This document shows, piece by piece, positions 1 to 64,000 of a stretch of DNA of 64,000 nucleotides. Location of the stretch: the NCBI RefSeq assembly GCF_032854445.1, contig NC_088295.1, positions 17,407,385 to 17,471,384 on the forward strand. The letters are read 5' to 3'. The notes under the pieces are model-generated. The model saw only the letters and a program-made list of their open reading frames with translations, made no database searches and was not told where the DNA came from. The position numbers and the translations under genes are program-made. Every line of letters starts with the position of its first letter. Positions within the stretch are counted from its first letter, which is position 1. The stretch is from Liolophura sinensis (taxonomy: Eukaryota > Mollusca > Polyplacophora > Chitonida > Chitonidae).

Positions 1-406
1 TTGCACAGCGGCTATCGTTACAAGTTTGTTTGGTAGGCCGGCCATTTGAGACAAAGAGCCCACAGTTATGGCAGATTTCCGGATGAAATGGTAAGACGCG
101 TGACGTTTTGCACGGCGTGGCCCAAACCGGGTAGATCTGTCTTTGTGTGAGTTGATGCCTGCTCACGACACAAGCTAACATTAACGCACAAAAACTTAAT
201 TGTCAGACCAGGCTGTGACTTCCTTTCCTCTTACGTTATACTGTGTCTTTTTAAGACATAAGTTCTCCGCCTTTGCGAGTGAACTAAAAAATACTTTGTG
301 ATTGATGAAAGAATATTTTGTTTCAAGCTGCTGAATGGAAGCTTCGTCAAGAGCATTAAGACTTTTTCAACAAATTTAGTCGGTTTCTTTCTGTTTTTTG
401 TTTTGG

Positions 407-433
407 TTTTTTTTTTTTTTTTTTTTTTTTTTT
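407..433. repeat. 27-nt poly-T run
   Basis: An uninterrupted run of 27 T lies inside a T-rich stretch. It may be the rc poly-A tail of an old retroposed copy, but no element body is recognised beside it. Confidence 0.9.
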
Positions 434-454
434 GCTTTTGGGTTTTTTTCCCAT

Positions 455-598
455 TTCTCAAAATAGAAGAAAATGGACTAAAAAGAGCAAAAAGGGTTTC
501 ATGCAGATTGAATAAAGACTATCGTTTCTCAAAATGGAAGAAAATGGACAAAAAAGAGGAAAAAGGGTTTCATGCAGATTGAATAAAGACTAGCGTTT
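455..598. repeat. Two-copy tandem duplication, 71-bp unit
   Basis: The segment ending in catgcagattgaataaagac occurs twice, 71 bp apart, with few mismatches. It is A-rich and non-coding. Confidence 0.85.
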
Positions 599-1790
599 GT
601 GACAGAACTGATGGGCCGCTATTGTACCTGCGCATCAAACTGTAGGAGTGGTATTGAGCCTACAGGTTCCCGCGGGCCAATGACGAAGTCTGCTGCTGAC
701 TGGTTCGTGGATAGCTGCATTGATTGGTGAACAGCCTGGTAGCTGCGTCTCTTCCTCCATGAGCGTTCTCCTCTACTTCACAGTGGTGACTGTTCTTCGA
801 TCGGGTCACGCGCGTTATCCCTGCCAACAGCCACTTTATAAACTTGGTCATCCCAGCTGTGGGATAGCTTTGGAGGACTGTGCATTGATCGGACTAACTC
901 AGTATTTGTCATGAACAGGTAAATATCTTTAAATGCCCCGTCGTTTTAGAAAACGTATGCTAGATTTTATCAGTTGCGTGTGTCCGTGTATAGGGTATGA
1001 TAGTTTTACTTTGTCACAAGTTATAGATATTTTCCAGTGAATGTTTTAACTATATGTATGCTGTTGATATAATGATGGCGTTCGGGATATTGTAAACGTA
1101 CGATATTTGAACATACGATATGGCAACCGCTTGATCCCATCTCTAAGCAGCTTTGCTCCATTTTATGATCTGTAGCGCATCCATTAAGACAGAGGCCGAA
1201 AAAGCACTGTTGCTGAAACAAGTTTGCCCTGATGAAGAATTATCCGGCGTTCTGCGCAGGGACATCATGACAGAGAGCGTGTAAATATCAATGATGATGG
1301 AAGTCCTCTCGTTGTGATTTGCTCTGTCGCTAGACTCAACTCGGGCATATTTAAGACCTGTCCATAATACCATAATTCTGGTCCGAGTAATTCCGAAACA
1401 TTACGCATTTTACATACAAAAGAACGAAGTCGATTTATAGAAAAGGTAGGTGATTGAAAAGATCAAACCAAAAACTAAACATACCCGTGTCTGCAACTTT
1501 TAGTGTCAAAATGTATTTAAGGTTGTTCATGTTTGTGTACTATCTGTCATGGAATTTTGTAGTCAAGTTTTGCATGCTAACGTACAGCTCTTGACACCTC
1601 AGACATATACAGCTCAGAGATCAGTAATTTGTACTTGCAGTACTGTCTTCGTATTTCCTTGTGATTAGCCCGTCTACATGTTCATTGTGTCTGTACTACG
1701 TCAACCTCTTGGCATCCTCCTCAGACACATTTCATTAAGTTGTATATCTTTGTGCAGGATGTAAGCTTTACTAGTAGCCAAACTCGACCT

Positions 1791-1930
1791 TTGCTTACAT
1801 ACCAGCTTTCCAGCGGCCGAATTCCAGTTGTTATAGAATAACAGTAGACTAAGCTGACATTTGCTTACATAACGGCTTTCCAGCGACCGAATTCCAGTTG
1901 TTGTAGAATAACAGTAGATTAAGTTGACAT
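1791..1930. repeat. Two-copy tandem duplication, 70-bp unit
   Basis: Two adjacent 70-bp copies start with ttgcttacat at 1,791 and 1,861 and share gaattccagttgtt and agaataacagtaga. They differ at only a few positions, so the duplication is fairly recent. Confidence 0.9.
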
Positions 1931-4900
1931 TTGAGACAGAAATGAAATACGAAATTGTACACAAATTTCGATCACTAGCCCATGTACTGTTTGCATTATC
2001 ACTGATTTGTGAAAACAGATCCTTGGGGTTTACAAGCTTCAATCCATGTTTATCGCCCTCCATTAAAAACGTTAAACCATAAAACACAGCCAGCATCAAA
2101 GACTAAGCTTAATTTGTACCGGATTTTTTTATTCATTAAAGCGTCAGTCTTAAGAATTAACTTCCCAGCTCATCGTATAGTTACTAGCAGCCACCATGAG
2201 TTAATGAACAAAGGTTAGCGACATAAAAGACATTTTTATTTAGTATTCTCCGTGCTATTTACATTTATGCGTGCTCGCTTGCAGTCTGTCGGCGATGACT
2301 AAATAGCATTTCCATCTGTGGCCCAGCTAAAGATATTTGACAAATGAAACAGAAAGACATAAAAGCCAGTGGGGAATTCTGCCTGGAAGCTTTGAGAGGT
2401 CGATCATCGGACACAAAATAAATAACATTTTAGTTTTCCTATATTTCAGACCTTACACTGAAGATGACATATTGTTTAAATAAAATTGTCAAAGAGTGAC
2501 AAATGCTAAGATAAAAAGAATAGATCCTTACAATTTGAAATTTGTAAGCATTTACTATTCAAATCAGCAAACCTTTACATTCACGAGGTATTGTTTATTT
2601 GTGAGTTCATTGTGGTTAGATACCCGACCATGATCTAGTCCTTTTTTACATTTCTGCGATCAAATTTAACGTAAAATTCTTTTTCTTTAACTTGTTTGTT
2701 TGATCTTATCAAACATCAGACTCACATATACTTAAGTTATATTAGGGCAGCCAGCTTTATGGATAGGGTAAACAGAAGTGCCTGCAGATGACCACCTCTC
2801 TTTCCTACATAGGTACCCAATAAATCTTCTGATTTAAAATTACAGAAAAACCAACGAGACCTGGAATTGAGCCCACAATCTCATCGATCACGAGTTTGTC
2901 GGTTGTGGCCACAAAAGCGTGGTTTAATTAAATACGTTAGCGATGGTCCCGTAATGGCTCTTTTTCTTCGCACCTGCACTGCGGTTGCCGTATACACTGC
3001 TTCGTCGGTTCAAGTAGTTACCCTGGTTTAGAGCGACATAAATTGTTAAGGAAAGAACATGGAAAACTTTGACATCATATCTTTTAACATGACGCCAACC
3101 CTCTATATTTTAACATTGATCATTTACTTATCGATGAAAGTGAGGGCGAGACAAGAAATCCTCAGCGGTGGGGGAAGTGTGGGGAAGGGGGGCAAAGGTA
3201 TTGCAAATTTTAGGTCATGCCTTAAAACTGAAAATTTGATGATTTGATGATAATTACGGTTGCAAGACATATCTTAATCTTTGATAATCGTCTAGTAACA
3301 ACGTAATACATTAGCCTTGTTGAGAATGTGCTTTCTTTGGCTGTCTTCAAAGATTGAAGACATCCGAAGAATTTTCCAATATCTCAATCCACGAAGGACG
3401 TCTAGGCGTCTACCAGCGTATGTCGAGGCGTACAGTGTTGTATTCCTAGGCAAACCGATCGTTCACAGTGATTTCTCTTACACTATTAATATGGAATGGC
3501 GGATAAGCATTAAAGTTTCATGATGTTTTGCATTATTCCCGTGTTTCCATCCTCAGACCTCCGTGGTAGCACACATTTTCGCCCATGGTTATTTGTTTAA
3601 GGTGCATAATGGTATAAGCGTATGTCGGGTAACATTGTTTGAAGTGATACGCCACGACCGTTTCTTACACGCTTTGAAAGTTCCACCCAGGTGACATCGA
3701 TTTCAAATTCCTACAAGGTGCACAGAGCTCCAGTAATGAAATCTGCTCCACGTAAATAACAATTTTATCTACCTTTTTTGGATCCCCAGAAAAGGCATAT
3801 GTTATTTTAACACTTGAGGCAATTTGCCGAGTGCATGTTAACTTGATTTCGTTTAGACCAACGTGTGAAAAGCGCTGGCATTAAAGTGCTTCCGAATGGC
3901 TCGTCTACATATGCCCGAAATTGATACTTCATTTAATATCTGTCAATGTAATTGTGTGTCATCTCGGGCATGGCTTCGTTTCAGACTAACTGTATTTCCA
4001 GCTGATATTCCGCCGCCATCGTCCCATGTTAGCTTGGGTTAACTTTGGTTCATCGCCACGGGATCAAGTTATTACGGTTCGGACTTCTCGGAACTTAGAG
4101 CTCCTGATCGAATAACTGGGAGCTTCTTTACTGAAATTAGGTCCACAGTACCATAATGACACTCGCCACGTCCACGAATTCAGATTTTATTAAGATTGTC
4201 CAAAAATCAGTTGTTAATTAAAGCCGTCCAAATGTGGACCGACTATTTCAAAATCCCATGGACTAAGGGACGGTGTTCCGGCGGAAGTGTGGCCAGGCTA
4301 GATCTTTGTCGCCTTTGGGTATTGTATTACCGACTTGTCTCTCATTGAATTAATGCGCAAGGACAAACTCAATGAGTGATAGGATAGCCGCAAACTGACT
4401 GTCGAGGCTTCAAACTGTGTCCTCAGCTTGGTGGAGCCCACACATCCGCCACTCTGACCATTAGTACACGGATAAAAACATATTATTACTCAGCTTTCAT
4501 TTTGCAGTAAATCTTCCTGCCTAATGAGGTCTAATCAATCTGTAAAGCAAAGCACTGAATTAGATTTGCATATCCGGAAGTTAATAGGAATAAAGTGAGA
4601 TAGACGTAAGGTTAATTGGATGCCCAATTCATTTTTCCGCAAAACAGTTTGAAGCTAGCTGCCTGAAGCTAACTGATAAGGCTCTCCTGCTATTTGGAGG
4701 TATTTGTCTTGTGCATATAAATCTATGTATTATGCTTGAAAGTTTTTACTTTTCAAGTAATCCAGTTTTGAAGTAAGTATTTAGAAGGCCGCATTTCAAT
4801 TATCGCACTTGGTCAGGCGACACGCTATATTGGCCAAAGCTGTTAAAGTGCATGAATTAATACCATGACTAGCTTATATTACTTTGGGCAAAGAAAGAGT

Positions 4901-7287
4901 TCAGTTTTTTCATATCAGGTGTTTCTGAAATTCTGGTTTATCAAGCACACATATGTTGCATAAAAGATACTGTTCATTACAACATAGTGATTTGAGTGCC
5001 TCATACATCTGGCTGACATGAAAGTAAGTATAGAGTAATGACCTCTTCCTATTGTCTCGTGTTTATCCCGCTTCTGCTACTCATTTGTACCTTTTGTACC
5101 CAAGAGATATACTACTTAATCGCGTCTTAATGTACTGTGTAATCTTGCAGAGTCACAGATCCCTGAACAAACCGCTAAACTCTCTAACCACAAATGAAGC
5201 TTGGCCGGATTGTCTGGGTTGGCCTCAGGGAGTTGCATTAGGTGCCTTTCATCCAGCTATCAGCCTTTCAGACGTCATGTGACTACGTAATTTAATACAG
5301 CCTTGCGTTAAACAACAGTCACATGAGTTTTGTCAGATACCTGAGGAAGGACAAGGGGATCCTCCGGAATCTCTTTTGCTTTCTCCGCTCATAAGCATGA
5401 GTCTTGTTGCATAAGTGAAACATTCTTGAACACAGCGTTTAACTTCAAGAATACATAGATCTTACCCGAATCACGGTATTACGAAGACCGACTGCGGCAC
5501 AAAGACTACAATGTTGGTAATAAAAATAACAACTGTATTATCAGCAGCTTATCTCAGATGCTTATTCAGCGACACCTTGCTTATTATAGACACGGATATA
5601 TAGACTGGCGTTATCAAACTGAGGATAAGTTAACTGCAATATGGGACCAGCATGCTATTTGAAGTCACTCTGACCCAGAGAAGACAAGGAAATGATCACG
5701 AGAAGTAACGATGAGATTTGCTAATCGCGTTTCTCCGCGGGATTTTGACAGATTCCATTAACGATAACTACGGAAGGAAGCTGTGTACGTCAATTCTTTG
5801 AAGTTTAAAAAGCCGTAAAATTATGTCACCCACTAGTTCAAAACGTTTTTTTTTTCATCCCGGTTAAAGCCTCTGAGGAAAATAGCTCCACGCTGTAAGA
5901 GAGATATGATGAGAAAGTGTTGGGTCAAGATTTCCAGATACTGATTTGCCATGTTTTTCCATACTTAAGGCCCTTGAACTTTCGAAGCAATCTGCTGAAA
6001 TTGATGTCTCCATTGGGTGATCACCAGACACTGACAGGTCAGTCATTCTGACAGCCTTGAATCCCCAACATATCGGAGCAGACTCTTAGAAGGGCGTACA
6101 TAATACGGGAGTTTACTCAAGTAACTAAAGATAACGCATACTTTTGGCCATGCGCAAAAATCAATAGAATATATTAAGATACCGTTGATTATGGTCTCCA
6201 TAATTTTCTTTCAACAAATATGAGTATGTATATATTTGCAAGACGGGTTTCTTGATTCAGTGTTGAGGACGTTGGTTCCGATCTGAATATTCTGAATCCT
6301 GTGCGCCATGTTTTCTCCATAACATATATATTCTAACATAGTTTTTGTATCCCGCAGCAAGAAAAAGAAACGGAGAATTTTATATTTAGAACCAAATCAA
6401 TTATGGCAAAAATACACGCTTCGCGGTTCCTGAAAAATTCCCATAGCTGATGTTAAAAGACTGAAAAAAAATTTAAAAAAAAAACAAATTGCAACGTCAA
6501 ATAGAAATAAAAACACTGTAAATAAAAAGTAGCAATGTATATGAAATTTTTGCCCTATAAACAACCACTAAAACTGCATGAGTTCAAAAGTTGGATTCAG
6601 ATACATCGGTTGATTGAAAATGCCTATATGTCGTAAATCTTATCATTCACCGGATTTTGATTACCTGATATTTTTTCCAGTTATTGAATTGCGCTTCACA
6701 ATTTATCCTGATTGTTTGTTCATTTATAGTTTCCCTTGAGATGTCATATCAACTTCATCCTCACGAGATAAGATTTACGTGACATCTTGAAATCAAATTG
6801 AATTTGCAATACAATTATTAAGCCTGAAATTCATCTTAGTGGCCGAATTAATCCGTGATATCGGCTTTCATGCATAACACATTACGATTCATGGAAGTTT
6901 GGAACGCTCCATCTGCCTTCCGAGGAAATCATTTTGATAGATTGTCATTCATGGAAAACAGTTTCCTATCTGCCTTTTGAGCTAAGTCCAGATGCTGAAA
7001 TGGAATATATTTTGGAAAATGTGCAATAAATTGCCAAAAAAGAACGCTTGTAACGTAAACGTTGCGTCCAGGTAACTGCCATAGTGACTGTATGTCATGC
7101 CTCAATGGCAGACCTATAGCATGGACGTCGCGATACGAGCGCTAAGTGCATGCAAGAGGGCCTTGATGCGTATTGTTGCTCGATACTACTTGCTTAGGTT
7201 ACTTATAAGAAGCTAGAGTGTCCCTGTTATTCCAACATTTATTTCCACTATATGTTTATTAAAGCTCATAAGGCATATTGCAGCCTT

Positions 7288-7333
7288 GGGTGGTATGATG
7301 AGCGACTGTTGGGTGGTATGATGAGCGACTGGA
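7288..7333. repeat. Two-copy 23-bp duplication
   Basis: gggtggtatgatgagcgact occurs twice with a 23-bp period. Confidence 0.85.
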
Positions 7334-10020
7334 ACCTTGGCGAGGCAAACATTCATCATTGTTTTTCTCAGTTCAGTCAACTCTTAATCAGTGGAGTATA
7401 TCCATCATCGTGGTCATTTAAAATTTGCCGAGGGGCGAACACGCAAAGTTCCAATCAAAATCTAACTGATCTATCTATAACTATATGTAACATCTGAATT
7501 TGAGTCAACAAGAATTGAAGTCAATAAGAATTGGATTCAATAAGACTAAAATTGTTTCCTCCATGAGAATTACAATGTTTAGTTTACATGTTTTTAAAGC
7601 AGACCTTAAATGGTTTTAACTGAGAAGATCTATAGTATCAATTCAAATGGCCCGCGGTGAGTTAACAATATCCAGTGGATCAGAAATGCTTTGTCGCTTA
7701 TACAAAACCGATCCGCTGATAATCTCTATTAACAGATAACATGTATTGTAGCAGAAGGCATGACAAAAGTGCGGCATTTACGGTGAAAAATGTGTAGGCC
7801 TGGACCTACATATTCAAAAGTGTATAAGAAATTAAGCCCAAAATTAACTTTTGTGTAGACTAAAACACATTCGTTTTGTATAAGACTAAGTAAGCCTGGC
7901 TTAGCTATTAATACACTTTTGAATAACCCATTCAAGGACCAATTAGAGGAGTGAAAACAGAACACACAGTCTTAACAAAAGCAACAATGAGCTACCTACA
8001 CCTCAGGAGGAACTCAAGAACTTTTTGGTTAGAATACTTTTTTGAAATAGCGTATAATTTCAGCCACGGACAGAAAAGGCTATGTGAGAGCGTTTATTTA
8101 TTAGAAAAGCAATTGTCGAGAAAGCAGGTATTTTTGGCTTGGCGTCTTTTCGTCCACAATTAACCCGGTCCATACCCACCTGAGCTTCTCGTTCATCACT
8201 AGACCCTTATACATGTATTAATGGTATATTTCATACTTCTTACATAACCATAGTATTTGTGAATAACGACTTTTTGGCAGACCAGAATGGATGAGTTCTA
8301 TTTTCACATAAATAACAAAGATCATTAATATTCTCTCCGAAAATCTATGTAGGCCTGATTCTACGTTCCGACTACCAACGCGTTTACTCGGTACACGGTG
8401 CCTGAGCGTTGGTCGGAGTCGAATCCTAAGCATTTACTGAACCACACGAAGACGATTATGGGCAGAGGCCATTCTGTCAACTAGAAATGTATCTGAATAC
8501 TTTTGAGAGTCTATATCAGTTACGACTGAATTATTTTATTTTACAGTGTTGTGATGAAGCCCAAAGAAAACTTGACACCGAATGGCCTTATATATTTTAG
8601 ATATTTGACGCAATTAGTAGTAGTGTGTTTCCATGATATTATGCGTGGTTGCCCTCACTGGGCCAGTCAACTAAAGCGTTGTTTTCGATGAAGGCTTCCA
8701 TCAGTGATGTTTTAAATCCAGGTCTGGCTGCTTTGTTGGCGGCTTTAGGCCAAGAGGTTTGGGAGGTATCTGGCGAGGGAGACTTCTTTATTTTGGTCAT
8801 AATCCATAAATCCGAAAACCGTATTATCAGTCAAATATTTGTGAGTGTTGCGGTAGACACGAATCAAATAAATAAATTTGATGAAAACAACATGTCCAGA
8901 AGTGAAGCATTTCAGCATAAAGTATCTCAGTCGCATAAATTAATTCTGGGTAATCTATTGTTGTCTTCCATAGTCTATCGCTGAATTTATTTTTGTTTCG
9001 GAACCAATGGGCCCCATGGGGAAGATTAAAAGATTGTGGACATATACATGTTTCCAGCACAGGCTCGCTCAGATAAGACCTAGACAAAAGATGAACAGTA
9101 CGCTATCACTGGATACGTGGCATGATTATATCATGCTGTGTGTGGGGAATCCTAACCGCGCGGAATCCTAACCACGCGGAAGCGATATGAGAGGGTAGAT
9201 TTCCGCTCGGAGACTCTGATGTTGGTTCATCTTAGTTATCGGCGACAGCACATCTCCTGACACAGGGAAGAAATAAGAAATCGCCGCACCCGGATCATTC
9301 AAGTCTAGAATAGTACCTGTAATAAGACAAGTTGACAGGAGACGCCGTCACAAAAATTTGTGTTCAATCATATGCCTCTCGGGTAGAGAATTAATTTTTG
9401 TGAATGTGGATCAACGGACTAAAAAAACATATGACATGCTTCATGCAGAAACTAGCCGGTAATAGAAAAAAGTAACGCTCTAAGAATTCAGCATCTTTTG
9501 GTTCCGCTAAACTGTAGGTGAATGTACACTCTTCATGGCCTGTTGCTTTTAAGGTTTTGTACATCGAAAAATCATTCCTTATATTTTTGGTGACTTTGGT
9601 GACTTGGGTGATTTGCGTGATTTTGAGCATTCTAAAAAATATATAAGCTTCCTTAGCTAAGTCAACTAATGCGCTTCCCTCGTCACAACCGATTTGTCCC
9701 TGATTAATGAGGGAGCTGGCTGCGGTTGTAAGTCAGGAGGTTTTTCAGGTATTTGACAAAGCTCCGCACCCAACATTTTCGTCCACCCTTATAAAGTCCA
9801 CTTCCGTCGTACCACAGGTTTAAATAAACTACATAAGGTACATTGATACGCGTTCTATGCAGCCATCTAACGTTAGTTATTAGTGGTTAATTGTCGATTA
9901 AGAATGAGTAATTTCAAGAAATGTATGGCAATCTAAGATGCGACAGCATTGTAATATGGGTAAACTGCTACTTCCCCGTTAGCACAAAATGTTAAACTTT
10001 TGTCGTAAATGTGCCTTTGG

Positions 10021-10352
10021 AGTGAGTGAGTGCTTGGGGCTCAACGTCGTACTTAACAATTTTTCACTCATATGAATCCTTAGGGTGCATGCAATGTGCC
10101 TCCTTGCTGCAGGATGGATTTCCACCGCTTTTTATCCAGTGCTGCTTCACTGAGACGTCTTACCGAAGGCAAGTAATCCGCCCGCCCGAACCATTATACT
10201 GATACGGGCTAACCAGCCGTTGCACTATCCCCTTCATGCTGAACGCAAGGAAGTTACAACTTCCTCTTTCAGAGTCTTATGTGTGACCCGACCCAGGATT
10301 GACTCTGGATCTACCGCTCCCGAAGCGGACGCTCTGCCAACTGCTCTATTGG
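10021..10352 (-). mobile_element. tRNA-derived SINE, family 2, near full length
   Basis: On the minus strand this begins with a tRNA-like head (gagcagttggcagagcgtcc, then a B-box-like gagtcaatcctgggt) and ends in a body reading acgtcgtacttaacaatttt on the plus strand. The plus-strand block attatactgatacgggctaa is shared in diverged form with the copies near 12.1, 15.0 and 63.7 kb. Identification rests on the Pol III box-like motifs and on the repeated family within this window. Confidence 0.7.
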
Positions 10353-11943
10353 AGCCGATACAGCGCCGATACAGCGCCTTTGGAGTGTTTCGTGCAGGCG
10401 ATATATGTAGTCGTTATTATTATCGGTATTATTTTACACGCATTTGTGTTGTCTTCAAGATACTCTGTAAAGCCTGGTATGATGACTGTCTTCATCCCTG
10501 GTTACATATGCTAACTATTAGTTATGCAAGAGGTAAACTTTTAGAGATACCGTCCCTCTGGCCTCGAGATCACGCAGCGATCTGAGGATTAAGTGAAAAT
10601 TTCAAATCACTTTAAATTGTTCTTTCTTAAGTAAATACTGCGTAAGTTAGTGTAAGATCAATTTCAGCTAAAATAACGTAGAAGTTAATCATTGCAATCG
10701 ATTCTTGATCCTGGGCCTGTATTTGCTGGTCCTGAAACTAGACCTGTGCGTTTACATAGTAAATATACGATTTCTTGTCATGGAATATCAAAACTTCATC
10801 ATTAATTCTCTGACAGAGCAATTGGAATCCTTGCTATAGTTGCAGATGCAAAAGGCTAGGTTTGCTGTTCATGTTGTGAGCAAAATATTGCTATAAGCAA
10901 TAATCCGGACATGGCTTATTATCCGTCATTTTCCTAATCAGCCGCTGTTGTTTGAACTGCCGGTCATTTGCTGTACTAGCCTTGGGCTGGGCCCACAATT
11001 ACTTCAGAGCCGCAATGTCCTTTGCTATCATCTTCGTTGAAAGCTAGAATCTCCATGCTTTTTCTTTCGGTTATTACCATCGAACACCACTTACGACATC
11101 GTTGTTAAGATATGGTGTCGCATGTCTGGCGACTTTGAGGATATAAATACATACGCTGGTGTAGTTTAGAACAAAAACCTTGAGACAGAGGGGATTGTCC
11201 CGCGAAAAGGCTGACCTACTCACAGTCTCTGCGCCAACGCCTGGTAATGTCAGTAAAGTTGTCACAACTGATCGGGTTTGGCAACATGTAGCACGTTGAT
11301 GATGCATCACACCTCCCTGGCGTCGACTCCTAGCCATAAAGTTCCCAATGTTTGACACCAGAATTTTTACTGATCATTACCTTGCAAAGTTTGTACCCCC
11401 AAAATCAACGGTTTGTACTTGTTCAGAACCTTGAAGTAGGATTTTCACTTTAGAGATATTGGTTTCTGATAAGGCAGATGATTTTCGTCCACATCACTGT
11501 AATTTAGAACATTCATAGTTTTCTGGTATATCAGTTGATTTTTGTACCCCCACTAAATAGTCTGTGTTTGTTCAAAACACAACGTTGCAATTCATATAAC
11601 ATATTACATACACCTAAACAGATGCATACAATCTTGTGTAGTTCGGTTCAAATTGGCAGCATTACATTGTTATGTTTGAGCTTTAATTTTGACTTTTTTA
11701 TATCACTCTCCAATAATAGGAAGAACAGTGGTATATGACGACACATAAAACAGATGAAAGGCAGTTCTCTCACAGTGTCAGCGATAGCGTCACAGTTGGT
11801 AACTAAACTCATGAAGACTCGTGGTCCAGATGTATGTTTCTGAAGCTGGCCGGTATGATGTGCTCATTAGAGTAGTCTACAGTAGTCCTGGCATAGTCTC
11901 TTGATTATGTTTCCTTGGTTTTTGGAGATTAGAATGTATGTAT

Positions 11944-12230
11944 GGTTAGGGTTTTACGTCGTACTTAACATTTTTTGAGTCATATGACAACGGGTAGTCA
12001 TTAGGTGTGCGTACACATACTGTGTCTTCTTGTGGCAGTTTGAGTCAATGCCGCAAAAGTGCTACCACCACTGAAGTATGATAAGACATGACACCCCAAC
12101 CAGTCACATTATACCGACACCAGGCCAACCAGTTCTGTTTCCTTGCCATAACCATTCAGTATTGCCAAGTGAGGGTTTGAACCCAGGTCTCCAGACTTGG
12201 AGACCCACTTTGGAGCTCAGCAGTGTACAG
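11944..12230 (-). mobile_element. tRNA-derived SINE, family 2, diverged
   Basis: Shares ttttacgtcgtacttaacat and cagtcacattataccgacac with the copies at 10.0 and 63.7 kb. A rc B-box-like segment, ggtttgaacccagg, lies near 12,173. The head is poorly preserved. Confidence 0.65.
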
Positions 12231-14335
12231 AACTGAATAGCCAGATACTTATCTTGCATCAATAGTTCCTGCCAAAATCCCTTTGAAGCCCTTTAATTTG
12301 TCCATGTTTACTGTTCGTAATGTGTTTTGTGTACAATACTATATTTTTCATCAACGCATTTGAAAAGCCTTGTGGCAAAACAGCAGCTTTTCACGATATT
12401 AACACGTTTTCTTTTCTTGCTCTTATTGGATTTTTTTGGATCCTTGTAAAGTTTTCGTCAGAAAGAGGTGGCGCTTCGAAATGGTGGATCGATCGATATG
12501 GTCGAAATCGGAACCACCCTCGGGCGAAGTTTGGTCCTTCCGAGTCTTGGTCGCTCCTGTCCTTTGCTTCTGACAGTTTCGTCTGATTCCAGTCAACTTC
12601 TGTAATAACGCCTGCCAGGCAATGTCCTCTTACCTTCTCCCGGGTCAATAAGACACTGTTAATAGCGTGAACTCTGTGGAAGGACAAGAAAACATTTCCT
12701 CTCCGTCTATCTTAGCCTTCCACACGTCTCTATAAATTGCAGCAGACAATCTGCTTTAAATTATGATTAATAATCATATGTTTGATTTCAAAAACGGCGT
12801 TGTTAATAGCTATCCATTAAGTAAAACATTTCTGAACTTTAAACAATTCTTGGCTGAAATCCTGAAGGAAATTTTATTTTAAGATAATTACGGCCAACAG
12901 CAATAGATGAGCCCACTTAAATGTGTAACTCAGCTGACGGCCATCGATCGTTTAAGGCTGAACACATTTTGTGCTCAGGCATGTATTTTATTCCATTACA
13001 AACACGTCTTAAGAATTTAAGCATTCTGTAAGACGTTTTCTGTATAGTTGTGGTATCTTTAGAAGAAATATTGCATAAATTTGATACTAATTCTTTAGTA
13101 AGCACAGCAAACACTTTAATCTTTCTCAAATCTTATGTTAAAGGGGCGCTGCGGCAAAGACAAGGCATTCGCCGGATAAGTTACGATGTTCATGGCAACA
13201 ATCGTGATAGACCTTCTATTTCTTCTAAATGGGCGGTGTCCTTTTCTACTCCTGTTCTCTCTTGGTGCTTGTCGATGTGCAATTTTGACCCATTATAAAC
13301 CGAGACCACGGTCGTATATTTGAAATATCCTCAGGGACGCCGTGCAAAGAAATAAGAAAACCAAATTACACTAAAACAGGTAGCCGTTTTGAACTGGATC
13401 TTTTTTTTCTCTTAACTGTGAGGTATAGAAGACACACCGCAATTAGCTTAAAATGTCAATACAAAATTTGCCTTTTTGAACCCGCACTGCACTTTAATTA
13501 CAGTTTGCCTGTCAGCTGAATGGACACCGTTGAACTTTATGACTAAATCCAGGTCGTAAATGTTGATACACGGCGATTATATTGCTGTAGTAATGTTTCT
13601 CTGCAAATAAAGCACAGTAATAGTCTTAGAAGAACTGCGCTGGTTGAACCAATAATACGAGCTGATTGACTGTGAAACAAAAGTTTAAAGAACTTTTACC
13701 AAACCTCAAAGCGAAGCTTTAACTGTCTTTTTTTTCTTTTTTTAAACACACGTTTCTGAAAGATATCATTTTAGAGCGTTAACTTTTTATCACCATCCGC
13801 AGTGAATACGTCGCCATTTAAACGGACGTACTCATTCTCAGATGGAAAAAAAATGTAGGCTAACAAGGCAAACACAAAACATTCCGAATTTAAGGATGGT
13901 AACCCCTGAAGCATATAATCACAGATGCCTTGGCTTGCAACCAGTTAGTTTAAGGCAAATCTTGCACCTATGTCATTCAAAGTCAACTCATGCCTAACCT
14001 ACACACTATTTCACTTGTAATCCAAACTAACCTAAACTTGGAACATTTTCTTGATGAAGTTGTGTCGCGAGAGTCTTCAAATGCCTATTCGGCAAATCCC
14101 ATGCAAGCTATGGAAGTTGCTTCAAGATCAGTGGGACCTTGCGTCGGTAGTTTCGGTGAAGGTATAACTGGTTAAACATATTTCTTAAAGTGGTTAAATA
14201 ATACGAGTCTGTATCGTATCATATTTGAAACCTCGGTCTGCAGAGTTTACTGTCAGCACTTACACACAAGTTGAATCAGCCTTTCCTCGTATATTTCGTT
14301 GATGTTTTCATGAAGTCATCTACGCCATGATTTTT

Positions 14336-14665
14336 ATTTTATTTATTTGATTGGTGTTTTACGCCGTACTCAAGAATATTTCACTTATACGACGGGGCCA
14401 GCATTATGGCACGGGGAAACGGTGCAGAGCCCTGGGGAAACCCACGACCATTCACAAGTAGCTGACAGATCCCCCCACGTACGGCCGGAGAGGAAGCCAG
14501 CTCTGCGCCATGATAGTCATATATATAAACTGAGAGGGTTTTATAGCACGCCAGCGCGGCGCAATGACCCAGGAGCCTAACACCAATGTGGTCGCTGTGA
14601 GTTCAAGTCTAGCTCATGCTCTCTTGAGTATGGCGTAAAACCAATCAAACAAAATAAATAAATAT
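14336..14665. mobile_element. Two family-1 SINE fragments in opposite orientation
   Basis: 14,336-14,513 is the tail and body of a family-1 SINE on the minus strand (tail atttatttgattggtgtttt, then ctcaagaatatttcacttat). 14,546-14,665 is a plus-strand copy with a head piece (cgcaatgacccaggagcct), an internal deletion and an AAATAAATAAAT tail. The outer tails form an inverted repeat, attggtgttttacgcc against ggcgtaaaaccaat. This could be two insertions or a rearranged one. Confidence 0.75.
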
Positions 14666-14939
14666 GGTGATGGATAAAACCTTGGCTGTAACATAACAGC
14701 GTTCTCTCTGTACAAGATTCATTCAAGATAGTAATAGATGGATTCGAATGAGTTCATGATCCATAGACCATGTCCCAGGCGACACGGTCAGAGAAAAATT
14801 CCGCTTCACTAACAGAAATACTTTGGCTACTTTGGTTTGTTCTCCTTGAAGTCAACACTTTGTTACTCACACATACTATCAAATCCCTGTCAATTTGATC
14901 CAATTCAGCAAGGCAGGACGAGTCCGTCAAAATGCTGCC

Positions 14940-15165
14940 GCCATTGTATCATGCCGAATACACGAAACATGAATTGGTCACATTATCCTGACACCGGGCC
15001 AAGCACTAAGGATTCATTGTTGTAACCTCTCAGTGCTGAGCGCCAAGCGATGCAGCAATTGTTCCACTCTTAAAGTCTTTGGTATAACTCAACTACGGGT
15101 TAGATGCCGCGTCTCCCGACTTCCGGTCGGACGCTCTAACTATTAGATCACCGAAGCGGTCGCAT
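14940..15165 (-). mobile_element. tRNA-derived SINE, family 2, partial
   Basis: Contains the family-2 block (ggtcacattatcctgacacc, then gggccaagcacta) and ends in a rc tRNA-like head (acgctctaactattagatca) near 15,130. The outer 3' body is missing or diverged. Confidence 0.65.
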
Positions 15166-15180
15166 GCAAAGACACACTAT

Positions 15181-15847
15181 ATGAAAGTAATACAATTTAG
15201 AATTGGACAGACGTCAGCGACTTATCAGTGTTGTTTATCAAAACTGATTGTCTTGTTTATTAAAATAATGTTCTCTGATGATGGCACACTTAAAATGGAA
15301 ACGTGTCACTCAAGAACCGTGTATCATGATATTTGTGCAATCTACGTTAAAGAAAAAGGAATGAGTTTTATGGCAAAATAAGTAACTTAAGCTTACTTTT
15401 GGTGGCTGGAAGTGTCCCCAGATACTTTCGGCGATCAGATTTCGCGCTCACTGAGCTTACTGACACTTGTGGTTGGAGTATAAACAGCGTTAAAGTTCAG
15501 TGGCACATTGCCTCTGGCAATATAATCCTAACTTTAATTATAGGGGTTTCGAAAAGTGCAATATTGTTTAAACCAAACTAGTGGAGGCAACACGTATACC
15601 ATTGCCCCGGAGAAATCTTCTAGGCATTGAATTTCTCATTTAAGGAGAGTTAGAATATGTTGTTAATATAAAAATTTTACAGGTTGCCTATTCATTTGGG
15701 AATTCGCACCATGCAGTCATCATAATATTTAACTAAATGGTGCTCGTATTTCGCTGATACATAGTTGTTGAATTTCTCCTCTTTACCGATATTCCGATGT
15801 TTCCATCCATATCTTCTTAGCTCAGTTTTTCTGGTAACTGAAGTTTG
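15181..15847. other. Putative 5' flank/intron of the GPCR gene
   Basis: No gene recognised. It ends in a pyrimidine-rich stretch leading to the acceptor at 15,868, so it is probably the 3' part of a 5' UTR intron. The upstream exon was not located. Confidence 0.5.
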
Positions 15848-15868
15848 CCTTTTTTTCGTTGTTCGCAG
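15848..15868 (+). other. Predicted 3' splice acceptor before the GPCR coding exon
   Basis: A pyrimidine tract (ctttttttcgttgttcgcag) ends in CAG 22 nt before the GPCR ATG. This matches a strong acceptor and implies a non-coding first exon upstream. Confidence 0.7.
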
Positions 15869-15890
15869 GTTGTAAGGCTACAAATCGACC

Positions 15891-17021
15891 ATGGACGTGT
15901 ACGGAAAACACCTCAATGGAAACATTACCATGGACTTAAGTCACACCAATTCCGTGGACACCTTCCAGGAAGCATGTTGCCCTGGACCGTGTTGCCCGAT
16001 GCCCCAAATGGGCAAACTTCACATAATCGTCGCACAAATGTTCATGTATTTGTTTCCATGCCTGTTGGCTTTTGGAATACCATTCAACATCATCAGTGTG
16101 TTAATTTTCATGAGGACCAAGATGAGAAAACTTACTACAGTGCATTATTTTATCGCTTGTGGGATAACGGACAGCATCAACCTGTGCGCTTCGTTTATCC
16201 CATGGCTGGAGGCCTATAACATTTGGATTTATTCTTTGGAGGGTGTTTGTCAGATTGTTGTGTACCTCAAGCATTTATCTGATTTCCTATCCAGCTGGTA
16301 TCTTGCACTAGCTCTGCTGGATATCTGGATTGGAAACCTGTGTAGCTTAAGTCCGAAGCGTTACTGCACAGTGTTCAAAACCAGAGCATTGATTCTGGCG
16401 GTGTTCAAGTTGGCATTGGTGGCATTGCTCTACTTGACTTGGACATACGGTCCAATTGCGGTGTCGGGAAGGTTTCTCTGTGAGGTGATTGAACAAGCGC
16501 GAGATGCGATGGTCGTGCTGAGTGTGATGAGGATTATATTTGCCTCACTGATCCCCGCCACTGTGGTCTTCGTGTTGATTATTTTACTCATCTCCACGTG
16601 TTGTCGATGCAAGCAAGACACTTCCACGAGAGCAAACAAGGAAAGCATTTTCATTCCGCTACAGTCCCAAAGGAGTTCCCTGTCCAAGGCGTCCGACAGA
16701 CTGAAGATCAATCGCCGGTGCCTAACGTCGCTGTGTTTAGTTCTCGGACTCTTCTTCATGTTAATAGCTATGCCGCGCTCCGTTATCATCTTACGTCTGA
16801 CGTTTCTCAAGTACCAATCCCATGGGCCTCCGCCAATGCAGCTAATGGCTTTGGAGCAACTGACGTCCCAACTCTATTACATTCACTTTGCCTGGAAGTT
16901 TCTCATTTATTTCATCTTCTTGAAACACTTTAGAAGCCGTATGTGGAAGTGCTTTTCTTACAAAAGGAAGAGGAACCCCCGAGAAAATAGAGAGTGTATT
17001 GTTGACGGAGACCTGGTCTAA
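15891..17021 (+). CDS. Rhodopsin-like (class A) G-protein-coupled receptor, orphan
   Basis: A complete 376-aa single-exon frame with seven hydrophobic segments at roughly residues 46-74, 84-106, 120-147, 166-186, 207-236, 277-303 and 325-346. The start has a strong context (cgaccATGG) just after a splice acceptor. Class A hallmarks seen: N66 in TM1 (FNIISV), D94 in TM2, and C120 with C197 as the probable extracellular disulfide. Others are P295 in TM6, and a basic helix-8-like tail (FRSRMWKCFSYKRKRN). N11 (NIT) is a glycosylation sequon, and the N-terminus has two CC pairs (29-30, 34-35). Odd: the DRY site reads D144-I-W and the NPxxY site reads K336-F-L-I-Y, so the usual arginine and Asn-Pro are absent. 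The general style fits invertebrate peptide/orphan receptors. The ligand is unknown, and a plasma-membrane location is inferred. Confidence 0.9.
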   Translation: MDVYGKHLNGNITMDLSHTNSVDTFQEACCPGPCCPMPQMGKLHIIVAQMFMYLFPCLLAFGIPFNIISVLIFMRTKMRKLTTVHYFIACGITDSINLCASFIPWLEAYNIWIYSLEGVCQIVVYLKHLSDFLSSWYLALALLDIWIGNLCSLSPKRYCTVFKTRALILAVFKLALVALLYLTWTYGPIAVSGRFLCEVIEQARDAMVVLSVMRIIFASLIPATVVFVLIILLISTCCRCKQDTSTRANKESIFIPLQSQRSSLSKASDRLKINRRCLTSLCLVLGLFFMLIAMPRSVIILRLTFLKYQSHGPPPMQLMALEQLTSQLYYIHFAWKFLIYFIFLKHFRSRMWKCFSYKRKRNPRENRECIVDGDLV

Positions 17022-17662
17022 CACCATTCTTACCTGTCGTGTATGATAACATTATGCAGCTTGTAATATTGCTTGTTTTTTGACGGTTTCCTTGAGAAGT
17101 TTTAATGTTTTATGTTTTGAGTATTGCTTCTCAAATTCAAGTTCAAAAATGCCATCTAAAGATTTGCTATTCAAAACGATACATGTGTGTGTCTTTGAAG
17201 ATTTCGCGTGAGAAGAAGTGCATGCTGACTCCTGTGACTGTGACTGAGAGAATCCGATTCATTATACAACATGATGGGATTTGCCGGCTAGTTGAGTTAG
17301 CTGAGACATCTTGGGAGTACATATGGATGTCGCACAAAGATGTAATCGTTGTAAATCGTAAAATGACTCTGTACAATTATTTATTTTTATGAGATTGAAA
17401 GATTTCTGATTATCTTCCAAGCAAAAGGTCAGACTGTGTAATGTGAACATCAGATGTGTTATATCATCAACAAAATGATATAAGGCAGTCGTATTTATGT
17501 CACTTTTTCCAACGTTGACCTCCCACTATAAAACAGTATTTCTGACAATGTTCACCTACGAGTGGTTTTTCACAGTCTATTGAAGTAGGACAACTTGTTC
17601 TTGTTTATTGACACTGGTCTAATACAATGAGTAACGGAGTGATGTGTGTTTTTGCACAAACA

Positions 17663-17671
17663 GTTATTATG

Positions 17672-17749
<78 letters not shown>
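17663..17749. repeat. (ATT)n microsatellite in the probable GPCR 3' UTR
   Basis: About 28 ATT/TTA triplets with a few interruptions. It lies between the GPCR stop and the first good AATAAA. Confidence 0.95.
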
Positions 17750-17928
17750 TCGCGGTATGGATATAAATTAGAAACATCAAATTATTCCCGTTTCGATGTG
17801 CCGTGTATCAAAAGATATAGCTTGTATGTTAATATGCCATATTGAGGATAGTTGTTCTAAACAGATTTTGGCATCTGTTTCCTTGTATAATGTAAATATG
17901 GTTAGATTAGTATTAGACATATGACGAA

Positions 17929-17934
17929 AATAAA
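17929..17934 (+). terminator. Candidate poly(A) signal of the GPCR transcript
   Basis: AATAAA lies about 0.9 kb past the GPCR stop. It is the first canonical hexamer I noticed downstream on this strand. The cleavage site is not determined. Confidence 0.45.
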
Positions 17935-20111
17935 AAGAGCTGACTGATAAACCTGGCTAGTTTCGTAAGTCTGACTTGTCCGTATAATGGTTAAGCAGTC
18001 AGTAATCATGAAACAATGCACGAAGGATGGTACAGAAACTGACCACCCTCATTACCCGCAGGGTCGGTGCTGAAATGCGTTTTGTGTCTGAAATGCGCTC
18101 CTGTTCTTAGCTCAACACATTTTGGTAGACATTTATGATGCACAAGTTGCATGGGTCTCGCAGGAATTCTGATACATCTTTCGTGGCTCAATCCCAACTC
18201 GTCGCACTGTTTCGTGATTGTTTTGGACTTTATTCCATGCATACTCAGCATTGTTTCCCCGTGTTTCAGTTGAAGCGATTCAGTAGAAGATAAATTTGCA
18301 GTGAAAGCCATGACAGCAAAATTAAAGCATCTTTAAACCCGTTTCAATTTGCTATGTAAATGTTTTATGGAAATTCAAAATCTAACTGCTTTAGTTCTGT
18401 TTGAATGAATGAATGATTATGGCTTACCGCCAGGTCTGCTATATGTCAGCCATATCGCAATACACCTTAGAACGACTGCAACTCGCAAAAATGAGCCCTC
18501 GTCCTAAAGGAATGTTTTGCTATGTTGTCCGTACTTTTTGTTAACACTTGACACGTATGGCTGATGTAAAAACTTTAACGCCTTATACATATAGGCCCAT
18601 TTCCAATGACATTTTTCTACACCATTTACAGCAAAATAGCTAGCCAGAGAAGATTCCGTTTACCAGACACGTACAGTTTCTGTTAGTGCGGCATTTCTAC
18701 CCGGATGTAAACCCACACGGTTTCAAATTGTCGAGTTATCGACGCGTTGCACCACATGGTTAATGAGGCGAGTTCTGGCTGGGAACACATAGGTCATTAC
18801 GCTGGGGTAACTAACCATGAGAAACAACCAGACCGTCTCCGCACAAGAGGCGGCCATGTGACTGATGCGCTAGTAAAACGACTGTGTCACACGCCACAAT
18901 CCAATTGTAGAACTGAAACTAGATCAGGAATACGATGTTTAGATTTGTATTGGCTATGGCCATACCTATATCGTATGCATTTTGATAAGTAATTCAACAT
19001 AGTAAACACTTAATAATGGTAATTCTGGAAATGATGATGTGTTCCTATGGCTACCGACCAATCCTGCATTAACGAATGACAATCTCTGTGGGATTTTATC
19101 AGATGTGTCTTCCACACCAATCCCTATTTTGTGACTCAATCTTCTAGTGAGTCTACAAATCTCCCTCTAATATATATACGTCAGGTTTGAACCAGAGAGT
19201 AGAAATCTAACAATAAAATATATCAACACCAACGCTTTGTGATTTCAACACATACTGATCAATCATCGTATCTGGAAGTGATAATTTGGAAATAAATCGG
19301 AACTATTGGCCATTTTTACATATTTTTAACATTCACCGATCTATTTTGCCAGACTGACCTAACACCTTTTAAAGTGCCCTCAGCTTTTTTACAAACGGAA
19401 GCTCAAGAACGGAAATAAAACTTGAGTGGAGAGAACACATTAATTTAACTTTCCTTGTGTAATCACAAATTGGTAATAAATATGTGGACCTCAAAATATT
19501 GTGTGTTTTTATTTTTGAAACACTTTCCTTTGGATTGATTGATTGATTGATATCGATTTGTATATAGATAGATGGAAACGACAGTGAGGTATAGTGATCA
19601 TCTAGGTGCCATAAGAATAGGATGTCCTGCATTTTATGCAGCTCTTAACAGTCCTTGTTTATGAATAGAGGGAAGAGATTGTTGAGTAAGTTACCCAGAA
19701 TCCTCAGACTATATCTCGTACCCTAGCGTCCAGCGGACATTTTGTAACGGAACAGTTAAAAATCTGGATAATGCAACAACATACACATTACCCCCCGCTG
19801 AATTGTGATTGGTTTTCCGCCGCTTGAATTGCGTTGATGTCTTCCTGTTCTTCACGCAAACGATCGCGTGTAGAAAAATTTGGCGCGATAGAGGAATAAT
19901 CTGTGTGCAAGTCATGCCAGTTCGAGTTGATCGACGTTATATGTATGTTATTGTTTCATTCGGAACGATGGACGCTATGGATATGGGACGAGATACGAAA
20001 CTATACCAGAAAAGAAGAAAAAAGTACTTTAAACCTTTCCAAACATGGCTCAGCCATACACAGAGGAACTGATCGGCTGAGCCAGAATCTTATAACCCTC
20101 TAAAGAAGTTC
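17935..20111. other. Intergenic, no gene recognised
   Basis: Short open frames only. One on the minus strand (18,006-18,311, 101 aa) has no recognisable domain. A short GATT run lies at about 19,535-19,552. Confidence 0.55.
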
Positions 20112-20845
20112 ACTGTAAAGTCAACACTATCGGAGAGTAAAGATGAGAAACAACTGGCTTGTTTAACTCTCAGATCAGCGATAGGCCTTACACAAGATTA
20201 AACAAAGAAAAACGAAAACGCTTGAATAAGTTCAATACAAATACCTGAGCAAAATAGACAAATATAATACAACTGAGAGTAATATACAAAACGATGCACA
20301 TAATTCCAAAAAATATACTGTCTTACTGATGACAGCGTCCAAATCCGGATGGAATATTCCGGCGTCCAAAGGCGAGTCAGTCCACGTTAATATGGAGTTC
20401 ACAGTTACAAGGAATTCTGTTAATCGACGGATGACAGGATGACAAGCTGTAGCGGGAAGGGCACGCTGACGGTGGTTTAGTCCTCAAATGCCTGTGAAGG
20501 TGAAACTTCTCAGGGCGGAAGGTTGACAGTGGCGTCCGTGATGCCGAGCTGGCGATGTATGTCTCCTCGGAAAAATACACTTTCAGGGTAAACTGGGATG
20601 AAATGTACATAAAGAGACAATGAGCGATACAAGTTCCAAAATAACGTCTCCAAACATAGCAAGTTGCGAAACACATACTCACAAAGTGCTCTGTACAGAA
20701 AATGGAGTACAAACGACGAATGTCGAATGACGTGGAAGCCGATATCTCCAAAACTCCTTGCCAGGGCATGACAGTAAATATGACTGCTCTGGAGTGGACT
20801 TGAGTAAATCACTGCGAGCTTTACAACTCCGTTGCTCATTTTAAC
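20112..20845 (-). mobile_element. Dispersed 0.7-kb element, copy 1
   Basis: This block is homologous along most of its length to 50,639-51,205. Both share aacaactggct, ctctcagatcagcg, aggccttacacaag, gacagcgtccaaatcc and gatggaatattcc. Both also share gtgatgccgagct and tttcagggtaaactgggatg. On the minus strand both copies read a similar frame with SSQFTLKV and SSASRT. This copy carries about 130 bp near 20,195-20,330 that copy 2 lacks. Ends of the type TG..CA can be drawn but are not proven. It could be a solo LTR or another non-autonomous element. Confidence 0.65.
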
Positions 20846-21639
20846 AGATTAACTTAAAGATGATTCTTGATGGTTTGATGGTAAACATCTTTACAACACC
20901 GATACACATGTCCAGAATGTATACCCTATGTACAATGACATTAGAATGACACTACGATGACACAGGCTATAGCCATATTCAGTCGTTGTGTCTATTCTTT
21001 TTCTTTAACATTTCTCTTAGTTTGATAAGCTGAATATATATATAAATACGAATAATTTGTCCAAGTACACACCATCGTGAAATGGAGAATATTTCCTATA
21101 ACCCCACTGCATTATTTGTATTGTTGCTCAAGTATCAAGTGAATTGATAGAAATGTTAACTGATTCACTCACTTCTAAAATCTTATTTTACGCATGTATA
21201 GAGAGACATAAAAAGCGATTTTACCAGGATGGCTTTACAACGTACTATTGAGTCTCACCCCAAAAATCAGAATAAATGGCCTTTATCTAGAACAGCTTGG
21301 ATGTATTTTATTTGTATTGTTTCCTAGCTATGATGTTATAAGACGCTGCTGGATCTAACTCAGTGGATGCAGAATTTAACCTAGTTCTTCTTTGGAAAGG
21401 TAACCTACACCATGGATTTCCGTTAAATGTAAAGCGATTAACTACATTTGGTATCGCATGACTGACAAGAAATTATATCCTGCAGCTGATGATACATTCG
21501 ATGACATGATTTTCATTTTTGTTCTTGAGAAAAATATGCAGCCAAAAATAGTCAAATAGTCAAAACATGTCAAAAGGATAAGGTACAAGCCGCAAGAATA
21601 GATTTATTATTAGATCAATATGGGGGCGGTATTAACATT

Positions 21640-21700
21640 TAATCGAGAGTTATCAATGTCAATAAATCAATTATCCCAGTCGATAATTATTCATCAATAA

Positions 21701-21760
<60 letters not shown>

Positions 21761-22345
21761 TCATATATATTTATCAGGATCAGTAAATATTTCTCGATAT
21801 ACATGCTTTTCGATATCATCATATGATTTAGCGTTGTCAACATTAATCGATATTAATAAATATTGATATCGATAATTCATTTATCGAGTTTGATTTCAGT
21901 GGAAATGACTGCTCCTCTACGTCGCTAAGCAACAGGACTGAGAGAAAATGTCTGAATTTACAATGTCTGAAGTAACAAAGGCAGCCAATGTAGCAGAATG
22001 AGGGACGTCTCACTGTCGCGTGCTTTCATGGGATAAACTGTGCAGTGTTTTTCATGGAGCTAGAGTCATAGGACTGATACAGGTAGTAATATGATACACG
22101 TGCCTGCAACAAAATTCCTCCTTATCATTTGTTTCACTTACTAGTAGTTTCTGTAAAATCTTAAAACTTCATGTAAATTCTATTTCTAGATTTCAAGAAA
22201 GAACAGTAATTATCAGGCCGCTAAAATTGCAGAATTAATAAACATATACTATTCATTTATCTATATAAATCATTAAGGTATCAATATCGATAGTTTATTT
22301 AATATACTGATAAATGAATTATCATTATAGATAATTCGACTCCTC
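21640..22345. repeat. AT-rich block with clustered ATCGAT/GATAAT palindromes
   Basis: Repeated elements of the type tatcgat, gataattcatttatc and atcgatattaata occur near 21,645-21,700, 21,830-21,890 and 22,255-22,340. One near-palindrome, centred around 21,860, runs ATCGATAT..ATATCGAT. No protein frame. It may be remnants of a MITE-like element. Confidence 0.5.
21702..21759. repeat. (AT)n microsatellite followed by T18
   Basis: About 40 bp of AT dinucleotides run directly into 18 T. Confidence 0.95.
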
Positions 22346-23780
22346 ATATCTAGATTTTTCCAGTGATATTATATTTAATGTAATACTAATGTAATATATC
22401 AACCGTTGTCATGTAAAAATAAGCCAGGTTATACCACGCACTGAAAGGTGCATATTAAAGGTGTTTGAAACGTAGAATTTAATACTGTCCCACAGTTTCC
22501 GCTGTGTAGGGATTAACAATAAATCTCTTAACGAAAAAGTGGGGTATTATGCATGATGCATGACTTCCCAGTTCATAATCAACTCATAAGTCAAAGAGAA
22601 ATATGTTAGCTGTGACAGTGTCAAGTTTCCACAGGTGATGAATCTGACGTAACGACGAGCAGATGCTTCCCTTGGGCCTAAGCATTCTGGTTTTATTTGA
22701 TTACAGTTTGAATTAGCAAAAATTCTTCCCCTTAAATTTTCGTGATTTATGAAGGTTCAGAAGAAATGGAATAGAAGGAAGGAAAACTACATTAAAAGTC
22801 TCTTGTCTTTTTAATAGGATGCGATCGAGTTTTTTTTTATTTTTTAAAAATTAAAATTGTATCAAACATTTTTGATGCACATTTCCATCCTTCCTCGATT
22901 GGCAAATAGCCTGAAAACTGTAAATGTTTCTCACCGGTGTGCTCTTATCGCTCAAGTAAGTTGTATGTTACCATGACTTTACTGCAATTCTACCTAACCT
23001 AGAGAAGCCCCTGTTGACCATCTTTTAAGTCCCGTATGTATGCGTAAGATGACTTTAAGCAATACAAGTTTTTTAATGAGCACCTTATCATTATGTTTAT
23101 CATTCACCTTATCATATTTGAAATTAATATCAACATTCTCCTTAACAGTAGCGGCATGATAAAAAGACTACTTACAATGATGTCCATTTGTTTCTTAGCG
23201 GACATTTTCCGCCAACAAATGTCCGTTCTCTTAACTATCGAATTCACAAAATATTTTCCATGGTATTTCTTCGCTTAATGGGGATATTAGAGGCTTAATG
23301 AGGAATGTTAAGGAAAGATCTGAAGCGGTATAGTCTCGTTTCAGCTGTGACTGCTGTGTGGATACCAGCTTTCTCCATCCGATATGAGGTATGGCATCCT
23401 GAAGATTTCCCACTGAAAGATAATTATCAACAGAATACATTGGAGGTCGAACGTAACACAGACTGGTGAGACCCATGTGGGTGAATCTGCCACAGAGAAC
23501 TATGTTCGTCTATTATCAAACTTGTATGGTAACGTTCTATTGACCGAGATGTTATGTTGGATCTTGTTTAGAAGAGAAATGGCTATCTTTTACAACACGC
23601 GGAACTATGTCATACTCATGAACTGAAGTGGAAAGTTAGTATTAAATAGTACTTAATTAATAAAACCCTGAATTAATGTACGCTGAAAACAAAGCAGCAC
23701 TTTATGACAAGGTGTTATTTAACACACGGCTCTTAACTGGTCGTTTGTGTTGCTTTCATCTCATTTTGAAGAAAGGAGAG

Positions 23781-23865
23781 CGAGATGTGGTCTAGGGGTT
23801 AAAGGCACGAGTCTTTCAATCGCTAGGACACCCGAGGTATGAGTTCAAACGAGGATTTGTCAGGA
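23781..23865 (+). mobile_element. tRNA-like SINE head, solitary
   Basis: An A-box-like tgtggtctaggggttaaagg is followed about 40 nt later by a B-box-like gagttcaaacgagg. No acceptor stem pairing or typical SINE body is visible, so it is not called a tRNA gene. Confidence 0.4.
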
Positions 23866-24218
23866 ATTTTGTAAATTCACCCGCTCACTACTTGATGGGC
23901 CTTGGTGAAAAATAAGAGGTCGTCAACATTCATCTGACCGTTTGCGCAGTTCGTTGTTCATTGAAGACCATCTGTATTTCACCAATATGGTGTACTTATC
24001 CGTAAATCACATGTAGGAACGTTCGTCAGTAAATTGTCATTCAACGGGCACTCCAATTTGTTACACCCACAAAAAGGACCACCATTGCATAACGAAATAT
24101 TATTGACGCTGACGTTTACCCACAATCAAATAACTAGAACCTATAAAAACACATTCAGTGTCTTTATGGCTTGTAGATACAGTTAAAAAGACATCACAGA
24201 ATTAGAGAAAAAGTGACA

Positions 24219-24275
24219 TTTATTTATTTGACTCATTAGTGTTTAACGCCGTTGACATGGTCTTTGCTCTTATAT
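24219..24275 (-). mobile_element. SINE tail fragment
   Basis: tttatttatttgactcatta followed by gtgtttaacgccgt resembles the rc tail of family-1 SINEs. The remainder does not match the family-1 body. Confidence 0.4.
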
Positions 24276-26079
24276 GATGATGGCCAGGTTTATCGGTAGA
24301 GGATCTGTGCGTCGAAACAAACATTCGTACAGCAGCCATTAACCAAGAAGGACGCAAGGCCGATCCCAGAAACGAATTATAAATACCAAAGAACTAAGAA
24401 AGTATATAAAGTACGAAATTAGGACGGAATCAAGCAAAGAGAAGCAGTCAATAGTTTTCGACCGAAACACCCGGTGTAAAGCACCGACCCACAACATTTA
24501 TGTGATAAACCTCTAGCCTTGAAGCCGCAGCCAAATAAGCCAGGTAAAGAGCGAAGCGGGATAGCTCGTAATACACCTTAGCAGGCGAGGCTATACCGAG
24601 AAACAAAGAAATTACAAGCGATCATACAAAAAGGTTATCGCGTGAAGAGCTAAAACAAATAGAGTAATACCATGCCGCTGCTGTACCGTACACAGTCACT
24701 AGCGCGTGGTTAGTTTTTCATTCTAACTGTTACTTCATATATATGAAGAATATGAACTGGACATTTGTCTACGAGTCTAAATGACCAGCCTTAGTGTGTT
24801 ATGGCCATCGGGCCGTTTGATCAAGTATAGCATGTATCATTATGGAACCATGGTCTGATACCTTTAACCAAAAATGGTTTTTATCACGTTTGTGGGTAAT
24901 AATAAAGCATTTTACTTCTATTATAATTTTAACATTGTCCCGTCCTTCACTATCATCGATTTTGGATCAAAGACACAAACTAGATTAACAGGTCAGACAG
25001 TTGCTTTTCTATATTGGTTAAGTATGCAAGCCCCTATTTATTTAGCCTTAAATGGAGATTTAACTCATTCCTTGTGAGTCTACACTCACACTGTTTCATA
25101 ACTAATGTGAGACATATCACACACAACTACGTCAGTGAATGGTCAACCCTAAGTAATTAATTACCAATGTGCCCGTGCTTTTCCTTCACTTAGCTCGTAA
25201 AAGGCAAAACAGTCATGTTACAATCTATAATCTTCCGCATCGTGAACATGGAGAATAGCAATTTTGAACTAAGGACAACCAGTGGTGTGTGATATCTATG
25301 TAAAACTCGGCTGTGGGAAGTTTGCTTGACAAATAATATGATCCAGTTGCACGTTAAGGCGATATGGATCTGTCATCATCGCGGTGTCATGGTTACCTTT
25401 ATTACATCCCTTGGTAACTCTGTAATTAGTCTATTGCACATAAACGTCACCTGGGACCGGTACACTCTCTTCAATCTACGTGTTTGTTTAGATAACGTAA
25501 ACAGAGCAGGCTACAGTGCTGAGTTTGCCATCGACAAAAAGTGTGCAATCAGCTGAGTGTGCTTTCAAAACAAACTTTTTGGTTTAATTGATTGTTACTG
25601 AGTTCAATGGTGCCTTTTTTGCTAAAGGCCGGATTAATTTGGTTACCTATTTACCACGTTTGAATGCCACCTACAAAAGGCTAATAGCTGAGGGTGCAAA
25701 CAAAGGTAAATGACGACTAACATTAACCTGAAGATATGCACATACAGCAACACTTCCACGCTAGACTGATGACCGAGCAAAATACCGAACTCTGTTTAGA
25801 GTATCGAGTTCTCAGATCTCCCCTATTATAAATGGCAGTACCGGAGTAGATGACAGCTATTTTATACAATTGCCACGGTACTAATTTTTAATCAAATCTC
25901 GCCAACTTGATGAGCTTCACAAGACTCAAAATATATGCCACCAGCAGATGAGCAATTATTTACATTTGACGATCACGGACATTTAGACGACAACAGAGTT
26001 GTTCTCTGTCAGTGAGGTTACAGGCCCGAACCCAGCGCTGATAGTAGTTTTAAGTGACACGAAAAAGATTCCAAAAGCC

Positions 26080-26530
26080 CAATGATTCCAGGAGGACGTC
26101 AGTGTCAGACGATACCAGGTAGAAGCAGGTACCCAATGATGTAAGATAGACCTCAATGTCGAATAATACCACCAATGATATCTTGCAGACTTAAGGCTAG
26201 GTAGATGCCAGTTGATATCAGGCTAACCCAATGTCGAATAACAATGGACAGAAGCCGATGTCTGATGATATCAGACACACGTCAATGTCCAGTAAGACCA
26301 TGTAGAAGTAGATGTCCAATGATATCAGACAGGTGCCAATTTCCAGTGATATCAGACAAACGTCAATGACCAATAACACCAAGGAGAAATCGATGTCAAA
26401 TGATATCAGACAGATGTCAATGTCCACTAATACCATGGAGACCCTGATTTCCATGCAATTATACCTGGAAGACGCCAATGTCCATTGATACCAGAAACAT
26501 GTCAATGTGAAATGATATCACCCAGAATAC
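26080..26530. repeat. Degenerate 27-bp tandem array
   Basis: gatatcagac recurs at 26,267, 26,321, 26,348 and 26,402, which are spacings of 54, 27 and 54. The base unit is therefore 27 bp, with caatgtccaatgat-type cores. Since 27 is a multiple of three, the minus strand reads a 95-aa frame with a nine-residue repeat (LISxDI, VLLxID). That frame is a by-product of the array, not a gene. Related single units continue to about 26,745. Confidence 0.8.
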
Positions 26531-26779
26531 ATTGGACATCCATCCCAGTTTTGTACCTTGGTAGTTTGCGTCAAACGTCGTTTTGGGAATGGGCCTTGCG
26601 ATAATTGATCTGGAACGTCCATCTTGCATGGTTGATGGCTGGTATACGAATGTCTCGACATGTGTTTCGACACATAGATTCTGGTATGATTGGACATCTG
26701 CACATGATACCAGAATGGCGCTTATGTCCAATGATACCGGGAATAAGGCAATTATTATTCAAATGCATGTCTTAGTCGA

Positions 26780-26803
26780 ACTTTCGGAAAATTTTCCGAA
26801 AGT
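26780..26803. other. Perfect 24-bp palindrome
   Basis: The two halves actttcggaaaa and ttttccgaaagt are exact reverse complements with no loop. Confidence 0.9.
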
Positions 26804-27085
26804 GCCTCTGGATAGTGTTTTTTTTTTAATCAGATGAAGTGGTTCAGGGCTTAGAGATATCAACCCTTTCCGACCAGGCTTATACAGTAGACAGATCGAA
26901 ATTGCCAGTATTCAATAATATCTGAAAGAAATCTTCAAAGGGTGTATAGACATATAGATAAATGTTTGATGAACAGGTAGATAATATTGACTGTACGTTT
27001 GTTACGTTTACATTTACTGAAAGTGCATTATTCTTATTAATTATAGCCCAACAGTTTGCTCACAATATGACGTTCAGTTAACAAT

Positions 27086-27128
27086 CTTTATTTATTTATT
27101 TGATTGATGTTTTACGCCGTACTCAAGT
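27086..27128 (-). mobile_element. Family-1 SINE tail fragment
   Basis: tttatttatttgattgatgt followed by tttacgccgtactcaag matches the rc 3' end of family 1. The element is truncated after about 43 bp. Confidence 0.75.
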
Positions 27129-27130
27129 CC

Positions 27131-29435
27131 TGCTCTGTAATATTCCATATGATTACAGGAACCAATAAAATCTTTTTCTAATCATCAGTTGTGGCTGACG
27201 GGGTGTCAGGTGTGCAGAGATTACTAATAAGGAAGGCTAAGAAAGTGGGGCTTATATTACGAAATTCATAACTCAGCTTTAGTTGACAGTTTGGGTGAAA
27301 CATTTGCACAGGTGATGAGTATATCTGAATGATGAACAGGCGAGCCCATGGGTATTCACATACATTATCCTTATAACTTGAATTATAGAACAGGTTTTCT
27401 CCCGAATTACTTTTGGAAAATCATGACAGCCAAAAAATGGATAGACAAAACCAAGGGTTAGGAAGGGATTGGTAAGAAGTAAAGTCAGGACTCGTACCTT
27501 GATGTATTTTAGTATCTGTTATTCTGTTATTTCTGTTATTACTACAAGTGTACCAGACTAGATCCTTTGCTTTTCAGTGGGGATAATTGTGTGGAGTGGG
27601 CATTATTTGTTAGATAATAGTTAAAGGCTAGTATAGCAATTTATTCTTGGCAGTGCTTACCTTGATTAAGGCATCTTAGAACTGTTATTTAGTGTACTAA
27701 TTGTCAGTAAACTGGCTCGCTTAGATTCTGAGAAGGATCTGATTGTCACAGCGAGCCAGCACTTTGACCATCAGAGCCTTCGACGCCCCGGGTCGGCCAG
27801 TTATAAGATGTGGTATATTCTATTTTGATTATACCAGATTGTAGCGGCATTCATTTCATACAGTAAACCCAAAGATAATTTTGGGCAAAATAATAACAAA
27901 TGAAAATCTCTTGGTTTTTATCCCAAGTGGTTATGCGCACCTGCACATTTCCTTTTGTACCTGAGCTGTGGTATTATCAGCAATATCTGGGAGGTGGATC
28001 TACAAGTAGTACATATGCCCGTTATTGAACTTATATACTGAGTATAAATATGCATTTATCGGTTTTTTATGTGGTACATAGCCCTCAGAAAGAGATATTC
28101 TCTGTTATCACCCTATACAGACTCCACGTCGGATTTTAAACCTGTTCAGTCACCATCTGATATGGTTGTATGTAAACATAGCTTATACCTTCTATGCTAA
28201 ACAGAGATGTTGTCACTACTTTGATGGCACAAGTTTGAGCACGTCTGATTGTTAATGGAAAGGTCATTGACGTCGGGATGTCCTTACGTTGTTAAAAAAA
28301 GTTTTCATCAAAGTATTTATCAAAGTGGTCTAAGGCCTGACACAAACTTAAAGAATCCCCCAGTATAGTTGATGTGTTAGCAAAAGTTACAGCTGATTAA
28401 ATAACACCTTGATAACACACACAACGTCAACATAATAGTTCGAGACCCGTAAGTGCGAACTACATGTAGGTCAAGTGATAATCATTTTCCGAATCATAAA
28501 TGGTTAAACAAATATCGACTGGCCCGAACAGCTGAAATTAAATATCAGAATCAATGACTACATATCTATTCAGCCACTTGGAACATTTTCACGCATGGCT
28601 GAGTATGGAGCAAATACCTAAATAACGACAAAAGTCATGTGGTAAAGACACACGCAGATATCTCCTGAAAGCTGAGTACAAACCCACTGCTTTGATTAAC
28701 TCGAACAAATTAACTGCAGGAACTTCATGGCGTATTTAATCATATGCACTTCAGTTGACTATCTCTCTTTAGTCGTGATGAACCACTTGGTGGTGCTGTA
28801 GGGTTTTTGGCAATCTAGATCCACTAACCTAAGTCTGATTTACACCGTACTGGGACCTGAAATGTAAGTGACGAGAAAGGCATTATAAAAAAAATGGTAA
28901 ATACATTAGAACCTCTTGGTATGTACCGAGTAAAAATGGCAGCGCTGCATACATCCACTTAAATCGACCTATGGACATTTTTATGTACCTTATTCTAATC
29001 TACGCTGGGCCCAGACTAACACTGTGTAAACGGCTCCAGAAGGCCCGGCTGTAGGTTTACTTATCATTTATCGATAGTTTCTGTATAATGGCCGGTATTT
29101 TACCCTGACTGAGCATTTGTATATTAAAACAGATCAGAATTCTAAAGAAATAGAGAAATATCCCCTTGCAAGAATTTTTATCTTTTCTCTTAATCAAGAA
29201 AAGTACGAATTTAACTCATAACTTTATGAATTTAAAAAAATAATCGACAATTTATTATCAGATTTCAGTAGCTACGATAATAAAGCTTTTTCGCTTTGTT
29301 CTTTCTGTGCGTGTAATAATGTTGACCAGTGGAACGAAGCAGCAGCATGGTAACTGGTGTCACCTAATTACCTGCTGTGTCCCATTACAGCACCCATGAA
29401 TGCAAAGGTGATTGCCAGAGCCGCTAAAGGCTAAC
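27131..29435. other. Intergenic, no gene recognised
   Basis: No long frame. A 9-bp stem (ctggctcgc at 27,712, gcgagccag at 27,751) encloses a 30-nt loop. Otherwise nothing notable. Confidence 0.55.
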
Positions 29436-29439
29436 ATCA

Positions 29440-30875
29440 TTCCAAGGTGAAACTCTCATTAAATCGAGGATTTCATTATAGAAGCATTAACTCCCTTCTC
29501 AATAATGGTGTAATTCATACACAAAAAGTGTCGGAAATAGAAACGCTTCAAAGCTTTGAATCTGACCAACTTGTTGAAATTCTATTTCCTGTTGCTTCTC
29601 AGATGTGTTAAGCTAATAATTTGTTACGAACGTCATCATATTCCGAAGTAAATTGATTAGTATGGAAATAATATGACCTGTTTCATGGCTTGTAAAAGGC
29701 AATAAGGACAATACCTGAAGCTGGTCGGACGAAATATTAGTTCATACGGATGGAAACATGAAAGTCACCAACAAGACAACTAGGCAGCTTTTCGTTTTGA
29801 TCTGATTTTAAATCAGAATCCCTGCCATGTTGTAACCGTGTTCGTTTTCAACTAAAGCGACTGGTTAAAGTGCTAGGACAAAGCATTTATTCAGGAACCT
29901 TTCGTCAGTGTGGTTACCCTTGCTTTCGGGTCGTACATGGGAAGGTCTGCACTTTTAGAATGGCCGTGAGTTTCCCCCGTGCTCTGACCGGTTTCCTTCC
30001 ACCATCATGTTGGCTGAAGTCGTATTAGTGAATTGTTCTTGAGTATGATGTAAAAACACAAATGAAAATAAATAAATCAGTTTTCCACTACACTTTCATT
30101 AATAGCCTACAGGAATGATCACATGCATGGAGGAGTTCCATCTGATACAGACAATTATGCAAATATTAATATAAATTTGCAAATATGTTCTTATCACCAC
30201 ATGTCAAAATGCATATGTTAATATTTATGGTGCAGAAATTCCTAGGTCCAATGCAATCTAATATATTTTCTACGGGAGCGAACCGGTCAAGTGAAGTAGT
30301 GATCACTTCCTTCGTCTACATATTTTGTTAACTATCAGAAGAAGTTTCCAATTCGAGCTTTCGTACACTGTCTCGTCCGTTTAAATCAGTAATCACGCAC
30401 CCGTCATGTGTAACACATTCTCGTGTTCGTAATCATCCTCGAGAGATATTTCTCGCCTCCTCATACCCGGCTCTCCACTGGTTTGCTCTTTCTCTTTTTC
30501 TCCAAAGTTTATATGTTTACAGCTTCTGGTTGCCATAAATCTTAGTCAGTTGGATAGAGGCCAACTGAGTTAATTAACGCCTTACTGTCTTTTATAAAGT
30601 GTACTAGGAGATAAATCTTTCCAAACGCGTCACTCCTTTTGTGTTCTTATAAAAAAAATCTCTTCCAGTAAGTCGCTTACATAAATTCGAACTGACATTT
30701 TGAACATAAAAGACAGACGCACGGATGTATCGTTCACACTTCATTTTTCAACTCAATCAAATGTAGTCATTTTTCATTTGCCTTGGAACTACTTCTGACA
30801 AGGTCAAATGAAAAAGATTCTTTTTTTCAGATTGCGTGTAACCTAATGCACAATAGCTGTACTTCTGTTCAGACG
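29440..30875 (+). repeat. Diverged segmental duplication, copy 1
   Basis: Two collinear blocks (about 29,440-29,840 and 30,335-30,875) match 32,225-32,650 and 33,425-33,940 in the same order and orientation. Shared words include ggatttcatta, atggaaaca, agaagtttccaa, gtttgctctt and gtaacctaatgca. A SINE has since inserted in this copy. Function is unknown. One stretch on the minus strand gives similar peptides in both copies (YFR..CxNY), but each has stops. Confidence 0.7.
29856..30078 (+). mobile_element. Family-1-like SINE, diverged
   Basis: Plus-strand order: a weak tRNA-like start (actggttaaagtgctaggac), gggaaggtctgc, gtgagtttcccccgtgctct, ggtttccttccaccatcatg, cttgagtatgatgtaaaaac and an aaataaataaat tail. 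It sits inside duplication copy 1 but not in copy 2, so it inserted after the duplication. Confidence 0.75.
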
Positions 30876-31018
30876 AACGCAATTTACTTCATTGAAACAG
30901 AATCGTGTAGATAGGAATGGATAGGCAGCAGATGGAACGAGAAAAAGGCTTTAACATAGATTAGACATATTCCATCCACAATAAGTATCGGTTTACATAC
31001 AGCAAAATTGAATGTACA

Positions 31019-31223
31019 TGTATTTATTTGATAGGTGTTTTACGTCGTACTCAAGAATATTTCACTTATACGACGGCGGCCAGCATTATGGTGGGAGGAA
31101 ACCGGCACAGCAGGGGGAAAACCCACGACTATCCGTAGGCTGCTGACAGGCCTTGTCACGTACGGCGGGAGAGGGTCATTCAGTTGCGCTGGCGAGCTAA
31201 CCAACTGTGCCACGGAGGCCCCC
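31019..31223 (-). mobile_element. Family-1 SINE with internal deletion
   Basis: The rc tail tgtatttatttgataggtgt is followed by body (aatatttcacttatacgacg, ggaggaaaccgg, acccacgac). It ends in a rc head (gagctaaccaactgtgccac, then ggaggcccc). The B-box region is deleted. Confidence 0.85.
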
Positions 31224-32014
31224 GTGAAAGTATAAGTTCCCACGATAAGCCATAAGTGGTGCACATGGAACAAGGTATCACATGTAGATATTGTCTTTTA
31301 AGACGTAGTAAGTATTTTATATCAACAAATATTTATGTATGTATTATGGTTGACGGAAACCGCACATAGTTCGAACAGGTTGCTACAGATTGTAGACCGA
31401 ATTAAATGACAATTTAATTATAAGTGTTGATAGGAACAAGATGATCATAGCGTTTAATTAGGCATAATAACTTTACAGTAGACTTGTTTCAGACAAGAAA
31501 ACCGTAATGTTTTAGCTATTGTTTGCTTTACGTAGAATGTGTGATCGCCTATGTCATTTGAACAGGACAGCTTTTCTAAGGCAATGTCGACTCCAAACTG
31601 AATAAACCTGTTTTGTAATTAAACTTCTATTTTGTTCAAGTTTGGAAGGGCGAGTGGAATCAGGGCGATTTTATTAGAGTTACAATCCAGATGTTCAGAT
31701 GCTCTATTCGCCAAACAGATATTATTTCCTCCGGGTAGGATCGACACAGCTTCCTGTTCGCTCCAATTTACACGGTCTTGATTAATGTGGTTCTGATTGG
31801 AGCCATTTTAACCCCTGTAAAACAGTCTTACTTTGCAGTTTGCAGTCCAGTTAAAGTGATACGGAAAGTGAATTTATCCGTTTTGGGACACATGAGCATA
31901 TCTTGAATTTTGGAGGGAAAAAAATACGTATCATGTTTTATTAGACTTTAACAGCCTCATCAGTCAAACGTTTTTAGGCTTTTGTATTCACCTGTTGCAG
32001 TATTCTTGCCATTA

Positions 32015-32176
32015 AGGGCATCAGACACGTCTACAGTTGACGCTTGCCACAAGGTGAACAGGTGTGAGATAATTAGCTGCGGCATATGCCCTATTATGGT
32101 ATCAGACAGGTCTACAGTTGACGCTTGCCACAAGGTGAACAGGTGTTAGATAATTAGCTGTCCTATTATGGTACTC
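32015..32176. repeat. Two-copy tandem duplication, 81-bp unit
   Basis: gtctacagttgacgcttgcc and aaggtgaacaggtg occur twice, 81 bp apart, almost identical. Confidence 0.9.
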
Positions 32177-32224
32177 AACATAGTTACGCCATCACCTAGC
32201 TGTGATAGGTTAACACTCCTGTCA

Positions 32225-33940
32225 GCTGAAACTCTCCATACTTCGGGGATTTCATTACAGAACCGTTAACTGGCTTCTCACTATTGATGTAATTCACACA
32301 AAAAACGTTTCGGAAATAGAGACCCTTCAGCGTTTTATATCTCTCTGAGATTCTATTTTCGGTTGTTTCCTTAGATGTTTTCTGCCAGTCATTCTCGAGT
32401 GCGTCATTATGTTTCAGATTCAAAATTGATTCTTTAGAAATGGCCTGTATGTGAAAGGCAATTAAGGTAATACTTGTAGACGAAATCTTAGTGTATGTTC
32501 ATGGAAACATTGAAAGACAGCAACAGCACGACATACGGGCAATAGCGCTGTTAGTTAGAATGTTGCTTTGTTTTAACCTTTTTCGTTTTGAACTGATTTT
32601 CACCCAGATTCCTTCCATGAAGTGACAAGTATAACTTCGGCTTACTGCTTTACTGGAATATGTTGTTTTTAATCTTCTCATAAAGCACAACATTCGAGAT
32701 GTAATACAATGCGAATACAGCCCGCAAAATCACTGCGGACAAATATAACAACATCATGGTCGTAAAATTTGAAAACGTTGAAACAGATATTATATGAAAT
32801 ATTTTATATTACCGGTATATTTCATTGCTTTATACTTCAAGTTATATTATTTTACTTCATAGAATGATTCTCTTATTTATATTTTTTGAGAGACGGTCAC
32901 ATGATATTCCGCAAAACATGATGTACAACGTTCACGACGCAGTATCCAACGATCTCGCACTAATATTTAACGTCGATCACTTGCCTTTAGTGCACAGCAA
33001 TTATCTCCCTTAGTGCGCTGTCTAGCTTCTGCTAAACAACTGGACAGTGGATATAGTTGGTATCGACGTACAAATTCAAGGTAGGCTGTTTCTTCGGTAT
33101 AATAAAACATATGGTGCACCTTGTGGGATGCTCTCGGCAAGGTTTTTCATATAAGGCCTCACCCTGGTTGAATATCACTTCTCTCGAGCTGACAATTCCT
33201 GACATCCCATCCCACAGCATGCGCTGTCTGTATAATAATAATATTAATAATAATAATAATAATAATCATCGTCATCATCATTTGAAGACTCAAAGATAAA
33301 ATTATCTGTTTATCTCTTTTTCTCTTACATTGTCGTAACTACATGACTAAATGTCACTGAGTAATATCCGCTTTTTATTTCAGTCCATTACAACTGATCA
33401 AGAAGATCAACAATTATGCGTGAAAGGCAGGCCGTTTTTACTATCAGTAGAAGTTTCCAAGTCACGGTTCCGTATTTGAGACTGTCTGATCTGTCTAAAT
33501 CAGTCATCACGTACCTGTCATTTATAACACATTCCCGTTCTCGTAATGAGCGTTGAAGTGTAGTTCTCGCCTTCTTATACCTTGATCTCCGCTCGGTTTG
33601 CTCTTTTTTTTTCTTACGTTCATATGGTTACCTCTTCCGAATGCCATATATCTAAACGACCCACTCGGAAAGAGTCCAACTGACACAGCAAACGTTTTAC
33701 TTCTGTTATAAATTGTCCTCGGAGATGAATCCTTCACACTCCTTTTCAGCTTGTATAAAAGCCTCCTTCCATTAATTCGCCGAGAGAAATTTAAACTGTC
33801 GTTTTGTACATAAGTCTCCTAAGAATTGTTCAGTCTTCATTTTCCAACTCAATTAAATGTGGTCATTTTTCTGGTAAAGTCAACTTTTACAGTTTTTATT
33901 CAAGCTTGAAGTTAACCTAATGCAAAATAGCCGTCGCTTC
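32225..33940 (+). repeat. Diverged segmental duplication, copy 2
   Basis: Partner of 29,440-30,875. The offset is about 2.8 kb in the first block and 3.1 kb in the second, because copy 2 holds extra sequence between the blocks. A minus-strand frame at 32,196-32,423 (75 aa) lies on the first block but has no known domain. Confidence 0.7.
33233..33273. repeat. (AAT)n microsatellite
   Basis: About 13 ATA/AAT triplets, followed by imperfect CATCAT-type triplets. Confidence 0.85.
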
Positions 33941-33944
33941 TCTT

Positions 33945-34191
33945 CACGCGGCGCGCTAGCGCAGCGTAATGACCCAGAAGCCTCTCACCAATGCGGTCGC
34001 TGTGAGTTCAAGTCCAGCTCATGCTGGCTTCCTCTCCGGCCGTAAGTGGGAAGGTCTTCCAGCAACCTGCGGATGGTCGTGGGTTTCCCCCGGGCTCTGC
34101 CCGGTTTCCTCCCACCATAATGCTGGCCGCCGTCGTATAAGTGAAATATTCTTGAGTACGGCGTAAAACACCAATCAAATAAATAAATAAA
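33945..34191 (+). mobile_element. Family-1 SINE, nearly complete
   Basis: Best-preserved plus-strand copy. It has a head fragment gcgcgctagcgcagcgtaat and a B-box-like gtgagttcaagtccagct. The body follows (cttcctctccggccgtaagt, gggtttcccccgggctctgc, ctcccaccataatgctggcc, gcgtaaaacaccaatc) and then an AAATAAATAAAT tail. Only the first ~30 bp of the tRNA-like head is missing. Confidence 0.9.
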
Positions 34192-34679
34192 TCTTCACGC
34201 GGGGATAATTAGGTTCACTAAAAATGATCTTTAGTCAACTTGTCTTAAATCTGAGTGAAGGAGAGAAAAGGAACTAGAATTGATATCAAATATTCTATCC
34301 ATTCGTCAGCCAGTGTAAATATTTACTAGTAAATAGTTATTTCAATATTGAGAACATGTGGAGCATATAGTGAATATTTTTGCACGATCAATTTACTGAT
34401 GACGTGTTTCAGATAAAGAAAGCTCTGCGTCACATTGACAGGAAGAGTTTGCAAATATTGCTGTCCTACCTCAGGGGAAATTGATGCGGTTGAGAAAATC
34501 AAGCTGTTCACTTTCCGTGATAAACAGAGAGTAACCGACGTTTCATAAACTACGATGTAACAAGAATATATATTTGAGCCATTCGACATATTAACGTTTT
34601 CCTATTATCTGCACTCACAGTTCTTGGAAGCACAACAGGCGTACCATTCATGTCCTAAATAAAACCAGTGAACAAAGAA

Positions 34680-35320
34680 TTGGATCATGTGTAATTCTGT
34701 GACTATAACATCGAACATTACACTTGGAATCAGATGATACATTATTCTGAATGAATGAATGAATGAATGAATGAATGAATGAGTGCTTTGGGTTTTATAT
34801 AATTATGTGACCATACCATAGAGAATTACACGTAGAATCTGATCATATGTAATTGTGTGACATATCATCGAGCAATGTATGTAAGACGTAATAATATGTA
34901 ATCCTGTGGCCATAACATCAAGCATTTCATGTAGAATCTGACCATATGTAAGTGTGTGCCCATGACATCAAGCATTACATGTAGACTCTGATCATATGTA
35001 GTTGTGTGCCCATAACATCAAGCAATACATGCAGACACTAATCATACGTAATTGTGTGCCCATGACATCAAGCATTACATGCAGACTCTAATCATACGTA
35101 ATTGTGTGCCCATGACATCAAGCAATACATGTAGACTCTAATCATATGTATTGTGTGCCCATGACATCAACCATTATATGTAGAACCTGATCATATGTAA
35201 ATGTGTGCCCATGACATCAAACAATACATGTAGACTCTAATCATACGTAATTGTGTGCCCATGACATCGAGCATTACATGTAGAATTTGATCATATGTAA
35301 TTGTGTGAGCATAAAATAGA
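34680..35320. repeat. 50-bp tandem array
   Basis: The unit, roughly gtgtgcccatgacatcaagc followed by attacatgtagactctaatc and atatgtaatt, repeats with a 50-bp period (for example 34,981, 35,031, 35,081). The middle is most regular. The left edge is degenerate and broken by a TGAA microsatellite. Non-coding. Confidence 0.9.
34747..34781. repeat. (TGAA)n microsatellite
   Basis: About nine TGAA units inside the degenerate left edge of the 50-bp array. Confidence 0.95.
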
Positions 35321-36917
35321 TCAATTACGCTAATGTCATTTCTACTGCAATAATAGTGCGTGCCTGAAGGAGTGTTCTGCAACAGAATAACACAGGGCAT
35401 GGCTGTAATGGTTGTTTTATGACTACAGCTTTACCATTGGCAAGTGTTGCTTTTCTGGCCTATTTCTCGTGATGAGATGCTGCTTGCATTGGCTGAGCTG
35501 TTTGTCGTTCTCGACGCTTTACGTCCCATGGGGAACCAGCAAAGATGTTCCGCCACAGCTGCTTGATGTTAGTCCTTTCGAGCTAGTTCAGTCTTCTATG
35601 GTGAATACATTTAAGACAAGGATAAAAGGGTAAAATTTCTGCTGACACTGGTGAAGAGTCTTGCTTTAAAGAGAAGATAATGAGTCTTCTTGACGGATGG
35701 TAAAAAGTAAGTCAAACAGTTCCCACAGAATATGGGTCATCGAATAATTGTAAATACTGCTTTCAGCCAAAGGACCTGATAAGATAAGAAAGTGCAAATT
35801 TCAAAATCCCATCACAATTCTGTAAATTTCCAAATCAGAAGTATAAAACCTGATTGAATCACCCATAAAAGGTCTATGGCTATAAAACAGGTGGTTGAGC
35901 AGTGATAATTAAAGCGCAAATTTTTCGTTCAAACAAGGCTGTGTGTTTTTAATTTACAATATGAAGTTCAAGGTTAACCAGAAAAATATTTTTACTGAAA
36001 CTTTCATGTGTGTATTTCTGTGTTGTCAAAGTTTCGTTTGAAATAGGGTTTGTCTTCATATGTAAACGTAAACTTTATAATGATCAGTTTTGTCATATTT
36101 TGGCAAGTTCAAAACCAGTATTTCTGCTATTGTGTCAACCATCCTCAGCAGTATAGTGAACTAACGAAGTCACTGTAGAGGACAATAGTAGGCTAATAAT
36201 ATTTAACCATCTACTCTGGGTTATTATTTCAGATAAAGCATATATTTTCCATGGTATCCATTGGATATATATGATGTGAAATGGGTGTCAAATCTACTTG
36301 AAAAATGATTAGACAATGTCCATTTGGGTTTCTGTACGAATGCTTTACATATAGAGCCAGTAAGATTTCAAATGTGCAGCCTATGAATTATACAATATGG
36401 AAATTTTACACACGTCTAAACCGTCTCTTCTGTTCCCGAGCACCTGGGCATTATTAGACATCCCAAAATGTTGGTGTTTAGTAAGAGGATAATGGAACAG
36501 GATCATATATCGTGATTAAACGATGAAATTCTCTCTGTGTCCTTCATATACATTGTGGAATAAGTTTTCCAACGCCGCATAAAATCTCATCGATTATAAA
36601 AATAGGTACCACCTGGTCTGGATGAAGAAACCGACAGGCTATAGTTCATTAGCAAATCCACGGCGACGCGTGGGGCTTTCTGTGCAAGTTATCTCATAAA
36701 ACAGGTGTAACATATATGATCTCTCCAAGGTTTTACCTTGTTGAACTTGTCTTAACGGGAATTTGCATGATCAACAACTACTGTGGATACAATTTTACCA
36801 ATTCTAGCCATGCTATATTTCAATGTAGATACTGTCACTGTTATCAAGCGTAATGATAATGGCACCACCTGCATTATATTATCTACACAAAAATAAGGTG
36901 CATAATGTATAATGCAC
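35321..36917. other. Intergenic, no gene recognised
   Basis: A 73-aa plus-strand frame at 35,412-35,633 has no known domain. No repeat of note. Confidence 0.55.
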
Positions 36918-37082
36918 TTTCTCCCTGGCCGTACGTGGGAAGGTCTCTCAGCAACATGCGAATGGTCGTGGGTTTCCGCCGTTCTCTGCCCGGTTTCCTT
37001 CCACCATAATGCTGGCCACCGTCGTATAAGTGAAATATTCTTGAGTACAGGGTAAAACACCAATCAAATAAATAAATAAATA
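36918..37082 (+). mobile_element. Family-1 SINE, 5' truncated
   Basis: Begins within the body (ttctccctggccgtacgtgg) and runs to accaatcaaataaataaata. The tRNA-like head is absent, as in 5'-truncated retroposition. Confidence 0.85.
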
Positions 37083-37814
37083 TAATGCACCTTTAAACTC
37101 GCTGCTGTTTATATACTACTTCACTATGATGCTGAAATTTTCAGTACACTTGTTTTATATCCATGAAATGATGTGTGTATAGTGTTACATTTTGAACATT
37201 GACATTTTGAATACTAGTACTTTCGAGTTTATGATGGTTTGATATTTTCTTGCCCACCCGATAACGAATAAATTACTCCAAAAAATCCACCCCACTTAGT
37301 GTTCATCACCTCAACTTGTAAATGTTTTTCAAACATGGCATTTCAATATTTCACCCTGGGTTAAGCCCCTATATACCCCCGATGATTATAGGAAAGCATA
37401 GTTTTAGCACATACCAATGGTCTGTAAAGTTTATTAATGGTAGACATTCCGATATTTTATCCACTCGTAGACATGCCCCAGTTGTATGACATGGTTGTTA
37501 TATTCTTATGAAGAAGTCACGAGTATACCACTAGTATAGGACATGCTGCATAACTGAAATATGCATACAATATAACAGGGTTATAAGGGGAAATCGTGTG
37601 ACGAATTGCTTTTACAGATTTCTTATACAGGCTTCGTGTTCTGGAAAACGTTACGATAAAACTGGGAAGATAAGACTGAAGTCTCCGCTGTTTAATACCG
37701 CGCAATGGCTCAAAACATAAAACAACACACTAGATAAGTGGTAGTATACATTATCTCTTAAGTATTATCACTTTCTAACAAATTCCTCGTTGACGTGCAA
37801 CATACGTAACGCAA

Positions 37815-37911
37815 ATGGCTTTGCCCCATACTGAAGAACTTGGCCCCAAACAAACGAGAGTTGCTAATGCTAACATGAAAGACGGCGTGAGGGTATGGGT
37901 CGTGGCTGCTG
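37815..37911 (+). pseudogene. SLC16 pseudogene, first coding exon
   Basis: ATG at 37,815 opens a 32-codon frame, MALPHTEELGPK... to ...DGVRVWVVAAG. The family signature at the start of TM1 is D-G-G-W-G-W-V-V. Here the G and W positions are changed (GVRV), while the flanking D-G and WVVAAG remain. It ends at a donor G|GTAAAT in phase 1, a common exon border in this family. Confidence 0.75.
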
Positions 37912-38273
37912 GTAAATAGTCACTGGTTAGAATGATTTACCATTGACGGCACCCAATATTTTCTATACCGCCATTATGGTGAGGACATTCTTGTGAACTT
38001 TACTTCTGTAATGTGTGGCTGTTCACGAAAATATAAATCTGACATTTAATGGCCAATCAAATGCAACCTTACAAAGCAGACATCTGAATGCATTAAATCC
38101 GATGAGAAAATCTAAAACAAATCAGAAAGACATTTTAATTTACAGTTTTTTAATGATCTTTGTATAGATGTTTTTATTTGTTCTTTACCTTTAAGCGGTG
38201 TTGACCTATGAAAAACCAAAGACTTCAAAATTCTTTGACTGTGGCTTCTTAACGTTTGTCATTTTAACAGCAG

Positions 38274-38385
38274 GTACAATGTTTTTGCGCTAACCCTGGG
38301 AATGTACCGATCGTTGGGTTTATTTCTAGTCGAGCTTATGGATGTTTTTGAAACTACCACAGCACAGTCGACTACACTTTTACAG
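38274..38385 (+). pseudogene. SLC16 pseudogene, second exon (TM1 region)
   Basis: Bounded by attttaacagcag| and |GTAAGC. It encodes ALTLGMYRSLGLFLVELMDV then FETTTAQSTTLLQ, matching the TM1/loop of MCTs. Joining in phase 1 to exon 1 requires six T where five are present at 38,282-38,286, so one base is missing. Confidence 0.8.
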
Positions 38386-39201
38386 GTAAGCTAACTGAAC
38401 AAATATATATATCACCAAGTAGAAAGAATCTATTTTGGGCCTATACCTTTTCATACATAGAATTGTTATGCACCTGCAACTGTCGCTTTCCTTTAGTCTT
38501 GGTCTGAGCCTCATGAGAAGACGCGATGTTGATTTGGGGGTTTGTTGTTACTTTATAGGCATTTACCTCACCTGTTATAGAATAAAACCCTCACTCCAGT
38601 AAAAACTGACAAGAGGCCCGCTTTCACCAGTTACGTGTGACCATTTGGTAGCTATCACACTGTCGGACTTTCCTCTCCACACTGTAGTCTTTTATATTGT
38701 TGCCGTAGACATTAATGTAACTATGACCTGTTTTAGTTTTCACAGTGAGTAAAGTTCTTCCGTGAGACTTATTAAGATAAGAATCCACTTGCAGTTAGCT
38801 TACTCTGAAAATAAAATTGCACTACTCTACTTACTCCAAAAATACTGTTTCTGGTAGACACAATGTAGACATGTGACCCTTTGGGTTTACCACATGTTTG
38901 TGGTATTCCTTGAATCCGCAGTAAGTTGAGCTTTATGTAATGATTTGTGCATTTCGCGTGGCTCTTTCCTTAGGAATAGCTTTAGGTAAAATAATTATAT
39001 ATGGGTTTCTAAATATTGGAACAAAAATATTGTCGTCCGAATTTTATCAGTATCAGAGTAACCACAAACCTACTAAACACATCTCTAGGTTCTTTTCAAT
39101 TAATAATTTTCATCAAAATAAAGCGTTTTAACGGCCATAGCAGGACCCAATGGACAATAAGGTTTCAAATTGTGCATTTTTAAACTTTTAACCTTATAAA
39201 A

Positions 39202-39284
39202 CTGCGAGTACGTGCAGCAGCAGTCACAGATGGCTTTGCTAATGGATGTGCACCTTAGAGTGTGTCATTGGAAACAGAAATGTG
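39202..39284 (+). pseudogene. SLC16 pseudogene fragment (TM5 motif region)
   Basis: Reads LRVRAAAVTDGFANGCAP, a TAG stop at 39,256, then SVSLETEM. The layout resembles the MCT motif of a basic residue pair, A-x-A, G-x-A and A-G before TM5. Identity is less certain than for the flanking pieces. Confidence 0.5.
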
Positions 39285-39672
39285 ATGAGAAAATCGTGGT
39301 CTTGTGGGATAAACAGGTGTCAGGCTAAAATAGATGAACGACGCCTGGACACGCTACCTTACTCACATTATTAGCCGATGCCTTCATCTAAGATGAAATT
39401 TTTGGTATACAGTAAACGCAACAATTACAACTGTCAGCAATAAGGCTACAATTTAGGTGGCAAATATTTTGTCCCAGATATATTTTATACATGTATGATG
39501 CATATATACTTCATTCAGGTCATAAGCTTACGTGTGTCCTCGACCTTCACCCATCTTGCGTAACATTGTGTAGAGTGACATGTAGAGGCTAAATCACTCG
39601 TTTTGTACTACATCAATACAAATCTTTGTTCCAGGTGCATCCACCCAGATCTGGGTAACGTCCAGTCTATGA

Positions 39673-40586
39673 ATTGTAGTGATTGCGTGGCTCATACTCT
39701 TCAGATACTTGCTGAATGAGTACTCCTAAAGAGGGGCATCTCTAATAATGGGGGCTGTCTCATTGAATGGTTTTGTATGTGCCGCTTGCATGACCTTTTC
39801 AAGGTACAGAGAGACCCAAGATATCGACACGTTATAGAGGTATACTGTACAGCAATGCAAATTTTATCATCTAGGAAAGACAAATTTACAAGGAAGACAG
39901 CTGGTGTGAACTGTTCAGAACCATCACAACATCTCGACAGTTCTTCAATTTACTATTACAATCCGGTCTTTCAAAGAACTGAAAGCACAGTGCACAATGA
40001 AGTTGTAAGCCCACAGGGAGATCTCCAACAAGAACAAACCTGTTGTCAAAACTTTGCAGGATCCATTAAGAGATTTGTGCTCATGAAACAAAAAAATATG
40101 GGAAGGAAACGCTCCACTGGACAAATTTTTTCTTTGGGCTTGTGCAAGAATCCAATTATTTATCTTTTACCTGATTTTCCACGGTATTGTTAGCCTGGTT
40201 TCTGACGGCATTATGCAGCTTTACCCGTCCATTTTATGTGATGTTAGGCTTACAATCTGCCGTTCTTCTATCTCTCAGCGGTCTGGCTGGACTTTTGGGG
40301 CGTGTGATAATGGACTGTTTGGGGGATTAAATTCGCAAACTTTACAAGGTGGTCTTAATAGGGCAGGCTGTGCTTGGCTTCGCCGTAATCCTCAATCAAT
40401 TTGCGAAAGCATTTTGGACTCTTGGATTATATACGCCTTGACCATTGGCCTTGTTTAAGGCATTCCTTACAGTTACAGAATGGCACTGATGAGGGATTTT
40501 TTTTGGCGTTGAGCATATGGAAAAGATGGTTGCATTCACCATCTTTGCGTCAGGAATAGGAATGGCTGGCGGTAACCCACTCATCG
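39673..40586 (+). pseudogene. SLC16 pseudogene, large central exon (TM5-TM11)
   Basis: Frame changes several times. FRYLLNEYS, stop 39,727, RGASLIMGAVSLNGFVCAAC is TM5/6. The central loop (39,880-40,160) is open as one frame and ends SLGLCKNPIIYLL. TM7/8 follow with VMLGLQSAVLLSLSGLAG, then LLGRVIMDCLGD and a TAA at 40,328. IRKLYKVVLIGQAVLGFAV and further text shift by two bases near 40,430. The rest shifts again at T8 (40,497-40,504) and then reads GVEHMEKMVAFTIFASGIGM to NPLI. The exon ends ATC G|GTGAGTAC in phase 1. Confidence 0.82.
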
Positions 40587-43500
40587 GTGAGTACTGTCTG
40601 TGTCAGGAATGAGGACAATGCGCAGTGGTCCATCTATAAGTGAGTACTCTCTGTGTCAGGAATGAGAAAAATGGCCAGTGGTTCACCCATCGGTGAGCAC
40701 TATCTGTGTCAGGCATGGGGACAGTGGGCAGTGGTTAGTATTGTATGGGTGAGTACTGTCCGTATCAAGAACGGAACAAGTTGGCGGTAGTCCACTCGTC
40801 GGTGAGTACTGCCTGTATCAAGAACGGGACAACTGGGAGGTAGTCCACTCATCAGTGAGCACTATCTGTGTCAGGAAAGGGGACAGTGCGCAGTGGTCCA
40901 TCCATCGCTGAGTACTCTCTGTGCCAGGAATAGGGACAGTGGGCAGTGGTGAGTATTGCATGGGTGAGTACTGTCCGTATCAAGAACGGAACAAGTGGGC
41001 GGTAGTCCACTCATCGGTGAGTACTACCTGTGTCAGGAATGGGAACACTGAGCGGTGGTGTACTTCTCCGTGAGTATTGTTTGATCAGGGATGGGAACAA
41101 CTCATCGCTGAGTACTGTCTGTGTCAGGAATGGGACAGTGGGCATTGGTTCATTCATCGGTGAGTACTTTCTGTGTCTGGAATGAGGGACAATCGGCAGT
41201 GGTTCACTCATCGGTGAGTACTATATGTGTCAGGAATGGGGACGGGGCTGAGGGCAGAGGTCCATTCATCGGTGAGTACTACTGTGTCACGGTGAATACT
41301 ACCTGTGTCAAGAATGGGGACAGCGGACATCGCTCCACGCATCGGTGAATACTACCTGTGTTAGGAATGGTGAATACTACCTGTGTCAGGAATGGTGACA
41401 GTGGACATTGGCCCACTCATCGATGAGTGCTACCTGTGTCAGGAATGGCGGCAGTTGACATCGGTCCACTCATCGGTGAGTACTACCTGTGTCAGGAATG
41501 GGGACAGTGAACATTGGTCCGCTCATTGGTGAATACTACCTGTGACAGGACTGGCGAAAGTGGACATTGGTCCGCTCATCGGTGAGTACTACCTGTGTCA
41601 GGAATAGTGACAAGATACATTGGTCCACTCATCGGTGAGTACTACCTGTTTCAGGAATGGGGGGAGTGGACATTGGTCTACTCATCGGTGAGGACTACCT
41701 GTGTCAGGAATAGTGACAGTGGACATCCGTCAACTCATCGGTGAGTACTACCTGTGTCCAGAATGGCGACAGTGGACACCGGTCCACTCATCGGTGAGTA
41801 GTACCTGGGTCAGGAATGGCGACAGTGGACATTGGTCCACTCAACGGTGAATACTACCTCTGTCAGGAATGGGGACAGTGGACATTTGTCCACTCATCGG
41901 TGAGTACTACCTGCGTCAGGAATGGCGACAGTTGACATCGGTCCACTCACCGGTGAGTACTACCTGTGTCAGGAATGGCAACAGTGGACATGGGTCCACT
42001 CATCGGTGAGTACTACCTGTGTCAGGAATGGGGACAGTGAACATTCGTCCACTCATCGGTGAGTACTACTTATGTCAGGAATGGCGACAGTGGACATCAG
42101 TCCACTCATCGGTGAGTACTACCTGTGTCAGGAATGGGGACAGGTGGACATTGGCCCACTCATCGGTGAATACTACCTGTGACAGGACTGGCGACAGTTG
42201 ACATCGGTCCACTCATTGGTGAGTACTACCTGTGTCAGGAATGGGGAGAGTGGACATTGGTCAGCTCATTGGTGGGTACTACCTGTGTCAGGAATAGCAA
42301 CAGTGGACATTTGTCCACTCATCGGTGAGTAGTACCTGTGTCAGGAATGGGGAGAGTGGACATCGGCCTACTCATCGGTGAGTACTACCTGTGTCAGGAA
42401 TAGCGACAGTGGACATCGGTCCACTCATCGGTGAGTACTACCTGTGACAGGGATGGCGACAGTGGACATCGGTCCACTCAGCGGTGAGTAGTACCTGTGG
42501 CACGAATGGGGACAGTGGACATCGGTCCACTCATCGGTGAATACTACCTGTGTCAGGAATGGCGACAGTGGGCATTGGTCCACTCAATGGTGAGTACTAC
42601 CTGTGTCAGGAATGGGGTCAGTGGACATAAGTCCACTCATCGGTGAGTACTACCTGCGTCAGTAATGGGGACAGTGAACATTCGTCCATTTATCGGTAAG
42701 TACTACCTGTGTCAGGAATGGCGACAGTTGACATCGGTCCACTCATCGGTGAGTACTACCTGGGTCAGGAATGGGGACAGTGGACATTGGTCCAATCATC
42801 GGTGAATACTACCTGTGACAGGACTGGCGACGGTGGACATTGGTCCACTCATCGGTGAGTTCTACCTGTGTCAAGAATGGGGAGAGTGGACATTGGTCCG
42901 CTCACTGGTGAGTACTACCTGTGTCAGGAATAGCGACAGTGGACATGGGTCCACTCATCGGAGAGTACTACCTGTGACAGGGATGGCGACAGTGGACATT
43001 TGTCCACTCAGCGGTGAGTAGTACTTGTGTCAAGAATGGGGACAGCGGACACCGGTACACTCATCGGTGAATACTACCTGTGTCAGGAATGGCGACAGTG
43101 GACATTCGTCCACTCATCGGTGAGTACTACCTGTGTCAGGAATGGGGACAGAGAACATTCGTCCACTCATCGGAGAGTACTACCTGTGTCAGGAATGGCG
43201 ACAGTTGACATCGATCCACTCATCGGTGAGTACTACCTGGGTCAGGAATGGCGACAGTTGACATCGGTCCACTCATCGGTGAGTACTACCTGGGTCAGGA
43301 ATGGGGACAGTGGACATTGGTCCAATCATCGGTGAATACTACCTGTGACAGGACTGGCGACGGTGGACATTGGTCCACTCATCGGTGAGTTCTACCTGTG
43401 TCAAGAATGGGGAGAGTGGACATTGGTCCGCTCACTGGTGAGTACTACCTGTGTCAGGAATAGCGACAGTGGACATGGGTCCACTCATCGGGGAGTACTA

Positions 43501-43870
43501 CCTGTGACAGGGATGGCGACAGTGGACATTTGTCCACTCAGCGGTGAGTAGTACTTGTGTCAAGAATGGGGACAGCGGACACCGGTACACTCATCGGTGA
43601 ATACTACCTGTGTCAGGAATGGCGACAGTGGACATTCGTCCACTCATCGGTGAGTACTACCTGTGTCAGGAATGGGGACAGAGAACATTCGTCCACTCAT
43701 CGGAGAGTACTACCTGTGTCAGGAATGGCGACAGTTGACATCGATCCACTCATCGGTGAGTACTACCTGTGTCAGGAATGGGGACAGTGGACATCGGCCC
43801 ACTCATCAGTGAGTACTACCTGTGTCAGGAATGGGGACAGTGGACATTGGTCCATTCATCGGTGAGTAGT
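40577..43870 (+). repeat. 53-bp minisatellite carrying a splice donor in every unit
   Basis: About 62 tandem units, tcatcggtgagtactacctg followed by tgtcaggaatggcgacagtg and gacatcggtccac. The first unit overlaps the last 10 bases of the SLC16 exon and its donor (CCACTCATCG|GTGAGTAC), so the array appears to have grown from the exon/intron junction. Most units keep GTGAGT; some have GTGAAT or GAGAGT. The first ~12 units (to ~41,340) are more divergent and vary in length. Because 53 is not a multiple of three, frames rotate, and the short open frames here are by-products. Confidence 0.95.
42701..43779 (+). repeat. Recent 530-bp (ten-unit) duplication inside the minisatellite
   Basis: Positions from 42,701 match those 530 bp downstream up to about 43,779 with only one or two substitutions, for example A/G at 42,962 against 43,492. 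Neighbouring 53-bp units differ far more from each other. It is therefore a higher-order repeat formed by one recent unequal exchange, or an assembly duplication. Confidence 0.92.
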
Positions 43871-44283
43871 GGTTTTCACGGTGGGCATAAAGTGCTTATA
43901 TACACGTAGATTTAATTGATTACTGTGTAATGTATCCTCATTAGGAATATTAATAATCCGCTGTCAGCTTCCAAGAGAATCCAGTTTGCCTTTCTGGATA
44001 AGTACATTCCCTATGTTATACAAATGATAACAAAATCCATTGAGACACATGTTTAGTAGAATATTACTAAAATTTCAAAGTGAACATGTCACATAACTCC
44101 TAGTCACGTGCCACTTCACGTGAGTCAAGTAAAAATTAATTCACCTAAAATAAATATGACCTGAATGGGTGTGCACGCGTCGGAGCGCTGAGACAAGTCT
44201 ATTTTTTTCTAAATGTCTCTAGAACGCATCATACCTTAACCTGACTTTGCGATATCTTCCACATATTTCTTATCATGTTCTAG

Positions 44284-44435
44284 GTTGGCTTCGCGATTTC
44301 ACGGGGGGATATCTTGTCCCAATGTACGCCATCGGCTCTTTCTGTTTCCTCAACTGTGTGATCATAATTGCCATGGTATTTCGCAAACCGCTGAGTCGAC
44401 GGTCACGGAGAACATATTACATGAAAACAACCTAA
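44284..44435 (+). pseudogene. SLC16 pseudogene, intact last exon (TM12)
   Basis: Follows the acceptor ttatcatgttctag|. With the G left over from the previous exon it reads GWLRDFTGGYLVPMYAIGSF, then a hydrophobic TM12 and a basic tail ending RRTYYMKTT and TAA. G-W-L-x-D-x-T-G-x-Y is the usual start of the last MCT exon. This exon has no defect, in contrast to the rest of the gene. Confidence 0.88.
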
Positions 44436-44869
44436 CAGCCAATCTACAGTTTGCTTATCTACTCCAATGGTGCTTTGGGCTATACTAGGGACTGCTTTAG
44501 TGAGCTCGAAGCGTTCAGTATAGAGGCTAAAGGGCCGACGAGACACAATGAAGAAGGCAGCCAAGTACAGTCCTGTGAAAACGTTATCGTATTTCTCCCG
44601 CATCATGTGATAACACTTCACCGCCGCGAAACCTGAAGACAACCAGTGTTGAAAAAGTGGGATTCCAAGATGAGTTGTTCGAGGAACCCCACAGACAGGC
44701 AAGAGTTTGACGATACACCAACTGTTGGAAGTGCGATATGAAAATGGATTAAAACTTAGGACGGATGAAGCCTGAGAAAGAAACAGAGGATGTGACAATC
44801 ATTTGACATGGAACGCGTGATTTGAAAAAGGCTAACTGTGACGTGCGGTTTCAAATAAGGGATATTAAA

Positions 44870-45660
44870 AGTGAGCTAATCTGGGGTGTGGGTTTGAAGG
44901 TAAACACCTGGGACGTGGCACGCATTCCAGGTGGCCGGGAACATGGGATGTACAAATAAGCAAATCTGGAGTGTGGAGTGTAAAATTTGGGTGCCGGAAA
45001 TTGGGGGTGTGGGATTGGAAAAGGGGATTAGATGCTTTACATGGGAACAAGGGGTGAGCTTACATTAGCTCATAGGGGGAACATGGGAACAAGGGGTGTG
45101 CTAACATTAGCTAACAGGGGGGACATGGGAACAAGAGGTGTGCTAACATTTGCTAATAGGGGGAACATGGAAACAAGGGGTGTGCTAACATTTGCTAATA
45201 GGGGAAACAAGGGGTGTGCTAACATTAGCTAATCGGGGGCAGGGGATAATAATCTAACCAGAAAATGAGACGAAAAGTAAACTGTAAACTAACAGATGAC
45301 ATGGGGTGTAAAAATAAGGTATAAGGGTTCAGGGATTGTGAAAATAAGGTAAGTAAGGACAGGGGACAAAGCTATCAGGGAATTTGGGAGGAGGGGGAGT
45401 TTACCCGATAAAGGGGATGCAACGCTAAAATAGCCAAGAACTTGGGATATGAAAATATTTGAATTGTTGTAACGTTGGGTGTGAAAACAATCCAAGTGGG
45501 AATGTATTCGAGGGGTCAATATACAGGAAACCAAGGGTGTGATAACTGACAACCAAGCGGAATAACATACAAGACAGTGTGATGTGGGTGATGGTGAAAG
45601 TTGGGTACACAAAATCTAATTTGCCAGATTGTCTACTATTTTTCACATTTAATGGCAAAC
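44870..45660. repeat. G-rich degenerate repeat region
   Basis: The plus strand is strongly purine/G-biased, with recurring ggggtgtg, gggaacaagg and ggataa-type words. It contains the regular 42-bp array at 45,040-45,240. The rest looks like an older decayed array. Non-coding. Confidence 0.6.
45040..45240. repeat. 42-bp tandem array
   Basis: acatgggaacaaggggtgtg then ctaacattagctaacagggg repeats at 45,081, 45,123 and 45,165. As 42 is divisible by three, the plus strand stays open for 66 codons with a 14-residue repeat (NMGTRGVLTLANRG). No other coding sign. Confidence 0.9.
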
Positions 45661-46647
45661 TACATAAAATGTAATCCCGTATCTGTATAACTAAACTGTG
45701 TTTCTCAATATCTGGATTTTACTGATTTCATATAGCTGAATTGTACACTAGGTTAATTTCATAAAATTTTGGTTGCCATTGTTCGCTATTGGAAAGAATA
45801 CGTTAGACTATTAACAATCCTATGCAAAACAGCTAGAGGATATCGCTATGAATAACAATTCCTTCCTTGTAATGTTTATACGTACATTGTGATCACGAAA
45901 TACAATGATATACACCGGAACAATGATTTTTACAGCATCCACTGATTGCCTTCTATAAAATGATCACTACGTCAGCGCTGACATTCACCTTCAAAATTCC
46001 TGCCCATAACCGAAGTGTAACGAGATACGGAGAAAATCTTAATATGGGTACACCGGAGATTTTTGGCTAAAAATCCATATTCCAAATCAAATCACGTATT
46101 TTGTATTATCCAGACTAAAATTATTGCCCGTCATTAAAAATCGCACCTTTTTAATGAATCTAAATTTTGAAAAAGTCATAATGCTATTGATCCGCTTATA
46201 AACTTTATTACAGATTTTGTTCAGCAAAGCGCACACAGACGAAGCTGATACTTCTGCGAATGGCAGTTCTTTTGGGCTATTCTGAAATGAAAGCTAAAAA
46301 TCGACCGGATTTGCGTGGACCGATTTTTTGAGAAAAAATTCCAAAAGAGCCTCATTAATAAAATACCTTAATAATACCACTGGATCAATTAAGCACTGTG
46401 AAAGGAAGCTCTGGATGTACAGTCCACCAATAAACTTTGGTTTATATTGATCGCCTTGATATACGTGCACTAATAGGCCAACACGGCCTGGGGAAATCAA
46501 GTGGACATCTGGATGTATTAAAAGAGTCACTAAGACGCCGCTAAGCTTAGAAAGGGCCAATTTTACGCGTCATTTGGCCTAACCTGACACGGCATTAATA
46601 CATCCTAACACTGTGGGTTTGAAATTTGTGCATAGCCCTTCACCGAA
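45661..46647. other. Intergenic, no gene recognised
   Basis: AT-rich. No long frame, repeat or motif noticed. Confidence 0.55.
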
Positions 46648-47001
46648 AAAGAGGAGTTTCGAGTTCGAATTATTATCCCGTTGAAGGTAAAAAAAAGTCC
46701 TCCTGTACCATGTCATTTGTGAAAAATTTTGGCAGTCTTTTTAGGCATTCATTTACCGATCACTTATCTCACCGTGTTCTAGGAGCATAAATGACACCTG
46801 TATCATTTAGAATCTTCTAAAATGCAGGTTCAGTTCTTCAATTTTCTCCATCGTTTGCCTACTTTAAATAGCTTTAACTTTTTCAGACGCCCATGTTATA
46901 GTAAATGTGCTCCCACAAATGCCTATCATTTTGACAGGTCACATGATACTTTTATTATCTTTGGCAATAAAAGAGTTCGAACTCGAAACTCCCCTATTGG
47001 A
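46648..47001. repeat. Inverted-repeat pair, possible MITE
   Basis: gaggagtttcgagttcgaat near 46,650 and its diverged reverse complement (gagttcgaactcgaaactcc) near 46,973 flank about 300 bp. A third, solitary copy (ggagttttgagttcgaactc) lies near 60,120, which shows the sequence is dispersed. Target-site duplications were not identified. Confidence 0.55.
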
Positions 47002-47261
47002 ACTAACTGCACAGGGTGTAAGGATTACAGGGAGGTAATTTTAAGACAAAACGGTTCTTTCATTTTCTTTGTGAATGATCTCCCCTGAATTAGACTTTGT
47101 CACCTTCAGCCGTTGATGGGCCCTTTGCTCCAGAAAACAGTTGCATACCTTACAGTTACATATGACACAAACCACTTTACATATGTACTGATGTCTACAT
47201 TTATGTCTAAATATTGCCTGATAAATCATAATGATTTTGATTTGCTCATTGTTCCATGATG

Positions 47262-47310
47262 ATATTTATTTGATTTATTTGATTGGTCTTTCACGCCATA
47301 CTCAGAGATC
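47262..47310 (-). mobile_element. Family-1 SINE tail fragment
   Basis: atttatttgatttatttgat followed by tggtctttcacgccatactc matches the rc 3' end of family 1, truncated. Confidence 0.7.
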
Positions 47311-47425
47311 CCATGGTGGTAGATATGTATAAAGTTGACAAAACGGTTATATAACTGGGTATGCCAAAAGAAATGTATAAAGTAATTCATTGTGATTTAT
47401 ATGTGTGACGCTCTTGTATATTCCA

Positions 47426-47497
47426 GGGGGCTTCCGTGGCTCAGTTGGTTAGCGCGCTAGCCCAGACCTATGCGGTCGCTATTTCAAATTCCCACCT
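47426..47497 (+). mobile_element. Family-1 SINE tRNA-like head, solitary
   Basis: gggggcttccgtggctcagt then tggttagcgcgctagc is the intact tRNA-related A-box end of family 1. It is followed by gcggtcgctatttcaaattc (B-box region). The body is absent. There is no tRNA acceptor pairing, so it is not a tRNA gene. Confidence 0.8.
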
Positions 47498-47959
47498 TTT
47501 TCCAACTCAAGGTAATCAAACTCGCCTCCTCTGCCCATTTGTATGTCATTTCACATGCAGCTGAATATCATACTATCATCTTAATTTACCCTCAACGATG
47601 ACGCATGTTAACTCGCTCTCTTGTGGTCACTTTAACTGCTAGAGTTTCAACGATACCCAGCGCTTCTTTGAAATTCCACGTGACCTACTTGTGGTTTTGA
47701 AATGTGACTGGCTTCTGGAATTAAATTTCTCCAAGAAAAACTATTGTATTTCCATTGTCGCCAGTAGGCACAATTCCACTTCTCAGAATCGAACCTAGAA
47801 TGGCACGAAAAAAGAAAAAAGAACTTGCAATATTAATGCAGTTAAGTTTGGTGTTATCCTGTAGCACGGACCTCACTGACGTCAGTTCAGTCGAGTTGAA
47901 GTTCGGTAATTTGCGGTGAGCTTTTTGAGAGGCAGGGATGTAATCAGTGTTACCATGGT

Positions 47960-48080
47960 TTTATTTATTTTTTTGATTAGTGTCTACGCTGTATTCAAGA
48001 ATATTTCACTTATACGACGGCGGCCAGCATTATGGTGTGAGGAAACCAGTAGCTTTGCCCCACAACCATCCCCATGCTGT
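47960..48080 (-). mobile_element. Family-1 SINE, partial
   Basis: The rc tail ttttatttatttttttgatt is followed by aagaatatttcacttatacg and cggccagcattatggtgtga. It breaks off before the head. Confidence 0.8.
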
Positions 48081-48924
48081 GTGTTACGATGAATGATAGA
48101 TTTTTATTATAGCATGTAACTGGTATAGTTTGTATTGAGCTAGCACGCGATTCGATGCCTGTTCCTCTGTGTATAAGCGCTCTATGGTGTCAAATAACTT
48201 GGTGTTTTGTGTCAGGTTAAAGAACATCAGAAGGTGTGTACATTCGGTAGGTTGATGAAATTTTAATTTCAAATCTTGAACAAGTAATTGCTGCTCCCTC
48301 TCAATCGTCTACCGCCTAATAGCCTACTAACTGTTATCATCTATTGCAGCATTTTAATTTTGCTTTCACGGTTGAGTGCATGGAGGCACAGTTGGTGTAA
48401 TGTAATATAAAAGACTACAGCACAGAGAGTAAAACTAGGGCAGCAATGACGGTGTGGAAGTTGCCAAATGGTCACACTTAAAATGCACCTTGTCAATTTA
48501 CTTAAGTTTGGTTTTCATCAAAACTTTGAAAGTAGACACATGCACACCCCTGAGAACCATGGCACCCCCTAGTTAGCCCACGACAGCAACATGACGGTTG
48601 TAAATATAAGCGTCAAGTCCGACGTTCATATACCATTCGTAGTCCGTAAAAGGCGTTTTTAATGATGCCGGGCAGACAATGAATATTCCAGGCATGAATT
48701 CCGTATCAAAGTTCAAATTCGTAGACCGTGAATGAGTTCCATGTCAAATAACAATTAAACAAATATCTCAGTCGCGCTTTAATTGTAACTGTTCATAAAG
48801 ACATCATGCTGATGTAATGAGCATGGCTACCTTTACGGCCCCTAGACCCAGGTTAAGTTGTATTAGATACAGTTTGAAAATGACGATCGTTACAGACCCT
48901 AACCGATTAGATTGTGATTCAAAA
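48081..48924. other. Intergenic, no gene recognised
   Basis: Only frames of about 62 aa or less, with no known domain. Confidence 0.55.
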
Positions 48925-49135
48925 GTAACGGACGATTACGTCTTTCCCGTTAATATGTACAGATCTCATGCTACAAGAGGCGCCATCTATGATGTTACAC
49001 ATGACATACAAGATAGACGGTTACACTGGGCAACCAGCGCCATCTATGTTTTTAAATACCATGTGCGTGATAGATATGTACATAGGGAGAACATCGCCGT
49101 CTTTGTGGATGATCACAATGCAGATCGTCAGAGAT
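48925..49135. repeat. 57-bp tandem array, 3-4 diverged units
   Basis: cgccatctat recurs at 48,981 and 49,038, and in changed form (cgccgtcttt) at 49,095. The unit of 57 bp equals 19 codons, so a 107-aa plus-strand frame runs through with a 19-residue repeat (AIYDVTHDIQDR / AIYVFKYHVRDR). I regard the frame as repeat-driven, though a low-copy coding repeat cannot be excluded. Confidence 0.7.
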
Positions 49136-49803
49136 TCTGAACGCTCTGTCCATACCTCCCAACGAGAGTGTTATACTCATTGTAAAATTTGAGAAACTTA
49201 GAATGAAGGCGTTTGATGGAGTATCCTTGACAAACTAGTTTTTGAACTAGCAACTTGTGACGCAGATTAAAGTCATCACAATTAACGCAAGATCTGACAA
49301 ATGCTACAAGGCGAGATATGTATACGCCATATACAGGACCCTTTGGTATACTGCTATCTAAATAAGGATAATTTACAATATCAAAATTGAAATTATCCCT
49401 TTTGTCGCATAGGTGGCGTGAAAGGAGATCTTTGTACAGATATAGATCCAAATAAGATGTACCATCAGGACTATCTGTTGTCTCCTTTAAATCCAATGAA
49501 GGCGGACAGATTTCATTCACCGCTTCAGCAATATGGAGATTATTTAACGCCAGTAGATCATCAATATACCGCTTGGTAAATGAAAAGGATCGAGCTTTAA
49601 AGATATTGCTTTTAAGTAATTTCTGCATATAGTCGTATTCATATGAAAACAGGTATAGGTCTGCCAAAAGAGGCGCACAATTGGTACCCATTGGAATACC
49701 TATGCACTGTTGGTAAATGGTATCTCCGAATTTCACATAGATGTTATTAATCAGAAATTCAAGTAATTCAATAAATAACGTCCCATGAGTGGTAACCTTT
49801 ATA
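49128..49803 (-). mobile_element. 5'-truncated reverse transcriptase, probably Penelope-like
   Basis: The open frame extends to 50,081 (317 aa), but only about residues 94-317 look like RT. Seen: GIPMGTNCAP at 128-137 (motif B type), YIDD at 172-175 (catalytic motif C), SYLDLYL (motif E-like) and a C-terminal thumb-like part. That part contains CDKRDNFNFDIVNYPYLDSS, GVYISRLVAFVR and QGYSIKRLHSKFLKFY. This GIPMGTNCAP..YIDD arrangement is typical of RTs related to Penelope-like elements in invertebrates. Motif A and everything upstream are missing, as is any GIY-YIG endonuclease, so the copy cannot act alone. The first ~90 residues are chance frame across a GT/G-rich microsatellite. Confidence 0.82.
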
Positions 49804-49985
49804 AAGAGTAGAACTAAAGAAAACCTTATTGCTTCTGACGTTAATGTAACGGTAACAAAACCTTTTGTCCTTTTAAAACCACACTCACACGTTGATCCTC
49901 TGGTTTGGATTACAGGAGTGACAATGTAAGCCATACTCACACACTGATCCTCAGGCTCGGACCATGTTAACCACCTCGGAGACGA

Positions 49986-50014
49986 CCCCCCCCCCCCCAC
50001 ACACACACACACAC
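49986..50014. repeat. C13 run plus (AC)n microsatellite
   Basis: Thirteen C run directly into eight AC dinucleotides. Confidence 0.95.
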
Positions 50015-50638
50015 GTACTCCCCTAACATCATACTGGGTCATTTCAAAGGATGTTAAACTGTGTAATACTGATATGACCATGACCTGCGGTGGCCGAATG
50101 TTTACCGCTCCAACCTAGTGAGCTGCAAACCCGTGTTCAATGCTGAGTTGGATTTTGGGTCGTTTCAAAAGATTTTAAGCTGATCGATATCGGTATGCCC
50201 TTCACCCGCGACGGCCGAAAGCTTACAGCTCATACCTAGCAAGCTGCAAACCCGTGTCCAATGCTGAGTTGGATTTTGGGTTGTTCCAAAAGGTTTTAAG
50301 CGGATCGATATCTGTATGTCCCTGACCTGCGATTGCCGAACGCTTACAGCTCTCATCTAGCAAGCTGGAAACCCATGTTCAAGGCTGGGTTGGATTCTGG
50401 GTAGTTTCAAAACATGTTAAATTGAGCGTTATTGGTATGTACCTAACCTTCGGTGGTCGAATGTTTAACGCTCCCGCCTAGTAAGCTGGAAACCCATGTT
50501 CAAGGCTGGGTTGAATTCTAGGTCATTTCAAGACATTTTAAACCGGTCGATATTGGCATGTCCCTTACCTACTGTGGCCAAATGTTTACTACTCCCATCA
50601 AGTAAGCTGGAAACCCGTGTTCAAGGATGAGCTGGAGT

Positions 50639-51205
50639 GTAAGGGTACCACTATCGGAGAGTAAAAATGAGAAACAACTGGCTTATTTAACTCTCAGATC
50701 AGCGTAGGCCTTACACAAGATATCTAGTATCTGACAGCGTCCAAATCCTGATGGAATATTCCAGCTTCCAAAGGCGAGTCAGTTCACGTAAATATAGAAT
50801 CCTCAGTTACGATGAATTCCTCTGCGTGTGAATGTGTAACTTCTCCAGGCGGACAGGTTGACAGTAACGTCCGTGATGCCGAGCTATCGATGTATGTCGC
50901 CTCAGAAATATACATAGTCACTTTCAGGGTAAACTGGGATGAAATGTACCTAATGGCACAAAGAAACACAAGCTCCAAATTACCGTCTCGCAAAAATATC
51001 AAGTGACGAAATATAAGTTCACAAAGTACTCTGTACAAAAAAATGGAGTATAAATGACGAATGTCGAATGGCGTGAAAGCCGATATCTCCAAACCCAGCA
51101 AAATCCTTCAAAGTGAATAACAGTAAATATGGCTGCTCTCAAAAGGACTTGAGTAAATGACTGCTTACAAGTGGACTTGAATGAATGACTACGAACTTCA
51201 CAACT
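50639..51205 (-). mobile_element. Dispersed 0.7-kb element, copy 2, inside the 121-bp array
   Basis: Homologous to 20,112-20,845 from ctatcggagagtaaa at the left to cacaactccgt at the right. It lacks about 130 bp present in copy 1 and has a small duplication near 51,145-51,190 (gtggacttga..). Satellite resumes about 80 bp further along the unit after the element, so insertion was accompanied by loss, or the borders are slightly misplaced. Confidence 0.65.
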
Positions 51206-51409
51206 CCGTCGCTCCCACCTAATAATCTAGATTCGCGTATTCAAGACCGAGTCGGATTCTGGGTCGTTTCAAATTATTTTAAACTGAGCAACATTGGTAT
51301 ATCCCTGATCTGCGGTGACCGAATGTTTACTGCTCCCACCTGTTAAGCTGGAAACCCATGTTCAAGTCCGCTGGAGTACGAGTCAGATTATAAAACTTGA
51401 GCAATACTG

Positions 51410-51890
51410 GCACTTTCCACCACCAGGGTAGTGGCACTTTCAAACACCAGAGTGGTAGCACTTCCAGCACCAGAGTGGTGGCAATTTCCAGCACCTGGAT
51501 GGTGACGTTCTTAAGCATCAGGATGGTGGCACTTTCCAGCACCAGGCTGGTGGCACTTTCCAACATCAGGGTGGTAGCACTTCCAGAACAAGGGTGGTGG
51601 CACTTCCAACACCAGGGTGGTAGCACTCCCAGCACCAGGGTGGTGGCACTTCCAACATCAGGGTGGTAGCACTTCCAGCACCAGGGTGATGGCACTTCCA
51701 ACACCAGGGTGGTAGCACTTCTAGCACTAGGATGGTGGCACGATTCAGCACCTGGGTGGTTACGATCTTCAGCTTCAGGATGGTAGCACTTCCAGCACCA
51801 GGGTGGTGGCGCTCTTCAGCATCAGGGTGGTGGACCTTTTCAGCACCTGGGTGGTGACACTTCTCATCACCAGGGTGGTGGAATTATTAC
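51410..51890. repeat. 23-bp minisatellite nested in the 121-bp array
   Basis: About 20 units of gtggtagcacttccagcacc plus agg. Flanks on both sides are 121-bp-array sequence (gagcaatactgg left, gaacaatactgg right), so the 23-bp array arose within a unit. Frames on both strands (for example 51,327-51,704 minus) are repeat by-products. Confidence 0.93.
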
Positions 51891-52045
51891 CACCCCCCAC
51901 TTAAGCCAAGCTTGAAATTATTGTTCTCGCCTGAGTCAGATTATGAGCCCGGTTATAAGACTTTAAACTGAACAATACTGGTGCTTCTCAGAACCGAGCT
52001 GACCGATTGGTTTCACCAAGCAAGCTCAAACGCCGATTTGCGCGA

Positions 52046-54214
52046 CAAGCAAAGATAGACAAAGTATTGCATTGTCAAACCTTTGGACTACCGATCTGAA
52101 CTTGGATTTTACCTTAGGACTAGTCTAATTTGTCCAGGGTTAGTGGACATCAAGAAGAAACCATTTTACCTATTGTAGCCCGGCGTTACAGTATGTTGTA
52201 CTATATATCTTACAAAAAAGATAGAGAAATAAGACTTAAGATGTCTTGTGAAAGAGGGCCCAGAGCAGCTAAACCGAGACATACCACGGGCTGACACAGG
52301 CGATAAGCCCGCCAACTGTAAAGATGCAACGCTACACGCCCAATCTACCTTTGTTAGAGGTATACTAAAAACCAACTGGCAGTGTATCCATACTTTCGCA
52401 GTACTGATGTCACCAAGATGATACTGATCTGGAATGAATAGTTGACGCATTTTGAATCGAATATAACCACCACGTTAGGAGGATAAAAGTGTTTATCCTA
52501 AATTTTATTTCACCAATTTTACTCATTTTGGTAGTCTATAAATACTATATAATCTATCGGTAAAAAAACATGACATGTTTTTTGACCTAAAAAAATTTTC
52601 ATCAGCTGCTTTTTTTTTTCTTTTGCATACGATTTCACTCTAAGTTTTACATTAATCCTATTATATTACTGTACACCGTACCAAATTCTCTGATATCATC
52701 ACTGGAACTTTGCTTGTGAGAGCAGTGAAAACGACCGATCACAACGCTGAGCAATAAAAGTAGATATTATAAGACTACATGGTAGTTCCAGTGACGCAGT
52801 AGATTAGCGCAAAGAAAAAAAAACAAGAGGCTGATATTTAACAAAATATTCCATTTAGATTTCTGTGTAATTCACGAACAGAAACAATGTTCACTTGAAT
52901 GAAAAATGCAAATAAATTAAGATGCAAATCGTTTCTACCTTGCTCCTAATACATAGACATTATGAAGTTGTATAGTTATCTATCTGTATATCTATATCTT
53001 ACTAAAACACACAATACCATTTATGCAAATTAAAAATACGTAAAAGACTTGCCAATACATATCTACATAATAATCTACCATTCAGTCCACCTCCACCACT
53101 AAGCTACCATAGCCGTATTTTAATCCACTGGCTAAAGAAAAATCATCTTTTTTTTTCATAAATTATATTGAAAACCTTTCCGTGTGTTTGACAAATAAGA
53201 TCTACTCTACAATATGCTGACGGGAAAACCTCTTTAAAAAAATAAAAACAACAAGCGTATTTATGAAACAATTCACGTATGCATAGATTTACTTATGTAG
53301 GACTACACACTAAAACAAATGTTTCGATTATAAACACATTTCTGCTACACTAAATGAATGCTTCCAGGTGTTCATTTATACAGATAATGTTTATTAACGA
53401 AATGTGTTTATTATAGCAAACATATGAAACACTAATATTTTAATGTGATGAATATTGAGTAACCAATCGATATACACGTAAAAGTGTTTATTATGTAAAC
53501 ATATCTTCATAAACACTTTTTACATGCTTATCGGCTTGCTACAATTAATAACACAATGTTTACTGGACTATTTATGTTCATCGAAAATATCTCCCGCAAT
53601 TCACGTTTACTGTAATAAAACAATCTTTAATTACTAAACAGTCTTTATGATTAAACATCAGGACGTATTTATTAAGTGTAAATGAATGGTGTTTATAAAC
53701 GAAACACTTGTTTTTTGCGTGTCCGATGAGTGAATACAGAAAACATTCACAATGTCATCAAACATTTTAGCAGCTCCACAATTATAGTTTGAAATGAGAG
53801 AAGATGTCAAACACTTGCTGAATGTTTGAAATATCACAAAGATGCAAAACATAAATATCTCTTTGGGAGTATGTATCAATAAATAGCCTGGCCTACTATA
53901 ACTTAAAAGATCAACATAAATCTCAGGTTGATGGGTGTAAGAAACATTTGGATGAAGAAGACGATGGTGTCAATGAAAATGGCGGAGAAAATTGATGCTC
54001 GAGATTGTTTGGATGTCCGAAAACAAGCACAGTAATGCGCTGTTGCTTATAAAACATTTCAATCGAGTTGCTTGCAAGGACTAAGAATTCTGCCAAGTTT
54101 GGAATAATTTCACATACTTGATTTCTCAATAAATAAATGTAAATGGGTTACAAACATGCATCCAAATTTCTTATACTACCCACAAAAAGGTGGTTTCTCG
54201 AAAACTGTATCAAG
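52046..54214. other. AT-rich intergenic stretch
   Basis: No gene recognised. 53,340-53,700 is dense in TGTTTA/TAAACA words (atgtttactgg, tgtaaacatat, ataaacactt, acgtttactg). Confidence 0.55.
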
Positions 54215-54655
54215 GAGAGCCGATTGCAACTGTTTCCACCAAATAAATTCTTTCCTTATACCCTCTGGGCAGTTGTAGATAACGATTATTTCCCCGGCAT
54301 AAATCTGTGCTATTTCTGTATACCTTTTGACAGTTGTACATTACAACTATTTCCACCAAACAGAGGATTTTTCTGCATACCTTCTGGGCAGCTGTAGATT
54401 ACGACTACTTTCACCAAATAAACTCATGATCATTCTGCATACCTTCTGGGCAGCTGTAGATTACGACTACTTTCACCAAATAAACTCATGATCATTCTGC
54501 ATACCTTCTGGGCAGCTGTAGATTACGACTACTTTCACCAAATAAACTCATGATCATTCTGCATACCTTCTGGGCAGCTGTAGATTACGACTACTTTCAC
54601 CAAATAAACTCATGATCATTCTGTTTACATTCTGGGCAGTTGTAGATCATCTACA
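54215..54655. repeat. 62-bp tandem array
   Basis: aactcatgatcattctgcat then accttctgggcagctgtaga and ttacgactactttcacc repeats at 54,421, 54,483, 54,545 and 54,607 (62 bp). Three or four older, diverged units precede it from about 54,215. The last copies are almost identical. Confidence 0.92.
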
Positions 54656-55016
54656 CAAGAACGTAAGGCGAAAACAGTATCCCACGGCAGATAATTTAGT
54701 TTTAGTTAGTTTTTAGGCATTTATAAACCACGTGTATGCTATACAATAACAACCATGTTTTGCATACTTATTACAGCTATAGAGCAGAATAGTCAAACGC
54801 GTGCCTTGAGTCAGTCAAGACTACTATTTACAAACAGAAGCAAACAGTATTATATTAACTTATGCACACACAGTTTAATGGAGTTTTTTAGGTTTCAACA
54901 TGGCATGAGTTGAGGTTGAGCATTATACACAAATGTCATGTGCTGCATATTTCACAGCCTTTTAAAGGTGCTTGCAGAACTATACAGAACATACACTACA
55001 ATGTAAGGACATAAGC
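54656..55016. other. 3' flank of the elongase gene
   Basis: Downstream (3') flank of the minus-strand elongase. No canonical AATAAA on the minus strand was found close to the stop. Confidence 0.4.
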
Positions 55017-55823
55017 TTAGTTTATCTTCTTTTCTTTAACCTCTTTAGATTTCAAATACGCCTTGTGGAAAAAGTGTGCAAATAAAAGGAAGTAGGTAAA
55101 GTACATAATGGACGACCATACTATGTTTGAATATGTCTGTTGACAGAATCCCCCGTGTTTCTTAACTGAGTACGTCCACACATTGATCGTAACCCCAACC
55201 ACCATCTGCAAAATCTGTGTGCAGGTGATTCCTATCTTCAGGGCCACGGGGATGCGGATGCGGAGGGCGGCCAGTGTATAGTACAGATACACGAAAGAGT
55301 GGGCAATGAAGTTCATACAAATAAACCATCGTCCAGCGGCTGTGTAGTTGGCGTAGCTGAACCAGACGTAGATGAGCACGGTGGCGTGATGATACCAGTG
55401 GAGAAATATCAGAGGTTGTTTGCGTAATACAATGAAGACCGTGTCTCCCAACTCCACTACTTTGGATAACGCAAACAGGGCGGCCCAAGTACTGGCTACT
55501 GGGAAGTTCACGTGGGTGAAATCTATAACACATATGGAATATTCGAAATTGTTTGTTTTCAATACATGGAACATTTCAGGTAAGGAACGCAAAGTACCGA
55601 TTATACTAAAGGTTGCCAAGGCCCCGTTCCAAATGACTCGCGCGACTCGGAGATTGAAGGCAGGGCGGTCACGCATGAGGCGACGCCCGGTGAAAATCAC
55701 TGCGATGTACACAACCGTCAGCAAAATGCTGTCCGTCCATCGCCTCTCGATGTAATTGTGAATGCTTTTCTCACGTGATCCGTTCTCAAAATCGAACACG
55801 ATGGAGTAAGCCCCTGTCGCCAT
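55017..55823 (-). CDS. ELOVL6-like: ELOVL3/6-type very-long-chain fatty-acid elongase (3-ketoacyl-CoA synthase)
   Basis: Complete 268-aa frame; ELOVL family members are about 260-300 aa. Elongases condense malonyl-CoA with acyl-CoA in the ER membrane, the first step of chain elongation. The ELOVL6 branch acts mainly on C12-C16 saturated and monounsaturated acids. Motifs seen: K121-x-x-E124-x-x-D127-T128, the histidine box H142-W-Y-H-H146, M170-N-F-I-A-H-S-F-V-Y-L-Y-Y182, and T200-C-T-Q203-I-L-Q206. Several hydrophobic segments are present, and the lysine-rich end (KEVKEKKIN) resembles ER-retention tails. RKQPLIFLHWYHH and the WSS(I/L)MY segment point to the ELOVL3/6 branch rather than the PUFA elongases. 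No intron interrupts the coding region, although vertebrate ELOVL6 genes have several. The ATG lies 29 nt after a possible acceptor (gctttgcag|). Confidence 0.93.
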   Translation of the reverse strand: MATGAYSIVFDFENGSREKSIHNYIERRWTDSILLTVVYIAVIFTGRRLMRDRPAFNLRVARVIWNGALATFSIIGTLRSLPEMFHVLKTNNFEYSICVIDFTHVNFPVASTWAALFALSKVVELGDTVFIVLRKQPLIFLHWYHHATVLIYVWFSYANYTAAGRWFICMNFIAHSFVYLYYTLAALRIRIPVALKIGITCTQILQMVVGVTINVWTYSVKKHGGFCQQTYSNIVWSSIMYFTYFLLFAHFFHKAYLKSKEVKEKKIN

Positions 55824-57045
55824 GATGATTGCTCAGACTTTTTCCTGCAAAGCTTAGCTGCGTGGCCGGTTAATCCTCTTGGCGAAATCGGCAGTCCCCA
55901 ACAGCGAACAACGCCCTCCTGTAATCAGATATGTGCAAGGTCAGGGCATGTGTACCACATGCAGAGTTACTCTGCTGAACATTTAATGCACTATTAGTTC
56001 ACAACAACTGCCACCCCCACTATGTCTAAAGCCCACAGGGACTACAGATGCATTCAGATCTCAAACGTGTTGAGGAGTTTTCAAAAACGGGGAGGGGGGT
56101 GGAAGCGTGGGGGTGGGGAGACTATTAATGGGCATTTGGCTATAACAGTACATTACAGGCAAGGGCTAGTGGGTCACAAATGTAGCACACTTTTCTCTTA
56201 AAGAGAGACAAAATTGTTATAGTACGTCTACCGTGTCCATGTTGTCTCAGTGGTATCGTCCCCCATAGTGCACATTCCATTTACTGTGCTCTCCACATGT
56301 ATATGCCTCTACATGTTCTTCATCCACTGAGACTGCACAAAGAATGGAGTATTTCAAGTCTCGGTGCTTGAACACGGTTTATCTTTCCTTTACAGAGAAG
56401 ACGTCAGGGGTAAAATAGATAGGCGACTTGTCTCGATAATGAATAATACATGAGAAGGCCAACGGACAACACGGTCATGTAGAGTGGCCAAAATGATTAG
56501 TATGCCTGATTGACCCATAAATAAATTTTAATACATCATCATCATTGTCTTATTAGTCAACAACATACAACGACCGAATGGAAAATGATTAAGTTCAATG
56601 TTGCAACAGAAAAAACTATGTGACGGGATTGTTTTTAACAGAGAAAATATTAGATCACGTACATACGATGTATGTTTACATTTGACACCTCACACCTTAC
56701 ATGCCCGTCTTGGAAAAGGAGACAAAACCAGTTGACTATACACACATATATGCCAAATACTGAAGAGGTGTGTGATTGAAGGGGTTGGTGCTAGAAGATA
56801 TCCGAAATAGCCAGCACAAAACGCCACGTGTTGCATGACGCTAACAACTGTTCCCTTATTTGGTACTGTAATATATATCATTCACGTTCGACGTTTACTT
56901 AACCAGTGGTTTCATCTTCGGGTCATATCCCATGGCCTGCAGATTACATAGTCCAAGTGTTAAATTTAGATAATTCTGTTTGCTTAAGTTTATCGTGACC
57001 TCCGTTGTCTGAGCCAAGCTTGATATAAGTCCGGTCCAGAAAAGG

Positions 57046-57055
57046 CCACGTGACC
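57046..57055. promoter_or_regulatory. E-box ccacgtgacc
   Basis: Contains CACGTG, the core for bHLH-zip factors (USF, MLX-type, SREBP can also use E-boxes). It lies about 1.2 kb upstream of the elongase ATG. Function is inferred only. Confidence 0.3.
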
Positions 57056-57357
57056 GAGCCGCGTGAAACGATGGGTGAACGGCCGATGAGAGCCTGACGA
57101 ACGAGTCACTATTATATTCATTCACATGTGGCTCAACGAGGTCATACGACCGCTGTGTGCTCTCTCTCTCCACAGTGCAACGTCGTGGGAGACTAGCTGA
57201 GTGTGCCAGATGGCGGACGATGTGTCTTGTGACTCGCATGTGTGTAGAGCCAAATGAGGCTGATATAAGGCTATGTTTAACAACACACTATCAGAACAAA
57301 ACGGATAAGAAAATAATGTCACAATTTCTCCGTGCATAAATGGATGCCGAAAGCGCT

Positions 57358-57367
57358 TCACGTGACG
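57358..57367. promoter_or_regulatory. E-box tcacgtgacg
   Basis: Second CACGTGAC site upstream of the elongase, overlapping a CRE-half-like tgacg. Confidence 0.3.
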
Positions 57368-57863
57368 TATTTACCCTTAATTAATGCATCACAACATTCG
57401 TTTCCGCCATATACATGTACAATCCTCCGGTCTGTAAACCGGCATGGTATTAGCTAAGAGTACAATCAGAATGAGGCTTAGAGATACAGTTCCTGCTCCC
57501 ATACATCCCCATCAAAGCTGCACAGCAGTCAAGATTAGCATTTAGGTTAGCATACATGTGTATATATATAGTGAGCCCTCACTGTTGGCCTACATTCCAG
57601 CCATCCCGGAGAAGCACGCCTCGCTCAATACGCCGACATCAGTTTAGTACAGTAGCTTTTTGTAAATACTCTCCACAGATATGAAGTCAAAGTTTGAACA
57701 TAACAATAATGCGGTATAACTCATATCAAAATTGTGCTAGGGCTGTTATCTTACCTATCTCAGCCACGCGAAGGCTCCGAGCTGAGCTTACTGTTTCCTG
57801 GCTACACGCTTTCCTCCCAATGCGAGGCTGGAACAGTTATTTGCTGACAGGAACGCCCGACGG

Positions 57864-57873
57864 GTCACGTGAC
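57864..57873. promoter_or_regulatory. Perfect palindromic E-box gtcacgtgac
   Basis: Ten-base palindrome GTCACGTGAC, the third CACGTGAC site in about 830 bp. It abuts a minus-strand GTGAGT sequence. Confidence 0.35.
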
Positions 57874-58127
57874 TCACCTGTCGCGATGTCAGCGATGTAA
57901 GGCGCAACGAGTGAAGACTTCGTTAGATATTTGCACCCACTGCCGAAGGACAGCCGGACCATGTGGCCGCTCAGGGGTAGACTGTCAAAGTGACAAGGAT
58001 TTAGAGTCTTACGGGGGACAGTATTACCGGACCCTGTGGCATGGGTAGACAATGAGCATGGATGCAAACATTCCCAGTGATAAAACCCGAGTATGCAACA
58101 GCTTGGCGACAGAACATCTCTGCTGTA

Positions 58128-58144
58128 TACTCACCTGTCGCCAT
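58128..58144 (-). other. ATGGCGACAG followed by a GTGAGTA donor
   Basis: On the minus strand aaaacaATGGCGACAG is followed by GTGAGTATAC. The same ten bases begin the elongase coding region (ATGGCGACAGGGGC). Read through, the start gives M-A-T-G-E-Y-T against M-A-T-G-A-Y-S of the elongase. A further near copy (ATCGCGACAG|GTGAGT) lies at 57,873-57,888. It could be an alternative first exon, a relic of a duplicated elongase, or chance. Confidence 0.3.
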
Positions 58145-59240
58145 TGTTTTGATAAAAAGCCAAATTTATTAATGGGATGCCGAAACCCAAGGTGAGGACA
58201 ATGTACATACACATATAACACCATTCCAGCGAGACGTTCGGTAACAGTGTACACAGTTATATCTGACCCGCTGTATAAAGAATAAAGCCCGGCATACTCT
58301 CGGTTGTGAGTCGCCGAGTGGTCAATATGCAGAAATTAGGAGCACAGTGGGCTAGTGTTCAACAGCCGATATATATAGGGCCTGTATGCATGTGTGTGGG
58401 TAGATTGAATGTGTCAGGATTGAGTGTATATGTATGCAATCTGTTTGATCTGACAGTAGAACCATTCGATCCGATCAGCCTTTATGAGCAGTCTTGGTAA
58501 GATCATGGGAGTATGACAACAGATAGCTTTTTGACTGGCCACCGTAGCTTAATTGTAGCTGATGACTGACAATATATCAGCTAAAATGCATGGTTATCCA
58601 AAACGCTTTAGCTGGACAGGGATAACTGTATAGTAAAATTAAAAGTAGTTGGGCACCATGGCGCATCTCTGGTCTGATACATTTCTTTTGTGATTCTCAC
58701 AGCATGGTCATTAAATTCCAGTTGCCACAAACTGTGATCTGCATATACTGCTCGGCGTTATTGCTCGGAAACTTTCACTGTGAAACATATTTATTACGTT
58801 TCAAGTCCCATAGGCCTATACTAGCTGTAGTATGTGATGTGAAGCTATAGGCCTACACAAAGATGACCCGGGGTAAGACGGCTTCATGCTTCAAAGGTAT
58901 ATACACGTCAGTAAGAAAGCGCACAGTTGTGTCTTACGCTCTTTTAAATCATGTGTACGTATATAACAAAAAGCAGTGTTAACTTCAAACTGTTTATAAT
59001 TAAGCCCTTGTTCCGCTTCGCTGGGCTAAATCCTCTCCGTACAAAATTGCATTTATCAACTACTGACATGTCCCTTGCAGGTCTATAGATAGAGTTGATT
59101 ATTCTACGTGTACATTGCATAATACAAGTATTATTAAAACAGCTACGAAGATCGAAATGACACCAATTATTTAAATCCTTTATTAATCAAGGTAGAAAAT
59201 GACTAATGCTTGGGTTTGTGAGATATGCTGTATGTTTCGA

Positions 59241-59659
59241 TCAATTTGAATTTGATCATGAATTTGTTATTTATTTATTTGACGGTTATCTCACGCCATA
59301 CTCGAGAATGTATATATACTCACGCTTTAATACTTTGAATATTTTTAAAATACAAAATACATTCAAAGTATTAAAGTGTGAATCACTTCAACGAAGATAA
59401 CGCTTAGATGACATTATATTATATAATATGTCATGTAAGTGTTATATTCGTTGATGTGACATGTCATGTAAGTGTTATCTTCGTTGATGTGACACACACT
59501 TTAATACTTTGAATATTTTTAAATATGATAAATGCGGTTACTTCGGGGTTTCCTCCACCTTTAAACTTACCGCCATCGTATAAATTAAACATTCTCGAGT
59601 TTGGCGTGAGATAACCGTCAAATAAATAAATAACAAATTCATGTTCAAATTCAAATTGA
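59241..59659. mobile_element. Fold-back element with SINE-tail-like arms
   Basis: Outer arms of 70 bp (59,241-59,310 and 59,590-59,659) are reverse complements with about two mismatches. They contain ttatttatttatttgacggt. The interior has nested inverted copies: ttaatactttgaat/attcaaagtattaa, and acgaagataacgctta against taagtgttatcttcgt. It also has a central palindrome around tatattatataata. There is no protein frame. The arm end resembles family-1 SINE tails (gccatactcgagaatg compared with gccgtactcaagaata). Confidence 0.85.
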
Positions 59660-59671
59660 TGTGTGTATCAT

Positions 59672-59693
59672 ATGTGTGTGTGTGTGTGTGTGT
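59672..59693. repeat. (TG)n microsatellite
   Basis: About eleven TG dinucleotides right beside the fold-back element. Confidence 0.95.
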
Positions 59694-59832
59694 CATCTAA
59701 TGCCCGTAGTAACCACATTTGACTCGACCCAGGAAATGAATTTGAATTCATAACTTCATTAGCCATGGGCTAGATTTGAGGCATGGGTGTAATTTACTCA
59801 ACTAGTAATGGTCTCTACTTAGAGACATTATT

Positions 59833-60065
59833 ACATTGGTGTTTTACTCTGTACTCAAGAATATTTCACGTATACGACAGCGGCCACCATTATGGTGGGA
59901 GGAAACTGGGCACAAGCCGGGGGAGACCCACGACCACCCGAAGGTTGCTGACAGACCTTTCCACAAGCCAGCATGGGCTGGAATTGAACTCACAGCGATC
60001 GCATTGGTGAGAGGCTCCAGGGTCATGGCGCCGGCGTGCTAACCACCTCGTCCACGGAGCCCCCC
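59833..60065 (-). mobile_element. Family-1 SINE, almost complete
   Basis: Minus-strand copy. It has rc tail attggtgttttactctgtac, body (aagaatatttcacgtatacg, gtgggaggaaactgggcaca, gacccacgaccacccgaagg), rc B-box (ttgaactcacagcgatcgca) and rc head (gtgctaaccacctcgtccac, ggagccccc). Only the poly(AAATA) tail is missing. Confidence 0.9.
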
Positions 60066-61414
60066 TCCCAACCCCCATGTGTGCTAATGTGGAGGGAATC
60101 CTGTATCTGATAATAAACGGAGTTTTGAGTTCGAACTCTTTATTGCTAAAAGTAAACAAATCCTACCGTAAAATATGATATGATATGGTCAAAAATGTTA
60201 AGCAGCTATTTTGACCCACATTGTGGATAATTTCGACACACTGTTAGCGGCGTAAGACTTACAGGGCACCACGAAGTACAGATGAGTGTAAAACTAACGG
60301 AGAAATACTTTATTTCTAAAATCACTTAAACTTTGTTTCCGAACTTGTTCTTCTTTATGTATACAGTACATCTACATGAAGCAGTGTGACCGGGCCTGTC
60401 GGATAGATACGCGAGCGTGTATTATGTACATATAACTGAACTGCATCTCTCTCAATTCTCTCCAAGAAAAGACTTGCTAAGGAACTCGTTAAACAATATG
60501 AGTATTTCTATTTCTATATCCAAAAAACGAGCGCACAAACATGACTATGCGGCCTTGTAGATAGTTAACTGTACATAAAGGCGGAGCATTTGTAAAAGCC
60601 AGCTGTTACCTAAACTAAATACGTGTTAAAGCAACACTAACGTAGATGGAACCAGGTGCGTCAGATTTCTGGTAGGAAATGCACCAAATGGTATAGGTTA
60701 TTGTATGTTAATGTGTTACCGTGTTGATCATAGTGAAAAATTATATTTGTCATTCAGGTCAATTAAAAGTCTCAGTACCCGAGAAAATATGAACCGTTGT
60801 AAACTAACTGTTTTGAACGAGGAATATCTACAGATGATTTATTATTTACAGATGTAAATTTGGCTGGAGCAATCATCAAGGAGAATATAGCACAAGACTA
60901 ATGTACATACATACCTATCCAAATCCTTCGAAGCTTTTGTTTCTTTGGGAGTTTACATCCCTTTCAAAATTATCTCAATCTCATTATAACGGACATATGG
61001 CTCGCCGTCTGGGTATGTATTATCTGTACAGCCTACGTATGTGCCTACTGGTATGTATAAAAGTTTCGATTTATTTGTAAAACTTTTAGTACATGTACAA
61101 GTCTTTTATGCACTTGTGTACAAATGATTTGTATAAGTGGACAGATTTTGTAAAATAATTTTTATTTGCACAAATGTATAAAAGATTTCCATATATGTGA
61201 TAAAGAATTGTAGGCTAAATACATGTACGAACGAATATAGGCCTATGCACATAGGCATGTGCTATAAGCTTTAATTTTACATACGCGCAAAAGAATTGTA
61301 CAATTCCTTTACAGATATGTGTACTTATAGAATAAATACTGAAACGGCTTCCCATAACCCTAACGTTGTCTTCTTGTAACAGGCCAAGTCTGAGCCTCAC
61401 CAATACATTAGTGG
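60066..61414. other. Intergenic, no gene recognised
   Basis: Contains a solitary copy (60,113-60,160) of the inverted-repeat sequence at 46.65/46.98 kb. Otherwise AT-rich with no long frame. Confidence 0.55.
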
Positions 61415-61422
61415 TACCTTAC

Positions 61423-61680
61423 TTCGGTCACCTGGCCCACATCTTTATCAAGGACTGGCCTGCAAACCATACGAGTATACTGCGACTGCCGATTTGAGGT
61501 AGTCTCAAAGATATGACCAGACTCTCGTTGAACTTCGACCTGAAGTTCAAGAGGCATACCATCCAATTCATAGAGTAACCCATTTACGAAAGCCTTGGCC
61601 TCAGCTTGGTGAAGTTGGTGAAGGCACAAGTTTCCAACACAACATTTAACATCATTTTTGCCGGACTTCAGTTCATACAA
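61423..61680 (-). CDS. Candidate internal coding exon, unknown protein
   Basis: A minus-strand frame reads protein-like, hydrophilic text (AEAKAFVNGLLYELDGMPLE, then VEVQRESGHIFETTSNRQSQ and YTRMVCRPVLDKDVGQVTE). A good donor, GAA|GTAAGG, lies at its end (donor bases 61,422-61,417). The frame starts earlier (to 61,803), but its upstream part is AT-rich and doubtful. No convincing acceptor or family was recognised. Possibly an exon of a larger gene or a decayed mobile-element gene. Confidence 0.3.
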
Positions 61681-61809
61681 GAAACTTCGATTACTGGTAT
61701 GGTATTGATAATGTATGTTGTGTTGAACTTTAATAAACAATAAAACAATATATGACTGATTGCTGAAAACAAATGCTGAAAGTTTATTCCAGACGCAGTA
61801 CACAACAGG

Positions 61810-63255
61810 AAATCATGAGAAATAGTCGTTTAAATCACAAATCTTAAAATACAACATGTTAATCTGACATAAGACGGCGTTAAATTATCACATTTTCTAA
61901 TCACTTTGTGAAGTACTCAATTTGGAACAGTTTAGAAATTATTACGCTAAAACTTCTCTCACCAATGCCAAAATTTTGATTTAACGTTATTAAAGCTATA
62001 TATAACATTTCACTTTTAAGGGGCCACACACAAAATGCACTCGTACGAAGGATTGCGCTTTATTATATGCCAAAGCATATTATATGTACATATGCGACGA
62101 TTTTCACACAGTCACATCCTTGCTCAGTGTTCTTTTCTTTAATTCACAACCCGGAAGTACACAACACAAAGAATACTTCTGTCATCCTCATTAAATATTA
62201 CACGGTTTTTTTTTATCATAGTCTGAAATTGCCTGTTAAATCCTGTTTATAATGAAGCTTCAGATTCCGCTAGATACATATACATTTGCACGTTCATCAG
62301 TTTTATAATCATAGTATTGTCGTGTTTAAAACTGTCAAATAAGACTGCTCCTCGTAAAACAACCGGTTACAGGTGAGGTTTCGTAACCGTTAGGTTGTAT
62401 CCAGGTGTTGGGCATTTGGGCATTGGACAGCATGTAGCATCGCCATAGGTCATCTTACACTCGGAGGGTATTTTCCATCCAGGGCAACTGTTATCCAAAA
62501 GAATAGAGTTACAGTATACATTATGAAGGGGTGTATGTTTAGGCAGAGTATACCTATTTGGAGTTTAATTCAGGACTGACTGTAATATTTTTTGTTTACT
62601 GGGCCGGGTATGCCCGAAAAATCCGCAGTGCAAACTGTATGAATCCTTATGAGCGAGTGTGTACATATGTGCCTTAGTTATGCCAGCCGTTAAACGCGTG
62701 TAGTTGTAACATATCGAATTCATGTCAGTATCTCCAACTTGCTGCTTTACTAGAACGACAGCGTCTATTTTAGAAATCAGATGGAGAGTGATTTTGATAG
62801 ACTGGGCAGTTTTGTGAAATCACTCGCACTATAGACGACATGCATCTGTCGCACTCGCACACGTACAGGGATGAAACGTAAGACTGCGAGTTATAGGCTC
62901 TGTACTATTTCAACAGTCCTGATCGTCTGACACTCCCAGTTTGTGAATATGAAAATAATACAGACAAAAGCAGATTTTTACAGAATTATGTTTGTCATTT
63001 TTAGATGGCGTGGTTGTAGTATATTTCAGCCTATTTCCTATGTGGACGTGGCTTCATTTTTCAGCTTACTATAGTATAAGGCTGTATAGACAACATTAAT
63101 TGTCACGGGAACAGATGTTTGGTGTGGAGTTGCAGTTACAGTGTGGAGGCGAAGGTACAATCCAGGAGTATATTATTACGGTTTAAATATGTCACTGATG
63201 CCTCAATGCATTGTACAGCTAAAAGTATATACATTTTTACATTTTTCTCCTACTT
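61810..63255. other. Intergenic, no gene recognised
   Basis: No long frame, array or SINE noticed. Confidence 0.5.
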
Positions 63256-63261
63256 CTTAAC

Positions 63262-63500
63262 CGCTTTGGTAGCCCAATGGTTAGAACATCCGTCTAAAAA
63301 TCGCAGCACCCGCGATCAAACCAGGGTAAGGTCATTTCAAAGACTTTAAAAATCGTACTTGTTGCCGCTTCGCTTTGGGCTCAGCACAGTGCGGTTAGAG
63401 CAAGGAAACAGGGCTGGTTGGAATGGTGTCAGTATATAATGTAACTTGGTGGCATGTCGGCATGGTGCTTCGGTGACGGCAGCACTTTGGCGGCATGTAA
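63262..63500 (+). mobile_element. tRNA-derived SINE, family 3
   Basis: A plus-strand tRNA-like head (gctttggtagcccaatggtt, then a B-box-like gcgatcaaaccagg) is followed by ggtcatttcaaagactttaa. The body follows (gccgcttcgctttgggctca, gtcagtatataatgtaactt, ggcatgtaatcgccctacac). The segment after the B box is shared with the 121-bp array at 50 kb. Confidence 0.65.
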
Positions 63501-63659
63501 TCGCCCTACACAGTATATGTACACATACCTAATGACCCTTTGTTTTCATATGACTAAAAAATTGTTTTTACGGTTTTGCTCACGGTACAATATGAATGAA
63601 GACGTGTGTATGCTTGGGAACACATGACGAGGAGAAATAATTCGGTGTGTGTACATATA

Positions 63660-63880
63660 TTGTGTTTTCTTGTTGAAGGGTGAGTCCATGCCGCCATTGA
63701 AGACATCAGGCATGACACCCAACCGAGTCACATTATACTGACACCGAGCCAACCAGCCATGTATCTCAGTGCTGAGCAACAAGTACCGCGATTAAATCTT
63801 TCGTACGATTACACCTGGGTTTGATCCGGTCTTCCGACTTCGAGCAGAGCGCTCTAACCCTTAGGCCACTGAAGCGGTTT
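63660..63880 (-). mobile_element. tRNA-derived SINE, family 2
   Basis: The minus-strand head accgcttcagtggcctaagg then gttagagcgctctgctcgaa carries a clear A box, with B box ggatcaaacccaggtg. The plus-strand block gagtcacattatactgacac ties it to the copies at 12.1 and 15.0 kb. The 3' end is short. Confidence 0.75.
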
Positions 63881-64000
63881 AAATGAAGAGGTAGAGCATG
63901 GATCATCTGGTCCAACATATGAAACACATGTAATAGGTACTGTGTGTGTAGCCATGGTATACACAGTACATATGTTCGCTGTGGATGTTACCGTACACTC

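Follow-up and report, generated by a model that had tools for sequence, protein, structure and literature searches.

How an exon/intron junction comes to be repeated some sixty times within a single intron, and whether so many splice donors serve any purpose, are the questions raised by the 64,000-nt stretch of DNA analysed here (the window). The earlier note on this DNA described an array of about sixty copies carrying the end of an exon and its donor, and such an array is real. TRF split the 53-bp repeat into two main rows (40577-41099 and 41369-43868) separated by shorter ones, while wrap-around alignment of 40549-43880 against one unit resolved the exon/donor copy, 62 derived units, and a 6-base remnant. 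Each 53-nt unit comprises about 41 nt of exon and the start of the intron, and with its 62 downstream copies the array extends from 40546 to about 43869. Of the 62 steps from one unit to the next, 52 measure exactly 53 nt; three units (10, 14, and 15) are degenerate.

40546 to 40586, + strand: exonic share of the founding unit (best extension, 41 nt; unit decomposition, 38 nt starting at 40549)
40602 to 43869, + strand: 62 derived units of 53 nt each, 38 nt exon-derived and 15 nt intron-derived (3' end approximate)
42748 to 43754, + strand: recent duplication of a 10-unit block (42748-43224 versus 43278-43754, 476/477 identical)

The near-perfect identity of the two copies of the 10-unit block marks a recent rearrangement of the array. 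Splice signals are kept in many copies, with GT retained in 54 of the 62 derived units, GTGAGT in 40, and CAG in 49. The claim that every unit repeats the exon end followed by GTGAGTA was nevertheless too strong, the exact 17-mer CCACTCATCGGTGAGTA occurring 18 times in the array and GTGAGT 42 times; likewise, CAG followed by 33 nt and GTGAGT, attributed to each unit, occurs 30-31 times only. None of eight other arrays in the window was a clear junction array by a simple check for the donor pattern. One of the window's arrays, at 54371-54647, is young (62-bp unit, 98% matches, 4.5 copies) and by the same kind of simple check has no tie to an exon end. An open frame at 49128-50114 on the minus strand, with what we take to be a reverse-transcriptase-like motif, runs into the beginning of an array of 121-bp units (50034-50636), and a further minus-strand open frame at 55017-55832 presumably resembles a fatty-acid elongase.

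The array lies in a phase-1 intron running from 40587 to 44283, whose surroundings are as follows.

39679 to 39792, + strand: upstream fragment of the exon that ends at 40586, with an in-frame TAA (tblastn with paralogues L006 and L010, E 0.001-0.002)
40199 to 40586, + strand: terminal part of a large coding exon, SLC16/monocarboxylate-transporter-like, with stops and frameshifts (tblastn with paralogue exons L006, L007, and L010, E down to 2e-8)
40587 to 40592, + strand: authentic 5' splice donor GTGAGT of the phase-1 intron (assigned by homology, from the frame join to 44284 and the GT of paralogues)
44284 to 44437, + strand: next exon, beginning GW LRDFTGGYLVPMYAIGSFCF.. (acceptor TTCTAG at 44278-44283; 3' end approximate, taken as the end of the open frame)

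The flanking exons read ..ASGIGMAGGNPLIG up to the border and WLRDFTGGYLVPMYAIGSF.. beyond it, and the frame joins 40586 (..PLI G) to 44284 (GT TGG..), giving ..PLIG followed by WLRDFTGGY. The genome's own assembly holds six weak paralogue loci, all but one of them on contig 12 and the sixth on contig 6, which are 29-35% identical to the gene in the window. Paralogue L006 matched monocarboxylate transporter 2 (MCT2) in PDB at 6e-16, while the peptide from the window matched known transporters weakly (a bacterial lactate transporter at E 0.038 and MCT10 at 0.87). Read by eye, five of the six loci (L006, L007, L008, L010, and L011) have a GT at the same codon and in the same phase, and in three of these five (L006, L010, and L011) the following exon is visible as well; L009 is without a clear exon. 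Since even distant paralogues place a GT at this codon, homology puts the exon border where it was first placed, at 40586, and the frame join to 44284 likewise appears to bear this out. TRF found no array of any kind in the examined stretch of paralogues L006, L010, and L011. L007 (930-1327) and L008 (1790-2152) have in common an unrelated 50-bp array, in an intron at the same position.

Relative to its paralogues, the gene in the window is interrupted by three in-frame stop codons and shifted in frame at least twice, and judged on such features of its sequence it is probably a pseudogene of the SLC16/monocarboxylate-transporter-like type. One of the frameshifts adjoins eight consecutive T and may stem from misassembly. 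Each of the three stops in the transporter exon (39679-40503) is a TAA codon where paralogue L006 has tyrosine, a coincidence that, given that frameshifts are also present, we read as chance.

The finding that the array starts within the exon and includes its donor stands; the last ten bases, to which the exonic share had been confined, are too few, as the best ungapped extension of homology between exon and unit covers 41 nt, of which 30 are identical. Its upstream edge is sharp, only 4 of 15 bases matching just before the 38 nt of the unit decomposition. The consensus built from the first 13 units less degenerate unit 10, hence from 12 units, matches 28 of the last 38 exon bases, and nine of the ten mismatches are transitions. 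At the first 28 positions, which lie outside the last ten exon bases, this consensus agrees with the exon at 18, a score equalled by 2 of 121,224 28-mers of the window outside the array. The typed overall consensus gave a weaker match (16/28), with 69 of 20,000 dinucleotide shuffles and 44 of the 121,224 window 28-mers at least as good, and the distal consensus gave 15/28, with 130 of the 121,224 as good. Likeness to the exon showed no clear gradient between near and distal units (mean 38.3 versus 37.9 of 53). The weaker match with the other consensus sequences and the weak resemblance of the exon's own fragment to transporters (the E of 0.038 above) count against descent of the array from this exon. 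Because the exon is transporter-coding and its intron position is common to the paralogues, however, the exon must have come first and given rise to the array.

Descent of the array from the exon is accounted for if a segment spanning the junction, about 41 nt of exon together with the first bases of the intron, was duplicated in tandem, and the duplication would then have expanded through slippage or unequal exchange. All extra copies would fall inside the intron, with the first copy remaining the true exon end, and splicing at the first donor would leave the message unchanged, so that the array could survive. Very probably, then, this is a junction-seeded minisatellite of the kind termed a mirage, expanded by unequal exchange and tolerated, a neutral by-product and not a splicing device. 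In this host gene the question of tolerance may be moot, since the gene looks dead.

Similar arrays occur elsewhere in the genome, and these bear on whether neutral origin suffices. The 609 Mb of the own assembly contain triplets of the GTGAGT donor (three AGGTGAGT, 30-60 nt apart) at 1,572 places compared with 535 for the reversed pattern, an excess that neutral origin alone leaves unexplained, and GTAAGT triplets (AGGTAAGT) at 811 places compared with 643, a weak excess; these numbers count places, not arrays. In the same assembly, the mitochondrial genome is repeated several times head to tail in contig C99, at intervals of about 15.5 kb, probably because a circle was assembled; the contig carries cox1 (Pfam), and the neighbouring frames before and after, which we take to be nad2 and cox2, respectively, are also open under code 5, although open frames do not prove that code. 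The order nad2-cox1-cox2 is one of gastropods, to which the animal would probably belong. A GFP family search, intended as a test for amphioxus, gave no match in this genome, but none in the control genomes either, and so carries no weight.

The 5' edges of all 15 distinct GTGAGT arrays listed (contig 1, first 6.95 Mb) were examined, along with those of 16 GTAAGT arrays, the first to be listed for that contig. Among these listed donor arrays, 10 of 31 begin at an exon end supported by homology in Pfam or PDB, namely 7 of the 15 GTGAGT arrays and 3 of the 16 GTAAGT arrays. Exons adjoining GTGAGT arrays matched ankyrin (1.8e-7), SNF2 (7.9e-6), Fe-hydrogenase-like (1.8e-12; presumably CIAO3, judging from the sequence), HEAT (5.9e-4), DUF3535 (6.6e-6), and fucosidase (5.9e-4) families in Pfam, the last three falling under the curated Pfam cut-offs, DUF3535 by 0.1 bit; the seventh, OGDH, was supported by PDB (3.5e-20), with Pfam giving only 0.02. 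Those adjoining GTAAGT arrays were Branch (1.5e-6) and GH31 (5.4e-13) by Pfam, and RNA polymerase III RPC1 (POLR3A-like) by PDB (3e-8) without a Pfam match. In nine of the ten supported cases 12-51 nt of the unit derive from the exon, at 85-100% identity; the fucosidase case (L036) is weak because its exon part is only 3 nt. A stretch of about 20 kb (C1:4178252-4199451, L021-L029) holds three different junction arrays on the same strand, which start at the ends of the SNF2, HEAT, and DUF3535 exons. From their sequence we take these exons to be BTAF1-like, and infer that the three belong to one gene. Several further arrays follow an open frame that ends at the first donor and has no database match, and some of the genes with junction arrays after exons open up to the junction are, we believe, essential. 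The earlier note's idea that the array may have driven the decay of its host gene thus finds no clear support, even though the transporter gene looks broken. Exon candidates L031, L033, L040, and L042 found no support in Pfam, the one database searched for them, and L039, L047, L053, and L063 none in Pfam or PDB. In all, 21 of the 31 donor arrays have no tie to a supported exon, including two (L041 and L052) for which the edge was not reached; this, the weak GTAAGT excess, and the failure of near units to lie clearly closer to the exon count against the junction-seeded mirage.

Junction arrays apparently occur at 3' splice sites too, where acceptor-like triplets (TTTTCAGG) occur at 433 places compared with 132 for the reversed pattern. 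Nine of the ten acceptor arrays listed on contig 1 were examined, the one overlapping a donor array being left out; two of the nine end at or just before Pfam-supported exons (fn3 at 1.1e-6 and tetraspanin at 0.0026, the latter below cut-off) and one ends at an open frame only. The acceptor-repeating arrays that end at or just before coding exons are L058, L061, and L063 (fn3, tetraspanin, and open frame, respectively). At P450 exon loci, by comparison, a junction array was found at none of 24 (of 99 matches), with the same test recovering 8 of 8 known cases; at least 5 of the 24 are single open frames matching almost the full length of the family and may have no junction to test. Junction arrays are thus rare per junction, though numerous in total.

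The alternative that survives best is a process of this lineage that amplifies splice junctions specifically, for example one tied to transcription or to the binding of splicing factors, as opposed to random slippage filtered by selection. It would explain the donor-triplet excess and its acceptor-like counterpart, and it fits three exon-end arrays crowded on one strand at the BTAF1-like exons. Against it stand the rarity per junction at P450 loci, the weakness of the GTAAGT excess, and the fact that places and not arrays were counted; moreover, arrays that are simply better tolerated by selection at junctions could produce a like pattern, and we regard a junction-specific process as unlikely. 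A broader proposition, that a genome-wide process independent of that in amphioxus turns donor- and acceptor-side junctions of working genes into minisatellites in this probably molluscan lineage, is possible and at present rather doubtful. If true, it would provide a standing source of surplus splice sites that could feed both new introns and in-frame exon repeats.

The junction-seeded, tolerated minisatellite also has to be weighed against a device for splicing competition, in which many equal donors and in-phase 33-nt pieces yield alternative or extra in-frame exons. The spliceosome was expected to face dozens of near-equal donors, and this holds: the calculated energy of pairing with U1 was -10.8 kcal/mol for the authentic donor, and 31 of the 62 copies were equal or stronger, eight of them clearly so. 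None of the 33 CAG-N33-GTRAG pieces has a stop when read in the phase of the exon, and mirages have been proposed by the amphioxus authors as raw material for new introns (PMC3087553). The open frames are, however, expected, because the pieces descend from one coding exon. The earlier note had gone further and seen in each unit a microexon-sized piece with its own acceptor-like end, a reading that is not supported, the CAG being exon-codon sequence inherited with the unit and preceded by a weak pyrimidine tract (mean fraction 0.49, maximum 0.69, versus 0.75 at the authentic acceptor). Its expectation that use of later donors would spoil the reading frame proved sound: the first added unit contains a stop codon that precedes every one of the 54 later copies whose GT is usable, so that the frame continues into the next exon from the first donor only. 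Across units 16-61, 14 of 48 six-column windows, that of the donor included, are as conserved as the donor hexamer, which thus shows no special conservation, as expected without selection. There is thus no need to invoke selection acting on the copied donors. Amphioxus mirages are reported not to disturb splicing (PMC3087553, PMC3902484), and the host gene here looks broken; a splicing device is accordingly very improbable. Least credible of all is a minisatellite born elsewhere and inserted beside the exon with its end matching by chance, for which the divergence of the exon match beyond the last ten bases (15 to 18 of 28, depending on consensus) might speak, but which is at odds with the presence of the unit at this locus only (11 of 11 matches in a search of the own genome with the 53-nt unit, one candidate region scored), with a match colinear across the exon and the start of the intron, and with the near-perfect exon copies in most other such arrays.

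A junction-seeded mirage has precedents. The earlier note knew of no described case of an exon/intron junction amplified in this way; the mirages of amphioxus are such a case, described in two papers as minisatellite-like tandem duplications of exon/intron boundaries in Adh3, the globins BflGb6 and BflGb9, and troponin C, with similar repeats seen in PGBD5 (PMC3087553, PMC3902484). They are reported to vary in length and to leave regular splicing intact, and new introns have been suggested to originate from them (PMC3087553, PMC3902484). As in amphioxus, the array described here spans an exon/intron boundary and repeats its splice signals; unlike there, the phylum is probably another one and the host gene looks broken, and the 62 copies compare with 6 and 3 units in the two BflGb6 haplotypes. 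A minisatellite with multiple splice donors is also said to lie in a human interferon-induced transcript (Turri 1995, by its title in reference lists), reportedly with a 12-bp unit, use of the first few donors, and overlap with the exon end. It multiplies donors, as here, with a unit of reportedly 12 bp compared with 53 nt. Splice signals are likewise duplicated where introns arise from tandemly duplicated exon segments that contain AGGT, although no new intron was seen here; the link from mirages to this mode of gain is drawn in PMC3087553. Within the open-licence full-text literature we found no report of mirages in molluscs, the term being applied to a few amphioxus genes only, and simple repeats are the only ones mentioned in the available part of a paper on Conus introns. 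What is new is therefore scale and place: a large mirage array, probably in a new lineage and probably in a dead gene. Other such arrays apparently adjoin exons of housekeeping genes, among them OGDH, POLR3A, and three exons resembling BTAF1, as judged from sequence matches. In a genome with several mirages at housekeeping exons, both their formation and the tolerated surplus of donors could be measured, and the same genome could show if the spliceosome invariably picks the first donor and if mirages give rise to new introns, as was proposed for those of amphioxus.
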